Source: a virus. From it: a stretch of 64,000 nt of DNA. The notes under the pieces are model-generated. The model searched no databases and was not told where the DNA came from. It worked only from the letters and a program-made list of their open reading frames with translations. A program made the translations under genes and the position numbers. The number at the start of each line of letters is the position of its first letter. Positions within the stretch are counted from its first letter, which is position 1. The stretch lies in the IMG/VR virus record IMGVR_UViG_3300042359_000853, positions 1-64,000 of that record; one strand, 5' to 3'. Shown in pieces: positions 1 through 64,000 of the stretch.

Positions 1-20
1 ACAAACTTTACAAGGCTGTT

Positions 21-149
21 TCAAGATAGAATATAAGTTTCTACTATAAATCCACCATCATAATACCTCAATATTTCCCAGATAATGGATTTTCCATATA
101 TATGAAAATCTTCCCCTTCATCTGAGCCCCCAAGATAAATCATTACCAT
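21..149 (-). CDS. Possible small protein, 42 aa
   Basis: An open frame of 42 codons starts with two close ATG codons (M1 and M3) and is rich in aromatic and acidic residues (for example YLGGSDEGEDF and YYDGGF). A GTG lies slightly upstream in the same frame. No family is recognised. Its support is only that the gap would otherwise be long; it may be non-coding or a relic. Confidence 0.25.
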   Translation of the reverse strand: MVMIYLGGSDEGEDFHIYGKSIIWEILRYYDGGFIVETYILS

Positions 150-224
150 TTCCAAAAAAAATAACACCACTCATATCTCTTGACCCTACAGGATAACTCA
201 TTATTTAGCTGATCCAAAGTAGTG

Positions 225-280
225 AAATTTCTTAAAAAGATATAAAGGGATAAAATCTTTCCTAGGTAAAACAGGTGTTG
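225..280 (+). repeat. Leader repeat, copy 1
   Basis: This stretch closely resembles 1781-1836: both run AAATTTCTTAAAAA, a short variable part, then AAGGGATAAAATC and a T-rich end, and both lie just upstream of a gene with a capsid-targeting-like N-terminus. AAAGAT and ATCTTT arms could form a small hairpin. It probably arose by duplication of a promoter/leader block. Confidence 0.6.
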
Positions 281-306
281 ATATAAAAATAATAACATTT
301 ATTTCC

Positions 307-314
307 ATATATAC
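307..314 (+). promoter_or_regulatory. TATATAC start-proximal element
   Basis: ATATATAC ends 5 nt before the ATG at 320. The same element at 2-5 nt spacing precedes about a dozen genes here. It may be a late-type -10 element giving a leaderless or nearly leaderless mRNA. Confidence 0.5.
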
Positions 315-319
315 TCTAT

Positions 320-1699
320 ATGAAATACTTGAAAACATACGAGAGTTTTAGAATCCTTAATGAGGAAATATTTGGTCTTTTCGGGTCTAATAATGGTCAG
401 AAGAGATATAAAAAATTAGAAGATAAAGATCTAATTAGTTTTATCCAAGACAACTCTAAGGAATTGGAGGGTAAATTTTCGGTCCCTTGGAAGACAAACT
501 TAATACAAAATATTTCTAATAAAGACGAAATTATAAAAATATTAAATGATATAAAAAATGAGAGTAGCTTAGATGGATTTATAAGTGACCTAGAGCTTAG
601 TAAAAACATCAAATTAAAATCAGTAGAAAAAGATCCATCACAGGAAAAAAAAGATGAACCTCAACCCTCTAAAGAAAAAGAAAATACTAATTTACAAGAT
701 ACAGAATTAAGAACTTTTTTAGAAAAATGGAAGGTAGAGTGGGAAAATATAATAGGGGAAGGAATTAATGAAAAATATATTAATGGGTTATATAATTTCT
801 TAAAATGGGAACCAGAGTTTCAAAATGGTTTACTTAAAGGTGAAAGTATGGGGCCGGATGAAACAGATAGATCAATAAATTTCTTAAAATTAATACAAAA
901 ATATAACCCACAATCATTAAAAGAAAAATTAGATATAATTAATAAAAAAAGGGAAGAACTTTTTAAAGAAATAAAAAAATATTTACCTAATTTTAATATC
1001 GATGATCCCAAAACTCACGAAAAATTTTTTAAAGCCAGCAATGATAAACCCTATATGAGATTAGAAGATTTTTTAGAAAATCTTAACCTTTTTACTAAAA
1101 ATGAATATTCCTCCCCAATAAATAAAAAATTAGAATTCATTTCAGAAAAATTAGAAAAATTTTCATTTGGCACGGATGTTAAAAAATTAGGGATTGATAT
1201 TTTAAGAGATAAAAAACTTATAGTTGATAGAAATGGTTTTGTTACCTATCACGGATCTGATAGGGATAACTATGGCGATGATAAATTTGCTTCTACAATT
1301 AACTTTAAAAAAAGAAAAGGATTAGGGTTATTTACATCAGATTTAAAAACAGCAATACAATATGCTATAGCTCAAACTAAAGGGGGGATGGCAGGATCTA
1401 AAGCTGAAGAAGGTGATAAAGTTACGATTTATCGTATTGTATTAAATAGTAAACCATTTCTATTGGGTAATGAAAATGAAGTCTCTTTCAGTGAGATGAA
1501 GGTATTATTAGATTTTGGTTTTGGTGGTTTAGATGGTATAGGTCAAACCGATAATGAAAGAGAAATTATTATAGTAACTCCTGATGCTATCGAAGGGGCC
1601 GAACTGATAAGTCAAGGTGATGACGAATTTGGTAAGATTCTCAAGATGGCCGAACAAAAAGGGGGAGGACATCGGGTTTCTGGGAAAAAAATGGACTAG
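320..1699 (+). CDS. Putative capsid-packaged ADP-ribosyltransferase-like protein
   Basis: The 459-residue protein has a leader MKYLKTYESFRILNEE that fits the T4 capsid-targeting pattern (basic/aromatic, then L-N-E, a gp21-type cleavage site). Residues about 20-300 are charged, helical and K/E-rich. The C-terminal part (about 303-430) resembles an ADP-ribosyltransferase fold: VTYHGS with H311, GLFTSDLKTAIQYA with Y348, and a DNEREII strand with E413/E415, consistent with an H-Y-E triad spaced much as in PARP-type enzymes. T4 Alt is a known precedent: an ADP-ribosyltransferase packaged in the head and injected. The assignment is by motif only; the fold could also be a non-enzymatic ART relative. 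It lies beside another leader-bearing gene at 1878. Confidence 0.55.
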   Translation: MKYLKTYESFRILNEEIFGLFGSNNGQKRYKKLEDKDLISFIQDNSKELEGKFSVPWKTNLIQNISNKDEIIKILNDIKNESSLDGFISDLELSKNIKLKSVEKDPSQEKKDEPQPSKEKENTNLQDTELRTFLEKWKVEWENIIGEGINEKYINGLYNFLKWEPEFQNGLLKGESMGPDETDRSINFLKLIQKYNPQSLKEKLDIINKKREELFKEIKKYLPNFNIDDPKTHEKFFKASNDKPYMRLEDFLENLNLFTKNEYSSPINKKLEFISEKLEKFSFGTDVKKLGIDILRDKKLIVDRNGFVTYHGSDRDNYGDDKFASTINFKKRKGLGLFTSDLKTAIQYAIAQTKGGMAGSKAEEGDKVTIYRIVLNSKPFLLGNENEVSFSEMKVLLDFGFGGLDGIGQTDNEREIIIVTPDAIEGAELISQGDDEFGKILKMAEQKGGGHRVSGKKMD

Positions 1700-1780
1700 T
1701 AGCGTAGGTAAAAAAATTTCCAAAAAGTTCTTACATGGAAGTCTTGGCCGGAAAATTTTCTAAAAAAAGGGGGTCAAAAA

Positions 1781-1836
1781 AAATTTCTTAAAAAAGATGC
1801 GAAGGGATAAAATCCTTTTTTGGGTAGGAAGTGGTG
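1781..1836 (+). repeat. Leader repeat, copy 2
   Basis: Second copy of the block at 225-280, ahead of the gene at 1878. The shared core is AAATTTCTTAAAAA then AAGGGATAAAATC. Here AAGGGAT and ATCCTT could pair as a small hairpin. Confidence 0.6.
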
Positions 1837-1864
1837 TAATGAAAAAATGATTTAATCTTTTTCA

Positions 1865-1874
1865 ATATATATAC
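1865..1874 (+). promoter_or_regulatory. TATATATAC start-proximal element
   Basis: ATATATATAC ends 3 nt before the ATG at 1878, matching the spacing seen at 320, 16218 and 17611. Confidence 0.5.
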
Positions 1875-1877
1875 TAT

Positions 1878-2348
1878 ATGAAAAAGATTAAATCATTTGT
1901 AGAGCACATCAAGGAAGATTTAGATGTATCTACTAGGCAAAGAGCTTTTCAAGAGCTCGAGAATAGAGTAAAAAGCTTAAAAAATTTCGAGCTCGATCGT
2001 AAGCTCCGGCAGCTTAGTAATATCTACCGTAGTCTTTCTGGCAGCTCAAATGCTCTTAAAGACGAGTTACAAAATTATATACGGGAAGTTTTAGGAGTTC
2101 CTAGAGCTGAAATACTCTCACGTAATCTTAGTATTAGAGGCGTAGGTAATCATACTGTTGAGTTTATTGTAAGGGATGGTGAAAGATCTATTCTATTACA
2201 CCTGATTGTAAAGCCTAACGGATATCGCGTAGGTGGTACATCTAGTAAAGATTTCTTAGATAGATGTGAGAATGATATACAATTTTGGGAGTTAGTAGAT
2301 AATCTAGCCCAGGGTATTCAGGAGAATGATATTTATTTGGAAAAATAA
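1878..2348 (+). CDS. Hypothetical protein with capsid-targeting-like leader
   Basis: 156 residues, no recognised family. The N-terminus MKKIKSFVEHIKEDLD matches the leader pattern, with I-K-E as a possible prohead-protease site. Residues about 18-75 are predicted helical and charged; the remainder is mixed, with a strand-rich stretch around HTVEFIVRDGERSILLHLIV. The start is fixed by the TATATATAC element 3 nt upstream. It shares its leader block with the ART-like gene before it, so the two are probably co-regulated late genes. Confidence 0.7.
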   Translation: MKKIKSFVEHIKEDLDVSTRQRAFQELENRVKSLKNFELDRKLRQLSNIYRSLSGSSNALKDELQNYIREVLGVPRAEILSRNLSIRGVGNHTVEFIVRDGERSILLHLIVKPNGYRVGGTSSKDFLDRCENDIQFWELVDNLAQGIQENDIYLEK

Positions 2349-2431
2349 TTTCAAAAAAACCATATAAAACACTTAAAGACATTTAGGCAACTGGACAAAG
2401 AGACCTCTATTGAAGTAAATATTATCAGGTT

Positions 2432-2698
2432 TTATATGCCTAATATTTGATCGATTTTTTCATCTCTTACCTTTGAGAACTTCTTGAAGTTCTTCATTTC
2501 ACGGGTAATTACAAATAATGAAAGGGGAAATCTTCTACCGCTCTTGTTATATAACACTACCATACCAAATGCTATAGGATCATTTTGGTAGCCAGTATAT
2601 TCTTTGAATTGGACCAAATCACCCCTCTTCAATGGTCCGACCAGCATATCTCTTCCTTGGTAGATGAGAGTTTCACCGGGTATAAATTTATTTTCCAT
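2432..2698 (-). CDS. Small paralogue family member A
   Basis: 88 residues. The N-terminal half (ENKFIPGETLIYQGRDM, then LKRGDLVQFKEY) looks like a compact beta-barrel of SH3/KOW type: gE.L.y.G.....lk.Gd.V.F. It ends VRDEKIDQILGI, the shared C-terminal motif. It is one of four tandem relatives (2432-3486) and overlaps the start of the next by 11 nt, so translation is probably coupled. The function is unknown. Confidence 0.75.
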   Translation of the reverse strand: MENKFIPGETLIYQGRDMLVGPLKRGDLVQFKEYTGYQNDPIAFGMVVLYNKSGRRFPLSLFVITREMKNFKKFSKVRDEKIDQILGI

Positions 2699-2936
2699 GT
2701 TCCAATATATCGTTTATTTTGCTATCTCTTACTTTCCAATCCCTTATGAAATAACAAACATCTTGACTAGGTATATAACTTACATTTTTACTCTGTGTAT
2801 ATCTTGATACATACATACCTCCACTTTGAAAGTATTGGATAAACTCTACACGTTCCCCTTTTTTAAGTGTAGTATAAGGTCCTAGTGTCTCTCCTATGAA
2901 AATGAGGATTTCTCCAGTTATGAACTGATGTGACAT
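2688..2936 (-). CDS. Small paralogue family member B
   Basis: 82 residues, same layout as its neighbours: HQFITGEILIFIGETLG, a lysine/glycine turn LKKGERVEF, and the tail VRDSKINDILEHGK. It begins shortly downstream of a TATATTTG promoter-like element (2951-2958) and its 3' end overlaps the next paralogue. The function is unknown; the barrel-like half suggests binding rather than catalysis. Confidence 0.75.
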   Translation of the reverse strand: MSHQFITGEILIFIGETLGPYTTLKKGERVEFIQYFQSGGMYVSRYTQSKNVSYIPSQDVCYFIRDWKVRDSKINDILEHGK

Positions 2937-2950
2937 ATCTAAATTTTTTA

Positions 2951-2958
2951 CAAATATA
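2951..2958 (-). promoter_or_regulatory. Bacteroidota-type -7 element
   Basis: TATATTTG on the minus strand, matching TAnnTTTG, 14 nt upstream of the ATG at 2936. No clear TTG was seen about 20 nt further up, so the -33 part is weak. Confidence 0.45.
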
Positions 2959-2963
2959 GTTAT

Positions 2964-3218
2964 TTATTTTTGGATTTCTTCAGGGGGTAGTTCTAATATT
3001 TGCGAGATTTTTTCATCTCTTAACTCTTGAATAGTTTTCAAAAAGCAGTCGTCGATAGTGTATAGTTGGTTGGGTTCCCCAATGAGTTCAACCAAAAGCC
3101 TTTTTCCCCGACCGAGGGTATGAAAAAGAACTTCTCTTAATATCACTCGCCGACCTGGTGGAAACCCATTTAATCTTGCTGTTTTGTCTCTCAGTATCAA
3201 TATATCACCTGTTTTCAT
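2964..3218 (-). CDS. Small paralogue family member C
   Basis: 84 residues. It begins directly with the barrel-like part (MKTGDILILRDKTA, PPGRRVILREV) and ends LRDEKISQILELPPEEIQK, with the shared R-D-x-K-I-x-x-I-L motif a few residues from the end. It overlaps the stop of the upstream paralogue by 14 nt. No function is recognised. Confidence 0.75.
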   Translation of the reverse strand: MKTGDILILRDKTARLNGFPPGRRVILREVLFHTLGRGKRLLVELIGEPNQLYTIDDCFLKTIQELRDEKISQILELPPEEIQK

Positions 3219-3486
3219 TATCTAATAGAATATTTATTTTTTTTGATCTCCATTCAGATAAGCTGATAAACAATTCAGGTGTAAAAAACTCATCTAAAAG
3301 TTCAAATCCTTGAGGATGAACTTCCCGTCCTACCTGATACACCATTAAATATTGTTTTGCGCTGTGAGTTTTGAGCCTCATCCACTTTCCGAAAAAAATA
3401 ACCTTATCACCGTATTTAAGGTAGGGTGGCTCGTTGATATCTTGACCGATATAAACGATAACATCTCCTCTAAGGGGGGAGTTCAC
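3205..3486 (-). CDS. Small paralogue family member D
   Basis: 93 residues: NSPLRGDVIVYIGQDI, then LKYGDKVIFFGKW, and a tail WRSKKINILLDNENR that is a divergent form of the shared C-terminal motif. It is the first gene of the four-member tandem array in the direction of transcription. Divergence between copies suggests an old duplication. Confidence 0.75.
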   Translation of the reverse strand: MNSPLRGDVIVYIGQDINEPPYLKYGDKVIFFGKWMRLKTHSAKQYLMVYQVGREVHPQGFELLDEFFTPELFISLSEWRSKKINILLDNENR

Positions 3487-3510
3487 TACTGCTAGTAGGA
3501 AGAATATAGC

Positions 3511-3876
3511 TCATAGTTCTTCCCTGTTTTGGTCGGTTTGGTTACCATCATCCCCTTCATCGGATAGAAGATCTCTTAGCTTACACTCTCTAATGGCTTG
3601 AGTTACTATTTCATCAGAAGCAAATTTAACGTCGTGACCACGGGAATCACAACTATAGACTAATTTACCATCACTAGAATAGTATTCTCTACTCCAAAAT
3701 CCATTAGAATCTCTGAGTAGGTAATTTCTTCCGAGATGATCCCAAAACCATCTAGTGCAAGTACCATCTTCTTCTTCTCTGTAAATAAGTTGGTGGTGCT
3801 CGTTTTGGATATCAAGATTACCATTCACCGAGAAATCCCAATCGAGTAGTTCAGATATTTTAGGCCACGGATTCAT
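3511..3876 (-). CDS. Hypothetical protein with YD-like phage repeats
   Basis: 121 residues. The middle has aromatic/glycine repeats (GRNYLLRDSNGFWSREYY, then SSDGKLVYSCDSRG) like the short D-S-x-G-x-W / Y-D-x-x-G-x-x-Y modules seen in phage hypotheticals and RHS/YD proteins. The tail contains IRECKLRDLLSDEG, a weak match to the shared C-terminal motif, then an acidic end. Its start ATG overlaps the stop of the lipoprotein gene upstream by 4 nt. Confidence 0.65.
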   Translation of the reverse strand: MNPWPKISELLDWDFSVNGNLDIQNEHHQLIYREEEDGTCTRWFWDHLGRNYLLRDSNGFWSREYYSSDGKLVYSCDSRGHDVKFASDEIVTQAIRECKLRDLLSDEGDDGNQTDQNREEL

Positions 3877-4301
3877 TTTTGTGGAATTGTAATTATAGTG
3901 CCGCTTTTAAGGCCAAGCTCCCTAGCTAAGTGCCAACAAGAATCTGCCTGGGTCAGGTCACCTTGAACATGGTGGATACTTCCAAGCAGTAGCAAGGCCT
4001 CTGGTGTTGGATACCAAATAAGTGTTTGCTCGACAAGAGCTCTAGCTTCGGTGTATCTACGTTCATAAACCATTTTTTGAGCTCTTACTAAATTTTGAAT
4101 GATTAAATCTGTGGTGAAGTTAAATTTTTCATAAGTAAGTTGACGGGCCAGTGGAGGTATCGTATCCTTGGGTTTTTGTAGAGATGTTGAATCTTCACGT
4201 TTCTCGCGACCCCGCTCGGTATAGATACGAAATCTCGAACCTTGATAGCAAGAGACAAGTAGTAAAAATGAATAGAACAGAAGTGGTAAGAATTTTTTCA
4301 T
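3873..4301 (-). CDS. TPR-type lipoprotein
   Basis: 142 residues with a lipoprotein signal peptide: basic MKK, hydrophobic stretch, and lipobox LVSC with C18 as the acylated cysteine. A tetratricopeptide-like pair of helices follows near the C-terminus (EARALVEQTLIWYP, then ALLLLGSIHHVQGDL). It should sit in the periplasm or outer membrane as a binding scaffold. The ATGA overlaps with both neighbours point to one operon (4957 to 2432 direction). Phage lipoproteins sometimes act in superinfection exclusion; that is inference only. Confidence 0.7.
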   Translation of the reverse strand: MKKFLPLLFYSFLLLVSCYQGSRFRIYTERGREKREDSTSLQKPKDTIPPLARQLTYEKFNFTTDLIIQNLVRAQKMVYERRYTEARALVEQTLIWYPTPEALLLLGSIHHVQGDLTQADSCWHLARELGLKSGTIITIPQK

Positions 4302-4957
4302 GATGGGTCTTGGGATAATATTCTATTTATTCTAGTTTCTCTTCTAAGTTGTAGAGGCATTACTTTTTCTATCATTCGCATAAAAGCTGCTCTTCTAGCC
4401 TCTTCATAACTTTGGAATCTAGGTATTCCATTGAAAAGTTCCGATTTTCTTTGATCCAGAAATTCACGGACTGAACTTTTCATATTCGTCACATGAAAAG
4501 TAAAAAGTTGAATATTAGGCATCCAATCAACTGAATATTTTAGGTAGTGAACTTCTCTGAACCACCAATCGGCAAGTGCGTAAGTGGGGTAATATTCAGA
4601 GTTACCCAAAAAACCAACTTCTTTGAGCTGTTCAAGTAGATCGCTCTCGATCATATCGACTGGTTTGAGTGGCATGTTGTAATTAGAGAGAGAGAGGAGA
4701 TGGTGAGTAAAATGAGATAAGAGGTAGTAAGAACTACCTAAACCTAATAGAGTTGCTAGATTGAAATTTTTCTGGGGATCCTCGTAGCAGGTTATTCCCA
4801 GCATGATGATGGTGATTAGAAGGCTCAAGAGGTCAAAAGCGGGGATATCCCTACCGAATCTTCCGAAAAAAAGATATTCCACGAGTCCAAAAACAAAAAC
4901 AAGTAGGTAAAGTGCTCGTAAATTGGTGAAATGCTCCCGTGATAGAAATCTTTTCAT
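4298..4957 (-). CDS. Multi-pass membrane protein
   Basis: 219 residues. Three hydrophobic segments lie in the first 110 residues (LYLLVFVFGLVEYLFF; LLSLLITIIMLGIT; LATLLGLGSSYYLLSHF), followed by a soluble, basic C-terminal half. It ends RRETRINRILSQDPS, matching the shared C-terminal motif. It is the first gene after a TATCTTTG element and is coupled to the lipoprotein gene by a 4-nt overlap. No family is recognised. Confidence 0.7.
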   Translation of the reverse strand: MKRFLSREHFTNLRALYLLVFVFGLVEYLFFGRFGRDIPAFDLLSLLITIIMLGITCYEDPQKNFNLATLLGLGSSYYLLSHFTHHLLSLSNYNMPLKPVDMIESDLLEQLKEVGFLGNSEYYPTYALADWWFREVHYLKYSVDWMPNIQLFTFHVTNMKSSVREFLDQRKSELFNGIPRFQSYEEARRAAFMRMIEKVMPLQLRRETRINRILSQDPS

Positions 4958-4970
4958 AGATATTTTTTTA

Positions 4971-4978
4971 CAAAGATA
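4971..4978 (-). promoter_or_regulatory. Bacteroidota-type -7 element
   Basis: TATCTTTG on the minus strand, 13 nt upstream of the ATG at 4957; divergent from the element at 5022. The -33 part is not clear. Confidence 0.5.
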
Positions 4979-5021
4979 ATAAGATTTTCCGGTTTTAGAT
5001 AGTCTTTAGGTAATTTTTTTG

Positions 5022-5029
5022 TATATTTG
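5022..5029 (+). promoter_or_regulatory. Bacteroidota-type -7 element
   Basis: TATATTTG on the plus strand, 11 nt upstream of the ATG at 5041. It forms a divergent pair with 4971-4978. Confidence 0.5.
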
Positions 5030-5040
5030 AAAAAAAACTT

Positions 5041-5271
5041 ATGACATTTGTAGAAATAATTGGCTGGCTCTCAACTCTGGTGGTTTTCATTTCATTTTCT
5101 CAAAAATCCATGAAACGACTTAGAGTAGTTTCGATTGCTGCTTGCCTGTTATGGTCTTGGTATGGATATTTAAAATCTGATATGCCCGTTATAGTTACGA
5201 ATATTTCAATTATTTTCATACATATCTCGGCTCTTTATCGTGAAAAAGGTTCAGACGTAACGAGTTCCTGA
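5041..5271 (+). CDS. YgjV/SemiSWEET-like small membrane protein
   Basis: 76 residues with three hydrophobic segments: IIGWLSTLVVFISFS, then after SMKRLR a second (VVSIAACLLWSWYGYL), and IVTNISIIFIHISALY. The layout (G-W, S-x-K-x-M-K-x-L-R, W-x-x-Y-G, x-T-N) fits the YgjV family of small inner-membrane proteins, related in shape to SemiSWEET half-transporters. Substrate is unknown. It is transcribed from its own host-like promoter and overlaps the convergent gene by 21 nt. Confidence 0.6.
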   Translation: MTFVEIIGWLSTLVVFISFSQKSMKRLRVVSIAACLLWSWYGYLKSDMPVIVTNISIIFIHISALYREKGSDVTSS

Positions 5272-5652
5272 AATAACTCTAGGTGAAGGTCTTTTTTCTA
5301 TAGCTAAAAAATCTTCATATTGGTGTATGAAACCGGTTTGATTTATGAAATCTAAAAGTTTATCTCTTTGTGTGAGAGTTGTATAATCAAGTAGGGGATC
5401 TAAGTTCTTTATAAAAGGTATATAAAGACCCAAGGCAGAAACATTCCAGAAATTTTCTGTAAATCCTTGAAAATCTAGAGTAATATTTGGTCTTACACCA
5501 GATTCAGACCTAAAAATTATCCGAGTATCTCTACCTAGAAAATCTGAAATATCGCCTGGAAGCTCGTGTGAGTAATCTCCTGATATTAGAACAGTAGCGG
5601 ATGTTCCAATGAAGGGCTCAAGATGATGTCTGTAAATTTCAAAGTTTTTCAT
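5251..5652 (-). CDS. Hypothetical protein, 133 aa
   Basis: No family recognised. It is a soluble mixed alpha/beta protein (ATVLISGDYSHELPGDI; DTRIIFRSESGV) with no signal peptide or metal motif. Its 3' end overlaps the convergent membrane-protein gene by 21 nt. Confidence 0.6.
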   Translation of the reverse strand: MKNFEIYRHHLEPFIGTSATVLISGDYSHELPGDISDFLGRDTRIIFRSESGVRPNITLDFQGFTENFWNVSALGLYIPFIKNLDPLLDYTTLTQRDKLLDFINQTGFIHQYEDFLAIEKRPSPRVISGTRYV

Positions 5653-5739
5653 ATCTAAATATATTAAATATTTCCTGTTTTGTTCGAGTAGTAATCAAAC
5701 TTCTTTTTCTGAGCGTCTATAAATAAGAAAAAAACATTT

Positions 5740-7314
5740 ATGAAACAAAAATTATTACTACTTCTCTTTCTACTAGTAAGTAGTCTGTCGGAAGCTCAAA
5801 ATCTAGTAGATACCGTAAGAACGAATATCACTACCAACACAACCTGGAGACGGGATAGAATTTATCTTATCGAAGGCTATCGGTTTGTAAAAGATGGAGC
5901 TACTCTAACAATCGAGCCAGGCACTACTATTAGAGGTGATAAAGCTTCGAAAGGCACACTTATTATTACAAAGACCGGAAAGATCCTAGCCAACGGAAAT
6001 GATACAATGCCTATTGTATTTACCTCGAATCAACCACAAGGAACTAGAACTTATGGTGACTGGGGAGGTATCGTAATCCTGGGAAACGCACCTATCAATG
6101 TTCCTGGTGGCATAGGTATTATCGAAGGTGGTCTTCTTGGGCAAGATGCTACTTATGGGGGAAATAACCAAGATGATAGTTCAGGAGTTTTTAGGTATGT
6201 TCGTATTGAATACCCAGGCATCGCCTATCAGCCAAACTCTGAAATAAACGGATTAACTCTCGGTGGTGTAGGTCGTAAAACACAAATCGATCACATACAA
6301 GTTAGCTATTCTGGTGATGATGCCTTTGAGTGGTTCGGTGGAAATGTAAATTGTAAATACCTAGTAGCACACAGAGGTTGGGATGACGATTTTGATACTG
6401 ATTTTGGATATTCTGGAAAGGTTCAATTCGCCTTATCAATGAGAGACCCAAATATTTCAGACCAATCCCAATCCAATGGACTTGAGTCTGATAACGATGG
6501 AACCGGAACTTTTAATACACCCTTTACTTCACCTCTATTTTCTAATGTAACTATTATTGGACCTAGAGAGGGTGGTAACCCGGCTTCACTCTACCGTAGA
6601 GCTATGCATCTTCGTAGAAATACCAGAACTTCTATCTATAACTCTCTTTTTACTGGTTATACAACTGGTCTTCATATTGATGGACAAGCATCTCAAGCAG
6701 CAGCTACTCTCGATAGCCTTCAGCTAGAACGTGTTATACTCTGTAATATGCTAAATAACTTCGAGCAAACATCTGGTCAAAATACCTGGCAAGGTATGAA
6801 CTCCTATTTTTTAGATTCAACTCGTCAGAACCAAATTATTGATAGCACATTTCGATTGGGTCTTCGCCCGGGTTACGCAAACTTGGGTAGTCCAGACCTC
6901 GTGCCAGATTCAGGAAGTTTATTGTTGAGTGGTGCTAATTTTACAAATCCCCGATTGAGTGATGGATTTTTTGATACCGTGAGTTTCATTGGCGCTTTTG
7001 GCCTAGTAGATTGGACTAGGGGCTGGTCAAATTTCAATCCAGATACCGTTCATACCTCTGTAGAAGTCGTAAATCGAACCGTAACAAGGGTTTATCCGAA
7101 CCCAGTTACACAAGGTCTATTTACTATTCAGTTAGATGAACTTCCACAAGATGTGCGTGTATTCGATATTCGTGGTAGGGAGGTTCAATCTTCATGGAGT
7201 CAGATCTCTGAAGATGCCATCCGAGTATCTCTGGATACAAATAAAGTTGGTCTAATGACCGTTCTTATTCAAGATAAACTTTCCTTAAAGATATCCAGAA
7301 TAGTAGTTCGGTAA
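5740..7314 (+). CDS. T9SS-exported beta-helix protein
   Basis: 524 residues. A Sec signal peptide (about 1-19, ending SEAQ) is followed by a right-handed beta-helix-like body of a family common in Bacteroidota (GATLTIEPGTTIRGDKAS; GDWGGIVILGNAPIN; EWFGGNVNCKYLVAHRGWDD; DTDFGYSGKVQFALSMRDPN). The last about 80 residues are a type A T9SS C-terminal sorting domain: RVYPNPVTQG near residue 450, a beta-sandwich with VRVFDIRGREV, and a basic IVVR end. In the host this would go through Sec and then the T9SS to the cell surface or medium, using host machinery. It stands alone with its own terminator. Function is unknown; adhesion, surface masking or glycan binding are options. Confidence 0.85.
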   Translation: MKQKLLLLLFLLVSSLSEAQNLVDTVRTNITTNTTWRRDRIYLIEGYRFVKDGATLTIEPGTTIRGDKASKGTLIITKTGKILANGNDTMPIVFTSNQPQGTRTYGDWGGIVILGNAPINVPGGIGIIEGGLLGQDATYGGNNQDDSSGVFRYVRIEYPGIAYQPNSEINGLTLGGVGRKTQIDHIQVSYSGDDAFEWFGGNVNCKYLVAHRGWDDDFDTDFGYSGKVQFALSMRDPNISDQSQSNGLESDNDGTGTFNTPFTSPLFSNVTIIGPREGGNPASLYRRAMHLRRNTRTSIYNSLFTGYTTGLHIDGQASQAAATLDSLQLERVILCNMLNNFEQTSGQNTWQGMNSYFLDSTRQNQIIDSTFRLGLRPGYANLGSPDLVPDSGSLLLSGANFTNPRLSDGFFDTVSFIGAFGLVDWTRGWSNFNPDTVHTSVEVVNRTVTRVYPNPVTQGLFTIQLDELPQDVRVFDIRGREVQSSWSQISEDAIRVSLDTNKVGLMTVLIQDKLSLKISRIVVR

Positions 7315-7334
7315 TTTTTTATCCGGTTTTTTCT

Positions 7335-7372
7335 AGAGGCGTAGGAAATATTTCCTATGCCTCTTTTTTTTG
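7335..7372 (+). terminator. Intrinsic terminator
   Basis: A 14-bp stem (AGAGGCGTAGGAAA / TTTCCTATGCCTCT, one G-U pair) is followed by a T-run. It lies 21 nt after the stop of the T9SS cargo gene. Confidence 0.85.
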
Positions 7373-7423
7373 TTCTAGAGAGTAAACTTCTAAATATATA
7401 AATTTATAATCCTGTCATCTTCG

Positions 7424-7606
7424 GTGAAAGAAAAAATCTTCTCAACTATTGTTTTTACACTAATCTGGTTACTTGTAATCTGGGTATTAAGATTTTATAC
7501 AAATTTAGTTTTTGGAAATCCAGGATTTATAACTAGCTCAATAATAATATTCGTAGGATTTTTACTTGCTCACCTTTTTACGCCTTTACTTACAAAAAAC
7601 GAATAA
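7424..7606 (+). CDS. Small two-TM membrane protein
   Basis: 60 residues with two hydrophobic segments (TIVFTLIWLLVIWVL and SSIIIFVGFLLAHLF) and short charged ends. It starts at GTG; there is no in-frame ATG nearby. It lies 7 nt before the secreted-protein gene at 7614, so both are probably one transcript. Size and topology would allow a holin, but nothing else supports that. Confidence 0.5.
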   Translation: MKEKIFSTIVFTLIWLLVIWVLRFYTNLVFGNPGFITSSIIIFVGFLLAHLFTPLLTKNE

Positions 7607-7613
7607 CCAAAAA

Positions 7614-8147
7614 ATGCTACTTCGCTCTATTTTTCTTCTGATTTTACTACTTCTTTCTGCCAGAGGCCATTCTCAAATCTATCTTAATGGTGATACAATA
7701 AACGATCAAACTTGTAGAAGAGTTGGTCTTATTCAACTTGATTGGACAGAGACTATCGATACGTCATCTTCGAATGTTATACTCTATTATACGGTTCATA
7801 TTGATAAAATAATCGATGAGAAAAAACAAGAAGAGTTGGATAAGTTTTTAGATAAAAATTTAGTAGGGGGCAGAGGTGATACCCTTGTTTATTATTTTTA
7901 TTACTATAGATATGATCTAGAAACACTTTCATCACTTCTATCTCATTATAGTTTAAAAACTTCACTAGAGGTTAGAAAAATGATGTTTGTAAAAATTGGC
8001 GCTTGGGGTCTGGGCGCTGGAGTTGCCTTTATAAATCCCGTAGCAGGACTTTTAGTTATCTCAGCTGGAGAGATTTGGAGTTTGAAATGTCTAAGGAATA
8101 TTTCTAGAGATAGTATCGAGATGAGTGTCGATGTTCAAGGAAAATGA
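7614..8147 (+). CDS. Secreted hypothetical protein, 177 aa
   Basis: The ATG at 7614 is chosen because it gives a clean signal peptide (MLLRSIFLLILLLLSARGHSQ) and lies 7 nt after the previous stop; an upstream ATG at 7566 would place it inside that gene. The mature part has a charged helix (KIIDEKKQEELDKFLDKN) and a hydrophobic segment near residues 140-160 (IGAWGLGAGVAFINPVAGLL). No family is recognised. Confidence 0.6.
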   Translation: MLLRSIFLLILLLLSARGHSQIYLNGDTINDQTCRRVGLIQLDWTETIDTSSSNVILYYTVHIDKIIDEKKQEELDKFLDKNLVGGRGDTLVYYFYYYRYDLETLSSLLSHYSLKTSLEVRKMMFVKIGAWGLGAGVAFINPVAGLLVISAGEIWSLKCLRNISRDSIEMSVDVQGK

Positions 8148-8148
8148 A

Positions 8149-8237
8149 AAAGGAGTCAAATCTAGTTAAAGGCCACTTAGTTTCAAGAAGTTTGGGACTA
8201 CTTACAAAACTCACCTCTACTGTTGATTGACTCCTTT
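8149..8237 (+). repeat. 11-bp inverted repeat enclosing 67 nt
   Basis: AAAGGAGTCAA (8149-8159) is exactly complementary to TTGACTCCTTT (8227-8237). The enclosed 67 nt have no tRNA T-arm or strong internal stem. There is no T-run after the right arm. It could fold as a non-coding RNA or processed 3' end for the gene upstream. Confidence 0.5.
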
Positions 8238-8289
8238 GAATATATAGTAGAAAAAATATAAGTTGATATCAAAGATATAAAAATTTTGA

Positions 8290-8300
8290 TATATAAATAT
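8290..8300 (+). promoter_or_regulatory. TATAAATA late-type element
   Basis: TATATAAATAT contains the exact T4 late promoter core TATAAATA and ends 2 nt before the ATG at 8303. Confidence 0.5.
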
Positions 8301-8302
8301 GT

Positions 8303-9310
8303 ATGGCTTTAATTACCATTTCAGCAATCACTAGTTCAACTATACCCAGAGATGGACTTAATTTTTGGTTTGATGCGCAAAATCATCCAAATCTACCAAA
8401 CAACAACACCGCCACAGATAGATCTGGTAATTATGGGGATTTTACCCTGGTGAATAACTCAACAAAAGTAAGTTATAGTGATGATTTTAGTGGTAGCTTT
8501 AATTTCAGTGGCGCAACCGATAATTACATAAAAACTCCTGTTAACAGAACTAGCACATCTAATACTGTTACCTGGATTGTATGGTTCAGAAGAAATGCAG
8601 AACAGGTCGAATACGCTGGTCTTTTCTATAACAGAACCAACGGAGCAACAGCTGGCTTACATTTTGGTAATTCCGGTAATACTTCTAAATTGAGGTATAC
8701 TTGGAATAATTCACATTTTGATGTTGAAACTAATCTTTTGACTTCTATCAATGTATGGACTTTCTGTTCTGTTGCAGTTAGATCGAATGGGGCAACTTTC
8801 ACAATGATAAGTGCGACAGGTTCAAAATCTGTTTACTCCCATACTTCTGTAACTAACGCAGCACTTAGTCTAACATCTTCTTTTCTTGGTTGGGATGGGT
8901 TTTCTACAAGATATTTTAATGGTAGAATATCACAAGCCTTTTTTTATACCAGAGATCTTTCAGATAGTGAAGTTCAGGCTATTTATAATCACACACTTTA
9001 TAGGAATTATCCGTTAGGATATTCCCTACCTCCAGCCACAACAACTACCTCTACTACTACTGCGTTCTCTGGATATTATGTATATACAGATCTCAACCAA
9101 GGTGATTGTTCGAGTGGTGGTGGAATTGAAGCTTATGGAATTAGGTCGACATTTGCAGGACTACAGGACGGAGATTATCTTTATACTGACTTAGGTATAA
9201 ATCCCCTTCAAGGTTACTCAGTAATAGGTGATACATTTTTGTATTTTACAATAGATCCAGAAACGGGCAGAATATCAGGTTCTGGAACTCTATGTGAACA
9301 GCCCCAATAA
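8303..9310 (+). CDS. LamG-type jelly-roll virion/adhesion protein
   Basis: 335 residues. The first about 230 residues are a concanavalin A/LamG-like beta-sandwich: GLNFWFDAQNHPN, TWIVWFRRN, RYFNGRISQAFFYTRDLSDS, VQAIYNH. A threonine/serine linker (about 245-255, TTTTSTTT) leads to a small C-terminal domain (YYVYTDLNQGDCSSGG). This design is typical of tail-fibre or capsid-decoration proteins that bind surface glycans. There is no signal peptide, so it is expected in the virion, not secreted by the host. The TATAAATA element just upstream fits late expression. Exact location in the virion is not known. Confidence 0.7.
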   Translation: MALITISAITSSTIPRDGLNFWFDAQNHPNLPNNNTATDRSGNYGDFTLVNNSTKVSYSDDFSGSFNFSGATDNYIKTPVNRTSTSNTVTWIVWFRRNAEQVEYAGLFYNRTNGATAGLHFGNSGNTSKLRYTWNNSHFDVETNLLTSINVWTFCSVAVRSNGATFTMISATGSKSVYSHTSVTNAALSLTSSFLGWDGFSTRYFNGRISQAFFYTRDLSDSEVQAIYNHTLYRNYPLGYSLPPATTTTSTTTAFSGYYVYTDLNQGDCSSGGGIEAYGIRSTFAGLQDGDYLYTDLGINPLQGYSVIGDTFLYFTIDPETGRISGSGTLCEQPQ

Positions 9311-9354
9311 AAATTATTAGGTATTCTTTTTAAAAAATAAAAAAAAATAAAAAT

Positions 9355-9615
9355 ATGTACGAAAACAGAAAATTTGTAATCTTCTCAGTTACTGAACTTG
9401 ATTTGGTGGATTTCTCTCAAGTTTTAGAAACTTCAGCCGAAACAGTAAGAAAATCAGTAGATGGTACTCTTACCTTTGTGAAATACGACGGTGATATGCC
9501 TCTATCGGTTCAATCCTTAACTACTAGATCAACTGAGCATGGATACACAGAAATGCTGAATATTCTTCAAGGTCCAGATTGGACAAATCCTATACAAGAC
9601 CAGACCATGGCTTAA
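9355..9615 (+). CDS. Hypothetical protein, 86 aa
   Basis: A soluble small protein (KFVIFSVTELDLVDFSQVL, then SAETVRKSVDGTLTFVKYD). It follows the LamG gene by 44 nt on the same strand, so it may be a virion accessory. No function is recognised. Confidence 0.65.
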   Translation: MYENRKFVIFSVTELDLVDFSQVLETSAETVRKSVDGTLTFVKYDGDMPLSVQSLTTRSTEHGYTEMLNILQGPDWTNPIQDQTMA

Positions 9616-9626
9616 GAGTTTATTAT

Positions 9627-10247
9627 ATGAATATAGAAGAGCAAAGGTTATGGAATAATCCATTCATAGATGGTGGACATGAGTGGTCAAGAAATGGGTC
9701 GACTCAACTATTATGGGAGACCGAGATCGAGAGACATGCCAAAAAATGGTTTTTTGGCGAGGGTCTTGAAATAGCGCCAGGTGAGGGTAGAATGACAGAA
9801 TACCTCTTAAACTTCTCTGAAAAGCTATACCTAGTAGATCTCAACGAGCACCCCCTTTCTGTTTGTATGAAAAAATTTGGAAATAAATGTTCTGGTTATT
9901 TTGTGAACGATGGTAAATCGCTACCGGAACATTTTCAAAATAACCTTGATTTTATTTTTTCTTGGGATTCATTTGTACATATTCACTGGGATATTTTCAA
10001 AATCTATCTGAAAGAGATATCAAGAGCTCTCAAGGTGGATGGTATTTTTTTTATACATCACGCTCACTTTTGGGGTGGTTCGGATTTTTCATTCAATAAC
10101 TATTGTGGAAGAGCAAATCTCGATTTGAGCGTATTAAACGATGAGCTTGATGTTTTAGGTTTTGAGGTATTGGAGCAGTATTGGGTGAAGATTTCTTGGC
10201 AAGATCCAAATTTTGTGGATTGTGTAACTCTAGCTAGAAAGAGGTAG
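9627..10247 (+). CDS. Class I SAM-dependent methyltransferase
   Basis: 206 residues from the ATG at 9627, preferred to the ATG at 9579 that lies inside the preceding gene. Motif I is GLEIAPGEGRMTEYL, followed by an acidic end of strand 2 (LYLVDLNEH), DFIFSWDSFVHI as motif IV, and a long post-I helix. The layout resembles small-molecule or glycan methyltransferases. The substrate is unknown. Confidence 0.75.
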   Translation: MNIEEQRLWNNPFIDGGHEWSRNGSTQLLWETEIERHAKKWFFGEGLEIAPGEGRMTEYLLNFSEKLYLVDLNEHPLSVCMKKFGNKCSGYFVNDGKSLPEHFQNNLDFIFSWDSFVHIHWDIFKIYLKEISRALKVDGIFFIHHAHFWGGSDFSFNNYCGRANLDLSVLNDELDVLGFEVLEQYWVKISWQDPNFVDCVTLARKR

Positions 10248-10256
10248 CACACATTA

Positions 10257-11540
10257 CTACCAATCCTGAACTAGAGTCATCAGTGATTTACGAGAAGAAA
10301 TTTCCAGATAGGCTTGTGAAAGTTCATCATCAGGATTTTCTAAATATTCATCTATTAGAGAAAAAGAACAACTATCAAAAATCTTACCGATAATATTCCA
10401 AACAGAGGATGATTTCATCTTTTTGACCTGTTCAATACTTTTTGTAAGGCCTTTTTTTCTAAAATAATTGAAACTTCTAGGTGAAGCCGAAGTAATCTTA
10501 GAAATCCACTCGATCCACTCCTTCTGTGCTACTACAAGGTTATAATCCATATCAACCCAACCAGAAAAGGCAAGATATTCAAGATTTTGTAAAAAATCTT
10601 CATTTTTAAACACATCAAAGTGACCTCCGACCGCACGATAAAGATTTAAGACGTGAATGTAAGTTCTAAAGTATCGAATTTGCAACAACTCATCCACCTC
10701 GGTCTTCTCGGTCACCCCGGTGGGAACTACAAACTCTTTTACTTGCTCTAAAGACCAGAGCTTGAAATGTTTTTCACCAAGATAACTGTTACTTTTATGG
10801 AAAAGATAATCTTCAATATCTTCCCTGCGAACAAGTTTCAGAGATTGGAGTAGCTGTGAAGTTTTCGGATTTTTTTGTAGGTAGAGAAAATCTTCTGCTA
10901 GTTTATCAGAAAAAGTTTTTCTATGAAGACCCGGAAGTTCAGTGATGATATAATAAAGAAAATCGAAATCATTCTTGGAAAAAGTAAGATCAAGTTGAAT
11001 AGATTTTTTAAGAGCTCTAATAAGTGTTTTGTCGGGAGAATTGAGGTTTTGTAGAGAAAATTCTCGCTTTTGAGGTAGCTGGTCAAAAAACTTCTCAAAG
11101 GCCGGGGTATAGATAACTTCTCGAGTAGATAGATCGCACCCAATAGCACACAGATCGAGATCGAAGTTCTCAAGAATACTTCTATATCCAGATCCCGGTG
11201 AAACTTCAACAGAAATGTAGTTTACTAGACCTTCTCGTTTACAGGTAAGTATTTTATACCAATTCTCGAAAGAAAGCTTCATAATATAGTTATAACCCGA
11301 TTGAACGATTTCTGGGTTCCAACTAGTAAGTGAAGTTATCCAGGTGTTTTCAGTGGTTACGTTATCAATCGTAAAAACATCTAGATCATTGATAATAGGT
11401 GACGAGGTTCGTAATGTTCGGTGAATGATCCAGTTCGATAGAGCGCCACCTGCTAAAAAACCCGATGTAGGTAGTTTTTTAGAGATATCGGAATCTAGAA
11501 ACTCAAGAACCAAGGAGTTAATCTTTTCTTTTGTAGTCAT
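10257..11540 (-). CDS. Nucleotidyltransferase-fold protein
   Basis: 427 residues from the ATG at 11540 (MTTKEKIN), chosen over an upstream ATG because a TATCTTTG element sits 20 nt before it. The N-terminal part carries a Pol-beta-type nucleotidyltransferase signature: FLAGGALSNWI, then NDLDVFTID, giving G-G and D-x-D metal ligands. The rest is helical and without a recognised domain. Related folds occur in poly(A)/CCA polymerases and in phage proteins of unknown target. The substrate cannot be told from sequence. Confidence 0.6.
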   Translation of the reverse strand: MTTKEKINSLVLEFLDSDISKKLPTSGFLAGGALSNWIIHRTLRTSSPIINDLDVFTIDNVTTENTWITSLTSWNPEIVQSGYNYIMKLSFENWYKILTCKREGLVNYISVEVSPGSGYRSILENFDLDLCAIGCDLSTREVIYTPAFEKFFDQLPQKREFSLQNLNSPDKTLIRALKKSIQLDLTFSKNDFDFLYYIITELPGLHRKTFSDKLAEDFLYLQKNPKTSQLLQSLKLVRREDIEDYLFHKSNSYLGEKHFKLWSLEQVKEFVVPTGVTEKTEVDELLQIRYFRTYIHVLNLYRAVGGHFDVFKNEDFLQNLEYLAFSGWVDMDYNLVVAQKEWIEWISKITSASPRSFNYFRKKGLTKSIEQVKKMKSSSVWNIIGKIFDSCSFSLIDEYLENPDDELSQAYLEISSRKSLMTLVQDW

Positions 11541-11560
11541 ACAGATTTTTATTTCAACTA

Positions 11561-11568
11561 CAAAGATA
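11561..11568 (-). promoter_or_regulatory. Bacteroidota-type -7 element
   Basis: TATCTTTG on the minus strand, 20 nt upstream of the ATG at 11540. The -33 TTG is not evident. Confidence 0.5.
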
Positions 11569-11683
11569 GAAAAAAAAATCAGTAGTTGCACATCTTTATG
11601 AAAAAAAATCTTTTATGTCATTTTGTCATATAAGTTTCTTTGGCACAATATATGTATGATAAAAAGAAAAAAAATATAAATCT

Positions 11684-12022
11684 ATGTTCTTACACTCAAG
11701 TAACCTAACCAGATCATTAGTAGATCACTACCACAAAACAAAGTTTTCTCACAAGTTCGTTCAAAAAGATGATGGGACTATTTCACTTCGTATGGAAGTT
11801 CCTGGCTTCACAAAGGATACTCTCTGGGTTCAACTCATGGATGGCGTTCTTAATGTATCAGGTAAATATAAAAGTGATGGGGTAACCTATAAGGTAAACA
11901 CTACTCTGGAAGTTCCAAAAAATGCCGATCAAGAAACAGCCACCGCTCAGGTTGAAAACGGTATCTTAACAGTCACTATGAACACTAAAACCACCAAGTG
12001 CTATAACTTACTCAAAAAATAA
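11684..12022 (+). CDS. Hsp20/alpha-crystallin small heat-shock protein
   Basis: 112 residues, almost entirely an alpha-crystallin domain: SLRMEVPGFTKDTLWVQL, VLNVSGKY, and the conserved VENGILTVTM near the end. The N-terminal arm is short (about 30 residues) and the usual I-x-I tail motif is missing, so oligomers may be small. It acts as an ATP-independent holdase. It sits 28 nt before dnaK on the same strand, suggesting a shared transcript and hand-over of clients to DnaK. Hsp20 genes are known in T4-like cyanophages. Confidence 0.85.
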   Translation: MFLHSSNLTRSLVDHYHKTKFSHKFVQKDDGTISLRMEVPGFTKDTLWVQLMDGVLNVSGKYKSDGVTYKVNTTLEVPKNADQETATAQVENGILTVTMNTKTTKCYNLLKK

Positions 12023-12050
12023 AATATAAAAAAAATAAACCACTAAAACT

Positions 12051-13928
12051 ATGAAAAAAGACGTAATCATCGGTATTGACCTAGGAACAACTAACTCAGC
12101 GGTAGCTATTGTTGAGGCGGGAGATTCAGTGATCATTCCAAACTCTGAAGGCCGCAGAACAACACCATCGGTCGTTGCCTTCACCGATAAAGACCGAAGA
12201 ATCGGAGATCCTGCTAAAAGACAAGCAGTGACCAATCCCCAAAAAACCATCTACTCTATTAAGAGATTTATTGGTAAGAGCTGGGCAGCATCGAAAGACG
12301 AAGCTGGCAAAGTTCCCTACACGGTGAAATCAAGCTCAAACTCTACACCCGTCGTATCGATTGATGATAGAGATTATACCCCTCAAGAAATCTCAGCGAT
12401 GATCCTTCAGAAAATGAAAAAAACCGCCGAAGATTATCTAGGTTACGAAGTTACACGAGCTGTTATTACCGTTCCTGCTTACTTCGGAGATGCCGAAAGA
12501 GGCGCAACGATGGAAGCCGGTCAAATCGCTGGGCTTAAAGTCGAGAGGATTATCAACGAACCTACAGCAGCTGCCCTGGCCTATGGTTTAGATAAAAAAG
12601 GTCAAGACTCAAAAATCTTGGTTTTCGACTGCGGAGGTGGAACCCACGACGTATCAGTTCTTGAAATTGGTGATGGTGTATTCGAGGTAAAATCAACCGA
12701 TGGTGATACCCATCTAGGTGGTGATGACTTTGATAATGCGATCATTGCCTGGATGACCGGTGAGTTCAAAAGTGACACTGGTATCGATCTAACGAAAGAT
12801 CCAATGGCATTACAACGACTGAAAGACGCAGCTGAAAAAGCAAAGATCGAACTTTCTTCTTCACTTTCAACCGAGGTCAATCTTCCCTATATTACGGTGA
12901 AGGATAACGTTCCTCAACACTTTGTGAAATCTCTTACCCGTGCTAAGTTCGATCAACTTACCAAATCACTCGTTGATAGAGCAGTGGCCTGTGCGAAAAG
13001 TGCTCTAAAATCTGCTGGTCTTAAGCCAAGTGAGATTGATGAAGTAGTTTTAGTAGGTGGTTCTACTCGCATTCCAGCTATTCAAGATGCTGTCGAGAGT
13101 TTTATTGGTAAAAAAGCCAATAAATCTGTAAATCCAGATGAAGTCGTAGCAATGGGAGCAGCTATTCAAGGTGCTGTTCTTACCGGTGATGTTAATGATG
13201 TTCTTCTACTAGACGTTATTCCACTCTCGTTCGGTATTGAAACCATGGGTGGTGTAATGACCAAACTTATCGAGGCCAACACAACTATTCCAGTAAGAAA
13301 GCAGCAAACTTTCTCAACAGCTGCTGATAATCAAAACTCAGTTGAAATCCACGTTCTTCAAGGTGAAAGGCCGATGGCATCAGATAACCGTTCGATAGGC
13401 AGGTTCCATCTTGATGGTATTATGCCAGCTCCGAGGGGTGTTCCACAAATCGAGGTTAGTATTGATATCGACGCTAATGGTATCCTAAGTGTTAAAGCTC
13501 AAGATAAAGCTACTGGTAAAGAAAACAAAATTCGTATCGAAGGTGGTTCTTCTCTAACACCAGAGGAAATCCAACGTATGAAAGACGAGGCTATTCAGAA
13601 CGAGGCTGAGGATAAACGTAAGATGGAAACTGCCGAGCTTGTCAATAAGTGTGATACTCAAGTATTCACTACTAAAAAATCACTCGAAGAGTGGAAGGAC
13701 AAGTTTACACCCGAGCAGCTAGAAGAGCTTCAAAAACTGGTCGGCCAGCTCGAAGAGGCTCTCTCTCAACGAGACGAGACTAGGATGAAAGAAGCTTCGT
13801 CTTCTCTTGAGTCGACTTTCTCCAAAATTTCTACCGAGATTTATTCTAAAATCAGTAGTGAAGAAGGTTCTAGTTCAAGTGGTGTAGAAGATGTAGAATA
13901 TACAACGGTTGAAGATCAAGACAAGTAA
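12051..13928 (+). CDS. dnaK: Chaperone DnaK (Hsp70)
   Basis: 625 residues, full length. The ATPase domain carries [17 protein letters not shown] at the start, [31 protein letters not shown] and the phosphate-2 loop. That loop reads [12 protein letters not shown] (C194, H199) where bacterial DnaK normally has L and F. The substrate-binding domain begins about residue 390 ([14 protein letters not shown]) and the end is acidic ([14 protein letters not shown]), as in Bacteroidota DnaK. ATP-driven folding would need DnaJ (40563) and GrpE (37141), both present here. It has more G/C-rich codons than its neighbours, which may reflect host origin. Confidence 0.97.
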
Positions 13929-13949
13929 AACCATTAGTTCGTCTATCAA

Positions 13950-13985
13950 ATAGTAGTAGGTCCTAAGATCTACTACTATTTTTTT
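13950..13985 (+). terminator. Intrinsic terminator
   Basis: A 13-bp stem with one G-U pair (ATAGTAGTAGGTC / GATCTACTACTAT), loop CTAA and a T-run. It ends the hsp20-dnaK transcript. Confidence 0.85.
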
Positions 13986-14003
13986 ACTAAACTAGAAAAA
14001 TAA

Positions 14004-14011
14004 TATATAAT
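14004..14011 (+). promoter_or_regulatory. TATATAAT start-proximal element
   Basis: TATATAAT ends 3 nt before the ATG at 14015, in line with the other start-proximal elements. Confidence 0.45.
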
Positions 14012-14014
14012 ACC

Positions 14015-14278
14015 ATGTCAATATCCTTAAAAGAATCCGCAATCAATAACTACATTGGTAACCTCAACCTTCGCGAAGAAGATCTCAACTTAAACCAAAT
14101 CGAACAAGATCTCATCAAACTTCTTGGTGAAAGGCCTTCGGTTCAACCTAAATGGGTTAAAGATGCTATGCTCTTAGAAGATAGAAAATCAGCTCGTGAA
14201 GTGAAGCGACTTGATAGTATTTCTATTATCTTTACCGATCTAGACGATAAAATAAAAAAAATAGAAATCAAAATATGA
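14015..14278 (+). CDS. Hypothetical protein, 87 aa
   Basis: A charged, helical protein (INNYIGNLNLREEDLNLNQ; KWVKDAMLLEDRKSAREV) of no recognised family. It is first of three genes that overlap or nearly touch (4-nt overlap with 14275), so it heads a small operon. Confidence 0.65.
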   Translation: MSISLKESAINNYIGNLNLREEDLNLNQIEQDLIKLLGERPSVQPKWVKDAMLLEDRKSAREVKRLDSISIIFTDLDDKIKKIEIKI

Positions 14279-14496
14279 CACTCGAAAAAGAAACTTGGAC
14301 ACTTGACTGGGATAAACTCCTAGCAACCAAAAATGAAGAGCACATCGAAATTATTTCTAAAATGTGGAGAGAATATCTTTCTTACTCTTCGATGTCTACC
14401 AGCTTCTCTGGAAACCTAGCACTTAATCAATCGATGAGAGATACCCTTCTTGAAAATCTAAAATCCAAGGGTCATCTTAAAAAAGTATCCTTGTAA
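14275..14496 (+). CDS. Hypothetical protein, 73 aa
   Basis: A short helical protein (KMWREYLSYSSMSTSFSGNL) translationally coupled to its upstream neighbour by ATGA overlap and 1 nt from the next gene. Not recognised. Confidence 0.6.
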   Translation: MTLEKETWTLDWDKLLATKNEEHIEIISKMWREYLSYSSMSTSFSGNLALNQSMRDTLLENLKSKGHLKKVSL

Positions 14497-14497
14497 A

Positions 14498-14851
14498 ATG
14501 AAAGAAGTTATACCTTCTGTATTGGATTATCTTGGTAGTGTTGAGTCGGATGTTCTTTGCCTACTAACCTTGATGATTGAAGGTGAGTATTTTGAAGCTT
14601 GTTATTTCTACGGACCTATCGATGGGTTGGTAATACTCTCAAACGAACTAGAAAGTAAGATAGAAGAACTTTCTTGGCAAATTGATATGGAGATACTAGA
14701 GAAAAAAATAAGTTCACTGGTCGTTCCCTATGAGCAAATAATCAATATGGTTAGTGAGTATGTGCCACCTACCGAAGAAGAAATCTTAAAAGCTATCGAG
14801 ATTAAACCAGCAAGTGAAATCGATCGAAAAGATGTTCAGGAGTTAGATTGA
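14498..14851 (+). CDS. Hypothetical protein, 117 aa
   Basis: Third gene of the 14015 operon. It is acidic and helical, with YFYGPIDGLVILSNELESK in the middle. Its end overlaps the convergent metalloprotease-like gene by 16 nt. Not recognised. Confidence 0.6.
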   Translation: MKEVIPSVLDYLGSVESDVLCLLTLMIEGEYFEACYFYGPIDGLVILSNELESKIEELSWQIDMEILEKKISSLVVPYEQIINMVSEYVPPTEEEILKAIEIKPASEIDRKDVQELD

Positions 14852-16218
14852 TCTTTTAGGCTAAATAATCTAAGTAACTTTCTTTCCATATCTCTACCAG
14901 CCTGGTTTATTCTTCTCTCGAATAACTTCATTAGTGATGGAACATCTTGAATAGTTTCAATATCTTTGTAAAGTTTAGTATTGGTTTCTTTTGTTTCGAG
15001 TTGTTTATAATCTTTTACAAACCAATTTTTAAGTCTAGTTAGTATAGAATCTTTGAGGTGTGGTGAAACTTCATCAATAGCGTCTAGGATTGTTCTATAA
15101 TGTGCTTCCCAAGAAAAGTTTTTCATTTTCTGTGTGCCTTCCCAAATAGTAGTTCTCTTGAACTCGTCCAAGCTCATAGATTTCACATATTCGTATGCTT
15201 CTTGAACTACCGCGTTTTGTTCGTAAGGTTCAGATATATAGACTAAGTAATGAAATCTATACCAAAATTTCCAGATAGTTTTTGGAATATTATAGTTTTT
15301 TGCTCCTGCCCAAGATAGACTGAAGGTTTGGCCACCACGACCTTTGATATGTCTTTGATAAAACTCGTGAAGATGAGCAAGTTCATGAGATATAGTAGCT
15401 CGAAGTTCTCTGTATAGATTATCTACAACGGGTCCTTCGAATACATTAGAAACTCTAATAGAAAACTCAAGTCTTCCAGTAATAGTTTTTTCAATCTCTC
15501 CTGGTAAATCTCGAACAGCATCGGGATTAGCTAGAGCTAAGAAACTTTCATCAGGTGAATCTTCTTTCTGGGAAATGTTTTGAGCTAATCCAGTTACAGT
15601 GTATTTACCCCTGAAATCCAACTTTTTTACACGCCTAAGTGTAACCTTCATATCTACTTTTTCAAGAGGAAATTTGATGAAATCTTCCGCTTTACCCTGA
15701 AAGGCGATCTTGAAACTAGCCCACGGTATAGAGATTTTAACTAAATCACTTGATAGATTACTCTCTAAAAATCTAGAAGTTATTGGTAGAAGAGCCTTAT
15801 AGATAGTCTCAACAGCTGGTTCTATTTGTGTTGCTACACCTAACTTTTCATCGATCTTTTGAGGTGATGAGAATACATCAGAAAAAGCTCTATAATCAAA
15901 TAGTTTTTGTTTTTTCCGGGCAAGTATCGATTGTACCTCTCGAATAACACTTTCCCAATCAGTGAAAAGTTGATAGGTGTTTTCGGATACTGAAGAAAAA
16001 TCTGCATAGGTAACGATCCATTCATTGGTAAATTTTTCTATAGTAAGTAGATAGGAGTAGGCCAAAAAACAATATACAGCTGTCTCATCGTGATTTTTCT
16101 TAACGTAGTTCGATGGGGTGCTGAAGATCTTTTTCAATCTTTGAATCTCGTTCTCATTGAAAACCTGAGAACGATTTTCTAGTAAATATTTTTCGTATTG
16201 AAGTTCATCTAAAATCAT
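14836..16218 (-). CDS. Putative capsid-packaged zinc metalloprotease
   Basis: 460 residues from the ATG at 16218; this start is preferred to one 36 nt upstream because TATATATAC ends 4 nt before it. The first residues MILDELQYEKYLLENRSQ fit the leader pattern, with L-L-E as a possible prohead-protease site, though more weakly than the others. ATISHELAHLHEFYQRH carries the zincin motif H278-E279-x-x-H282. The region before it is mixed alpha/beta, the region after is helical. No peptidase family is recognised and the third zinc ligand is not identified. If packaged, it could be injected to cut a host protein; alternatively it matures virion proteins. Confidence 0.55.
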   Translation of the reverse strand: MILDELQYEKYLLENRSQVFNENEIQRLKKIFSTPSNYVKKNHDETAVYCFLAYSYLLTIEKFTNEWIVTYADFSSVSENTYQLFTDWESVIREVQSILARKKQKLFDYRAFSDVFSSPQKIDEKLGVATQIEPAVETIYKALLPITSRFLESNLSSDLVKISIPWASFKIAFQGKAEDFIKFPLEKVDMKVTLRRVKKLDFRGKYTVTGLAQNISQKEDSPDESFLALANPDAVRDLPGEIEKTITGRLEFSIRVSNVFEGPVVDNLYRELRATISHELAHLHEFYQRHIKGRGGQTFSLSWAGAKNYNIPKTIWKFWYRFHYLVYISEPYEQNAVVQEAYEYVKSMSLDEFKRTTIWEGTQKMKNFSWEAHYRTILDAIDEVSPHLKDSILTRLKNWFVKDYKQLETKETNTKLYKDIETIQDVPSLMKLFERRINQAGRDMERKLLRLFSLKDQSNS

Positions 16219-16222
16219 ATTT

Positions 16223-16232
16223 GTATATATAA
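16223..16232 (-). promoter_or_regulatory. TATATATAC start-proximal element
   Basis: TTATATATAC on the minus strand, 4 nt (AAAT) before the ATG at 16218. The stretch TATATACAAATATGAT is identical to that at the 17611 start. Confidence 0.5.
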
Positions 16233-16321
16233 AATCTATACTATGGAACTTCACTCAAAACTTCATCTTATTAAGTTCCTAAGAAAAGTGAAAAGTTTCT
16301 TAAAAACTAAATAGAGTTCAA

Positions 16322-17611
16322 TTAGTCATCGACTTCATACCAATCACCAGAAGTAGAAACAAGTTGTCTTTCAGATGAGTCGATAGCTATGTTAGTAAGA
16401 CATTTCTCAGTGAGACTCAAATATTTCATACTATCAACATAAGGATATCTATCAAAATATACTTTTTTAAGATTACATATATAAGTATCTTCTGTTTTTC
16501 TGGTTTTACCGTCCGTCATCATAAGATTAGAACTTGAATCTTGATGGGTTTTGTAAAACCAACCTTTAGATTGAGCAAATTGCTTGAAAAGTTCAATATC
16601 TGAATCGTTGTTTGTGTAAATCCTATCTACAAAGATAGTTCCGTCATTAAGTGTCCAAACAATAGCTCTACCACGAATCTTATTGGATAGATATTTACCA
16701 TCGGATATTCTTCCATTGTTATCATAAAGTATAACCATTTGGCAAACTTCTGGATTTTCGGTGTATATCTTGAAATACTCAGGCCCCTTTTCTTTCATAC
16801 AAGAGTTTCCGAGCTGGCCTAGTTGAGATTCATAATTCTGACTTTTATACCAAAATGCTATTTGATCACCTTTGACAACATCAAATTTAGCGAAAGCTTG
16901 GTTGAAAATATCCCAGGCTGCTTTATACCGGTTGGTAAAAACTTCGATTTCTTGTTCAGTGTGATTGATATTAAGAACTTTGAGAACAGATTTAGCAAAT
17001 TTTCCTACTTTAAAAGTAGCTCTTTGCTCAGTCCAAAGCCTGTCGTATCGATTATCAAAAGGAATAAGACTGTTAATGTTGATAACTTTCTGAACACCAT
17101 TCGAAACAAACTCTTTACCTTGAACTTCACCAATATCAATCAAGGCATATTCTTTTTTACTTGGATTAATACATCGAGCCTTTATTTGGCATTTCATTCC
17201 AGATGAAATTGATGTTGAAACATCACCATCGGTAGGTGTGTAGTTCAATCTTCTGAAAGTAGAAATGTTTTTGTATTCACCATTCTCGTCTTTATTAAAA
17301 GTTAGTAATCCAGACGTGTTGTTGATTATCCAGATCTCTTTTGTTTCAGATAAAATTCTTTCAGCTTTGTTTTGTGGAATATACTCAACATAATCTTTTC
17401 TATCTTTTGTAAGATCAATGTAGTTAGCTGCGTATTCAGCGTCTTTTCCTGATTGAAAAGCTGATAGTATTTCTCTAGCTACTCTATCATCATCTTTGAG
17501 AGAGTTCAAGAGAGAAGTAAAATTTGGTGAAAAATTGAGAGTAGATTCCATGATAAGGTTTTCTAGGAGAATTTCTTCGTTTAAGAACTGGTTGAACTTT
17601 TTGTGTATCAT
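16322..17611 (-). CDS. Large leader-bearing protein with LGNSCM motif
   Basis: 429 residues. The leader MIHKKFNQFLNEEILLEN has L-N-E at residues 10-12, matching the capsid-targeting pattern. The conserved-looking core lies at about 200-370: DQIAFWYKSQNYES, QLGQLGNSCM (C271), YFKIYTENPEVCQMVILY, RGRAIVWTLNDGTIFVDRIY and LFKQFAQSKGWFYK. I have the impression that similar cores occur in phage hypotheticals, but no function is known to me. The strong conservation-like pattern around Cys271 suggests an enzyme. It is divergent from 17691, each with its own TATATA element. Confidence 0.65.
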   Translation of the reverse strand: MIHKKFNQFLNEEILLENLIMESTLNFSPNFTSLLNSLKDDDRVAREILSAFQSGKDAEYAANYIDLTKDRKDYVEYIPQNKAERILSETKEIWIINNTSGLLTFNKDENGEYKNISTFRRLNYTPTDGDVSTSISSGMKCQIKARCINPSKKEYALIDIGEVQGKEFVSNGVQKVININSLIPFDNRYDRLWTEQRATFKVGKFAKSVLKVLNINHTEQEIEVFTNRYKAAWDIFNQAFAKFDVVKGDQIAFWYKSQNYESQLGQLGNSCMKEKGPEYFKIYTENPEVCQMVILYDNNGRISDGKYLSNKIRGRAIVWTLNDGTIFVDRIYTNNDSDIELFKQFAQSKGWFYKTHQDSSSNLMMTDGKTRKTEDTYICNLKKVYFDRYPYVDSMKYLSLTEKCLTNIAIDSSERQLVSTSGDWYEVDD

Positions 17612-17615
17612 ATTT

Positions 17616-17626
17616 GTATATATATT
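17616..17626 (-). promoter_or_regulatory. TATATATAC start-proximal element
   Basis: AATATATATAC on the minus strand, 4 nt before the ATG at 17611. Confidence 0.5.
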
Positions 17627-17644
17627 ATTTGAGGAATGTTTTTT

Positions 17645-17654
17645 TATATATAAA
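17645..17654 (+). promoter_or_regulatory. TATATATAAA element
   Basis: Plus-strand TATATATAAA, 36 nt before the ATG at 17691. Divergent from 17616-17626. Confidence 0.35.
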
Positions 17655-17690
17655 CTTTATCAAAAAAAAAATAATCAAAAGAGAAAGAGA

Positions 17691-17903
17691 ATGTTTTCAA
17701 TAGAAGATCTAAATATTTGTATTATTTCTCATAACATATTTATTAAAGACATAAATCTCGGACATAACTTCGATCAAATACACCGGATATCTGTAAAAAG
17801 GGGCAAACCTTCGAAGGAAATCCTAGATGAAATTTGGAAAAAAAAGTTAGCTAAATCAGTTCAACTAAAAAGGGATAGAAGGTTGAAAAAAATACTGAAT
17901 TAA
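17691..17903 (+). CDS. Small basic protein with shared C-terminal motif
   Basis: 70 residues from the ATG at 17691; the longer open frame from 17496 is rejected because it runs antisense through the start of the 16322-17611 gene. The C-terminus is very basic and ends LKRDRRLKKILN, a clear form of the shared R-D-x-[KR]-[IL]-x-x-I-L motif. No other domain is seen. Confidence 0.55.
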   Translation: MFSIEDLNICIISHNIFIKDINLGHNFDQIHRISVKRGKPSKEILDEIWKKKLAKSVQLKRDRRLKKILN

Positions 17904-18418
17904 ATCTTCTGCCTTTTCGTGGTTAGATATTCTTTCAAATCTTCGTATCGAACTTGACCAGGATTGGTGAAAAGTTTAGATCTATCACCTTTATTTTTGA
18001 CTGGATTTGGAATATCTGTAGATAACTCACTCGATACATCATTTAGCTGTTCAATCTTAGTATCAACTTCTTTCATCATTTTGCCTATCCAGGCATCGGT
18101 TCCAAATTCTCTAACATATTGATTATCATAATTTAACTCAAATTCCTCAAAATCTTTATAGATGAGTATTTTGTTTGGGGATATTGTATGATCAGTGTAG
18201 AAATGCATATTTCCAACTTCGCCGGCACTTAGACAAATTGAACCTTTATATTTTCTATAAGCAAAGGCAAATCTATCTTTATCATTATCTAATCTATCTT
18301 CTCCTTTTGTATCTTCAAGAGTTAGTGAAACACCTAAATTAACTCTGAAGTATTTGGAACTTGATTTAATAGAACTTATAATAGCATGTGATGTTACTAC
18401 AAAATACTTACCATCCAT
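17900..18418 (-). CDS. Hypothetical protein, 172 aa
   Basis: Not recognised. It is soluble with a strand-rich first half (YFRVNLGVSLTLEDTKG; GEVGNMHFYTDHT) and a helical second half. It follows 18427-18969 by 8 nt and probably shares its transcript. Confidence 0.65.
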   Translation of the reverse strand: MDGKYFVVTSHAIISSIKSSSKYFRVNLGVSLTLEDTKGEDRLDNDKDRFAFAYRKYKGSICLSAGEVGNMHFYTDHTISPNKILIYKDFEEFELNYDNQYVREFGTDAWIGKMMKEVDTKIEQLNDVSSELSTDIPNPVKNKGDRSKLFTNPGQVRYEDLKEYLTTKRQKI

Positions 18419-18426
18419 ACTAACTT

Positions 18427-18969
18427 TTACTGAGTTTCTATAGAAAAGTTTTCTTCCGAAGAATCTTTACTACCACCATCAAGCTCTAACTTGAGTTCTA
18501 TTAGAAGATCTTCATCGATATCTTCTATCTTGATATTTTTAGATATTTCGCCTAAAAGATCGAAGCTGTCGATGTTGTATTTCTTAAACTTTACAAAACA
18601 ATCTTTAATATCATCTGCCGAGAAATCTTTAGATCCATCAGCCGGAACAGCATCCTTCAAATCGAGTATAACAGTAAAATCATAAAGGTTTTCATCATCC
18701 GAGAATCTACACTTGATACTATCTTGAACTTTCGAGTATTTTGATTTTTGTATAGAATCTAGCTGAATACCAAGTTCGTTGAACCTCATTTTACCACCAC
18801 CTTTAAGATCTTTTTGTTCTTTTGCCGAAAAAGTATCTACTTCTTCACCAGATTCTTCAAAAAGAGATTTTATAGTTCTCTCTATAGTATCAAGCCTAGT
18901 AGAAATATACCCCTCTGGAGTATCGTAAAGCCTCTCAAGAATAAACTCGTCAAAATATCTAACCCTCAT
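18427..18969 (-). CDS. Hypothetical protein with capsid-targeting-like leader
   Basis: 180 residues, acidic. The N-terminus MRVRYFDEFILERLYD fits the leader pattern, with I-L-E as a possible cleavage site. The rest is charged with no recognised motif; the C-terminal third is very acidic (IEDIDEDLLIELKLELDGG). A GTATATATT-type element lies about 18 nt upstream (18988-18996), further than for other leader genes. Confidence 0.65.
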   Translation of the reverse strand: MRVRYFDEFILERLYDTPEGYISTRLDTIERTIKSLFEESGEEVDTFSAKEQKDLKGGGKMRFNELGIQLDSIQKSKYSKVQDSIKCRFSDDENLYDFTVILDLKDAVPADGSKDFSADDIKDCFVKFKKYNIDSFDLLGEISKNIKIEDIDEDLLIELKLELDGGSKDSSEENFSIETQ

Positions 18970-19000
18970 ATAAAATTTTATTTAAGGGTATATATTATTT

Positions 19001-19921
19001 TCAAGAGGCCATAAACTCACTTCTGAACTTTAGAAGTGCTAAATCTTTTGCTTTACATTCTAGCTCAACATCGATATCGTAACCATAATCATCAAAGTTC
19101 TCAAAAAGATAGTCGGCGTGTGCTTCGAGTTTAGATGATTGATCTTCATGAATTTTTCTAGAAGATGAATGATGACATAGTTGCTTTTCTTGCCAGGTCT
19201 GACGAGCCAACTCGAAAGCTGACCTCTGATCGAGATCATCAGAAAAACAAGCGTGATGAAAAAAATCAAATACAATAGGCGTTCCTATCTTATCCCAAAT
19301 CATGGACTTTAGCATTTGGGTTGAGAACTGATTTTTTGAGTCGTCGTTTTCTACTGTTAGTCGTTTTTTGGTAGTTGCTGATAACCTCTCAAAATTTTGA
19401 CAAAATCTCTCGGCTGCTTCTTCTCTGCTGGGTTTGGTTACACCAACATGAACATTGATTGAATAGTAGGTCGATGCCTCGAGACCCATGAGATCCATTA
19501 GCTGTGAATGTTTATCGAGTTCGTCGATTGTTTTTTCTACTACATCTGGATTTTGACTAGCTAATACACAAAACGGTGGTGCGTGAAACGATAATCTCAT
19601 ACCGTGTAGCTTGGCAAAATCACCAGCAGATTTTAGAAGAGCTTTTATCCTATCAAATCTAGGTAATGTCGTTACATCGTAATGTGTAAGCCAAGGGAAC
19701 ATCTCTGAGGACATTCTATATACAAAGATGTTGTTTTGTAAATTATACTCAAGGATTTTGATTAAATCTTCTAAATTTTTGGTAGCTAGTTCGCTAACAC
19801 CTTCAAGACCTTTCGTGTCAAAAGTTTTTTTGACCATACCACGATTCACTGATACTTGATCTACTTTTTTGACACCTTCGTTGATACCAAGGCAGATACA
19901 GCAATATCCTATTTTTGACAT
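19001..19921 (-). CDS. uvdE: UV damage endonuclease UvdE
   Basis: 306 residues, near full family length. UVDE TIM-barrel motifs are visible in order: IGYCCICLG at the start, VYRMSSEMFPWL, LSFHAPPF, INVHVGV, KRLTVENDD, IVFDFFHH, and the EAHADYL / DIDVELECKAKDLAL metal-site strands near the end. It nicks 5' to UV photoproducts in an alternative excision-repair path. The usual H-P-G-Q around the second metal ligand reads H-A-P-P here, keeping the His. It has its own host-like promoter (19936-19943). Confidence 0.9.
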   Translation of the reverse strand: MSKIGYCCICLGINEGVKKVDQVSVNRGMVKKTFDTKGLEGVSELATKNLEDLIKILEYNLQNNIFVYRMSSEMFPWLTHYDVTTLPRFDRIKALLKSAGDFAKLHGMRLSFHAPPFCVLASQNPDVVEKTIDELDKHSQLMDLMGLEASTYYSINVHVGVTKPSREEAAERFCQNFERLSATTKKRLTVENDDSKNQFSTQMLKSMIWDKIGTPIVFDFFHHACFSDDLDQRSAFELARQTWQEKQLCHHSSSRKIHEDQSSKLEAHADYLFENFDDYGYDIDVELECKAKDLALLKFRSEFMAS

Positions 19922-19935
19922 TCTTTATTTTTTTA

Positions 19936-19943
19936 CAAAGATA
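19936..19943 (-). promoter_or_regulatory. Bacteroidota-type -7 element
   Basis: TATCTTTG on the minus strand, 14 nt before the ATG at 19921. The -33 part is unclear. Confidence 0.5.
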
Positions 19944-19954
19944 TGAAAAAATAT

Positions 19955-20536
19955 TTAATTATTTACTCTTTCGACATCATCAAGTGGTATTTCTATAAAG
20001 TTTTCTCTACCAAAAATTTTCACAGAAACTTTAACTGAATTCTTTTGTCGGTTCATTTCTTTCACATCACCTTCAAATCCAGAAAATGGACCACCTAAAA
20101 TACGAACTCTTTCACCTGATGAGTATTCCAAAGCCGTAGCTGTATCTGTTTCGTCAATTTTAGCTCTCATTTTCTCAAGTTCATACTGCTTAACCCAGAT
20201 AGGGTTTCCAGCGGCATCTTTAAGAAGACCAGCAGCTCCGGGCGTAGATTTTACCCAGTATTCAAGCTCACCTACATATTTAGTTTCTACGAAGATATAG
20301 CCAGGAAAAAGAACTTTTTCTCTCATGATTCTTTGGCCATTTCTATTGGTGATTGTTTTTTCTGTAGGATAAAAAGCTTCTATAATCGGTAGATCACCTC
20401 TGTCTTTATCTCGGTTCATTCTTTCGAGTAGGGTTCTTTCTCTGCCAGATTGAACTCTGAGCGTATACCAATTGGTTTTTTTCGGATCAATTTCTGATGT
20501 ATCTACACCGTCTATTCTGGATTTTGTATTTGACAT
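19955..20536 (-). CDS. nusG: NusG-like transcription factor
   Basis: 193 residues. It has an NGN domain (about 20-125: NWYTLRVQSGRERTLLERM, VLFPGYIFVETKY, TPGAAGLL) and a C-terminal KOW domain (about 140-190: SGERVRILGGPFSGFEGDVKE). This is the layout of NusG, which binds RNA polymerase and links it to Rho, ribosomes or antitermination complexes. A phage copy could redirect host RNA polymerase on phage genes. The N-terminal 20 residues are an extra polar extension. It lies upstream of uvdE on the same strand. Confidence 0.9.
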   Translation of the reverse strand: MSNTKSRIDGVDTSEIDPKKTNWYTLRVQSGRERTLLERMNRDKDRGDLPIIEAFYPTEKTITNRNGQRIMREKVLFPGYIFVETKYVGELEYWVKSTPGAAGLLKDAAGNPIWVKQYELEKMRAKIDETDTATALEYSSGERVRILGGPFSGFEGDVKEMNRQKNSVKVSVKIFGRENFIEIPLDDVERVNN

Positions 20537-20560
20537 ATATTTTTTGTTTTTATTTTTTTT

Positions 20561-21370
20561 TTAATTTGAATATCTTTCACGATAAAAACTGTAGATTGGA
20601 TCAATTTCTTTCGGGTAGTTATATGGTTCACTAAAGAGTATATTCGTTACGCCCCAAGCTTGGTTGAAACAACCATCATCTTTGAAATAATGTAATCTAG
20701 ATGGTAGTTGTCTAAGAGTTATCTTAAACTGCATCAGGTGTGTTTTTAGTATATTCTCGGGTGGAAACATGTAGGCACCTTCTTTAAGGTATCTAGAAAG
20801 ATAAATGAATAAAGAGCTATAATAATTCATATTTTTCTGAGAGCCATAAGCAAACTGATCTGGGGGACCGCCATTATTTAACCATTTATCGTTGAATGTA
20901 CAACCCCAAACTAGATTCAAATAACCATTGATTTCCAGATCAGGGAATGGCTCGAAGTAAATATCAGTTCTTGTTCTAATTACTATATCATAGTTTTTGT
21001 CTTGACACAATGAATTACATTTCATAACTTTATACCAAAGATAAAAAAATCGACATTCTCTGGTCGACTCTAGTAAATCAGGAGTCAAAGGCCACATATC
21101 ATTTATGCTAAATTTTTCTATGATTTCTTCACGAAATACACTTACAACCGAACTTTCAAAATTATGTGGATTTTCCCATTCACATTTTATTGGATTTAAT
21201 TTGTAGAATAGTTCTTCTTGTGTGATATCTTCTGAAAGTTTTTCCTCTTCGGTTCTCTCCCAAAAACTACCATAAACATCCAAATTGTATTCTTCGGTAA
21301 TTTTTTTCCAGTAATCAAAACTTTTGTGCATTTCTCTGATTTGACCAGAAAAACAAATAGCAATTTTCAT
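20561..21370 (-). CDS. Glycosyltransferase-like protein
   Basis: 269 residues. It opens with MKIAICFSGQIREMHKSF and contains DIVIRTRTDIYFEPFP, an arrangement seen in capsule and viral glycosyltransferase-like proteins of GT-A type, where the D-x-D-like acids hold metal and sugar nucleotide. The donor and acceptor are unknown. Its start overlaps the gene upstream by 4 nt, unlike the other glycan genes, which are clustered elsewhere. Confidence 0.55.
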   Translation of the reverse strand: MKIAICFSGQIREMHKSFDYWKKITEEYNLDVYGSFWERTEEEKLSEDITQEELFYKLNPIKCEWENPHNFESSVVSVFREEIIEKFSINDMWPLTPDLLESTRECRFFYLWYKVMKCNSLCQDKNYDIVIRTRTDIYFEPFPDLEINGYLNLVWGCTFNDKWLNNGGPPDQFAYGSQKNMNYYSSLFIYLSRYLKEGAYMFPPENILKTHLMQFKITLRQLPSRLHYFKDDGCFNQAWGVTNILFSEPYNYPKEIDPIYSFYRERYSN

Positions 21371-21774
21371 AATAATTTTTCCATTTCTGTTTTTTTTACT
21401 CTTTTGAACTCCTTAATTATAATATCAAAACTTTCTGGATAAAGTTGCTTAATACAATCCAATTCTGATTTCGTTAAATCATGTTTTAACATAATTTCAT
21501 CATCAAATTGCTCAGTTTTTTTATGTGAAGAATTTGGATTTTTTTTCCAAAACCAGGCCTCGTAACCACGACCTCTAACTAAGTGATGCCAAGTATCCAT
21601 AGCTGAAGATTTATCTACGTTGTCTTGGGACAAAATTGAAGACCACTCTGGATATTTCTTTGCGAACATTCTATTTATTATAAAATAGTGAGCTTCTTTG
21701 TCTTCACGTGTTATATTACTCCACATCTGTGAGCTCCCAAAAAGCGCTTTTGTGAAATCTAAAAGGTTAGTCAT
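21367..21774 (-). CDS. Hypothetical protein, 135 aa
   Basis: A helical protein (REDKEAHYFIINRMFAKKYP; DTWHHLVRGRGYEAWFW). It is in a run of coupled genes from 23597 down to 20561 that begins with the RNase H gene, so a replication-related role is possible. The end (RVKKTEMEKLL) is only loosely like the shared tail. Confidence 0.55.
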   Translation of the reverse strand: MTNLLDFTKALFGSSQMWSNITREDKEAHYFIINRMFAKKYPEWSSILSQDNVDKSSAMDTWHHLVRGRGYEAWFWKKNPNSSHKKTEQFDDEIMLKHDLTKSELDCIKQLYPESFDIIIKEFKRVKKTEMEKLL

Positions 21775-22141
21775 TTTCTAAAATTTTTTCTATTAAAACA
21801 TCTCTTAAAAGACGGGGATTATTTATTCTTAGATAAATCTTTCCGAGTGGAGTCCCAAAAAAACTTTTATTACTCCCGAAAACACCATCACCAACTTGGT
21901 GAACTACATCTGAAAATTCATTCATAGATTTTTCGATTGATTTAATATTTGCTATAGTAAAATCAGACCAAAGTTCCCAAAAATAAACACAATCTTGAAC
22001 ATCGTTGTATCTATCTGGATGTTTGGATTCAGGCCACTGATTTAAGGTCTGTGACCAAACAAAAATAGAATAATAATTTTTAATACGCGCTTTATTTTGG
22101 GTGTAATGGTAAAAAAGTTGGCATCTTTCTGATGTAATCAT
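21767..22141 (-). CDS. Hypothetical protein with shared C-terminal motif
   Basis: 124 residues, aromatic-rich first half (LFYHYTQNKARIKNYYSIFVW). It ends RINNPRLLRDVLIEKILEND, whose N-P-x-L-x-R-[DE] context matches the end of the next gene (22142-22639). The gene is butted directly against that neighbour. No family is recognised. Confidence 0.6.
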   Translation of the reverse strand: MITSERCQLFYHYTQNKARIKNYYSIFVWSQTLNQWPESKHPDRYNDVQDCVYFWELWSDFTIANIKSIEKSMNEFSDVVHQVGDGVFGSNKSFFGTPLGKIYLRINNPRLLRDVLIEKILEND

Positions 22142-22639
22142 CTAGTTTAATATTTTATTGATTTGTTCTTCTCTAAATAAATCTGGATTCACAATTCGGT
22201 GGAAGATAGATGAAAAAGTGGTATCAACTAGATCAGGTGCTAAAAAGTTACCGGAGGATTTTTTATCTGAAATGATTAAATTTCCATCTTCTAGTTCATA
22301 TTCGAATGTTCCTGTTTCGTAGTTGAACCATTCATTTACGACTTTAGAACGAGATTGGTTTTGATTGGTGATATTTTTATTCAGATTTTCTAAAATAGTT
22401 GTGATATTTGGGACATTTTTTTTCTCAGCTTTTGAAAGTGTATCTATCCATCTTTCATAAAATTCAACAAAAACACAGAGGTATTGGTAGTTACTCATTT
22501 TTTTCTTGTTCATGTTTGGCACTCTATCTGAGATAAAACCATACCATTTGAAGAGTGATTCTTTAACTATTTTATCTCCTATGAAGGAGGTAAGGTTTTG
22601 CAACTTTAACCAATTGATAAATCTCTCATCTATAATCAT
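22142..22639 (-). CDS. Hypothetical protein with shared C-terminal motif
   Basis: 165 residues, helical first half (NWLKLQNLTSFIGDKIVKES), then a strand-rich part (TGTFEYELEDGNLIISD). It ends RIVNPDLFREEQINKILN. It overlaps the RNase H stop by 14 nt and is followed with no gap by 21767-22141, so all are one operon. Confidence 0.6.
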   Translation of the reverse strand: MIIDERFINWLKLQNLTSFIGDKIVKESLFKWYGFISDRVPNMNKKKMSNYQYLCVFVEFYERWIDTLSKAEKKNVPNITTILENLNKNITNQNQSRSKVVNEWFNYETGTFEYELEDGNLIISDKKSSGNFLAPDLVDTTFSSIFHRIVNPDLFREEQINKILN

Positions 22640-23597
22640 GGACTTGGTTCATTTTTTCTACGATTTGTCTTGGAAGTGTATCTAGATCGAGATGAATCAG
22701 TTTCCAGTTCTCCCGTATATTATGTGAAATCTGAGGTATAGTTGATTTTGATAATCTTTTTTTCTCACAAATAATATCGGCTAAGTTCTCGAATAAATCA
22801 GGATCACTAATAGAAATTTGACCAAAAGATTGCTCGTATCTTTTGTAGATATCTTTTGCGCCTTTTGGTCCAATACCACGGATCTTACCGAACTTCTCGA
22901 CTTGCCAAACCGATTTAATGTTATCAGAGTTATCACCGGATAGTATTTTTGTGATCAGAGATTCAACTGGATCAGCTACTGACGTTTGGTATTTGTCGGT
23001 AAAGTTTTTGAGTAGTTTTATAAAATCTTCAGAATAATCCTGATCGAAGATAGTTTGCTCTTCGGCTTTTTGTGTAACACGATTCAAGAATACTTGAAAG
23101 TTTTTTGGTAGGAATATTTTTTGTTTATTGATAATCTCGTTACTCATTACGTTGATGTAAGGTGGATCAAGACCATACCTGATAAGCTGCTTTATATCGT
23201 GATCGTTCGAGATAATAACATTCGAGATATTTTTCTCGTTTGATTTGTTGATAATATAGCAGATCCAATCATCACCCTCTATTGAAGGATACTCGAGAAC
23301 GTGCACACCTTGTAGGTTTTCCTTGAAGTTTTTGTAAGTTTCATGAACAAAACTCCAGTCTATATCATTATTCTTTTTTCTGGTTGCTTTGTATTCTTGG
23401 TTTAATTTCTTTCTCCAAGATTTTTCTTTTGAATCTGATACAAGATAAATCTTAGTGAAAGGATACCATCTTTTGTAAGATTGGAGTGATTTCTCAAGAG
23501 CTCTTTGAAGCTCACCGAAAAGAAGATTATTTTTATGAAGTGTAAAAACACATTTGTTTAAAAGGTAGTTCCCATCAATCAATAAATTGACTAGCAT
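22626..23597 (-). CDS. rnh: T4-type RNase H / 5'-3' exonuclease
   Basis: 323 residues, close to T4 RNase H (305). The PIN/FEN-type nuclease core carries NLLIDGNYLLNKCVF, SDSKEKSWRKKLNQEYKATR, SIEGDDWICYI and IISNDHDIKQLI, giving the acidic metal cluster. A helix-three-turn-helix motif follows near residue 245 (IRGIGPKGAKDIYKRY) for DNA binding. In T4 this enzyme removes RNA primers from lagging-strand fragments next to gp32, which is also present here. It heads the operon down to 20561. Confidence 0.85.
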   Translation of the reverse strand: MLVNLLIDGNYLLNKCVFTLHKNNLLFGELQRALEKSLQSYKRWYPFTKIYLVSDSKEKSWRKKLNQEYKATRKKNNDIDWSFVHETYKNFKENLQGVHVLEYPSIEGDDWICYIINKSNEKNISNVIISNDHDIKQLIRYGLDPPYINVMSNEIINKQKIFLPKNFQVFLNRVTQKAEEQTIFDQDYSEDFIKLLKNFTDKYQTSVADPVESLITKILSGDNSDNIKSVWQVEKFGKIRGIGPKGAKDIYKRYEQSFGQISISDPDLFENLADIICEKKRLSKSTIPQISHNIRENWKLIHLDLDTLPRQIVEKMNQVHDYR

Positions 23598-23800
23598 AGT
23601 CTTTTGATTATTTTTTTTAGACTAGCTATTTTCCAAACCTTGAACGATTATACTCGTCTCAAGTAGTCACTACCTCTTATTACCCAACAAGGAGTATTAT
23701 TTATTGAACCGAGAATGTAAAGTTGCACTTGACCAAAAAGATAGGATATTGATTTCTTACTTCGTGGATTTGGCATAATAACTAATTTGATATTATATAC

Positions 23801-24169
23801 CTAAATATGAACTTTGTTTTTATCCGATAATATCTGCTCAATCTTTTTATCTCTGTTTACAATCCTTTTCATATCTTTAAGATAATCAGAAAAACTTCTA
23901 TCTAGGAACTCTAAATAAATTGGATTCTCTTCTATGAATTCTAACATCCTCTCTAAGCCATATTTTTTTATAAACCAAACGCACATGTTGTTTTGCCAAT
24001 CGTCATTCACTAAAATATCCGTTCCTGGTATCGTAATTTTTGATCCGAAGACAGGAGATCCTAAAGATATATTATTGTTGGATACACCTCCAGTAGTAAT
24101 AGTAGTTGAAATACCAGGATATGTAACTGTGTAAGTGTTGTTGGAAGACGATGAGATTATGTTGAACAT
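23801..24169 (-). CDS. Hypothetical protein with shared C-terminal motif
   Basis: 122 residues. The N-terminal 50 residues are S/T/N/G-rich and strand-like, as in virion proteins; the rest is helical (WFIKKYGLERMLEFIEENP). It ends VNRDKKIEQILSDKNKVHI, one of the best matches to the shared motif. It follows the baseplate genes by 6 nt. About 200 nt after it (23598-23800) are non-coding. Confidence 0.6.
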   Translation of the reverse strand: MFNIISSSSNNTYTVTYPGISTTITTGGVSNNNISLGSPVFGSKITIPGTDILVNDDWQNNMCVWFIKKYGLERMLEFIEENPIYLEFLDRSFSDYLKDMKRIVNRDKKIEQILSDKNKVHI

Positions 24170-24175
24170 AGTTTT

Positions 24176-24370
24176 TTATGAAATTTTCGGAAGGTTATTA
24201 TCTAGGCTTAAGGAGTTTTGTGAAGATTTCAGTTCTTCTATAATTTCGTTACCTATTTTGATATTCTCTTCTAACATCCAATAGGGCCAGTTATCCATTG
24301 ATACTTCTTGAGTGCCGTATTGTTTTTGTAGAAGTAGTTTATTTTTTAATATACCGGTCAAAGGCATCAC
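24176..24370 (-). CDS. Small protein overlapping the baseplate gene
   Basis: 64 residues, with M2 (24367) an equally good start. It overlaps the end of the gp26-like gene by 32 nt in another frame. NWPYWMLEENIKIGNEIIEEL is helical and acidic, as in small tail-assembly helpers that follow baseplate genes. No firm family. Confidence 0.5.
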   Translation of the reverse strand: MMPLTGILKNKLLLQKQYGTQEVSMDNWPYWMLEENIKIGNEIIEELKSSQNSLSLDNNLPKIS

Positions 24371-25307
24371 GAATAACGAAAAGAGATGATGCTCCTCGAG
24401 GAAAGATACTCTCGCTGCGGACCTCCTGACCGCAGCTACAAGTTGATTTTACACATTTGATGCCAAACTTCATAAGATCCACCGTGTTATTAAGGAATTG
24501 AAAAGATATATCGTCCATTTTTTCTTCGTCCGAGAAATCTTTCTCAAGTTCTAACAATCTTTGGCTATCCAGACTATTCTGACCGTTGGCAAGAAAAGGC
24601 ATAATTTTCAAGAATGAAGGATTAACTTTCTTACCTTCTGCGTTTCTCTGTTGAATCCACTCATACAAGCTTTTCTGAACACCAACCGTGGGCGGAGATA
24701 GATTGAAAACATAATCGTTGACGGTTTCGAAGCTAAAGCAACTTAGGTTTTGATTGTAAAAAGGCTTGATTTTATCACCTGGTGTATGAAACTCGAAGTT
24801 AGCTCTTTTAAGCTCTATATTACATTCAGTGTTATCTACCGGACAAATAGCCTTTGTGGTCAGGTAGTTACCTTTTTGGAAAGTAAGTTCTCTTATTAAA
24901 AATATCACAAAAAATTTGTCAGGATCTTTAAGATCAAGATAGGTCTTTGTTTCACCAGTTGGATATTTCAATTTTAAGCAACTAGATAAGATATAGTTTA
25001 TTTTTTCTAGTATATCATAGATATTGTTATCATCAACCATCGAGAAATATTGAATCTCAATTACTTTAGCAGCTCTTATTTGTATGTAGGAACCTTTTGG
25101 ATAAAATACTCCACAAGGTAGTTCTCTAGTATCTATACTGAAGTATTGAAGTTCACCAACTCTAGCTGAATCCGGTGCCATACCAAAACTTTGATCTACC
25201 TCAGGTACGACCGCCTCTTTTTGTGAGGTGAATTGTTTTTCTCGTTCTACACTTTCAATATGTCTTCTTAAATATTCTTCTTCTGATAATTGTTCTTCTT
25301 GACTCAT
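24339..25307 (-). CDS. T4 gp26-like baseplate protein
   Basis: 322 residues. The middle (LKYPTGETKTYLDLKDPDKFFVIF cut here by family pattern, RELTFQKGNYL) and two cysteine pairs (CPVDNTEC near residue 175 and CVKSTCSCG near 290) resemble the T4 gp26 baseplate-hub family, in which paired cysteines likely bind zinc. A disordered E/Q-rich N-terminus precedes it. The likely role is in the baseplate hub. The neighbours (N-rich repeat protein, lytic transglycosylase) fit a tail/baseplate module. Confidence 0.6.
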   Translation of the reverse strand: MSQEEQLSEEEYLRRHIESVEREKQFTSQKEAVVPEVDQSFGMAPDSARVGELQYFSIDTRELPCGVFYPKGSYIQIRAAKVIEIQYFSMVDDNNIYDILEKINYILSSCLKLKYPTGETKTYLDLKDPDKFFVIFLIRELTFQKGNYLTTKAICPVDNTECNIELKRANFEFHTPGDKIKPFYNQNLSCFSFETVNDYVFNLSPPTVGVQKSLYEWIQQRNAEGKKVNPSFLKIMPFLANGQNSLDSQRLLELEKDFSDEEKMDDISFQFLNNTVDLMKFGIKCVKSTCSCGQEVRSESIFPRGASSLFVIRDAFDRYIKK

Positions 25308-25367
25308 GTTTGGGTTATTTTTATATAATTTCGCCTGGTTTATATTGTGGTCGTAAGAAAAAGTTGA

Positions 25368-27173
25368 TTACTTGAACGATAGATTAGTATCTTCGTCTAA
25401 GTAACTAAGTTTTGTTGAGATTTCTCTAACTACTGATGTAAGAGCGGCTATTTGAGATGATAAACCACCGAGCATTTGGTTACCCAAATTTTGCTCTTGA
25501 TCTTTATTTTCAGATAAAATTGGAACCGGTGGCTGTTCGGTATTTATTGGTAATCCCACCGATGACACCGTAGTTGGTGATTCTGTTCTAGTGACGGGCT
25601 GATCGACTTCAAAATTTGTTTTGGATATTGGTGTGACCATCGATTCTGATATCAGTTGAGGTGTCTGTTTCACAAAATTAGTTTGTAAAGTTGCCATGGG
25701 TATTATGTCAGAACGATTTGTTCTAATTTCATTTTCGGAATTTGAATAGGTGTTCATCTTTGGTATATTATTCATTCCAATAAATCTATTGTTTTCTGGC
25801 CTCACCATTTCAGAGTTATTCATCGAAGCTATCTGCATAGAGATAGGTGTTATGAATCTATTTTCTCCTGTTGATCTCGAAGAACCTCTATCGAGTGTAT
25901 TTACCGGGAGATTATTTTCAGAAAATTGTGTTGACCTATTGTAAAAATTATTCGTGAAGTTATCTGAATTGAAAACCGAATCTAATCCTCGATTTATTAA
26001 ATTATTTGAATAGAGATCAGAATAGTTCAATAAATTATTAATCGTTCTTGTCGATAAGAAGTTATCCGATCTGTTGGGATTTGATATTTTATTAAAAATA
26101 GGATTTGAGATGTTGGAATTGTTATTTGGTGCTAGAGATGATGATATATTACCAGAATTTAAAAAATTGGATAAGTTGTTTGTAATAATACCTTTTTCAG
26201 TTGAGAAATTCTCCAGATTCATAAACGATGAAATCATCATAGGCAAGTAATTTGATTCAAATAAATTAGTTGCTGAGTTTCTAGATCTAGTATCATATAT
26301 TTGTCTTGAATTATTCAAAATAGAGCTGATGTTATTCAAATTTTGATCTGTAAAATTGTTTTTGCCAAAAGATAAATTTGTAATATCTCTATAGGATAAA
26401 AATCTGGAATTAGTTGAAAAATTATTATTATTTTGATCTAAGTTAGTAGAAGACGATATATCTTGAATATTGGTAAATAACTTTGTTAAATTATTTATCA
26501 GTGGTTGTGTAGATGTCTGAAAATCAATAATAGGTCTAGTTTCGGTTGAATCATTCGACTTTATTTGAAAATAAAAATTTTTATTATTCACAACATTATC
26601 ACCCATGTTTGTAATAGTGTTTGTGATATTTTTAATCTCATTACCTACCTCTTGATTTGTATTTGTGAATGTCAAATTCTCTCGAGTAATAGGTCTGTTT
26701 TCATTTAATTTTATAATTTCTAATCCTGTTAAATCATTTGTGAGTCTTGATCCTGTTAAATCATTTGTGAGTCTTGTTCCTGTTAAATCATTTGTGAGTC
26801 TCGATCCTGTTAAATCATTTGTGATCCCAGGTCTTGTAAAATCATTTTCAATTTGTTTTCCTTGTTCCTTTTTTGAAAAATTACTTACAAATTCTTCTAC
26901 CGGTGTTAAAAAAACATTCAGTAAAGGAGGTGTAACACCAATCATTCCTAGATTAGATAATCTATTTTCACTTTGTTGTTCTGTATTTCCTACTACTAAA
27001 TTAGAAAAATCATTTATTTTTTGTGGAATTTCTAATTTTTTTCCAGTAATAGACTTTGTAACTCGATCTAGTGAAAAATCATTTATATTTTCGAAGGCGA
27101 ATTGATCGGATACATTTCTTACATTCTGAAAATCACCAGAGAGTAACATTTCATATGTATTCAGTAGATTCAT
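25368..27173 (-). CDS. Asn-rich low-complexity protein with 9-aa repeats
   Basis: 601 residues from the ATG at 27173; an ATG 36 nt upstream is disfavoured because a TATATA palindrome lies directly before 27173. The protein is extremely rich in N, S and T, with four 9-residue repeats (RLTNDLTGS type) around residues 115-150, and a C-terminal coiled-coil-like helix (SQIAALTSVVREISTKLSYL). There is no signal peptide. It may be an extended virion or tail protein, but no family is recognised. It shares a palindromic promoter element with the divergent gene 27194. Confidence 0.6.
   Translation of the reverse strand: MNLLNTYEMLLSGDFQNVRNVSDQFAFENINDFSLDRVTKSITGKKLEIPQKINDFSNLVVGNTEQQSENRLSNLGMIGVTPPLLNVFLTPVEEFVSNFSKKEQGKQIENDFTRPGITNDLTGSRLTNDLTGTRLTNDLTGSRLTNDLTGLEIIKLNENRPITRENLTFTNTNQEVGNEIKNITNTITNMGDNVVNNKNFYFQIKSNDSTETRPIIDFQTSTQPLINNLTKLFTNIQDISSSTNLDQNNNNFSTNSRFLSYRDITNLSFGKNNFTDQNLNNISSILNNSRQIYDTRSRNSATNLFESNYLPMMISSFMNLENFSTEKGIITNNLSNFLNSGNISSSLAPNNNSNISNPIFNKISNPNRSDNFLSTRTINNLLNYSDLYSNNLINRGLDSVFNSDNFTNNFYNRSTQFSENNLPVNTLDRGSSRSTGENRFITPISMQIASMNNSEMVRPENNRFIGMNNIPKMNTYSNSENEIRTNRSDIIPMATLQTNFVKQTPQLISESMVTPISKTNFEVDQPVTRTESPTTVSSVGLPINTEQPPVPILSENKDQEQNLGNQMLGGLSSQIAALTSVVREISTKLSYLDEDTNLSFK
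26725..26832 (-). repeat. Four 27-bp tandem repeats
   Basis: Four copies of a 27-bp unit start at 26725, 26752, 26779 and 26806 (plus-strand form CCTGTTAAATCATTTGTGAG...); the last is degenerate. They encode RLTNDLTG[ST] repeats in the Asn-rich protein. High similarity between copies suggests recent slippage expansion. Confidence 0.9.
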
Positions 27174-27175
27174 AT

Positions 27176-27189
27176 TTTTATATATAAAA
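27176..27189. promoter_or_regulatory. Palindromic bidirectional TATATA element
   Basis: TTTTATATATAAAA is a perfect palindrome between two divergent starts, 2 nt from the ATG at 27173 and 4 nt from the ATG at 27194. Confidence 0.5.
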
Positions 27190-27193
27190 GGGT

Positions 27194-27487
27194 ATGAACT
27201 ACAGATCAAAGATCAAAAACTTCACTCAGTTCGTTAAAGAGGCAATATCTGGAACTTATGATATATCACCACTTGGACCGAATATGCCAAGACAAGAGTT
27301 GAAACTTCCAGCAGGAACTCTCAAAGATGAAATAGTTTGGCTAGATGGATATGATAAATTTTATACTAGAGATGATTTTGAAGAAATCTATAACGAGTAT
27401 TTGAAAGCTGGTGGAAGTCCTCTTTTTGAATTCACAAAACAAAATTTGCAAATTATTCTTCAGTTTTTAGAAGAAAAAAATAGTTAA
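27194..27487 (+). CDS. Hypothetical protein with capsid-targeting-like leader
   Basis: 97 residues. The leader MNYRSKIKNFTQFVKEAISG has F-V-K-E, the closest of all to T4 F-I-A-E. The rest is helical and acidic (DDFEEIYNEYLKAGG). No family is recognised. It overlaps the convergent transglycosylase stop by 4 nt. Confidence 0.7.
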   Translation: MNYRSKIKNFTQFVKEAISGTYDISPLGPNMPRQELKLPAGTLKDEIVWLDGYDKFYTRDDFEEIYNEYLKAGGSPLFEFTKQNLQIILQFLEEKNS

Positions 27488-28041
27488 ATGCCTCGTAGCC
27501 ATTTATCTGAAAACCCTTTATTTCCAGTGCAGTATCGAGCATATTCATTTACGGTTGGAGTTCCAGTATTATAAAAACCAAGTGCTAAAGACCAAGTTCC
27601 AAACTCATCGTGTAAATATTTAAGATATTTAAGCGATATATTCACGTTCATATCTATATTTGTTAGAAGCTCTTTACGAGAAATTCTTCTTCTTTCAACA
27701 AAATTTGCAGTTTTTGGCATTACTTGCATTGGACCAACTGCTCCTTGACCAGAAACTTGTCTAGGTGAGTAGGCAAAATGTAGAGGGCCTCGGTATCCAG
27801 TTTCTAAATAAGCTACATTGAAAGCGATATGTTCAGGTATTTCGTATTTTTGAGCGTATTTTCTAATGGATTCATACATATGAATTGAGGCAATCATAGA
27901 AGTTTCTGAATATTCTCGATCCTCTTGAGATACAACCTCTTTAGCTGAAAAAAGTTTCCAAGAAAGAAAAAAAGTTAATAATATTGAACAAACGTAGAAT
28001 AATATTAGTTTATTTCCTAGTTTTATAAATTGATTACTCAT
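27484..28041 (-). CDS. Membrane-anchored lytic transglycosylase
   Basis: 185 residues. One N-terminal membrane helix (LILFYVCSILLTFFLSW) is followed by an SLT-type lysozyme-like domain: NVAYLETGYRG with catalytic E80, GAVGPMQVMPKTANF, NISLKYLKYLHDEFGTWSLALGFYNTG. It cleaves peptidoglycan glycan strands non-hydrolytically. It starts inside the end of the 105-aa TM gene (8-nt overlap), forming a likely lysis or wall-entry pair. Confidence 0.85.
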   Translation of the reverse strand: MSNQFIKLGNKLILFYVCSILLTFFLSWKLFSAKEVVSQEDREYSETSMIASIHMYESIRKYAQKYEIPEHIAFNVAYLETGYRGPLHFAYSPRQVSGQGAVGPMQVMPKTANFVERRRISRKELLTNIDMNVNISLKYLKYLHDEFGTWSLALGFYNTGTPTVNEYARYCTGNKGFSDKWLRGI

Positions 28042-28351
28042 GTCTTACCATATTTTTAGCGTATATATGAAAAATACCATATCCTATTGAGTCCTCATAA
28101 AACTTGATCTCACCGGTTTCTTTATCGATAAGAAGAAGATTATCATACTGATCTATTGCTAGATTTACTCTATCTTTTAGTATTATCGAGTGTTTTGGCT
28201 TGGTTTTTTGGTTGTAAAGAAGATCGAAGTTCATACCGGCTAGAAATCCAGCACCTAGTGAGAAAACGACTAATACATAGTAAAAAAACTTATTTAAGAA
28301 AGTTTTTACTTTTTGAATGTTTATAAAATCAAGATTAAATTTTTTGTTCAT
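28034..28351 (-). CDS. Single-TM protein beside the transglycosylase
   Basis: 105 residues with one membrane helix near residues 20-42 (FFYYVLVVFSLGAGFLAGM) and a soluble C-terminal part outside the membrane. It is coupled to the lytic transglycosylase downstream and to a glycosyltransferase upstream by 4-8 nt overlaps. It could be an accessory lysis or spanin-like protein; nothing proves it. Confidence 0.6.
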   Translation of the reverse strand: MNKKFNLDFINIQKVKTFLNKFFYYVLVVFSLGAGFLAGMNFDLLYNQKTKPKHSIILKDRVNLAIDQYDNLLLIDKETGEIKFYEDSIGYGIFHIYAKNMVRHE

Positions 28352-29274
28352 AATTTATTTTGTTTAAGAAATTCGAGTGCTATTTGAGATTCGTTTTGAT
28401 TTTTGAATCCATGATAGAATAATACTTCACTTGAGTTTCGACAATACGTATATCCATCTTCTTCAAGGTAGGTATCTAAAATATTCGGATCCATTTCAAC
28501 TTTTTTAAGTATTTCACTTTTATGAGTATTTACAAAAATTGTTTCATAATTTTTTTCAACACTTCTTCTCCAAAGAATGATATTTATTGCTGTTTCCTCG
28601 TGAAAAGGTAGATATTCTTTACCTCTTCTTCGTATCCAGGGATTTTCTATGAGTGATTTCCATTCTAAAATAAAATCTTCACACTTTTCACCAAAACTAA
28701 TTACACAGGTTCCAACATATCTCATCGATCTTTTTTTAACACCGAAAAGACACATAAGTGCTGCTTCGTTGTAGATAATTGTCCCAGGTGTTCCGGTAAC
28801 CCTACCATCAATATCGACTTCAACAGCTAGTCTTTCTTGACCATCAGATCCAATGTATTTCAATGTAGGATTCCATATTTTAGCTTTGGAGTAATGTGGT
28901 CCAAAAATTATTGGAAAAGAATGGGATATTGTCGTGAGGAGAGGATAGTCCTCATCATTTTCAAAATAGTCGATATTAAATCTTTTACCGACAAGAATAT
29001 CACAATCCATGAACAAAAAATCACCACCAAAATGATTTAATGCGTGAAATAAAATAGCTGGTTTATAAAAATAAAAATCAGTGCCGTATTCTTTTACTGG
29101 TTCAAAATATTGACATATAAGATTTGGATAGTCAAGTTGTGATTCAAATCCAATTGTATAATATATTATAGGTATAGTATAATTGGTTCTTATTATTATA
29201 GACTCAACGAGATTTTTAGCTTGAAATTCATAATTTTTATCGGAAAGAATAATAATTTTTCTTGAATTTTTCAT
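28348..29274 (-). CDS. GT-A type glycosyltransferase
   Basis: 308 residues. KIIILSDKNYEFQAKNLVES starts a Rossmann-like half, and LFMDCDILVGKRF contains the D-C-D (D-x-D) metal/nucleotide-sugar motif. The second half has conserved-looking FGEKCEDFILEWKSL and HEETAINIILWRR. It is the last of three coupled glycosyltransferase genes (34636 to 28348). The sugar is unknown. Confidence 0.7.
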   Translation of the reverse strand: MKNSRKIIILSDKNYEFQAKNLVESIIIRTNYTIPIIYYTIGFESQLDYPNLICQYFEPVKEYGTDFYFYKPAILFHALNHFGGDFLFMDCDILVGKRFNIDYFENDEDYPLLTTISHSFPIIFGPHYSKAKIWNPTLKYIGSDGQERLAVEVDIDGRVTGTPGTIIYNEAALMCLFGVKKRSMRYVGTCVISFGEKCEDFILEWKSLIENPWIRRRGKEYLPFHEETAINIILWRRSVEKNYETIFVNTHKSEILKKVEMDPNILDTYLEEDGYTYCRNSSEVLFYHGFKNQNESQIALEFLKQNKL

Positions 29275-31589
29275 ATCAATCCATTTTGTTTTAGTTTTTC
29301 AAAAATAAATTCTGGTTCAATTGTTCTAGTACATTCAAACCATTTTGTTGAACCTTTATGTTCCGGACACCAAGTCCAGTCACCTGGATCGAATTTCCAG
29401 TCAGTTGTTTTAGTGAAACAAGAATTACATACTTGTTGGTTTTGTATTCTTATAATGTCTTGTGTAAATTCGTTGTCAGCAGAGGTAACTCCTGATATCA
29501 TAACTACTTCTTTCCCAAGTGCGTGAGCAACCCAAGAAAGACCAGAAGAAACTCCAATAAAAAATGCAGAATGTTGTATAATATTCACTACTTCATCGAA
29601 ACTTAGTCCTGTTTTACGAACCGAGGAATGAGGTAAAGAATTCCACCAACCTTCAATTCCAAAAACTTCGTGAAGATCCACCGCAACTGGTATTAAATCG
29701 ATTTTTCTCAACATTTTTGATAAAATTTCCCATCCGTTGGGATAGTTCCAATATTTACACTGGGAGGTAGATTGAACCCCTAGGCAAACATATTTGTCCC
29801 TAATAGGTCTTGGTAATTTAGATCTTTTGATGAGTGGTCTGAGTTCTTTATATTCAAGTTCAAGTTGATCTGAAAAACCTTTCATGACCGGTCTATCAAA
29901 TTTGTAATCAAGATAAATTATATTAGTAAAGTTTTCATCAAAATGTTCTTTTTTCTCTAATAAATTCAGGTTTGGAAAATCCGAAGGATCGAAAATATCT
30001 ACACCTTTCACGTAAAGATCACACACTATATTTTTCATCAGTGCGAATTCTTGAGCATACCTTACTGAAACTATTTTATCACCAAGAGCATCACTATTAG
30101 AGACAATAATAGTTTTTTGAGAAATTTTTTCTTTTTGATTAAAATAATCTAGAAGTTGTCGTTCGTTCAAGGAGTAATAAAACCCGTTTTCGTCGGCTTG
30201 AGAATCAATTTGAACACCATCAATGTAGTAATTTTTTCTAGTTTTTATGGTAAGATAACATCTAGTTTTTTCAACAAAAGATTTTACAGTATCTGGTTCT
30301 AGATCGAAACTCTCGATAACAAGCAAAATACGCTTATTTTCAAGAGAAAGTTCTTCTTTATGTAAAATTTTGGATCCCTCTTTTACCTCAACAACCCATT
30401 CTATAAATTCTCCATCTCTAAATGCTGAAGACCATATGTTTGTTGATTTTTTCGTAAGACTATGGTATATGACTCTTCCTGTTTTCTTATCACTAAAAAC
30501 AACAGTCCCATCAAAAGAAAAACCTACTTTACAAAAAGCTCTTCTAGATGAAAAATTTATAATGATTCCCTTGGTGTCGGGAGTAGACCTAGATGTCTTT
30601 TTAATTTTGTTGTAATTATATAAAAGTTGATCTCTTTCACTCACTTGGTAGAATTTTTTATAATTTTGGATCATTCTACCAACTACCAAATCCCAAGAAA
30701 AACTTAGACGATTATCAATAATTTGGTTGGTCAAGCTATCGTATTTCTTGAAAGCATTCCCAATCGCCTTCTCTAAAGAATCTATCTCTGGGGAGCAATT
30801 TATTAGTCCAGGTAAAGATTCATTGCAAACCCCAACAACTGGCATACCCACAGATAAAGCTTCTAGAATTGTTAAATTTGGATGACCAGCTTCTAAATTA
30901 GAAGGATGCAAAAATAACTGGTAATTTTTCATTCTATCAATAGATTCTTTGTAATCTAAATCATATAGAATAGTTAAATTTTTGTAATCTGGTTTCCAGA
31001 AATCAAAGAAAGTTTGATTACTGGATGGGCACATGATATGAATTTCGAAGCCGAACTTTTTAGCACATTCGATACCTAACAAAAAACCCTTTCTATCTAT
31101 GGTTCTGTCGCCACCCATACCATTATTTGCCATCATCAATAATTTTGGGTTATCTATACGAACTTTCTCGGATCTATCAATTAAGGGATAGTCTTCTAAA
31201 TTTACACCGTGTGGGAGATATACTATTTGTTCGAGTTCGTCGAAATATTTTATCAAATGTTTTGAGTGCACAAATGTAAGCTTCGAATTTTTAATAGCCC
31301 TGTAATTTTCTTTATAAACCGCTGAATCTTTTCCGAAATACTCTACGTGATGATCATGTAGGGAAAAAACATAAGGGATCCCCTTTTGATATAAAATATT
31401 TGCCAAATTGGCCATGTGAACATGTATAATTTGACCATGCCTATATTGTATATCATCAAGATAAAGAATTTCTACCTCATACCCGAGTTTCTCTAGTGAG
31501 AGTTTATATTCCCAGATTATTTTTTCAACCGCACCCCATCCATTTGGTGGTATGGGTATATTACCAGGTGTTACTTGAATTATCTTCAT
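29271..31589 (-). CDS. Two-glycosyltransferase fusion (GT4-like + GT9-like)
   Basis: 772 residues. The N-terminal about 310 residues are a GT-B enzyme of GT4 type: QVTPGNIPIPPNGWGAVEKI, HVHMANLANILY, LPHGVNLEDYP, LHPSNLEAGHPNLTILEALS. A strand-rich linker domain (about 340-440) follows. The C-terminal about 310 residues look like a heptosyltransferase (GT9) fold: IIVSNSDALGDKIVSVRYAQ, KYVCLGVQSTSQCKYW, FIGVSSGLSWVAHALGKEV. The fusion of two transferases suggests sequential addition of two sugars. It is 8 nt from the giant gene upstream. Confidence 0.8.
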   Translation of the reverse strand: MKIIQVTPGNIPIPPNGWGAVEKIIWEYKLSLEKLGYEVEILYLDDIQYRHGQIIHVHMANLANILYQKGIPYVFSLHDHHVEYFGKDSAVYKENYRAIKNSKLTFVHSKHLIKYFDELEQIVYLPHGVNLEDYPLIDRSEKVRIDNPKLLMMANNGMGGDRTIDRKGFLLGIECAKKFGFEIHIMCPSSNQTFFDFWKPDYKNLTILYDLDYKESIDRMKNYQLFLHPSNLEAGHPNLTILEALSVGMPVVGVCNESLPGLINCSPEIDSLEKAIGNAFKKYDSLTNQIIDNRLSFSWDLVVGRMIQNYKKFYQVSERDQLLYNYNKIKKTSRSTPDTKGIIINFSSRRAFCKVGFSFDGTVVFSDKKTGRVIYHSLTKKSTNIWSSAFRDGEFIEWVVEVKEGSKILHKEELSLENKRILLVIESFDLEPDTVKSFVEKTRCYLTIKTRKNYYIDGVQIDSQADENGFYYSLNERQLLDYFNQKEKISQKTIIVSNSDALGDKIVSVRYAQEFALMKNIVCDLYVKGVDIFDPSDFPNLNLLEKKEHFDENFTNIIYLDYKFDRPVMKGFSDQLELEYKELRPLIKRSKLPRPIRDKYVCLGVQSTSQCKYWNYPNGWEILSKMLRKIDLIPVAVDLHEVFGIEGWWNSLPHSSVRKTGLSFDEVVNIIQHSAFFIGVSSGLSWVAHALGKEVVMISGVTSADNEFTQDIIRIQNQQVCNSCFTKTTDWKFDPGDWTWCPEHKGSTKWFECTRTIEPEFIFEKLKQNGLI

Positions 31590-31597
31590 AAAGGAAA

Positions 31598-34500
31598 TTA
31601 TTTATTCGGAATCTGAACAGTATCTCGTAAATCTTTGGATTTTCCGCTAAAAACTACTCTGTTTTGATATACAACTTCCCACGACAATAGAGAACCATCT
31701 ACTATATTCCAGGACCAAGAGGATTCATAATTTGCTAATTCTTGTTCTAAAATTTCTTCTCGACCATCATCATATACTAATATAAATTTTATTCCAATAT
31801 TATTGTTCGTAAGATTTCTAGAGAAGAACATAAAGTTATCTGAATTTTCAACTCTGTAAACACCCGTGAAGAAATCCTTGAAATTATTAGAAAAATTAGA
31901 GATAGAGGCCTCTGTATTCCAAATAGTATCTGTTAAAATACTATCCATAATTCTACCATTATGTATTTTCAATTCTTTCGGGTTTGTTTTTTCAAGAAGT
32001 CTTCTAAATAACACTTCTACAGTTACAAAATCTCTACTATGCCACTTTTTTTGTATAAAATCTAAGTAATCACTCTCTTTACTAAATTTTGGTATTGTAT
32101 CTAAAAAATAATCAATATTCCAGAACTGAAGATGAAAAGATATGTTATTTTCTTCAGTTTCTGTGGATTCATCGTAGTCGTTAAAAAATAACACCGCTTT
32201 TTGGTCATTACTCTCCATTTCAAGTGCGATATCATAGATTTTATCTAGTGAACGATTACCATATAGATCGTCACATTCAATTCTCACCACATTTGTGTAT
32301 CCGAGTGATTTTGCTAAGCTCATTGCGTTATGAAAATTTACCATTACAGATAAACCGTGTTTTTGAACACCTTTTGTAAAATTTTTCAGAGTGAAAATCC
32401 ATTTACTTTCAAGAGAGACATAATCATTTATAATTATTTCTTTAACATTTGAATATTCTTCACGAAATAATTGATTTCTACGATCATAGTAAAAAAAATC
32501 AACCATTTGTTGTATTTCTCTATCAATTGTTGTATTAGATACTAACATCAAATCAAATCCTCTAATTTTGAACCTTTCGATCTGCTGAATTAGTCTTTCT
32601 TTCACTCTTCTACTTGATACATAACTATCTAAAATTACTAGAGTTTTTTCTAGACCTTTTATTTGGATATCAGTTTTTGTTAATTCTTTATCCCCATGAA
32701 TATTTTTTGATATGAAAACCACACCTTTTTCCTGTGAAGTGCCGTTTATCAGAGTTTTACAATCTTCTTCAAAAATTTGATACTGGTATCCAAGCTTAAT
32801 GATTCTCAAAATTATTTGATTTCTAAGTATATCTTCAAAGTTATCGTGGAACTCTAATATAATATTCTCTATCTTGAGTAAATTCTGATCAGAAAGACCC
32901 TCGAAGGCTTTATATTCACTACCTTCGATGTCCATTTTCATGAGAGAGACTTTCTCAATACCAGAATCAGCAAAAAAGCTATCTAAGTCTATTGATGAAA
33001 TTTCGAAATGTTTATCGGTGATATTGATGGCAGAGCTAATAATTGAATTGTTTTGATCTTCATAGATTTTTATCTTTTCTTTTTTATCCCAAACAGCGTT
33101 TTTTACAAGACTAACTCGTGAATCCTCACCGTGTAAATTATTAAATACCTTGACTGCTTTATCAGAAACCTCAAAAGCTATTACTTTTTTTGCTCCTTTA
33201 TCTTTTGCTAATTCCGTGAATAGTCCAATAGAACTACCAACATCTAAAATCAGATCAAGTGAGTTTATACTAGAAAGAAATTGATCATAAATTCTATCTG
33301 TAAAAAATTGTTCGAAATTTACAAAAATAGGTTCATAAGTATCGATTCTAAACTTTTTTTTCTGAACATTAATCATCTTTATCTGATATGATTGAGAATA
33401 TAGTAAATTTCCACCATGATCGTAGAAATCAATAAGAAATCCTGAGAAATTTGGATTTTCTGAAAAATCATAATAGGATTTTGGTAGTGGTATTGCCCAA
33501 TAATTATTTTTATTTTCGAATTTTGCATCAAATGAAAAAATAGGAATTTGAGTATCCATATCTCTAATACAAACCATCATATCGAAAGGAAGGTCATGTA
33601 AATAATTTAGAGTCAATTTATTATCTGAACTATCAAAGTCAATATCAAATAATTTTTGGTTGAAAAATTCTGGTTTGATTAGTGTGTAGTTGTTTAATAA
33701 GTCTAGCATAGAGTATAATATTTTTGAATTTTCTTCTAAATCTTGGACCATCCATTTCAATTTCGAAGATTCTGTGTAGGTGTTCATATAGACGGGTATA
33801 TTTCTGAGAAAAAGTGGTATTTCCCAAGCGATGGCTTCTTTTATAGCAAGTGGGTTCGTTTCAGTATCACCATATCTACCTTCTGATGGGAAAATTACGG
33901 CATCCATACAAGAGTAAAAAGTATGAACATCGCTTCTTTCCCTCCAAATTTGACAATTTGGTGGTTTATTATCAATCAAATCTTGCCAATGACCCCTATA
34001 ATTATCAGGAAGAGCTCCAACAAAATGAAACTGAACATCAGGCATTATTTTTGCTAGGGAGAAGGTAAATCGTTGATTTTTTCTATTAGAGAAAAGTCCT
34101 ACTTGAAGAACATGCCTTTTTGTAGGATCGAGTCCTAATGTTTTCATACCTAATTCCCTATTTCTCTCACCGGTCGTAATTTCATGCTCGATAATTTCGA
34201 TGGGAATCCCAAGAGGTAGGAAATTTTTGACTTGCCACAGACTCACAACAAGCATCTTATCTGGTAGATACTTTTTCTCACGATGATCGATCGACGAGTC
34301 ATGAAGTGTTTCAAATATTTTCCAAGTTCTTGATGGTGAATATATTTTATCTAGTAATGGATGTGGCAGAAAATGGTCTGAAGTTTCTTCGAAATGAACC
34401 ACATCAGGTGAAATTTTCTGTAATAAGGTAAAAAGTTTTTTATAATTTTGATCGAGTGAAACCAATCTCGAACCAATCATCCCCTCTATTTTTTCTCGAA

Positions 34501-34636
34501 TCGTCGTATATTGTTTTTCATATACTAATTCGAAAACCCATACTTCGTTGTCTGTGTGTAATAGTTCTACTTTTTTTCTTAAATACTCTGGCATTCCACC
34601 AGTAGAAAGATGTGGTGTAATATAAACTATTTTCAT
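31598..34636 (-). CDS. Giant GT-B / FkbM methyltransferase / GT-A protein
   Basis: 1012 residues from the ATG at 34636 (MKIVYITPHLSTGG), preferred to the ATG 18 nt upstream because GT-B enzymes begin this way. Domains in order: GT-B glycosyltransferase (1 to about 330; HVLQVGLFSNRKNQRF, FPSEGRYGDTETNPLAIKEA); strand-rich linker; FkbM-type methyltransferase (about 440-660; LDVGSSIGLFTELA with D465, MKMDIEGSEYKAFEGL); a GT-A-like region (about 675-905; VRIECDDLYGNRSLDKIYDI); and a C-terminal beta domain. It would build and O-methylate a glycan in one polypeptide. Confidence 0.8.
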   Translation of the reverse strand: MKIVYITPHLSTGGMPEYLRKKVELLHTDNEVWVFELVYEKQYTTIREKIEGMIGSRLVSLDQNYKKLFTLLQKISPDVVHFEETSDHFLPHPLLDKIYSPSRTWKIFETLHDSSIDHREKKYLPDKMLVVSLWQVKNFLPLGIPIEIIEHEITTGERNRELGMKTLGLDPTKRHVLQVGLFSNRKNQRFTFSLAKIMPDVQFHFVGALPDNYRGHWQDLIDNKPPNCQIWRERSDVHTFYSCMDAVIFPSEGRYGDTETNPLAIKEAIAWEIPLFLRNIPVYMNTYTESSKLKWMVQDLEENSKILYSMLDLLNNYTLIKPEFFNQKLFDIDFDSSDNKLTLNYLHDLPFDMMVCIRDMDTQIPIFSFDAKFENKNNYWAIPLPKSYYDFSENPNFSGFLIDFYDHGGNLLYSQSYQIKMINVQKKKFRIDTYEPIFVNFEQFFTDRIYDQFLSSINSLDLILDVGSSIGLFTELAKDKGAKKVIAFEVSDKAVKVFNNLHGEDSRVSLVKNAVWDKKEKIKIYEDQNNSIISSAINITDKHFEISSIDLDSFFADSGIEKVSLMKMDIEGSEYKAFEGLSDQNLLKIENIILEFHDNFEDILRNQIILRIIKLGYQYQIFEEDCKTLINGTSQEKGVVFISKNIHGDKELTKTDIQIKGLEKTLVILDSYVSSRRVKERLIQQIERFKIRGFDLMLVSNTTIDREIQQMVDFFYYDRRNQLFREEYSNVKEIIINDYVSLESKWIFTLKNFTKGVQKHGLSVMVNFHNAMSLAKSLGYTNVVRIECDDLYGNRSLDKIYDIALEMESNDQKAVLFFNDYDESTETEENNISFHLQFWNIDYFLDTIPKFSKESDYLDFIQKKWHSRDFVTVEVLFRRLLEKTNPKELKIHNGRIMDSILTDTIWNTEASISNFSNNFKDFFTGVYRVENSDNFMFFSRNLTNNNIGIKFILVYDDGREEILEQELANYESSWSWNIVDGSLLSWEVVYQNRVVFSGKSKDLRDTVQIPNK

Positions 34637-34692
34637 GTTATTTTTATATCCCATATCCTGTAATAGTTTTTGTAAACAAATAACAAATTAAA

Positions 34693-34699
34693 TATATAC
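34693..34699 (+). promoter_or_regulatory. TATATAC start-proximal element
   Basis: TATATAC ends 4 nt before the GTG at 34704 and 10 nt before the ATG at 34710. The constant spacing seen elsewhere favours the GTG. Confidence 0.4.
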
Positions 34700-34703
34700 T
34701 ATA

Positions 34704-35045
34704 GTGTATATGGAAAAAGTATTCAATTTTTTTAGTAGTTTCTTAACTAGTAATTTTTTTAATTTTCCCCAACTGAATTTCTATACACTCGAATGCATCG
34801 TATGGACTTTTATGATCTCTTGGCTTATTTCAAGATTCGAACCACTTCAGTGGTTTATTAAAATATTCCCGAATAACAAGCTAAGATTTCTGATAGAAAC
34901 ACTCACAACTTGTATAAAATGTGTATCTTTGTATATGGGTTTAATTATTTCAGGAAATATATTTCTTCCTGCCTTTAGTTCTTTTATCGCTATGATTTAC
35001 GATAAAACTGTTGGTCAGTGGGAAACAAAAATAAAATTTAAATAA
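34704..35045 (+). CDS. Small membrane protein
   Basis: 113 residues from GTG 34704 (111 from ATG 34710). Three hydrophobic stretches are visible (LECIVWTFMISWLIS; LIETLTTCIKCVSLYMGLII; LPAFSSFIAMIY). It is 1 nt from the next gene, so co-transcribed. No family is recognised. Confidence 0.6.
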   Translation: MYMEKVFNFFSSFLTSNFFNFPQLNFYTLECIVWTFMISWLISRFEPLQWFIKIFPNNKLRFLIETLTTCIKCVSLYMGLIISGNIFLPAFSSFIAMIYDKTVGQWETKIKFK

Positions 35046-35046
35046 A

Positions 35047-35265
35047 ATGTTTACTATAGAAGATAGAAATGAACTAAATCGCCTTCAAGCGACCGAAACT
35101 CCAAATCAACAAGATATGGATAAAATCTTTGAGCTTTACAAAAAGTATATCAATCCTGATGTTCAGGGATATACTACAGGTTGTAGCTGCGGTAACTCAA
35201 TCACCAAACTTTATCAAGGATTGATGGGTTGGTTTTTGATGAACGAGAATCAATTCGTTAATTAA
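35047..35265 (+). CDS. Small protein with CSCG motif
   Basis: 72 residues. An N-terminal helix (IEDRNELNRLQATETPNQQD) leads to TGCSCGNSITKLYQGLMGW, in which the Cys pair could bind metal. Small phage proteins of this kind are common but uncharacterised. Confidence 0.65.
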   Translation: MFTIEDRNELNRLQATETPNQQDMDKIFELYKKYINPDVQGYTTGCSCGNSITKLYQGLMGWFLMNENQFVN

Positions 35266-35269
35266 TTTT

Positions 35270-35515
35270 TCAATATTGTATCAATTCGAAAATCAATACT
35301 TGACTTCCACTTACCCAACACGGAAGATCTTCTCTTTGGCAAAAATCTTCATACCATTGCCAAAGATAGCTCTTGCCCTGAAGTTTATCAACATCTTCTT
35401 CTCTAACCTTGATGGGTTTAAGAAGTTCAATCGGTATATCTTGAACCAAGTCAGTTATATTTTCAAGTATAACTTGCTTGTTATTTGTTATTTTAACAAA
35501 AATACCACTTTCCAT
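35270..35515 (-). CDS. Hypothetical protein, 81 aa
   Basis: Not recognised. A strand-rich N-terminus (IFVKITNNKQVILENITD) and aromatic C-terminus (SYLWQWYEDFCQRE). A CTATATATAC element ends 5 nt before its ATG, which supports the start. It converges with 35047-35265. Confidence 0.6.
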   Translation of the reverse strand: MESGIFVKITNNKQVILENITDLVQDIPIELLKPIKVREEDVDKLQGKSYLWQWYEDFCQREDLPCWVSGSQVLIFELIQY

Positions 35516-35520
35516 AATCG

Positions 35521-35530
35521 GTATATATAG
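35521..35530 (-). promoter_or_regulatory. TATATATAC start-proximal element
   Basis: CTATATATAC on the minus strand, 5 nt before the ATG at 35515. Confidence 0.45.
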
Positions 35531-35553
35531 TTTTTTTTTCTAAAAAATATGAA

Positions 35554-35910
35554 ATGGTGAATATAAACAACTTTTTATCGAAAATCTCTTTCAAAACTAT
35601 TAAATGGGACTATTCTTTTAGTCTTTTCAATATTTATATAAGAGATAAAAACACTTTTTGGGGATTCAGTATTCTTTCCTTTACTGGTTCTAGACAAAAA
35701 TATTCGTTTTTAGAACTTATTGTTGTCTTACCCAATTTCACAAACTACAAAACATTGGTTTGGTGGTCATTTGATCTTTTTTTCTTGAAAAACTACCTTA
35801 GTGATCAATGGGAAAAAGAAAGAGAAAGACTTATTTGGTCAGAAGAGTATAGAGACAAGACCATTTTTGCCAGGTTTGCTCAAAAATTAAATGATTTTAT
35901 AAAAAAATGA
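35554..35910 (+). CDS. Hypothetical protein, 118 aa
   Basis: Aromatic- and strand-rich protein (WDYSFSLFNIYIRDKNTFWG; ELIVVLPNFTNYKTLVWWSF) with a charged C-terminal helix (WEKERERLIWSEEYRD). It overlaps the start of the IF-3 gene by 4 nt, so the two are translated together. Not recognised. Confidence 0.6.
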   Translation: MVNINNFLSKISFKTIKWDYSFSLFNIYIRDKNTFWGFSILSFTGSRQKYSFLELIVVLPNFTNYKTLVWWSFDLFFLKNYLSDQWEKERERLIWSEEYRDKTIFARFAQKLNDFIKK

Positions 35911-36437
35911 TAAAAAGAACAATTAAAGAAAGAAAACACCGCCTCAACTCAGAAGTTAGATATGATAAAGTTCGACTTATCGAAGAGAGTGGTAGTAGAA
36001 TCATGAGTTCACTTGAAGCTTCGATTCTAGCAAAAAACGCTGGTTTGGATCTTATCTTAATTAACGATAAATCCGATCCACCCATAGTAAGAATAGAAGA
36101 ATATTCTAAGTTTCTTTACAACATAGAAAAACAAGAAAAGTTAAATAAGAAAAAACAAAAAGCTTCCGAATTAAAAGAAATACAACTATCACCTGATATT
36201 GCCGACAATGATTTATCAACAAAGTCTGCGAAAGCCAGGGAGTTTTTAGAGAAGGGAAATAAAGTTAAAGTTTTAGTTATTCTCAAAGGTCGCCAAAAGG
36301 CACACCCACAACGAGGAGAATTAACTCTACTTAAGTTTATTAATAGTTTGGAGGAGTTCGGAGATGCCGAGACATTTCCCAAATATGAGAATTTTAGATA
36401 CAATGTTATCTTAAAACCTCGTAAAAAAATAAACTAA
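35907..36437 (+). CDS. infC: Translation initiation factor IF-3
   Basis: 176 residues, full length. The N-domain has LNSEVRYDKVRLIEESG and ASILAKNAGLDLILIND with the linker helix; the C-domain has KEIQLSPDIADNDLSTKSAKA and GNKVKVLVILKGRQKAHPQRG, the 30S-binding strands. IF-3 prevents premature subunit joining and checks the start codon. A phage version could bias initiation toward phage mRNAs, which here lack Shine-Dalgarno sequences and may be leaderless. It is coupled to the gene upstream. Confidence 0.92.
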   Translation: MIKRTIKERKHRLNSEVRYDKVRLIEESGSRIMSSLEASILAKNAGLDLILINDKSDPPIVRIEEYSKFLYNIEKQEKLNKKKQKASELKEIQLSPDIADNDLSTKSAKAREFLEKGNKVKVLVILKGRQKAHPQRGELTLLKFINSLEEFGDAETFPKYENFRYNVILKPRKKIN

Positions 36438-36464
36438 GAAAAAAAATAGATTATAAATTAAGTT

Positions 36465-36953
36465 ATGAGAATATTGGTTAAACCGTCGGATTTAGTAAAA
36501 AGATGTATCTGGGATTATTATGTGTATTATATTTTGGGAAGTGAAAAAGAAGCACAAAGACTTCTTGAACTAGATGAAGAGTTTGAGATCTCAGAAAGAG
36601 ATGCTCTTATATCTGGACTTCTTAAAGTAGTAGAAACTGACAATCTCATCCATCGTTTTAATGATTATATGGTTCATTTCTTAACAACTAAAAGTGTTAA
36701 AGAAAGAGATGTTCTTTTTATAAAAAAGAAAAATCTAGATATGTATATCAATAAATTTTTAGATAAATTTCCTGATTACTGGCAAGCGCCGATTAACTAT
36801 CTTAACGCGTTGTCAGATCTAGTATCCTATATCAATACACTCAGAGCAGATATCGAAGAACTGGATCTGCATAAAGTTGTTGTTCAAAACACGACTCACG
36901 AAGTTTATGCATCAAATAGTGTAAAAAAACTTCTTTCATTTAACTATTATTAG
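36465..36953 (+). CDS. Hypothetical protein, 162 aa
   Basis: Mostly helical (SEKEAQRLLELDEEFEISE; NLIHRFNDYMVHFLTTKSVK), soluble, acidic. It follows IF-3 by 27 nt and is followed by a very short gene. Not recognised. Confidence 0.65.
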   Translation: MRILVKPSDLVKRCIWDYYVYYILGSEKEAQRLLELDEEFEISERDALISGLLKVVETDNLIHRFNDYMVHFLTTKSVKERDVLFIKKKNLDMYINKFLDKFPDYWQAPINYLNALSDLVSYINTLRADIEELDLHKVVVQNTTHEVYASNSVKKLLSFNYY

Positions 36954-36955
36954 TA

Positions 36956-37120
36956 GTGAATAATCTCGGATATCTTCAAGATTTAGTATCAACCTATCCG
37001 AATGATGAGGATTTAGGTAGAAACTTGAGAAAACATATTTGGAACATTTTCGAGTTGAGGAGCAAAAGAATTCACAAAGTAGAAAAACTTTTGAAACTTT
37101 TATCTAAAAAAACTAAATAA
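36956..37120 (+). CDS. Small protein, 54 aa
   Basis: An open frame of 54 codons from GTG 36956, 2 nt after the previous stop, filling the gap before grpE. It encodes MNNLGYLQDLVSTYPNDED and a basic helical end LRSKRIHKVEKLLKLLSKK, loosely like the shared tail. Tight packing supports it; the non-ATG start weakens it. Confidence 0.5.
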   Translation: MNNLGYLQDLVSTYPNDEDLGRNLRKHIWNIFELRSKRIHKVEKLLKLLSKKTK

Positions 37121-37140
37121 TCTATCTAAAAAATATTTTT

Positions 37141-39085
<1,945 letters not shown>

Positions 39086-39090
39086 AACAA

Positions 39091-39117
39091 AAAAAGATCC
39101 CGATTGGGATCTTTTTT
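39091..39117. terminator. Bidirectional intrinsic terminator
   Basis: An 11-bp stem (AAAAAGATCCC / GGGATCTTTTT) with loop GATT and T/A runs on both sides. It ends purA and could also end the small minus-strand gene at 39138. Confidence 0.85.
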
Positions 39118-39137
39118 TGTTTAAGAGTGGGTAAAAA

Positions 39138-39218
39138 TTACTTCTTTTTGCCAGGCTTAGTTGGCTGAGCTTGAGCTGGTTTAGCTGGTTTAGCTGGTTG
39201 TGCTGCTGGTTTTGCCAT
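39138..39218 (-). CDS. Tiny basic Pro/Ala/Lys-rich protein
   Basis: A 26-codon frame: MAKPAAQPAKPAKPAQAQ followed by a basic end (PTKPGKKK). It lies between two genes, has its own ATG and sits just upstream of a bidirectional terminator in its own orientation. The composition resembles histone H1-like or linker tails and would bind nucleic acid non-specifically. It may be a real small DNA-condensing or virion peptide. Confidence 0.55.
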   Translation of the reverse strand: MAKPAAQPAKPAKPAQAQPTKPGKKK

Positions 39219-39318
39219 AGTTTTTTTTTATTTTTTTATAGAAAAAGTTTTTTTACTTTTTCTTGAGTTGATGGGTATTTTTTTTATTATATATATATTT
39301 TTTTTGTTCCATTTTTTA

Positions 39319-39789
39319 TCAATAAATTGACCACTTATCAATGCTTATAGTCGGATTTTTTATTCTATTCCGTTTGATTGTAGGTTTATTTTCTAACTCA
39401 CCAAACTTTAAGATTCTATCATCTTCATCTGTTTTTATAATCTCATCATCAAAATTTTGGATACTCTCTAGCATTTGACGGGAAAGTTCAATCCAATTCT
39501 CAATAATAAAATCTTGGATCTCTTCTTGCCAAGATTCTGTGTAAAAATTACATTCAAGTATATTTTTGGTCTTGCTCGTATCTGGATCTATTGTAAATAC
39601 ACTGACTACATACTCATAAGATCCTGGTCTTCTTCTTACATTCGAAATAGACGGTAATCTTTCACCTGGTTCGAAATTTTCATCCCACTCTATTTGATAA
39701 AATTCAAAAAAATCTTTTTGTAGGTTATCTGTGAATGTAAGTGATGAGGTATTATTCTCATCATTTTCATAAATTGCATATTTTTTCAT
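39319..39789 (-). CDS. Hypothetical protein, 156 aa
   Basis: Acidic protein with strands (SYEYVVSVFTIDPDTSKTKN) and a basic tail (NKPTIKRNRIKNPTISIDKW). Its start overlaps the stop of the M28-like gene by 4 nt, so they form an operon. Not recognised. Confidence 0.65.
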   Translation of the reverse strand: MKKYAIYENDENNTSSLTFTDNLQKDFFEFYQIEWDENFEPGERLPSISNVRRRPGSYEYVVSVFTIDPDTSKTKNILECNFYTESWQEEIQDFIIENWIELSRQMLESIQNFDDEIIKTDEDDRILKFGELENKPTIKRNRIKNPTISIDKWSIY

Positions 39790-40526
39790 ACTATACTAAG
39801 TAATATTTTTTCAACAAAATCTTTCATATCTTGAGTAGATATTTTATCTAAACTATCTTCCATCTGGTGACAATTGAATAACATCTTGAAATCAAGATAT
39901 TTACCGTCCTTTGTTTGTATTTGAGACGTTCCAGTTTCAAGAACCGGAAGAGGATTTATTACACAAGAATCAATACCATTTCTTCTAAATATAACACTAT
40001 CATTAAAAGGTGTTCTAACAACTGGTGGATCGAAAGTCTCTATTATTTTTGAGCTAAGACCACCTGGATATTCACCAATAAAGAAGTTGGTTCCACCACG
40101 ACCGGTAAGCTCGAGATTGAGTATCCAATCACATGGTCCTAAATCGCCATCTTGTATTTTCTGAGAAAGTCTTTGAGCTCCGAGTCCGCCGATTTCTTCT
40201 GCGTCGGTAAAACAAATGTTCAGATCGGGTCTATGAAGTTTTAGTGCTATAAGATTTATAACTGAACAAGAGTTATCGTTAGCATTGTGACTATTCGGAT
40301 TAACGATATCGTGATGAGCCACACACCAATGAGAACTCGAACCAGGTAGAATGATATTGAAGAGTGGAATATTTCTGTCCTTAAACTTGTCAACTTTATA
40401 GGTTATACCTAAACTTTTGAGTAGATCCAATATAAAAGAAACTCTTGGAGATCCTTCATCGGTATTACTTAAACAATTCCCTAAGTTCTTAACTGAGCAG
40501 AATTGGTATATTTTTTGATAGATCAC
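39786..40526 (-). CDS. M28-family-like metallopeptidase
   Basis: 246 residues from GTG 40526. The di-zinc aminopeptidase pattern is visible: CVAHHDIVNPNSHNANDN (H71/H72, D73, D84), CFTDAEEIGGLGAQRLS (E110, E111), and a late His (CHQMEDSLDKIS) that could be the last ligand. No signal peptide, so it acts in the cytoplasm or virion. M28 enzymes trim N-terminal residues or cyclise glutamine. It is divergent from dnaJ, with an AT-rich TATATA stretch between them. Confidence 0.7.
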   Translation of the reverse strand: MIYQKIYQFCSVKNLGNCLSNTDEGSPRVSFILDLLKSLGITYKVDKFKDRNIPLFNIILPGSSSHWCVAHHDIVNPNSHNANDNSCSVINLIALKLHRPDLNICFTDAEEIGGLGAQRLSQKIQDGDLGPCDWILNLELTGRGGTNFFIGEYPGGLSSKIIETFDPPVVRTPFNDSVIFRRNGIDSCVINPLPVLETGTSQIQTKDGKYLDFKMLFNCHQMEDSLDKISTQDMKDFVEKILLSIV

Positions 40527-40562
40527 TTTGTAAAATATTTTAACTTATATATTAAATAATTT

Positions 40563-41585
40563 ATGTCTAAAGATTACTATGGAATACTAGGTGTTGATAG
40601 AGGAGCATCGAGTGAAGAAATAAAAAAAGCATACCGTAAAAAAGCACTCGAGCACCATCCAGACAAAGGAGGAGATGAAAATAAGTTCAAAGAGGCCTCT
40701 GAAGCCTATGAAGTTCTCTCTGATAGTGATAAAAGAAGTAGATACGATAGGTTTGGAACCGCAGAACCAGGTCATGGTGGGGGTTTTAATCCAAATGATT
40801 TCTTCTCTGGTTTTGGTGATATATTTGGTGATATGTTCGGAAGAAGACCCGGCGCACAAAGAAGAGGTCAAGATATCCGTGTTCAAATTCAACTTAATAT
40901 TTTAGACATTTTGACAGGTGTAAGAAAAAAAATCCGATACAATCGAAACGCCAAGTGTGAACCGTGTCAAGGTCAAGGTGGTCAAAATTTTCAGGCTTGT
41001 TCTTTCTGTGGAGGAAGTGGTCAAAAAATAACTATCGCGAATACCCCGTTTGGGAGAGTTCAACAATCAGTTACTTGCCCGACATGCAGTGGGAGAGGCC
41101 AACAAATAAAAGATAAATGTCGAAGTTGCTCCGGATCAGGAGTAAAATCAGTCGAAGAGGTTGTAGAAGTTGATATTCCACCAGGAGCAGTGGGTGGTAT
41201 GCAAATGGCAGTTCCCGGTAAAGGACACGCAGTTCAAGCTGGAGTAGAAGGAGATCTTCATGTTTTAATCCAAGAGTTAGAGCATGAAACCTATAAAAGA
41301 GACGGACATAATATCAATATTGATTATTGGTTAGATATTCACCAAGCAGTTTTGGGTTCTCGAATTCAAGTGGAAACCCCACAAAAAAATATAGAACTTT
41401 ACATTCCATCAGGAACCGAATGGGGTAAAGTATTTACCTATCAATCTCTCGGGGTTCCCGTGATTGACGGTCACGGACATCAGAGAGGCCGAGGGGATCT
41501 TAAGATTATTATTAAAATAAAAATACCAAAAATTTTATCAGGGGAGCAGCGAGAAATATTTGAGAAATTGAAAGAAGTTTCTTAA
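40563..41585 (+). CDS. dnaJ: Chaperone DnaJ
   Basis: 340 residues, a little shorter than typical DnaJ. J domain with H32-P33-D34 in [12 protein letters not shown], Gly/Phe-rich linker ([18 protein letters not shown]), four C-x-x-C-x-G-x-G zinc repeats from residue 132 ([32 protein letters not shown]), then the substrate-binding beta domains. It delivers unfolded clients to DnaK and stimulates its ATPase. Confidence 0.95.
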
Positions 41586-41629
41586 CTTAGCGATCTAAAA
41601 AAAAACCAAAACTATATAAAAAAAACTTT

Positions 41630-41935
41630 ATGAAATACGAACTCAAACTGAGCTATGATAGTCAAGAACTTCTTATCGAGTCTATCCAAAAAACCTATTT
41701 CGAATTCGGTGATAGAGGAAAAATGCTCAAAAGAAAGGTAAAGCTTCCAATTGAAAAGGATTCAGCCAATTGGATAGTTCTCAAAGGTCTAAATAATATG
41801 ACCTGTAAAATTGAAAATCAAGAACTTATCGACGGCACATTACGGTGTTCTATCGAAGAGATTGATGAAGAAATTAATCTAATACCTTGCTCTATCTACT
41901 GCATTCGTGAAGGTGAAAGGTATTCATTCTATTAA
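41630..41935 (+). CDS. Hypothetical protein, 101 aa
   Basis: Strand-rich small protein (MKYELKLSYDSQELLIES; ANWIVLKGLNNMTCKIENQ). It follows dnaJ by 44 nt and may share its transcript. Not recognised. Confidence 0.6.
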   Translation: MKYELKLSYDSQELLIESIQKTYFEFGDRGKMLKRKVKLPIEKDSANWIVLKGLNNMTCKIENQELIDGTLRCSIEEIDEEINLIPCSIYCIREGERYSFY

Positions 41936-41948
41936 AAAAACAAAAACC

Positions 41949-42161
41949 ATGACAATTCTAACATTTAACACCAAAGAACACACCCTAAAAGTTACTTCTG
42001 AATTTCCAGAAATTTCAGGAAGTTACACCGATATAACTACTATTAGTTTACCATCAGGTCATCATTTTTACGAAGTTTATCAAGAAAATGACATGGCAAG
42101 AAGAGTTCCTATCTTTAGATTTCCGATAAAAGACACGATTATCAAGTATATTCACTCTTGA
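41949..42161 (+). CDS. Hypothetical protein, 70 aa
   Basis: Starts at ATG 41949, 13 nt after the previous stop, in preference to an ATG inside that gene. A small beta-rich protein (TILTFNTKEHTLKVTSEFPE). It converges on the neck-protein gene. Not recognised. Confidence 0.6.
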   Translation: MTILTFNTKEHTLKVTSEFPEISGSYTDITTISLPSGHHFYEVYQENDMARRVPIFRFPIKDTIIKYIHS

Positions 42162-42167
42162 TTAGGG

Positions 42168-42929
42168 TTATCTTTTTACCATAAAGAAGAAGGCACCTTG
42201 TGACATACCTTTAATGTCTTCTTCTACTTCCTTCATTTCTTCTTTACCTTGTTGAACAAGATCTGCGTTATTTATAGTTACACCACCAGGTAACTGCATA
42301 CTATATCTACCGGTAAGATTACCCATTTGCCATTTAGACCAAGCTGTAACATACTTAATAAAGTAAGGATCAGTAAAAAGATCTTCATCTGGGATATTTA
42401 CATAACACTCTAAGATAAGATGGTATTTAACATTTGTTAAAACATTAAACCGATGTGTTCTATAGTTGAAGTGAAACTTCGTTGTATAAAGGTTAAGCTG
42501 GTTCATCATATCTGAAAGATTATCAATCAGCGTTTTATAAACACCAAGCTCTCCAATAGTTGTGACATACGAAGAGAGATAAGGTTGATTGGTAACGCCT
42601 AGATTTACACTCAAGTTAGGAGTATTGATACCTAATTGTAGAAGTGAATCACCACGCATTTGATAAACATACGAAATAGATTGAATCTCACAAGGTAGTT
42701 CGATGTGTCTGTATTTAGTGTATTCGTCTGTGGTAAAAGCTGTTTTATCTACGAAATAATATTGTTTAGACACAGCGTATTGATAATTTTGATAGAACCA
42801 CTCTTTTGCTCTTGTTTCTATGAATCTTCTGATCTCAGTATCAGGTAAAACTTTCGGTAGTGAACAACCGATCGTTATATCATTCTGCACGAAATCTATG
42901 AGTTCTTCTATGCTGTATCCTACGGCCAT
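42168..42929 (-). CDS. T4 gp13-like neck protein
   Basis: 253 residues. The pattern of T4 gp13-type neck proteins is visible throughout: an N-terminal helix with EIRRFIETRAKEWFYQNYQY, IELPCEIQSISYVYQMRG, FHFNYRTHRFNVL, ILECYVNIPDEDLFTDPYFI, YVTAWSKWQMGNLTG and the signature LPGGVTINNADLVQQG. gp13 joins the filled head to the tail through the portal. No virion gene lies beside it, so the structural genes are scattered here. Confidence 0.75.
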   Translation of the reverse strand: MAVGYSIEELIDFVQNDITIGCSLPKVLPDTEIRRFIETRAKEWFYQNYQYAVSKQYYFVDKTAFTTDEYTKYRHIELPCEIQSISYVYQMRGDSLLQLGINTPNLSVNLGVTNQPYLSSYVTTIGELGVYKTLIDNLSDMMNQLNLYTTKFHFNYRTHRFNVLTNVKYHLILECYVNIPDEDLFTDPYFIKYVTAWSKWQMGNLTGRYSMQLPGGVTINNADLVQQGKEEMKEVEEDIKGMSQGAFFFMVKR

Positions 42930-43080
42930 GTTAGTTTTTTTTGGATATATATTAAAAATTTAACTACTTAAATATGAACTACACAGAAGTCCTTATTTTC
43001 TTTTTTCAATTTGACAAAAAAGAATCCAAAAAGTTGAAAAATGAAAAAAAAAATTTAATATATAAAAAAAAATATAAATA

Positions 43081-43641
43081 ATGAAACACTTAAAAAAATT
43101 TAATAATCTAATCAAAGAAGATTTAGCTAAATTCAATCCTAACATTGAGGAAACTTACGAAGGTTTTTTTTCTAAATGTATGGAATTAAATACTATCATT
43201 CAACAACACGGAGGAGTAATTAATAGATATTTTGAATTAATAGAAAAGATCCAAGATTGGGATAGTATGTATTCTCCGAACATTTCTATTTCAGAGGTCA
43301 ATAACCCTAGCATGGGCCATGTCTACATGGGAAAAATGCGGATTCCGGTATACTTTGCAAAAAGTTTAGGAGGAAATCGTAAGGTGAAAGATGTTAATGT
43401 AATAACTTTCGTAGTATGCAAGTATAAAGACTATCCTGGCCCAGAATACAAAAATGAAAGAAGAAAATTAGGAGTACAAAAAGCACTAGAACAACTAAAA
43501 AAGGTATATCCTGATAGATTTCCTGATAGTTTACCAGGACGCATTTCAGTAGGTGGTGTAACTGTTGAGGATCCAGTAGAGACACTTGCTAATTTAGTAG
43601 AAAAAATAAAAGTTTTTCAAGAAAACCTAGGCAACCTGTAA
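43081..43641 (+). CDS. Hypothetical protein with capsid-targeting-like leader
   Basis: 186 residues. The leader MKHLKKFNNLIKEDLAKF has L-I-K-E. A long helical segment follows, then a strand-rich region (MGKMRIPVYFAKSLGGNRKV; NVITFVVCKYKDYPGP). No family is recognised. An AT-rich TATATAAA stretch lies about 15 nt upstream. Confidence 0.7.
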   Translation: MKHLKKFNNLIKEDLAKFNPNIEETYEGFFSKCMELNTIIQQHGGVINRYFELIEKIQDWDSMYSPNISISEVNNPSMGHVYMGKMRIPVYFAKSLGGNRKVKDVNVITFVVCKYKDYPGPEYKNERRKLGVQKALEQLKKVYPDRFPDSLPGRISVGGVTVEDPVETLANLVEKIKVFQENLGNL

Positions 43642-43746
43642 AATCCTACTTAAGAAAATATTGAACTATTTTTTGGCAAATAACTTTTTGATCCTAAAAA
43701 GTCTAACTATTTGAATTTTTTATGAAGATATTAAAAATTAAACTAG

Positions 43747-44859
43747 TTAAATATAGATAGTATAGAATGATTCTCCTGACATGTGGTTAAATGTAAAAAA
43801 AAGTGACAAACTATAAATGGTCTTCTCAGCCTCTTGTGCATCTAAATTTTTATGCAAAACATATAAATTGATAGAAAAATTAGAATGTTGAGATTTTATT
43901 TTAGTAATAAGATTTGGTAATTCTGTTAGGATATCCTGACTGATATTAATTACTATATCGTTATAAGTTAAATTTGTGTCGTAATCAAAAAATAAATTAT
44001 GAAACCAAAAAAGTTCTTTCAATAACATTCTTTTATATGGTGTCAATTCACTAGATATAAAAAGAATATTATTTCTACTCTTCGACAGATTGGATCCACA
44101 AAGATAAAAACACCTTGTTAAATCATAAATTGGAAAATAATTGGGAAGTAATGAACATTTATTTGGATTTTTTAGATCTGGAAATTTATTTTCGATTCTT
44201 AGTCTTTCTTCTTCATTTTTAACCAATTGTTCATTTGTTATTGTTTGTTTGGACCAACTATCTTGGCTTATGTAATAATCACCAAGTGTTAGTGGTAGAA
44301 GAAACCACTTACCCACGAACTCAATATGTCTAACTACATTAGTATCAATGTAGAAACTATCCATTGAACCATCATCGAATTCAGGTAATATATTTCTAAA
44401 AGCCCTGAAGTCAGGTCTTGTATCGAATGTTGGTGAACTAGAGCAATTACAATTTATATAAAGATATGGGTAAGGTGATAAAAATGTGTTTTCATTGTTT
44501 AATTCTCTTGTGTAACATGAAATCCCAGTCACTTGGGGGTATTTTCCAAAAAAATGCGCGTAAGTTTCCAATAATGATGGATATGCATAATCATCACTAT
44601 CAAAAGTCACACATATGTCACCACTACTACCTCTTTGTGGATTATAAAGACACTCTTTTTTCCTAGATTGTCTGAAGTATTTTACTCTAGGATCTTTTAT
44701 TGATAATTCTATCAATTTATCCTCTGCACTATCAAATTCTGAAAAATCATCAGTCACTATCCATTCCCAATTTTTGTAAGTTTGATCTAATATTTGCTCA
44801 TATATTTTTTCAACTCTATGACCACGGTTATAGAATTGTGTATTAATAGAAAACTTCAT
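43747..44859 (-). CDS. GT2-family glycosyltransferase
   Basis: 370 residues. The GT2 fold is seen at the start: SINTQFYNRGHRVEKIYEQI, NWEWIVTDDFSEFDSAED and GDICVTFDSDDYAYPSLLE with the D-S-D-D (DxD) metal motif. The C-terminal half is unrecognised and may bind the acceptor. It overlaps the homing-endonuclease gene by 4 nt, an unusual partner. Confidence 0.8.
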   Translation of the reverse strand: MKFSINTQFYNRGHRVEKIYEQILDQTYKNWEWIVTDDFSEFDSAEDKLIELSIKDPRVKYFRQSRKKECLYNPQRGSSGDICVTFDSDDYAYPSLLETYAHFFGKYPQVTGISCYTRELNNENTFLSPYPYLYINCNCSSSPTFDTRPDFRAFRNILPEFDDGSMDSFYIDTNVVRHIEFVGKWFLLPLTLGDYYISQDSWSKQTITNEQLVKNEEERLRIENKFPDLKNPNKCSLLPNYFPIYDLTRCFYLCGSNLSKSRNNILFISSELTPYKRMLLKELFWFHNLFFDYDTNLTYNDIVINISQDILTELPNLITKIKSQHSNFSINLYVLHKNLDAQEAEKTIYSLSLFFTFNHMSGESFYTIYI

Positions 44860-46622
44860 AATATTATTTTATGTTTTTTTTTAAAGTAAGTTTTTACAAA
44901 CTTCATTTGTCCAAGATCCCATATTCTAAGAGCTCCAAACTCCCCGAAAACTATCTGATGTTCAGATAAATCTCTATTGTATCCCATTTTTACTAATTTT
45001 TGTTTGGTAAATTTTTGTTTATTTTGTCTTCTACCATCAAGTAGGTAACTAAAATTTGGACCGGTTATAGAATCCAAATTGAATCCCAGTCTGTAATATA
45101 GTGTTCCTAGTGACCATGATCTATCACTAAAAGATACCAAAAGTTTAGGACTATATTCTCTCTCGAAATGGGTAAGTAGTTTAGATGCTGCTCCTGGTAT
45201 GGTTGTATCTAAAATATTACAAAACCTAGAAAGATTCCATTCATCATCTTTCATCCTTTTTCTGCCAGAAAAATGATCAAAAGTCATTAAGCTAACTAGT
45301 TGATCCCCGTAATAAAGACCAAGTCTTAAACTAGAAGATGTGTATCCTTGAATGTGATTTTTATCTAAAAAATCTCTGTATTCACTTACAGAATCTACTT
45401 TTTTTACCCTACATTTTCTAGCACTTATGCGAGTAGTAGAAACTCGAATCCAGTTTTTGATTTGACTTTTGATGATATCTTTTTTTAGTGACCAATCATC
45501 TTCCCAAATCTGGATTATTCTGATTCTCTTTTTAGAAAAAAACTCAAGTTTATCTAAATGATAAGATTTATTTTTGTAAATCTCTGAGTGCCAGTAAAGA
45601 CCGTTATATTCGAATCCAATAGATAGTGAAGGAAGATACATATCAATTTCAAGACCATCACGGTAGTTTAAGATAACTTCGCCACTATAAATAGATTTTA
45701 TGTAGTTGAAAATTTCTATTTGACTAGTAGATGAAATATTATTTAAGGGGTTACAAATAAGACATTTTGGTGAATTTATTCTCGTTCTAGCGCCATACAG
45801 ATGTGTATGTATTTGGTAGTTGTGATCTTTACCAAGATCACATTTTAAGAAGTATGTTCTATTTCCTAGATATTCAATAAAATTTGGATCCTGACCAATA
45901 GTTGAATTTATTTCTCCCTTTCGCCATTTTTCTAAAATACCATCTTTGTATTTTTGTGATTGAGTGTAGTTTTCAACACCCCAATTTCTTTTAGTAGTTT
46001 CTATGGCTTTTCTATTCAACACTTCGGATTTTCTTGGACTATCTACTCCGAATTTCTGGATAAGTGTCTCTTTAATCTTTTTCTTTACCTCTTCAGATCT
46101 AAATGGATTATCAACACCTAAGTTTTTTTGTAAAGTTTCTACTTTTTTTTTCTTGACCTCGTCTATTTGTGATACGTTTTCAACTCCGTATTTATCTAGA
46201 AGAGTTTCTCTAATTTTCTTAGAGATTTGATCTTTATCTAAAGATCTTAAAGAATCCATCAATTTTAGACGAACATCTGGATGCAACGAAGGATTTTTAT
46301 ATCCCCATTTTTCTAAACTATTTCGTCTAAAAATTTCTAACTTTTGGTCTATTAAATCTTTGTTTCCATTCGAGCAAAGTTTCGAGCAGAAATCCCGGTA
46401 TCCTCTTTTTAGAGATAAGAATTCAGTTCTACTATCACAGGTTTTACAAAAACCTCTTGGTCTTTTCAACAAATAAATCTTTTCTGAAAGTGTATCACCT
46501 TCAACTTTTTCGAGATATTCATATAAAGATGGATAATTTTTCTTGACCCAAGAAGATTTTACACTACCAAGTAATAGTTTGTTTTCTATAGTCTCTAGAT
46601 CTTTTTCGATATTATTTTCCAT
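44856..46622 (-). CDS. VSR-like homing endonuclease
   Basis: 588 residues. N-terminal zinc ribbon (GFCKTCDSRTEF with a second pair CSKLC) near 57-90; then four or more short DNA-binding repeats (EKWGYKNPSLHPDVR, DKYGVENVSQIDEVK, KNLGVDNPFRSEEVK, QKFGVDSPRKSEVL) like NUMOD-type modules; then an EDxHD/VSR-type nuclease core: LEIDMYLPSLSIGFEYNG, E338, WHSEIY, and IIQIWEDDW; then a C-terminal domain often fused to such nucleases. It sits directly upstream of nrdB, a classic homing site in T4-like phages, and has a TATATATAG element 3 nt before its ATG. No intron is evident. Confidence 0.8.
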   Translation of the reverse strand: MENNIEKDLETIENKLLLGSVKSSWVKKNYPSLYEYLEKVEGDTLSEKIYLLKRPRGFCKTCDSRTEFLSLKRGYRDFCSKLCSNGNKDLIDQKLEIFRRNSLEKWGYKNPSLHPDVRLKLMDSLRSLDKDQISKKIRETLLDKYGVENVSQIDEVKKKKVETLQKNLGVDNPFRSEEVKKKIKETLIQKFGVDSPRKSEVLNRKAIETTKRNWGVENYTQSQKYKDGILEKWRKGEINSTIGQDPNFIEYLGNRTYFLKCDLGKDHNYQIHTHLYGARTRINSPKCLICNPLNNISSTSQIEIFNYIKSIYSGEVILNYRDGLEIDMYLPSLSIGFEYNGLYWHSEIYKNKSYHLDKLEFFSKKRIRIIQIWEDDWSLKKDIIKSQIKNWIRVSTTRISARKCRVKKVDSVSEYRDFLDKNHIQGYTSSSLRLGLYYGDQLVSLMTFDHFSGRKRMKDDEWNLSRFCNILDTTIPGAASKLLTHFEREYSPKLLVSFSDRSWSLGTLYYRLGFNLDSITGPNFSYLLDGRRQNKQKFTKQKLVKMGYNRDLSEHQIVFGEFGALRIWDLGQMKFVKTYFKKKHKIIL

Positions 46623-46625
46623 AAT

Positions 46626-46635
46626 CTATATATAA
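46626..46635 (-). promoter_or_regulatory. TATATATAG start-proximal element
   Basis: TTATATATAG on the minus strand, 3 nt before the ATG at 46622. Confidence 0.4.
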
Positions 46636-46742
46636 TCTTTATTATCACAACCTACAAAAAAGTTCAGAAAAAAAACTCTCAAAACTTCGCTTTGTGAACC
46701 AACCATTCCGAGAAAAATCATATATAGATAAAAATAAAATTT

Positions 46743-47708
46743 ATGGAACAAGAACATATATTACAGGAAAACTCGGATAGATTCGTGCTTTTTCCAGTTA
46801 AATATCACGACATTTGGGAAATGTATAAAAAAGCAGAACATTCTTTTTGGACAGCCGAAGAGATTGATCTAGCACAAGACTTGACAGATTGGAATGAAAG
46901 GTTGAATAGTGATGAAAGATTTTACATAAAGAATGTGTTGGCTTTTTTTGCTGCTAGTGATGGGATAGTGAACGAGAACCTCGCAGAGAACTTCCTAAAA
47001 GAAGTCCAATACCCAGAAGCTCGTTGTTTTTATGGATTTCAAATAGCAATTGAGAATGTTCATGCTGAGACCTATTCTCTTCTTATTGATACCTACATCA
47101 AAGATCTTGCAGAAAGAGAAAAACTATTCAAGGCTATGGACAATATTCCTTCAGTAAAAAAGAAAGCCGATTGGGCACTTAAATGGATTCAGTCCGATTC
47201 ATTTGCTGAAAGATTGATAGCCTTCGCGGCAGTTGAAGGTATTTTCTTTTCTGGATCTTTTTGTTCTATTTTCTGGCTCAAGAAAAGAGGTTTGATGCCA
47301 GGTTTGTCATTCTCAAATGAACTTATTTCAAGAGATGAGGGCCTACACTGCAGTTTTGCTACTCTTCTTTATACGAAATATGTAAAGAACAAACTTTCTC
47401 CAGACAGGATCAGAGAGATTATCTGTGACGCGGTTGAGATAGAAAAAGAATTTGTAGAAGATTCTCTACCGGTCTCTCTTATCGGTATGAACTCAAAACT
47501 AATGAAGCAGTATATCGAGTTTGTAGCAGATTATTGGTTAGTTGAACTAGGATGTCCCAAAGCCTATGGTTCAGAGAATCCATTTGATTTCATGGATATG
47601 TTATCACTTCAAGGTAAGACTAATTTCTTTGAGGCCAGAGTTTCAGAATACAAAAAACCCTCTGATAGAAATATCGACTATGAAAATCTAGATGTAGTAG
47701 ATTTCTAA
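46743..47708 (+). CDS. nrdB: Ribonucleotide reductase class I beta subunit
   Basis: 321 residues, full length. R2 motifs: [54 protein letters not shown] with E and H iron ligands and the radical-bearing Tyr region, and [30 protein letters not shown]. The C-terminal tail ends LDVVDF, the part that docks on NrdA. The sequence is of the class Ia type shared by Bacteroidota and eukaryotes. It makes dNDPs for phage DNA. nrdA is not in this window. A strong terminator follows. Confidence 0.95.
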
Positions 47709-47712
47709 AAAG

Positions 47713-47742
47713 AAAAAACCGAGATTTATTCTCGGTTTTTTT
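47713..47742 (+). terminator. Intrinsic terminator
   Basis: A 12-bp stem (AAAAAACCGAGA / TCTCGGTTTTTT), loop TTTAT, T-run; ends nrdB. Confidence 0.85.
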
Positions 47743-47788
47743 GTATAAATATTTGTGGTCGTGTTGAGGTTTTATCAAATTTTTTGTC

Positions 47789-47796
47789 TATATTTG
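47789..47796 (+). promoter_or_regulatory. Bacteroidota-type promoter
   Basis: TATATTTG with a TTG at 47764-47766, 22 nt upstream, close to the TTG-N(19-21)-TAnnTTTG consensus. It gives a 35-nt leader before the ATG at 47832. Confidence 0.55.
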
Positions 47797-47831
47797 TACA
47801 AACAAGTTACCAACAACATCATAAAAAAACT

Positions 47832-48620
47832 ATGAAAAGAATTCATAAAGCTCAACTTGATAAATTTTACACTAAATCCGAGGTAGTAGATAAAATTCTA
47901 ACCCATTTGAATTTAGATGAATTTGATTTGGTAATCGAACCATCAGCGGGCGCCGGAGCTTTTTCAGAAAAGTTGGAAAGATATCCACATCTTTTTATGG
48001 ATATATTACCAGAAGGTGAAGGTATTATACAACAAGATTGGCTTGAATGGAAACCAGTTGAAACTTATGAAAATATCTTAGTAGTCGGAAACCCACCTTT
48101 CGGTAGACAATCGTCTCTGGCAAAAAAATTCATTAAAAAAGCAGCTCTTCTTGGCGCAGGTAAAATTGCTTTTATTCTACCCAAATCATTCAAAAAAGAC
48201 TCAACACAACGATCAATACCTAAAAACTACCATTTAGAGCTCTCTATCGATCTAGAGAAAGATAGTTTTTTAGTAGACGGCAATTCATATGATGTTCCGT
48301 CGGTTTTTCAGATATGGACCTTAAGACAAGAAGAAAGACTTTCACCAATAGAAACTAGAACTTCATCTCTATTTACCTTTACTAAAAAAGAAGATAGTCC
48401 AGATTTTGCGGTAAGGCGCGTTGGTTTCTACGCTGGTAGGCCTAATTGGAACTTCTCTGAACTATCTAAAGAAAGTCACTATTTCTTGAAGTGCTCTGAT
48501 CGGATAAATGCTCAGGATCTATTTACAAAAATATCTGATATAAAGTGGGAACACGATAATACTTCTGGACCACGAAGTATCTCAAAAGTAGAACTTATTG
48601 AGAAAATTAATTCTTTGTAG
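47832..48620 (+). CDS. Adenine-specific-type DNA methyltransferase
   Basis: 262 residues from the ATG at 47832 (MKRIHKAQLDKFYTKSEVV); an in-frame ATG at 47784 lies inside the promoter. Motif X is near the start (DKFYTKSEVVDKIL), motif I is VIEPSAGAGAFSEKL, and motif IV is VVGNPPFGRQSSLAK, the N-P-P-F form of amino-methyltransferases that modify adenine N6 in DNA or, in some relatives, RNA. No separate recognition domain is seen. It converges with a nuclease-like gene 3 nt away. Confidence 0.8.
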   Translation: MKRIHKAQLDKFYTKSEVVDKILTHLNLDEFDLVIEPSAGAGAFSEKLERYPHLFMDILPEGEGIIQQDWLEWKPVETYENILVVGNPPFGRQSSLAKKFIKKAALLGAGKIAFILPKSFKKDSTQRSIPKNYHLELSIDLEKDSFLVDGNSYDVPSVFQIWTLRQEERLSPIETRTSSLFTFTKKEDSPDFAVRRVGFYAGRPNWNFSELSKESHYFLKCSDRINAQDLFTKISDIKWEHDNTSGPRSISKVELIEKINSL

Positions 48621-48623
48621 ATT

Positions 48624-49256
48624 TCAAGAAACTTTTCTACGATTGGATTCGTAAATAGGATTGAAACTTTGTCCTCTGAAAAAAGCAGTTGAATAACGAC
48701 TGACTAAACAATTCGGGAAAAATTCAATAAGTTTATCAATATCAGGTATCGAACATTGAACCCTTCTCTGGTCTTTCGAATCAACTTTAGGATTGATTAT
48801 AATACCCATATCTTTTGTTTTTTGTAGATTTTTTTTCATGGATTTGTAGAGATCCGAAGTTGATTTTGAACATCTACCTTTAGGGATAGATTTAATCAAC
48901 TCTACGTATTGGATTAGTTCTTCTCTGGTGAGACTTCCGAAAAAATAATCTCTTAGTTGAGGGGTGAAATTGATTTCAATAACTTCTTCTACTCTTTTGT
49001 ATCCAGAGAATTGTTTGTATCTTACTATAACGAGTGTTTGTTTTTTATTAGTATCCAAATCCCAGATACGAAGAATATCACCCATACCGACGGATTTACC
49101 ACCAGTCGTTTTAACTGAGATATCTTCTTGAACAAGGGAAATATCATGCTTTGAGGTGTCATTACCAGAGGGTCCTAATCCAAAAATAGAACGAATCTGA
49201 TCCTCCCAGAAGTAACCGTGACCCTGACTTTGAGTATATACCGAGTTTGAAACCAT
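48624..49256 (-). CDS. PD-(D/E)XK nuclease-like protein
   Basis: 210 residues from the ATG at 49256 (MVSNSVYTQ); a start 27 nt upstream is less likely because TATCTTTA lies between them. GYFWEDQIRSIFG, then SKHDISLVQEDISVKTTGG gives the E...D...D-x-x-V-K layout of PD-(D/E)XK nucleases. The second half is helical and basic. It faces the DNA methyltransferase gene, which suggests a restriction-modification-like pair. Which strand or site it would cut is unknown. Confidence 0.55.
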   Translation of the reverse strand: MVSNSVYTQSQGHGYFWEDQIRSIFGLGPSGNDTSKHDISLVQEDISVKTTGGKSVGMGDILRIWDLDTNKKQTLVIVRYKQFSGYKRVEEVIEINFTPQLRDYFFGSLTREELIQYVELIKSIPKGRCSKSTSDLYKSMKKNLQKTKDMGIIINPKVDSKDQRRVQCSIPDIDKLIEFFPNCLVSRYSTAFFRGQSFNPIYESNRRKVS

Positions 49257-49260
49257 ACAG

Positions 49261-49268
49261 TAAAGATA
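49261..49268 (-). promoter_or_regulatory. Near-consensus -7 element
   Basis: TATCTTTA on the minus strand (last base off TAnnTTTG), 4 nt before the ATG at 49256, too close for a normal leader. Confidence 0.25.
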
Positions 49269-49376
49269 AGGAAAAAAATTCAATTTTCAACCATTCATTC
49301 CAAATTAATTATCCACTTTTTGTGGGTGTAATTACCAACTCATGGTTAGAAGGCTACAAATAATCTTTTCAATATA

Positions 49377-49384
49377 ATATATAG
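49377..49384 (+). promoter_or_regulatory. TATATAG start-proximal element
   Basis: ATATATAG ends 4 nt before the ATG at 49389. Confidence 0.45.
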
Positions 49385-49388
49385 AATT

Positions 49389-50000
49389 ATGAGATATATA
49401 CGAAATTATAAATTATTTGAGAATAGTAGTTCACTAACACAAGATCAAATAGATTTTTTAACAAGAAGCGCCAGTGGTCCTTGGTCAGTAGATCCAGAAA
49501 CAGGATTTATTGATGTTACGGGAGGTTTTAATTGTGATGATCAGAATCTTGACAATTTTTTGGGACTTAAATTCGGTAAGATTGGTGGACATTTCACTTG
49601 TAAAGGGAATAATCTTAGAACACTCGAGGGTTCTCCAGAAATAGTGTATTTGAGTTTTTGGTGTGAAGAAAATCCTTTAGTGTCTTTCGAAGGTGCCCCC
49701 AAAAGAATAGACGGTAATTTCATATTTGGAAATTATCACGATGTATATAACTTAAGTGGATTTTTAAGGTGGATCAAAAGAGAAAAACCAGGAGATGCCG
49801 AACTAATTCTAACCCATCACTTTTTCACACCAGAGGTTATTAAAAAACAAATAGACAAAGATTCCAACTTCTGCTATTATGTAAGTAAAGCCTGGAATAC
49901 ACCACCCTTTAAGAAAAAACAAGAAAAACTAGGGGAGATTTTACCCGAGAATATACTTCTCAAGATAGACGATCTATGGTCTATCGGTGGATATTTATAA
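49389..50000 (+). CDS. LRR-like protein with capsid-targeting-like leader
   Basis: 203 residues. The leader MRYIRNYKLFENSSS has L-F-E as a possible cleavage site. The middle carries short leucine-rich-like repeats of the kind seen in T4-like phages: FGKIGGHFTCKGNNLRTLEG, and FWCEENPLVSFEGAPKRI. It begins GPWSVDPETGFIDVTGG, a usual cap. A helical C-terminus follows. It probably binds a protein; if packaged, a host target. Confidence 0.75.
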   Translation: MRYIRNYKLFENSSSLTQDQIDFLTRSASGPWSVDPETGFIDVTGGFNCDDQNLDNFLGLKFGKIGGHFTCKGNNLRTLEGSPEIVYLSFWCEENPLVSFEGAPKRIDGNFIFGNYHDVYNLSGFLRWIKREKPGDAELILTHHFFTPEVIKKQIDKDSNFCYYVSKAWNTPPFKKKQEKLGEILPENILLKIDDLWSIGGYL

Positions 50001-50008
50001 TATATAAG
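50001..50008 (+). promoter_or_regulatory. TATATAAG start-proximal element
   Basis: TATATAAG ends 3 nt before the ATG at 50012. Confidence 0.4.
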
Positions 50009-50011
50009 ATA

Positions 50012-50269
50012 ATGAAACATATAAAACTTTTCGAGTCTCTACCACAACAATCAACAGTTGATCAACTAAAAAAACTTAGAAAAATTATGAATGGAACCGA
50101 TGTGGGTGATAAAATATCAGATATGAACAAAGAAGGATCAAACATCATGTGGATTAGAAACCCAGTGGATACTGGTATTGAAAGCTATCAAGACTACCAG
50201 AAGAAAAGTAAAAAATTTAATCAAAACTGGAATTTAAAGCATATCAAACCTTTTTCTAGCGAAGATTAA
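50012..50269 (+). CDS. Small protein with capsid-targeting-like leader
   Basis: 85 residues from the ATG at 50012; an ATG at 49976 lies inside the LRR gene and is rejected. The leader MKHIKLFESLPQQST has L-F-E. The rest is helical and basic (TVDQLKKLRKIMNGTDVG). It follows the LRR gene closely. Confidence 0.65.
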   Translation: MKHIKLFESLPQQSTVDQLKKLRKIMNGTDVGDKISDMNKEGSNIMWIRNPVDTGIESYQDYQKKSKKFNQNWNLKHIKPFSSED

Positions 50270-50342
50270 ACTTTTTTTAGGTATAAAATATAACTCTTAA
50301 TCAATCAAAAAAGATTGATAAATAAAAAAAATAAAGGCAATT

Positions 50343-51302
50343 ATGGCAGAATTAGATGATTTATTCGGTGGGTTAGACAACACCCTAGATTTTCTCAACG
50401 AGAAAAAAACAGTTTCCTCAGATGGTATCTATAGGATCGATTTGAGTAAGGCAAAAGACAAAAAAAGAGGTTACAAATCTGTAATCCGACTTTTGCCAAA
50501 CCTTACAAAAGAAGGTAAAGTAGGAATGAGTGCTCTAGAAAAGATTACTCACTACGTAAACATTAAGAATCCAAAAGAATTGGCGGGTTGGTTTGACTCC
50601 CCGAAGAACTTTGGTGAAAAATGTCCACTAACAGATCTTTACTACAACATGGTGAACTCAAAAAACGCCATCTTAGTAGAAAAGGCTAAACAACTCAATT
50701 ACTCGAAAAAGTATTACTCATACGCTCTTATAATTGAGGATGAGCAGCAACCCGAATTGGTTGGTAAGATTATGATCTTCCAATACGGTAAAATTATCAG
50801 AGATAAAATCTTAGCTGAAAAGAACGGTGAAATCTCTGGAGTATCTTGTAACGTTTTCGATCTAGCTAACGGAAAGGATTTTGTTCTTCTCGTTAAAGAA
50901 ATCCAAACAGGAGATGAAACCTATCCTGATTACAAGAACTCGATGTTCAGACCTGAGACCTCGGCTATTACTCTTTACAACGAAGAGAAGCGTGAGTTCA
51001 AGCAGGTTCCTGTTCAAGACGGTAAAGTTGATCCACGAGCTCAAAAAGCAGTAAGAGATTTTCTTCTAAAGAGAGATCACGACCTAGAAGAGTTCGCGGC
51101 TAAACCACTAACCGAAGAGCAACAAGTTAAGATCTCTGAAATTAGCAACTTCCTTACAGGTAAGTCCTCTGCTAGTTTCGCTGGAGCTTCAGCACCAACT
51201 TCAAATGATTTTGATTTTGATGAAGTAGCAACAAAAGTTGAATCAGGATCTTCAATGGCAAGCTCATCAGCAGATGATGATGATTTCTTCAAAGATTTCT
51301 AA
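50343..51302 (+). CDS. gp32-like ssDNA-binding protein
   Basis: 319 residues (T4 gp32 has 301). The core OB-fold is seen (YKSVIRLLPNLTKEG; KYYSYALIIEDEQQP; GKIMIFQYGKIIRDKILAEK; SCNVFDLANGKDFVLLV) and the C-terminal tail is acidic (SADDDDFFKDF), as for partner recruitment in gp32. The zinc site of T4 (His-Cys-Cys-Cys) appears lost: only one Cys is in that region (GEKCPLTDL). It coats ssDNA during replication and recombination. It has its own strong terminator, as expected for an abundant protein. Confidence 0.88.
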   Translation: MAELDDLFGGLDNTLDFLNEKKTVSSDGIYRIDLSKAKDKKRGYKSVIRLLPNLTKEGKVGMSALEKITHYVNIKNPKELAGWFDSPKNFGEKCPLTDLYYNMVNSKNAILVEKAKQLNYSKKYYSYALIIEDEQQPELVGKIMIFQYGKIIRDKILAEKNGEISGVSCNVFDLANGKDFVLLVKEIQTGDETYPDYKNSMFRPETSAITLYNEEKREFKQVPVQDGKVDPRAQKAVRDFLLKRDHDLEEFAAKPLTEEQQVKISEISNFLTGKSSASFAGASAPTSNDFDFDEVATKVESGSSMASSSADDDDFFKDF

Positions 51303-51322
51303 TCAACAAACTCTGATACTCT

Positions 51323-51348
51323 AAACCCACCTAAAAGGTGGGTTTTTT
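51323..51348 (+). terminator. Intrinsic terminator
   Basis: A 9-bp stem (AAACCCACC / GGTGGGTTT), loop TAAAA and T-run; ends the ssDNA-binding protein gene. Confidence 0.9.
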
Positions 51349-51386
51349 GTTTTAAACAAAGTTCATATTCTAGATATAAAAGGATT

Positions 51387-52217
51387 ATGATAGGAAAACA
51401 ATTTCAAAGCTTAAAAACTCAAGAAGTCGTTAAAATAGATCAGATGTTTGAGAACATTGCTATTTTAGATAATGGGGATAGAGTGTCTGTTCAGAGACTT
51501 CTCGATAAAAATTATTTTGAAGAGTTTATCGATCCCAAATCGTTTCTTTCACAAAGTGCTGTGGATATTATAGCAAATAAAATAAAATCAATCCCAGATG
51601 AAGTTTTGAATAAACTACCCGACGAAAGAGGGTCCGAAGTCAGAATTTCAGGACTAGACGGGTTTGGAAATGTGCCTAATGAATCGGCTGTTGTTTTATC
51701 TGATCCAGAAGAAGAAAAAAGATTATTACTTCAGAAATACGCCAATACTTCTTCTAGGCCTTCACCACCTGCTCCGAACAGAACTCTCCAGGATTTTTTA
51801 GATGACGAACCTTTTGATACTCCTCGTCTTCAGACACCCCGTCAGATTTCAGTTCAAGAAAGTGTGCCGGAACCCCCAAAGGAATCACCTCAAATGTTGA
51901 TGTTCAAAGGTGTAAAAAGAACACATCCTATCATTTTCAATGTGAAGCTCGATACACATATACCACGTTTAGATTTCATCGATATGATGGAAGACTCTTA
52001 TGAATATTCAATAATAGATTGGCTTAGTGAAGAGATTACCGAACAAATATTTCAGGATAGAGAAAGAATAAAATCAGAGATCAAGGATCAAATAAATAAC
52101 GCACTTAGGTTCAAATCGAAGGGTGATTTACCACCGGTAAGCTCCACAACACCAGCTAAAAAAACACGGAGGGTTTCAACACCAAAAAACGTAAAACCGA
52201 TGAAAAATGATAGATAA
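51387..52217 (+). CDS. Hypothetical protein, 276 aa
   Basis: An N-terminal SH3-like part (GKQFQSLKTQEVVKIDQMF), a disordered P/S-rich middle (SSRPSPPAPNRTLQDFLDDE), and a C-terminal folded part (HPIIFNVKLDTHIPRLDFID). It overlaps the next gene by 11 nt. It heads a structural-looking run. Function unknown. Confidence 0.65.
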   Translation: MIGKQFQSLKTQEVVKIDQMFENIAILDNGDRVSVQRLLDKNYFEEFIDPKSFLSQSAVDIIANKIKSIPDEVLNKLPDERGSEVRISGLDGFGNVPNESAVVLSDPEEEKRLLLQKYANTSSRPSPPAPNRTLQDFLDDEPFDTPRLQTPRQISVQESVPEPPKESPQMLMFKGVKRTHPIIFNVKLDTHIPRLDFIDMMEDSYEYSIIDWLSEEITEQIFQDRERIKSEIKDQINNALRFKSKGDLPPVSSTTPAKKTRRVSTPKNVKPMKNDR

Positions 52218-52593
52218 ACATTTCATAGATTCTGCAGTTGAAATAAGAAAGGAATGGGTTCGATTGATACGAAGTCTCGATGGTTATCAACTACAAGTAG
52301 ATAAAGCACAGAGAGCCATCGGTGAAAAAAAACAAGAAGTAGAGGCTTTTAGTAAAAAAGATTTGAGCCTAAAAGATCCCCAAGTTAAAGAGTTTGTAGA
52401 AAAAGTTTTCAACGAAATAGAATACCAAGCAAATATCATAGAATCTAAAATAAAACCACTGAACGATGATATTGAAAACTTAAAAAAAGAAGAGTTGAGA
52501 TTATACCGTAACATCAAACAAATATATCCGGATATCCCTGATGAAAGTATTAAATCACAAATCTGGGAACATATCAAAGATATCAATCCTTAA
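52207..52593 (+). CDS. Coiled-coil protein, 128 aa
   Basis: Almost entirely helical with heptad-like spacing (LQVDKAQRAIGEKKQEVEAF; QANIIESKIKPLNDDIENL). It may be a tail or head assembly helper. It is coupled to the previous gene by overlap. Not recognised. Confidence 0.65.
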   Translation: MIDKHFIDSAVEIRKEWVRLIRSLDGYQLQVDKAQRAIGEKKQEVEAFSKKDLSLKDPQVKEFVEKVFNEIEYQANIIESKIKPLNDDIENLKKEELRLYRNIKQIYPDIPDESIKSQIWEHIKDINP

Positions 52594-52667
52594 TACTAGT
52601 CAGAAGAGTTTCTTTTAATATATAACTTTACTATCACCAAAGTGAATAAAGTTAAACTCTTCTCCTA

Positions 52668-55508
52668 ATGAAGACCTCAAAATATATTAAAGTAGATAAA
52701 GATGTAATTATAGAATATATTTACGATAACCAGGGATTTTTACTGGAAGGATATAATATTCTAACTAATCTGAAAGACGATTACAATCAATTCTACTCAC
52801 AAGACGGAACATCGACTAGAAACGGCGAAACAAACCAATTGTTTAGAACAGATCCAGTAAAAAATATCTGGACAAAAATAAACTACGACAAATACGGATT
52901 TTTAGGAAAAAGAGAATATGGAGCTTCAGTTCCAATAAGATTTGATTCGATAAAAGTTCATCTACCAGTAAATTACACTTTTGGTGGTAATTATGGCTTC
53001 CACATTAAGGTGTATTCCATGGCTAGTAGAGGCACTCGGCAGTATCTACTTTCGAATTTTTATTACGATATAACAGATCAATCTCAGACTGATTATTTAC
53101 AATTCAATTCTCCACCTTTGCTTATAGCAGAGAAACTCTGGCAAAAAAATGTGGAATTTTATATTCCTAGTCTATATTTTATTTCGGGTCAAAAAACCAC
53201 CGGTCTTCCAACCGAGTTCAGTCTCAATTATAATTTGACCGACGGAATAGGAATGAGTGAGACAAGTCCAATTTTTATTGAGTTCAGCTTTATAACTGGA
53301 AGACAAACCATTCTTAGTGAAGTTAGATATACCTTGGGTGGAACCAAACAGATATCAATTCCACAAACACCAGAGTTTGAAAATCTTTCTGTGATGATAG
53401 AACCCTCTAGGGAAGGTGATTTTTTTGAACTCTATGGAACCTACAATGGAACTCTTGCTGAGTTCAATACATTCATTGAGGATAGTCGTTATGCGAACAA
53501 AAAATATAATGTCGAATACACTATCACACTCTTCGAACAAAACGTCAGAACAAGATCTCAAAAAATATACTTAGATGAATTTTTCAATCAAAAAATTGAA
53601 TACCGTCCGATTATCAGATACTCAACAACAACAGCAGTAATTGAATGTGAAATGAAGCTAATAGATCTTGTTGACTCATCTATTATATCCAGAAGAGCTA
53701 GTTATGGTATGCTACCTGATCAAGTTACTAAATACAGTCTAAGATTGACTAAAATAAATTTAGATGGAGCAAATAAACCCAAAATATACAATATTAAAAA
53801 TCAACTTGGAGCAGGAATACTAGAACTAAATGATAAAAGAAACAGAGGAAGTCGCAAAGGTGAAATAGAAACCTTCGGTAACTCTCAAATAAAATTAGAA
53901 TTCTTGAAGGTTCCCTTTCCTCTTTTTATAGACAAATTTAATCTAGTAGCTAAGTCAGATTCTGTTGAAATAGGAAGAGAAATTTTCTATTCAGATGGCG
54001 CTCTAAGGCTCGTGATATATCCTTTTGATAATGTTATTATGTTTACAATAGCCGATAGAATATCTGATACACAAATAGAATATTTGAATCTTTCTAATAC
54101 ATCAGATGTAAGATTGGTGTTCAAATCAGATATTCAATCGGCTAGTTTTCCATTATGGGATGGGAATAATGGTCAAATCGATTTAGAAAGAGGCACGGTG
54201 TGTTTTATGATACCTTCATCTAGAATACCTGACATTCAAAGAATATTTGATACAGGTAAAAGAGTTTTTTATATCACCACAACCAATAATCAAATAACAA
54301 CACCAATATTTTCAGGAACATTTATTTTGTTTGATTCAGTAGATTATATAGAAGAGCTTATTTTAAGAAATAGAGCTGAAGAACCGGAGATTGATCTATC
54401 AGGTGAGGGTGAAGATATAGTTATCGCAGTTCCAGAAACCGGACTTACTTCTAGTTTTGTAAATACCGGAGCTCTAGATACCAACCAAGGAGAACTTGCA
54501 TCGGACTATCTATCACAATTCGGAAATCTTGATAAGATACTACAAGAAACAAACATACCACCAGATAGTATTCTAGGAAGTTTGATCAATCTAAATTACC
54601 GAAATAATTTAGCACAAGATACAACGAAAGTCGAGATATATTACAAAATAATATCCTCTCAACAAGAAGCTGAGGTTCTTTTGAATTTTTCAGTAGATGA
54701 ACTTTTATTCAATAGTAGTAAATACTCCAAGTTTGAGTTTTCAAGAAATAGATCTATAGGAAAAGCACTCATATTCCCAAGAGTTAATAACTTAACAAAT
54801 ACTCAATCTACTGATAACAATTTCAACCAAACGGTAGAATTTGCTATATTTATACCTTCAGGTGGTATTGGAAATACTTTAAATTTATTTCCAAAATCTA
54901 TTAAGCTCAATAACAATAATTTATTTGTAACCATCAATAATTGGTCTTTACTAAAACAATCAACTGACACAGAAGGAAAACTTTACAAGTTCTCACTAAT
55001 TTTGAAACCTACAGATAGACTTGATATCTACATCGACTTTGAACAAGGTGATTCATCCAATCTTAGTGGTTTTATAGGACTACCTACCGATAATATAATC
55101 TCAGTGGCTAAAGATGAAACTCTCACCTACCGTGACCGTGTTAAAAACTTGGCTAATGACTTGAAAAAAACAATTTTCACCCCAAATATTGTATCACAAC
55201 TAAGAAGCACTACAAATGTTCTTTCAGACGAAAATGAACAAACTCTTTTCAGTAAATTACTTCTGAGTATTATTAATGAAATGAAACAAAGAGGTTTATA
55301 TCTTTTAGATTACCCTTGTTCTGAGATCAAATTCCAAAAAATATTATTATTGCTGGAACTTGCCAAAAAAGAGTCGTTTGATATAGATCAAGAGATCAAA
55401 CTCTGCTCACAGAGTGATTCAGAATGTAAAAAGAAATTATCAAGAAGAAAACTTGCTTGGGCTGAAATAGTTGATCAAATTGAAAAATATCAACTACTCT
55501 GTTCGTAA
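52668..55508 (+). CDS. Large virion structural protein
   Basis: 946 residues, strand- and N/S/T-rich with no signal peptide or membrane segment, and a helical, charged C-terminal about 100 residues (FQKILLLLELAKKESFDIDQ; CSQSDSECKKKLSRRKLAW). It is followed 17 nt later by a tail-tube-like gene, so a baseplate or tail protein is likely. No family is recognised. Confidence 0.6.
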   Translation: MKTSKYIKVDKDVIIEYIYDNQGFLLEGYNILTNLKDDYNQFYSQDGTSTRNGETNQLFRTDPVKNIWTKINYDKYGFLGKREYGASVPIRFDSIKVHLPVNYTFGGNYGFHIKVYSMASRGTRQYLLSNFYYDITDQSQTDYLQFNSPPLLIAEKLWQKNVEFYIPSLYFISGQKTTGLPTEFSLNYNLTDGIGMSETSPIFIEFSFITGRQTILSEVRYTLGGTKQISIPQTPEFENLSVMIEPSREGDFFELYGTYNGTLAEFNTFIEDSRYANKKYNVEYTITLFEQNVRTRSQKIYLDEFFNQKIEYRPIIRYSTTTAVIECEMKLIDLVDSSIISRRASYGMLPDQVTKYSLRLTKINLDGANKPKIYNIKNQLGAGILELNDKRNRGSRKGEIETFGNSQIKLEFLKVPFPLFIDKFNLVAKSDSVEIGREIFYSDGALRLVIYPFDNVIMFTIADRISDTQIEYLNLSNTSDVRLVFKSDIQSASFPLWDGNNGQIDLERGTVCFMIPSSRIPDIQRIFDTGKRVFYITTTNNQITTPIFSGTFILFDSVDYIEELILRNRAEEPEIDLSGEGEDIVIAVPETGLTSSFVNTGALDTNQGELASDYLSQFGNLDKILQETNIPPDSILGSLINLNYRNNLAQDTTKVEIYYKIISSQQEAEVLLNFSVDELLFNSSKYSKFEFSRNRSIGKALIFPRVNNLTNTQSTDNNFNQTVEFAIFIPSGGIGNTLNLFPKSIKLNNNNLFVTINNWSLLKQSTDTEGKLYKFSLILKPTDRLDIYIDFEQGDSSNLSGFIGLPTDNIISVAKDETLTYRDRVKNLANDLKKTIFTPNIVSQLRSTTNVLSDENEQTLFSKLLLSIINEMKQRGLYLLDYPCSEIKFQKILLLLELAKKESFDIDQEIKLCSQSDSECKKKLSRRKLAWAEIVDQIEKYQLLCS

Positions 55509-55525
55509 AAAAAATTGTCTAAAAA

Positions 55526-56125
55526 ATGAGGTTATCTACACAAAACAGTGCTTTTATCTTTCAACTTCCTAGTGATTTTATACCACAAGAAATCATCAGA
55601 ACTTATCAACCAATTCTTGAAAAAAACTGGGTTCAATATGAGAATGTTCTTGATTACTTGAACTCTACTATTAAATCTGTGGATTTTCCGGGTATTTCAT
55701 TTAAGATAGAAGAGCAGATTATGATAAGAGGAAAGAAAAGAAATTTCAAACCATCAATTAACGTTCAAGATATACTTACACAACGAGAGCTTTCTATAGT
55801 ATTTCGTTCTGTAGACTCAGATCTCAATTATATGTTGCTCTATGATATTATATCTAAACATTACCTAGATGTAGAGAATCTACATGTTAATCCCTTCACT
55901 ATACAAACTCTCGATATACACAGAGATGTAATCTATACGGTAAAGTTTTATGAGATGATTGTTAAAACAATAACCAATAAAATTTTTGATTATTCCCAGC
56001 AAAAACTTTCAGATAAAGAATTTACCATGACAGTCAATTTCAACTTTATAGATGTTGAGTTCAACTTAAATCAATCGAAAGTGTTGGAGTTGGGTCAGGT
56101 ACCTACTATTGTTCAGGTTATTTGA
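55526..56125 (+). CDS. Tail-tube-like structural protein
   Basis: 199 residues. The layout resembles the gp19-like tail-tube/baseplate fold: SVDFPGISFKIEEQIMIRG, RELSIVFRSVDSDLNYMLLY, TVKFYEMIVKTITNK, and a last strand pair FTMTVNFNFIDVEFNL. The similarity is by fold pattern only. It lies in the structural run after the large protein. Confidence 0.45.
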   Translation: MRLSTQNSAFIFQLPSDFIPQEIIRTYQPILEKNWVQYENVLDYLNSTIKSVDFPGISFKIEEQIMIRGKKRNFKPSINVQDILTQRELSIVFRSVDSDLNYMLLYDIISKHYLDVENLHVNPFTIQTLDIHRDVIYTVKFYEMIVKTITNKIFDYSQQKLSDKEFTMTVNFNFIDVEFNLNQSKVLELGQVPTIVQVI

Positions 56126-56158
56126 AGAACTTATTTTAGATATTTTCATATAAAAAAT

Positions 56159-56974
56159 ATGAAAAAAAAGGGTGTTTTTTGTATTTGGGGAGGAAGTTTC
56201 AGAAATTCATATAATAGCTATGAAAGTTTCACTAAAAATAATATTCTTGAAAAGCAATTTGTGGCATCACAATCTCAGATCAATTTTCTAAAATCACTTT
56301 TATCGGAAATTGATATATGTCTAATCATAATCACCTACAAAAATGAGTTTTCTGATTTTTTATTTAGCTGGTACAAAGATTTTAATCCACTAATAATCTT
56401 GATTGAAAAACCCATAGGATTTATTAAATTATCGAAAAAAGTTCCTCAATTAGTATCAAGATACGGTAGTGACTTTTATTTTTTTATAAGAATAGATTTG
56501 GTTTTGAAATCCAAATTGTTAGACATAATTCATTTTCCGGAGAAAAAAATCGTTTGTCCATTTATATGTTATATAGGGGGACATGAGCACATAGTTTCAC
56601 CATTTCCTTCACATCTACCCCAGTATAAAAAAAATATTATTCCTAGTGAAAAAACACGTTCAAGACCGAGTGACTTGATCATGTATGTTTGTTCTAAATT
56701 CAAAAGTGAACTAGCAAGCTCAAAAATATGGCTCAATCATGATTTTACTCTGCACATAAACTATGATATCTATAAACAAATTGATTATTACATCGACACC
56801 TTTCACGACAGCAATACATCAGGAGATAGAAATCCACTTTTCTACATTTGTAACAGAGATGAAGAATTGATGTGGAAATCAGAATTTTTTTGCCATACAG
56901 GTGATGGCCAACCAGAAATGAATTATGAAAAAAATTTCAACAAAATCTTCGTAAAAGATTACCCACTAATCTAG
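56159..56974 (+). CDS. Possible glycosyltransferase-like protein
   Basis: 271 residues. KKKGVFCIWGGSFRNSYNSY at the start and DFYFFIRIDLVLKSKL in the middle resemble the layout of the 20561 protein (R-x-D). The C-terminus is aromatic with many His/Asp. It converges with the nucleotidylyltransferase gene with a 4-nt overlap. Assignment is tentative. Confidence 0.4.
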   Translation: MKKKGVFCIWGGSFRNSYNSYESFTKNNILEKQFVASQSQINFLKSLLSEIDICLIIITYKNEFSDFLFSWYKDFNPLIILIEKPIGFIKLSKKVPQLVSRYGSDFYFFIRIDLVLKSKLLDIIHFPEKKIVCPFICYIGGHEHIVSPFPSHLPQYKKNIIPSEKTRSRPSDLIMYVCSKFKSELASSKIWLNHDFTLHINYDIYKQIDYYIDTFHDSNTSGDRNPLFYICNRDEELMWKSEFFCHTGDGQPEMNYEKNFNKIFVKDYPLI

Positions 56975-58545
56975 ATTATATTACAAAAATACTCACTCCA
57001 ATATTGATAAGTAAGTAGATCATCTGGTGTTCCCCAGCAAATATAATTTTTGGATTCAAAAACTTTTACACAAAGACCATTTTCAATATTTCTGTTAAGA
57101 ACATCATCGACATAATATTCTCCATTAGTTGTTATTCGAGAATCCATATTCTGATATAATCCCTCCAGAAAATATTTAGCTTTTCTAAAATACATAGTTC
57201 CGATGATTGCGTGTGTTGTTAGTGGATTTTCATAAATGAATTTTTTACAGGATACATATTGAATATTTCCATCATCATCCACATCTAACCAAGCATACAT
57301 ATCTGGATTATTTACACTTGTTGCGTTACCTCTAAAAGACCAAACGATAATATCGACATTCGGGTCCTCAACAAGTCTTTGATATTCTTGACTGTCATAC
57401 ACAACACCATTATCACAAGCAGAGATGAGAATTGGTTTTTCAGGATCGATATCGAATTCATCTAAACCAATTTTACAAGTTATTGCTTGACCCTGTGTGA
57501 TATAATCAATTACCGAAAATTGAGACTCTGGGTAATTCTGTGATATTATTTGATCTATTTCAAAATATTCTAGATGTTCTTTCTGACAGATAAATATTTT
57601 GTTGGATGTTCTAGGTAAGCACTCAACTGCGGATACAATCATTGGTTTTCCATCAACCGGTATCAAAGGCTTTGGTATATCATATCCGATTTTTGAAAAT
57701 CTAGAACCCCTCCCGGCCATAGGTAGAATAAGTGTAGTATCATCCGTATGTGTATAGTGTTGTGTGTATTTTTTGAGATTTTTGAAATAATTAGACCAAC
57801 CAAGATATATTTCCAAATCGTAGGGTGTTCCCCATTGAAGCATTTTTTCAATCGGATATACACCAACTCTGAGATTGTCTTCTATTAGTAAATTATAAAC
57901 TAAACTAACATAATATTCACCACCTAGATGAATATCTCTCTCAATAAGTTTTTCGAAATACTTCTTTAGGGTCTTTCCCGATCTAAAATAGTATGTGCCA
58001 TTAGAAGCCCATTCATTCATTTTGTTATCTGTGAAAGGTTCTTTTTCTTTTATCTTTTCAACAAGACCGGTTTCCAAATTTTCTTTACAAAAAGCGTAGT
58101 TATCACTACCAAGCATATGTGGGTGAAATCCAGTATAACAAGCTATAGAACCATCAAGGTTTCTTCTTTTACAATCTTCTAAGAAAGCGTAAAAATCCCA
58201 TCGAGTTCCATAATCACAATAGCTTACAATAATCTCTTTGTTATCATCGATATGATCTTTAATTTGGAAAACAGCATCGACTGGTCCCTTTCTATACAAA
58301 TCTTCAACCGAAAATATTTGTGCGGAGGGTCTAATTTTCAATAAAATTTCTCTCATGTTAGTTTGTTCCAAATGTTCTTTTCTACAAATGAAAGTGATAT
58401 CTTCAACTCCCGGAAACAAATCAACTACAAATTTAATAATTGGGTATCCATCAACTTCAATCAAAGGTTTTGGAGATGTATAACCTGCTGAAGAGAATCT
58501 CTTACCAAGTCCAGACATTGGTATTATTAATTTAATATTTTCCAT
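56971..58545 (-). CDS. Tandem sugar-phosphate nucleotidylyltransferase
   Basis: 524 residues made of two complete NTP-transferase domains. The first begins IPMSGLGKRFSSAGYTSPKP and ends about 250; the second begins LPMAGRGSRFSKIGYDIPKP near residue 275. Both keep the G-x-G-x-R-F nucleotide loop, the K-P-L, and a downstream D-x-G (YCDYGT / ACDNGV). Each would make an NDP-sugar from a sugar phosphate. The duplication may give two specificities or a built-in dimer. It feeds the glycosyltransferases that follow. Confidence 0.85.
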   Translation of the reverse strand: MENIKLIIPMSGLGKRFSSAGYTSPKPLIEVDGYPIIKFVVDLFPGVEDITFICRKEHLEQTNMREILLKIRPSAQIFSVEDLYRKGPVDAVFQIKDHIDDNKEIIVSYCDYGTRWDFYAFLEDCKRRNLDGSIACYTGFHPHMLGSDNYAFCKENLETGLVEKIKEKEPFTDNKMNEWASNGTYYFRSGKTLKKYFEKLIERDIHLGGEYYVSLVYNLLIEDNLRVGVYPIEKMLQWGTPYDLEIYLGWSNYFKNLKKYTQHYTHTDDTTLILPMAGRGSRFSKIGYDIPKPLIPVDGKPMIVSAVECLPRTSNKIFICQKEHLEYFEIDQIISQNYPESQFSVIDYITQGQAITCKIGLDEFDIDPEKPILISACDNGVVYDSQEYQRLVEDPNVDIIVWSFRGNATSVNNPDMYAWLDVDDDGNIQYVSCKKFIYENPLTTHAIIGTMYFRKAKYFLEGLYQNMDSRITTNGEYYVDDVLNRNIENGLCVKVFESKNYICWGTPDDLLTYQYWSEYFCNII

Positions 58546-58548
58546 AAA

Positions 58549-59466
58549 TTAGATTTGTGTGAATAATTTGAAATTTTTGAATTTTGGATATTGCATTTCC
58601 ACTAAAGGACAATCTTCATAAAGGTATATGAGATTTCCGCTTCCTATTAAAGAGCAAAATATAGAAAAATTAGAGTGCATCTGAGAAAGAATTATAGTTC
58701 TAGCGCTAGAGAGAAGAAACATATCAACATAAGTGTTGATAAAACCATAATTTTCGTCACTTTTTTTAATTAAATAGTTCTTGTATTTATTTTGAAAAAA
58801 GAGTTTCTCGTCACTATCGTCAGAAGAGAAATAAATCTTAGTTTCAGGCCCATTCTTTTTAATATACGCGTCTATAGCTTCTATTGTTGTTAAGTTGAGC
58901 GATTCTAGATTGTCTGTTGCAAAAATATCCGGGTTCACTACAACCTTATCAGTTCTTCGTAAATGTATTACAAGATCCGGTTTTTCAATCGTATTTGTAA
59001 TTTTTGAAAGATTTTCTGTAGGTCTGAATTCTTTGAGAACTTGATTATATTTTTCTATAAATATTTCTAGGTTACAGATATTTTGTGCATATTTTTTCCA
59101 AAAAGTTACTGCCGAATATATACCACCGAGATAGTCACTAAAAATATAGTCAAAATTCAAACTATGAACTCCACTTTGTTGAGTAAAAATTTCTATATCA
59201 GTAGGTAAGTAAAAATATTCTATGAAGTTTTCGTAAAGATAATCGTGATATCTATTGTCGTGATACTTTTTTATAATGATTTCATTTCCCGGTTGATTTG
59301 AGTGTAATCTGGTGACATATGTACCATTTCCATAATAATCAAAAATTTCCCATTTCAGGAATAGTTTTGCACCTAAGAGTCTCGAAAAAGTTGCCATCAA
59401 CGAAATATCCGTTAGTCTATCACACAAACCGGATCCAGGTGAATTAGACCAAAATATATTATTCAT
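58549..59466 (-). CDS. Fucosyltransferase-like GT-B protein
   Basis: 305 residues. WSNSPGSGLCDRLTDISLMA at the start and PDLVIHLRRTDKVVVNPD (the H-x-R-R-x-D-K motif of fucosyltransferase-type GT11/GT23 enzymes) followed by IYFSSDDSDEKLF and SQMHSNFSIFCSL are diagnostic of the fold. It likely transfers a deoxyhexose. It overlaps the next gene by 8 nt. Confidence 0.65.
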   Translation of the reverse strand: MNNIFWSNSPGSGLCDRLTDISLMATFSRLLGAKLFLKWEIFDYYGNGTYVTRLHSNQPGNEIIIKKYHDNRYHDYLYENFIEYFYLPTDIEIFTQQSGVHSLNFDYIFSDYLGGIYSAVTFWKKYAQNICNLEIFIEKYNQVLKEFRPTENLSKITNTIEKPDLVIHLRRTDKVVVNPDIFATDNLESLNLTTIEAIDAYIKKNGPETKIYFSSDDSDEKLFFQNKYKNYLIKKSDENYGFINTYVDMFLLSSARTIILSQMHSNFSIFCSLIGSGNLIYLYEDCPLVEMQYPKFKNFKLFTQI

Positions 59467-60289
59467 AAATATTATACCAATTTTCAGGAGTGGGGTTTTT
59501 ATAGATATTATAATCCCTAGAATTTCTAGTATATAAATGTAAATATTTCGGTATATTCTTTATTTTCTCAGAATAAAACGATAAAAAATATATTAAAACA
59601 GAATAACTCGAGTCTATGAAATGAAGTTCACTAGCATTTTCTATAATTCCGATTTGGTCTAGAAATATTTTTGATTTGCTATCCAGATTATAAATATTCT
59701 CTGTTTTTATATATATCCGATCGATGATGATGTGTCTTTTGTGATCCTCATGAATTACAGAATACTCACTTCCATTAAGTTCGGTGTAGTTTTGAAATAT
59801 TTGTTCTTCCCTTAACTTATTTCTATTTATGGCAAATTTGTTAATTCTATTTTCTATATCAATTTTATTATAGGTGTAAAAAGAGTGTGAAAATGAGATG
59901 TTTTCTTCGTTTTTTCTAAAGTTTTCCCAGGAATTGTATTCATGAAAAGCTCCTACTTTTATAATCTCGTCATGTTGATATTTTGACCAGTTGACATAAC
60001 TACAATACTCATAACCTCTAGGACATTTTCCCATTTGATTTGATGTATGACACTTTAAACATGTTTCATCCAAATTTTTTTCAATAGAAATCTCAGGAAG
60101 TTCGCAGGAAACTTGAGGAAGATGGGAATACATATAATCTAAAATTTCTTTCTTATCGTGTGTGTCAACTAAAATTTTTATATTTTCTCTTGTTTCAGAG
60201 TAATAGTTCACTAAACCATTACAGGAAAACAGATCAGCATATCCTAGATGATGAAGTAAAATTGTATTATTCATCCTATTTATCTTCAT
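59459..60289 (-). CDS. Glycan-cluster protein with four cysteines
   Basis: 276 residues. TILLHHLGYADLFSCNGLVN resembles the first strand of GT-B heptosyltransferase-like proteins, and a cysteine cluster follows (CLKCHTSNQMGKCPRGYEYC, likely metal-binding). The rest is not recognised. The ATGA overlap with the GDPD-like gene gives the start. Confidence 0.5.
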   Translation of the reverse strand: MKINRMNNTILLHHLGYADLFSCNGLVNYYSETRENIKILVDTHDKKEILDYMYSHLPQVSCELPEISIEKNLDETCLKCHTSNQMGKCPRGYEYCSYVNWSKYQHDEIIKVGAFHEYNSWENFRKNEENISFSHSFYTYNKIDIENRINKFAINRNKLREEQIFQNYTELNGSEYSVIHEDHKRHIIIDRIYIKTENIYNLDSKSKIFLDQIGIIENASELHFIDSSYSVLIYFLSFYSEKIKNIPKYLHLYTRNSRDYNIYKNPTPENWYNIYE

Positions 60290-60783
60290 TCTATTTTTGA
60301 ATTGTTTAATTTTGAAATATCAGCCACATAATCACTACAAATTCCAAAAACATTCGGATTGTAATATTTTCCTATCAATTCTAAATCAAGCAGTGGAATT
60401 ATACAACTCCTATCTAAATAATCATCGAATTTATCTAATGGGTTGTAGTGAACCCAGATATGACCAGAACTAACAAGTGTAAAATCATCTTCATTATGAC
60501 AGAAATATTTAAGCCCTGGTACATCTCTCGATAATATAAAAAGTTTTTGAGCTGATTCTAAATCTTTACAATGAATCCATAGAAAATCTTTTTTCTCAAA
60601 AATCCAACTCAAATCAACAAGGTAGTCAGGTCCATCATGACCAAGATAAAGTTTGCCATCGTGTGTCCTAAAATCTATCTCAACATCATATCCTTTAGAG
60701 ATCGCATTATCTATAAAAGACGGTTGATTTTCTCTTTCTGGTTCTCTGCCGGAAATATTCCCGCGATGTGATATGAGTTTCAT
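60286..60783 (-). CDS. Glycerophosphodiester phosphodiesterase-like protein
   Basis: 165 residues. KLISHRGNISG (with H6, R7), ENQPSFIDNAISKGYDVEID (E, D metal ligands), and GKLYLGHDGPDYL fit the GDPD/PLC-like TIM barrel, in the short form found in surface-glycan clusters. It may hydrolyse a phosphodiester-linked substituent. It is shorter than normal GDPD, so catalysis is unsure. Confidence 0.65.
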   Translation of the reverse strand: MKLISHRGNISGREPERENQPSFIDNAISKGYDVEIDFRTHDGKLYLGHDGPDYLVDLSWIFEKKDFLWIHCKDLESAQKLFILSRDVPGLKYFCHNEDDFTLVSSGHIWVHYNPLDKFDDYLDRSCIIPLLDLELIGKYYNPNVFGICSDYVADISKLNNSKIE

Positions 60784-60856
60784 ATATATTTGTATATTGT
60801 TTTAATCTTTTTGAATGGAGAAATTCTGCAAACTTGACGAATCTATTTTTTTTAAT

Positions 60857-60955
60857 TTAGTCTGATCGAATTTTCCCCTGTTGATGCTTTGCAAAATATC
60901 CGTGATAAAAATCTTCGTGAAGATTTATATCGTCCTCGTCTCTATGATCATACAT
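60857..60955 (-). CDS. Tiny protein, 32 aa
   Basis: A 32-codon frame starting inside the stop region of the methyltransferase gene (8-nt overlap): MYDHRDEDDINLHEDFYHGY with a basic end. The overlap style matches true gene junctions in this cluster and it fills an otherwise empty 160-nt gap. No function is recognised. Confidence 0.4.
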   Translation of the reverse strand: MYDHRDEDDINLHEDFYHGYFAKHQQGKIRSD

Positions 60956-61502
60956 ACCATACTTTATTTTTTTTTATGCAATAAGTTGGGCATCCATCTT
61001 CAGAAATATAGTTGATAGTCAGTTTTTTTTCTAAACAAAATTCATCAACAGCTCTTACCACACCTTCGAATCTTGGAGCAACATAGTCATGACCACATAT
61101 ATGTCCTCCTATTTTTACTTTATTAAAAGACAATTCTAAATCCTCTCTAACACTTTTATAATCGTGATCCGCATCTATGTATATCAAATCCAACTTGTTA
61201 TCTTCAATCGAATTCAAAAAGTCTCGGCTTGTATTCTTTATGATGTATGTGTTTTTGTGATTTTCAAAATAAGACTTCAGAGATATCATTTCTTGTTCTA
61301 ACCAAGTGTATGTCATATTGTTTCCATCTTTATCTCCGGATCCGACATAACCCTCGAATAAATCGACCAAAAAAAGTTCTTTTGGTTCCAGATATTCGGA
61401 GATAAATTTCGAAAAATCTCCTTTGAATACTCCTATTTCGGCTACCGATAGACCTTTACCTAATGAGATGAGAAGATCTTCTCTTGTTTTGAATGTCTTC
61501 AT
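60948..61502 (-). CDS. SAM-dependent methyltransferase (Methyltransf_24 type)
   Basis: 184 residues. VAEIGVFKGDFSKFISEYL (motif I), LFLVDLFEGYVG, KLDLIYIDADHDYKSVREDL and GGHICGHDYVAP match class I sugar/macrolide O-methyltransferases. It probably methylates a glycan residue. It is coupled by 4-nt overlap to the upstream gene. Confidence 0.8.
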   Translation of the reverse strand: MKTFKTREDLLISLGKGLSVAEIGVFKGDFSKFISEYLEPKELFLVDLFEGYVGSGDKDGNNMTYTWLEQEMISLKSYFENHKNTYIIKNTSRDFLNSIEDNKLDLIYIDADHDYKSVREDLELSFNKVKIGGHICGHDYVAPRFEGVVRAVDEFCLEKKLTINYISEDGCPTYCIKKNKVWYV

Positions 61503-62128
61503 AAATTGAAAAATTCTTTAAATTTTTTAAAGTGGAACTTAGTAAGATCTACACGATGTTGATTTGAACTAATTTTGTAGGTGTAATGGATGTTTAATAC
61601 ATTCTCAGAAAATATCTCATCACCATAATACATAGAGTTTAACACCGAATCTACTACATTGATTTCCAAACTGTTATCATATATTTCATCATTAACATAG
61701 TATTGTTCATATGAAGGATATATAGCCGTAGAACCATATTTATAATAGATATTCTCAAAAAAAGATTCATATTTTTTTGGTATTCCTATCAATCCACAAT
61801 TGTACTTAAACTTACTATTGAAAGTAAAGTTTTCCTCGGTGAAACCTCTATCATAAGTCATATTTAAAAATTCTTTATTGAACATTTTTTCAAGATTGTA
61901 CAATTTAGTTGGAACTAAATCCAAATCCCAACATAGTATAAAGTCATCATTGACTAATCTATGACAAAACAACTTCAACCAAGACGGATGTAATCCGTAT
62001 ATGTTTTGAGAAATATTTTGTTCAAGAATAAATAAATTAATGTTGTTAAAATCACACAACTTTTCAATAAGAGGTAAAGTATATTTATCATATACTGTAT
62101 TTCCGACATTTATTAAAAAAATAGTCAT
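61499..62128 (-). CDS. GT-A-like glycosyltransferase
   Basis: 209 residues. Rossmann-like start IFLINVGNTVYDKYTLPL, then DDFILCWDLDLVPTKLY with the D-L-D (DxD) metal motif, and a C-terminal His (VLNIHYTYKI) as a possible third ligand. Substrate unknown. Part of the coupled glycan operon. Confidence 0.6.
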   Translation of the reverse strand: MTIFLINVGNTVYDKYTLPLIEKLCDFNNINLFILEQNISQNIYGLHPSWLKLFCHRLVNDDFILCWDLDLVPTKLYNLEKMFNKEFLNMTYDRGFTEENFTFNSKFKYNCGLIGIPKKYESFFENIYYKYGSTAIYPSYEQYYVNDEIYDNSLEINVVDSVLNSMYYGDEIFSENVLNIHYTYKISSNQHRVDLTKFHFKKFKEFFNL

Positions 62129-62141
62129 ATTCTTGTTTTTT

Positions 62142-62447
62142 TTATTGAATCTCTTCGATTCTCAAATTTTTATCATCAATAAATATGTCGTAGTATGGTT
62201 TATCGACTCTCAAATCGTGGTGCTTAGCTCCCCACTCAACAAGTTGTTTCTTTGTTAGATCATACCAATCTATCCCAGATCTACTGCCTCTAGCAGTCCA
62301 ATATACAATCCTATTACCTTTATCATACAGATCGTTTATTTTATTTATGTTTTCTCTAATTGGAGTCGACTGTTCATAAACTCTTGGATTATCAGGGGTT
62401 ATACATATTGTTTCATCAATATCGACATAGATTACTTTTTTATTCAT
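62142..62447 (-). CDS. HAD-type capsule biosynthesis protein
   Basis: 101 residues. IYVDIDETICITP holds the D-x-D-x-T phosphatase loop, RIVYWTARGSRSG is motif II, and DKPYYDIFIDDKN gives motif IV. Such short HAD enzymes occur in surface-polysaccharide clusters and likely remove phosphate from a sugar intermediate. Confidence 0.8.
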   Translation of the reverse strand: MNKKVIYVDIDETICITPDNPRVYEQSTPIRENINKINDLYDKGNRIVYWTARGSRSGIDWYDLTKKQLVEWGAKHHDLRVDKPYYDIFIDDKNLRIEEIQ

Positions 62448-62450
62448 ATT

Positions 62451-63065
62451 TCAACTAATTAATTTTTTATTAGAGCACATAATATTACAATATCTCCAGT
62501 CATCACCAAAGTTTTCCAATTTTTCTTCACCATTTATATGAAAATCATCGAAACCATGATTTACTAGAATTGATGCCAATTCTTCAAGATTGCTTCCTGC
62601 TTCTCTCAGACCAATTCCATATTCAAATTGAACATACTTCGTTTTGGATAAAAAATCTCCAAAACCTCTTAAAACTTTGGTTTCAAATCCCTCAACATCT
62701 ATTTTTATAAAATCAATGTATTCAATACCTTTCTCGAGGCAGTAATTCAAACCCGTTCTAACTTCGGTTTCTGTTTGAGTTACAATATCTGACATATTTT
62801 CTCTTCTATAAAGAGAACCCTCTTTGTAGAGTTTGAGTATACATGGTTTATCGGATAGGGCAAAATTATTCAAGTAATATTCTTTGTTCTTGATATTTCT
62901 TCTCATACTGTTAGAATGAGAGATATAGTTAGGTTCAAAGTAGTGGCAAATTATATCTGGTTCTTCAAAGAAAATTGAATCATCTGCCACACCGATATCA
63001 AAAACAATTTTGCAATTATTTTTAATTTTTTGGAAATAAATTTTTTCGTAATCCTCTATTGTCAT
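62451..63065 (-). CDS. FkbM-family methyltransferase
   Basis: 204 residues. IVFDIGVADDSIFFEEP (motif I), then YIDFIKIDVEGFETKVLRGF, the FkbM signature I-D-V-E-G-x-E. It O-methylates a sugar hydroxyl in related systems. Located 3 nt from the HAD gene. Confidence 0.85.
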   Translation of the reverse strand: MTIEDYEKIYFQKIKNNCKIVFDIGVADDSIFFEEPDIICHYFEPNYISHSNSMRRNIKNKEYYLNNFALSDKPCILKLYKEGSLYRRENMSDIVTQTETEVRTGLNYCLEKGIEYIDFIKIDVEGFETKVLRGFGDFLSKTKYVQFEYGIGLREAGSNLEELASILVNHGFDDFHINGEEKLENFGDDWRYCNIMCSNKKLIS

Positions 63066-63079
63066 AATTTTATCTAATT

Positions 63080-63754
63080 TTATTTTTGTAAGATTTGTCT
63101 GTATTTCTCTTTTTCATCATTTAAGATTTTCTTAACTTCATCTTTGCCTAAAAAACATATATTTTTGTGATCTTCTTTGAATATCATAGCTGATTTTTCA
63201 CAAATTTCTGTTTTCACTAAACATTCCTCAATTGTTTTACCCCAAGTTATTATGCCGTGATTCTTGAGTAAGATTATTTTGGGATCTGTATTATGTATCT
63301 CAACAAACTTATCAAATTCCTTTTCTATTGCTTGACATAATTCATCACCTGGGTGAAAATAATTAACCAAACATGATTTCATTCCATTGAAAACAACTTG
63401 ATCAGGAAAAAATCTATAGTTAGCAAAAGTAGAAGATAAGTTTCTACATAAAATTCGCATAGTATGTGATGGGTGTGTATGTGCCACAAAGTTACATCCT
63501 GTTTTTCTCAAAATTAGAGAATGAAAAGGTGCCTCCATACTAGCTCTTAATTCTGAGTTTCTTGGAATGCAATCCCAGGAGCATTCTACTAAATCTTTAT
63601 CTTTTAATGTCTCCATCCTTCTACCAGAAGCTTTAATCAAAAAAGTTTCATCAGAAAATCTTGCCGATACATTGCCCTCATATCCTACAACAAACGGGCT
63701 ATGACTCTTTGCTAATTTCAAAAGACTAGTTTTAATATTATTTTTATCTACCAT
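63080..63754 (-). CDS. Class II aldolase/adducin-like protein
   Basis: 224 residues. SPFVVGYEGNVSARFSDETF, FVAHTHPSHTMRIL (H-x-H zinc pair), IILLKNHGIITWGKTIEECL (third zinc His) match fuculose/rhamnulose-phosphate aldolase and ribulose-5-phosphate 4-epimerase relatives. It would make or break a sugar phosphate for the cluster. It overlaps the edge gene by 7 nt. Confidence 0.85.
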   Translation of the reverse strand: MVDKNNIKTSLLKLAKSHSPFVVGYEGNVSARFSDETFLIKASGRRMETLKDKDLVECSWDCIPRNSELRASMEAPFHSLILRKTGCNFVAHTHPSHTMRILCRNLSSTFANYRFFPDQVVFNGMKSCLVNYFHPGDELCQAIEKEFDKFVEIHNTDPKIILLKNHGIITWGKTIEECLVKTEICEKSAMIFKEDHKNICFLGKDEVKKILNDEKEKYRQILQK

Positions 63755-64000
63755 CTTGATAATCTGAAACTTCTATTTGAATTAAATTTAAAATTTTGAC
63801 AAATTCTTAAATATTCATCCTGTAAATAACCTTCTAGACCATTATTACTGAGTGGCAGAAGACCACCTCCGTGTGTTATATGTATAAACTGATAGAAAGG
63901 AAGACATTTGAAATATCCACATTCAACCGGAGTAGGGCAATACATTTTGTATATGGAGAATTTTTGTGAATATACTTGGGTCTCGAATTTTTCGATTGTT
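63748..64000 (-). CDS. Partial gene running off the window edge
   Basis: The C-terminal end of a protein open to the window edge: the frame continues upstream of the ATG at 63945 without a stop to 64000 (at least 83 residues). It contains MYCPTPVECGYFKCLPFY and HITHGGGLLPLSNNGLEGYL. It is the leading gene of the visible part of the glycan operon. No family is recognised from this fragment. Confidence 0.6.
   Translation of the reverse strand, partial: TIEKFETQVYSQKFSIYKMYCPTPVECGYFKCLPFYQFIHITHGGGLLPLSNNGLEGYLQDEYLRICQNFKFNSNRSFRLSRW

Follow-up and report, generated by a model that had tools for sequence, protein, structure and literature searches.

Most of what is known about phage-made changes to the host cell surface comes from Enterobacteria, with superinfection exclusion, receptor blocking and LPS conversion as examples. 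Among phages of Bacteroidetes, the 76-kb Cryophage carries three variable genes for cargo of the type IX secretion system (T9SS; Bellas et al. 2020, PMC7468147), and 'Secretion system C-terminal sorting domain' is the existing name of a phage protein in UniProt/BFVD. The idea of phage-encoded T9SS cargo is therefore not new, and the routing of a phage protein through this system, which a sequence-only reading of the present locus had called unusual, has precedent both in that database entry and in Cryophage. In the open-access literature searched, neither a beta-helix cargo nor a receptor-partner cargo turned up, and the same holds for exchange between sorting tail and lipoprotein signal and for T9SS cargo of jumbo phages.

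Phage origin of the record

The window analysed here covers the initial 64 kb of a 227,583-base virus record from IMG/VR (IMGVR_UViG_3300042359_000853), and the gene of interest occupies positions 5740-7314. The same record encodes a terminase large subunit, a major head protein, a head maturation protease, a contractile tail sheath and a phage topoisomerase. The structural hallmark genes lie at about 188-213 kb of the record, with the gene at 5740-7314 outside this region; its flanks match the hallmark region in tetranucleotide signature (r 0.90-0.96), and its GC3 of 0.277 falls within the phage range (0.256 +/- 0.039). Hallmark genes, tetranucleotide signature and GC3 together rule out a host chromosome, a concern raised by the sequence-only reading, as well as a chimeric contig. 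The carrier is best explained as a jumbo myophage whose Bacteroidota host has a T9SS. The T9SS of that host is presumed; hints to the host's identity are that the named relatives of the protein body come from Bacteroidota, Ignavibacteriota or Chlorobiota, and that a second cargo protein of the record has its homologue in a Flavobacterium phage.

Anatomy of the putatively exported protein

The gene runs for 524 codons without interruption. Its product begins with MKQKLLLLLFLLVSSLSEA followed by QNL, by inspection a Sec-type signal peptide with Q at the expected +1 position, and its C-terminus carries the motifs RVYPNPV...VFDIRG. The predicted structure, made with 30 sequences in the alignment, has a mean pLDDT of 89.5 and comprises the signal peptide helix, the body, the low-confidence linker and a separate beta domain at residues 450-523 (Table 1). 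The hairpin behind the gene is suggestive because of its placement rather than through the scan count, since three terminator-like hairpins were found in the region against 2.0 expected and the scan alone is not significant. With this hairpin on its 3' side and the nearest upstream gene on the opposite strand, the layout is suggestive of a single-gene cargo unit.

Table 1. Positions of the cargo gene, its parts and related loci (window positions unless another record is named).
Feature	Position	Strand	Basis
CDS, 524 aa: N-terminal signal peptide, beta-helix, C-terminal T9SS type A sorting domain	5740..7314	+	ORF, profile, model
Sec (SPI) signal peptide, residues 1-19, expected cleavage before Q20	5740..5796	+	Predicted from sequence; predicted helix 4-15
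Right-handed beta-helix body, residues ~22-434	5803..7041	+	pLDDT mostly >90; bacterial relatives 42-58% identical; alignment A1
Linker, residues 435-450, low confidence 440-447	7042..7089	+	Predicted model
T9SS type A C-terminal sorting domain, residues 451-524	7090..7311	+	PF18962; fold match 8glk_D
Intrinsic terminator-like hairpin, 13 pairs then seven T	7335..7364	+	Consensus scan; 20 nt past the stop of the CDS
Second T9SS cargo (cohesin domain, dockerin-like stretch)	Record about 204299-206200 (L032:299-2200)	-	Profile search
TBDT gene next to beta-helix surface protein gene	L130:2743-6583 (LR745206.1); L016:8336-12473

The sorting tail is recognized by PF18962 (Por_Secre_tail), which aligns over residues 451-523 along the full model length of 1-75 at 25.7 bits in hmmscan (E=1.4e-5) and scores 29.7 bits when the record is searched in six frames, which exceeds the cut-off of 27 bits. 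The NCBIfam model TIGR04183 reaches 19.9 bits, under its cut-off of 23, so that the profile evidence for the 524-aa protein is borderline, and by profile its tail is among the weakest in its phage clade. This borderline tail is strengthened by three further observations. The C-terminal domain (CTD) is separate in the model, with predicted strands at pLDDT values of about 80-89 that agree with the beta-sandwich of about seven strands expected at the very C-terminus of type A cargo; it aligns in Foldseek to 8glk_D, a solved CTD chain from a T9SS NucA-substrate complex, over 75 residues (TM 0.72, 27% identity), a likeness found by fold only, as a single-sequence search of the CTD against the PDB gave no match; and all 11 tails of the T9SS-form phage orthologues exceed the PF18962 cut-off, at 29.2-41.6 bits. 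The product is confirmed to combine a signal peptide with a right-handed beta-helix and, at its C-terminus, a T9SS type A sorting domain, and ORF, profile and model bear out the earlier description of a phage-encoded protein of a Bacteroidota family with a signal peptide, a sorting tail and no frameshift. Of the two outcomes that the sequence-only reading had named as refuting it, a failed match to the sorting profile and an origin in host chromosome, neither came about, the score of TIGR04183 being the one reservation.

Bacterial relatives and TonB-dependent receptors

The beta-helix body belongs to no Pfam or PHROG family and has no sequence relative in the PDB. Its whole-chain fold matches, tailspike depolymerases and a pectate lyase among them, are weak (TM 0.11-0.34), and on these grounds a known enzyme family was rejected for it. 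Many relatives exist in Bacteroidota, Ignavibacteriota and Chlorobiota, where they likewise occur either as lipoproteins or with T9SS tails. Among the 80 nearest bacterial relatives, 67 loci offered 1.5 kb or more of upstream sequence for testing. In 51 of these, a gene resembling those of TonB-dependent receptors (TBDTs), as called by BLAST against four TBDTs, is the neighbour, and in 50 it lies directly upstream on the same strand. The gaps between the two genes measure 1-370 nt, most of them <250 nt, and Pfam Plug and/or barrel domains were present in all eight receptors scanned. The pair of beta-helix and TBDT also recurs in two further phage lineages, namely L016-L018 and the 634-kb phage LR745206.

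In the 227-kb record of the window phage, no TonB Plug domain was found and the gene at 5740-7314 is not adjacent to a TBDT gene, so that a host-encoded partner receptor must be assumed; the protein is placed in the family of TBDT partners by homology of the body. The beta-helix family would consist of extracellular partners of TonB-dependent receptors, and for the window protein the receptor would be one that the host supplies.

Phage relatives and selection

A scan of IMG/VR returned 23 relatives of the protein, and in five records with a close relative a terminase lies on the same contig. A tree of the bodies unites the window protein with 14 phage relatives in a single clade (SH-aLRT 97) nested among the bacterial sequences, and L016-L018 fall outside this 15-member group; the tree was built by a quick method, and wider sampling of bacteria might split the clade. 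For the pair L005 and L014, the body gave a dN of 0.074 and a dS of 0.83 (dN/dS ~0.09), and the CTD, which is looser than the body, a dN of 0.115 and a dS of 0.45 (dN/dS ~0.25); pairs that include the window sequence were left out because their dS is saturated. Judged by these ratios, the beta-helix body is under strong purifying selection. All columns that are invariant in the family, which include acidic clusters, are kept in the phage proteins, among them the GDD, DDDFDTD and ESDN stretches insofar as these are invariant (alignment A1), and this conservation suggests that an ancestral activity is retained beyond that of a mere blocking surface. For the neighbouring gene at 10257-11591 of the window, a search of IMG/VR gave no relative, and the existing near relatives (L120-L129) are fragments without the beta-helix gene.

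Exchange of export signals at one phage locus

A signal peptide and a YPNP tail are present in 11 of the 14 clade relatives. L011, L013 and L015 (63% identical over the body) carry a lipoprotein signal (for example ...LTFTSC/KKD) and end with the body, with no tail. Both export forms occupy the same phage locus, which is recognized by a common upstream gene for a membrane protein of 112-115 residues that is 61-94% identical to the L013 copy across both groups. L015 has one extra ORF between the two genes, and the marker gene was absent from the search result in L010; this comparison covers the L002-L015 group rather than the window's own locus. Between the T9SS form and the lipoprotein form, both ends of the protein have changed jointly while the body and the locus have stayed constant. 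The simplest reading is therefore that selection would act on placement of the body at the outer membrane or surface, with the T9SS tail functional as an export signal; a lipoprotein signal is by itself no proof of an outward-facing side.

Second cargo and other genes of the record

The second T9SS cargo of the record, 633 residues long, combines a cohesin domain with a signal peptide and a T9SS tail that scores 43.5 bits. Its gene is one of a series whose products have signal peptides or lipoprotein signals and which is located between the endolysin and terminase genes. The conserved exported run around it (L031:14919-19878) comprises a lipoprotein, a barrel-like protein and a secreted PA14 or C-type lectin protein. 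The module also occurs in records G001 and G014, both of which have a relative of the gene at 5740-7314, and in diverged form in immuto, a cultured Flavobacterium phage whose gp015 is the homologue of the second cargo. The cohesin domain (36.7 bits) and the T9SS tail (34.6 bits) of gp015 both score above cut-off, so T9SS tails do occur in a phage whose host is known to be a Flavobacterium.

The lectin domain of the module varies among phages, being PA14 in the window's record and G014 and C-type lectin in G001 and immuto, with conserved ends, and the lectin protein has by eye a dockerin-like stretch. Display of phage-made lectins through cohesin and dockerin may be considered a possibility. 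For the module's lipoprotein (L031:19186-19878, L133:13731-14444), a CsgG-like identity suggested by its general layout by eye was not confirmed, there being no Pfam or PDB-profile match and a model of low confidence (pLDDT 43). In the relative L122, a transposase-like ORF recognized by eye (L122:12234-13163) lies inside the second module.

Several other genes of the record were noted. A phage-encoded tmRNA (L030:8754-9103, record about 172754-173103, minus strand; Rfam RF00023, 65.3 bits) has the long predicted tag GNTNEVGSVEDLVFALRNNILKANRLAVA, and the record also encodes SmpB (L025:12894-13343) and ClpS (L032:10660-10944). Phage-encoded chaperones comprise DnaK, Hsp20 and DnaJ-like proteins (window 12051-13928, 11684-12022; L026:18443-19168), and a glutamine synthetase is encoded at L028:18508-19554. 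A TnpB-like gene with OrfB_IS605 and Cas12f1-like TNB domains is preceded by a resolvase-like gene (L030:13445-15180). Genes resembling glycosyltransferases, nucleotidyltransferases and FkbM methyltransferases are many (window 29271-34654, 56971-58545; L025:499-8474), one of them being similar to autotransporter heptosyltransferases (190.7 bits, cut-off 200). On the minus strand of the window, at 2432-3486, four short tandem ORFs resemble diverged copies of each other.

Proposed role and alternative explanations

On comparative sequence evidence, it is moderately probable that the jumbo-phage beta-helix is a T9SS-exported surface partner of a host TBDT, with its ancestral role probably retained. 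A host gene for an extracellular beta-helix protein would have been captured and carried by the phage as a single-gene unit with its terminator-like hairpin. The product would cross the inner membrane via Sec and then fold in the periplasm, and the T9SS of the host would move it across the outer membrane by means of its C-terminal sorting domain. On the surface of the infected cell, the beta-helix would partner a host-encoded TBDT, a nutrient receptor, and so change its binding or uptake in the course of infection. The sequences themselves show the domain layout, the phage setting, selection on the body, the swap of T9SS tail and lipoprotein signal in place among relatives, and the adjacency of bacterial relatives to receptor genes; we infer that the protein is in fact exported, that it binds a receptor and that the phage benefits.

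The main rival to a receptor partner is receptor masking, in which the exported beta-helix would cap a TBDT used for phage entry, leading to superinfection exclusion and sparing progeny from re-adsorption to debris. Masking had also been put forward by the sequence-only reading, and it has become more specific because the bacterial relatives pair with TBDTs. A precedent is Cor of phages phi80 and N15, which inactivates the TBDT FhuA (PMC11436027). Docking has led to the proposal that tail spikes of Crassvirales use TBDTs of Bacteroides as receptors (PMC10569736), and superinfection exclusion was suggested for the T9SS cargo of Cryophage (Bellas et al., PMC7468147). However, the phage proteins keep every family-invariant residue, and two other phage lineages bring a TBDT of their own, which fits uptake better than blocking. 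These two observations favour a retained partner or uptake function. Masking is considered unlikely. The further suggestion that the protein could help particle spread drew no support from anything found.

Activity as a surface enzyme is a less probable alternative still: a beta-helix polysaccharide lyase, epimerase or hydrolase placed on the host cell might alter the capsule or neighbouring glycans, as the right-handed fold, the weak resemblance to tailspike depolymerases and pectate lyase, the phage pectate-lyase-like proteins among the matches and the invariant acidic clusters would allow. Yet no Pfam enzyme family matches, the whole-chain TM values are those given above, no catalytic site was found, and the pairing with receptors would be left without explanation. 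It is very improbable that the protein is a virion or tail component that is not exported and whose T9SS-like tail is a coincidence of fold. Although tailspikes often have beta-helices, the clade retains an N-terminal signal peptide that some members swap for a lipoprotein signal, the CTD matches by profile as well as by fold, and the gene lies away from the structural region. Just as little credence is given to a recent capture of a host gene with no function in the phage, which would suit the variable carriage between phages but is at odds with the dN/dS of ~0.09, the single old phage clade, the phage-like GC3 and the conserved locus in the L002-L015 group.

Extended to both cargo proteins, the receptor-partner reading leads to a more general proposal, which is doubtful at present: Bacteroidota phages may refit the infected-cell surface with receptor partners and lectins of their own, using T9SS and lipoprotein routes interchangeably, with the beta-helix controlling a TBDT and the cohesin cargo possibly holding phage-made lectins.

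Comparison with known systems

New elements of the present system are the phage clade of the beta-helix, the alternation of T9SS tail and lipoprotein signal at one phage locus, and the position of the bacterial relatives downstream of TBDT genes. Phages appear here to use a secretion system specific to Bacteroidota for altering the surface of infected cells, and one protein at one phage locus with two unrelated export signals constitutes a natural experiment. The pairing with TBDTs turns an obscure surface protein into a testable hypothesis on which host receptor the phage manipulates, and the family itself, conserved and unnamed and found next to many receptors of Bacteroidota, may merit study as a receptor partner.

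Cryophage cargo and the window protein are alike in being encoded by Bacteroidota phages with a terminal T9SS type A domain and a proposed dependence on the host T9SS; as described in the accessible part of the report, however, the Cryophage proteins are an endoglucanase, a GH39 protein and a PA14 protein, with no beta-helix, and neither receptor pairing nor lipoprotein-signal exchange is reported there (PMC7468147). In the cultured Flavobacterium phage vB_FspM_immuto (NC_055915), gp015 likewise has a T9SS tail above cut-off, but its cargo body is unrelated to the beta-helix and homologous to the second cargo. Cor of phi80 and N15 is also a phage-made protein acting on a TBDT; it offers a functional comparison for masking only, as no sequence relation is claimed and Cor is not T9SS-exported (PMC11436027). 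With T9SS type A cargo of Bacteroidota (PF18962/TIGR04183), the window protein shares the plan of a Sec signal peptide, a cargo body and a C-terminal beta-sandwich of ~75 residues with the YPNP motif, whereas it is encoded by a phage and depends on the machinery of another genome. The TBDT-adjacent beta-helix proteins of bacteria have the same body, 42-58% identical, and the same choice of T9SS tail or lipoprotein signal, but their genes lie downstream of a TBDT gene, while the window copy stands alone.
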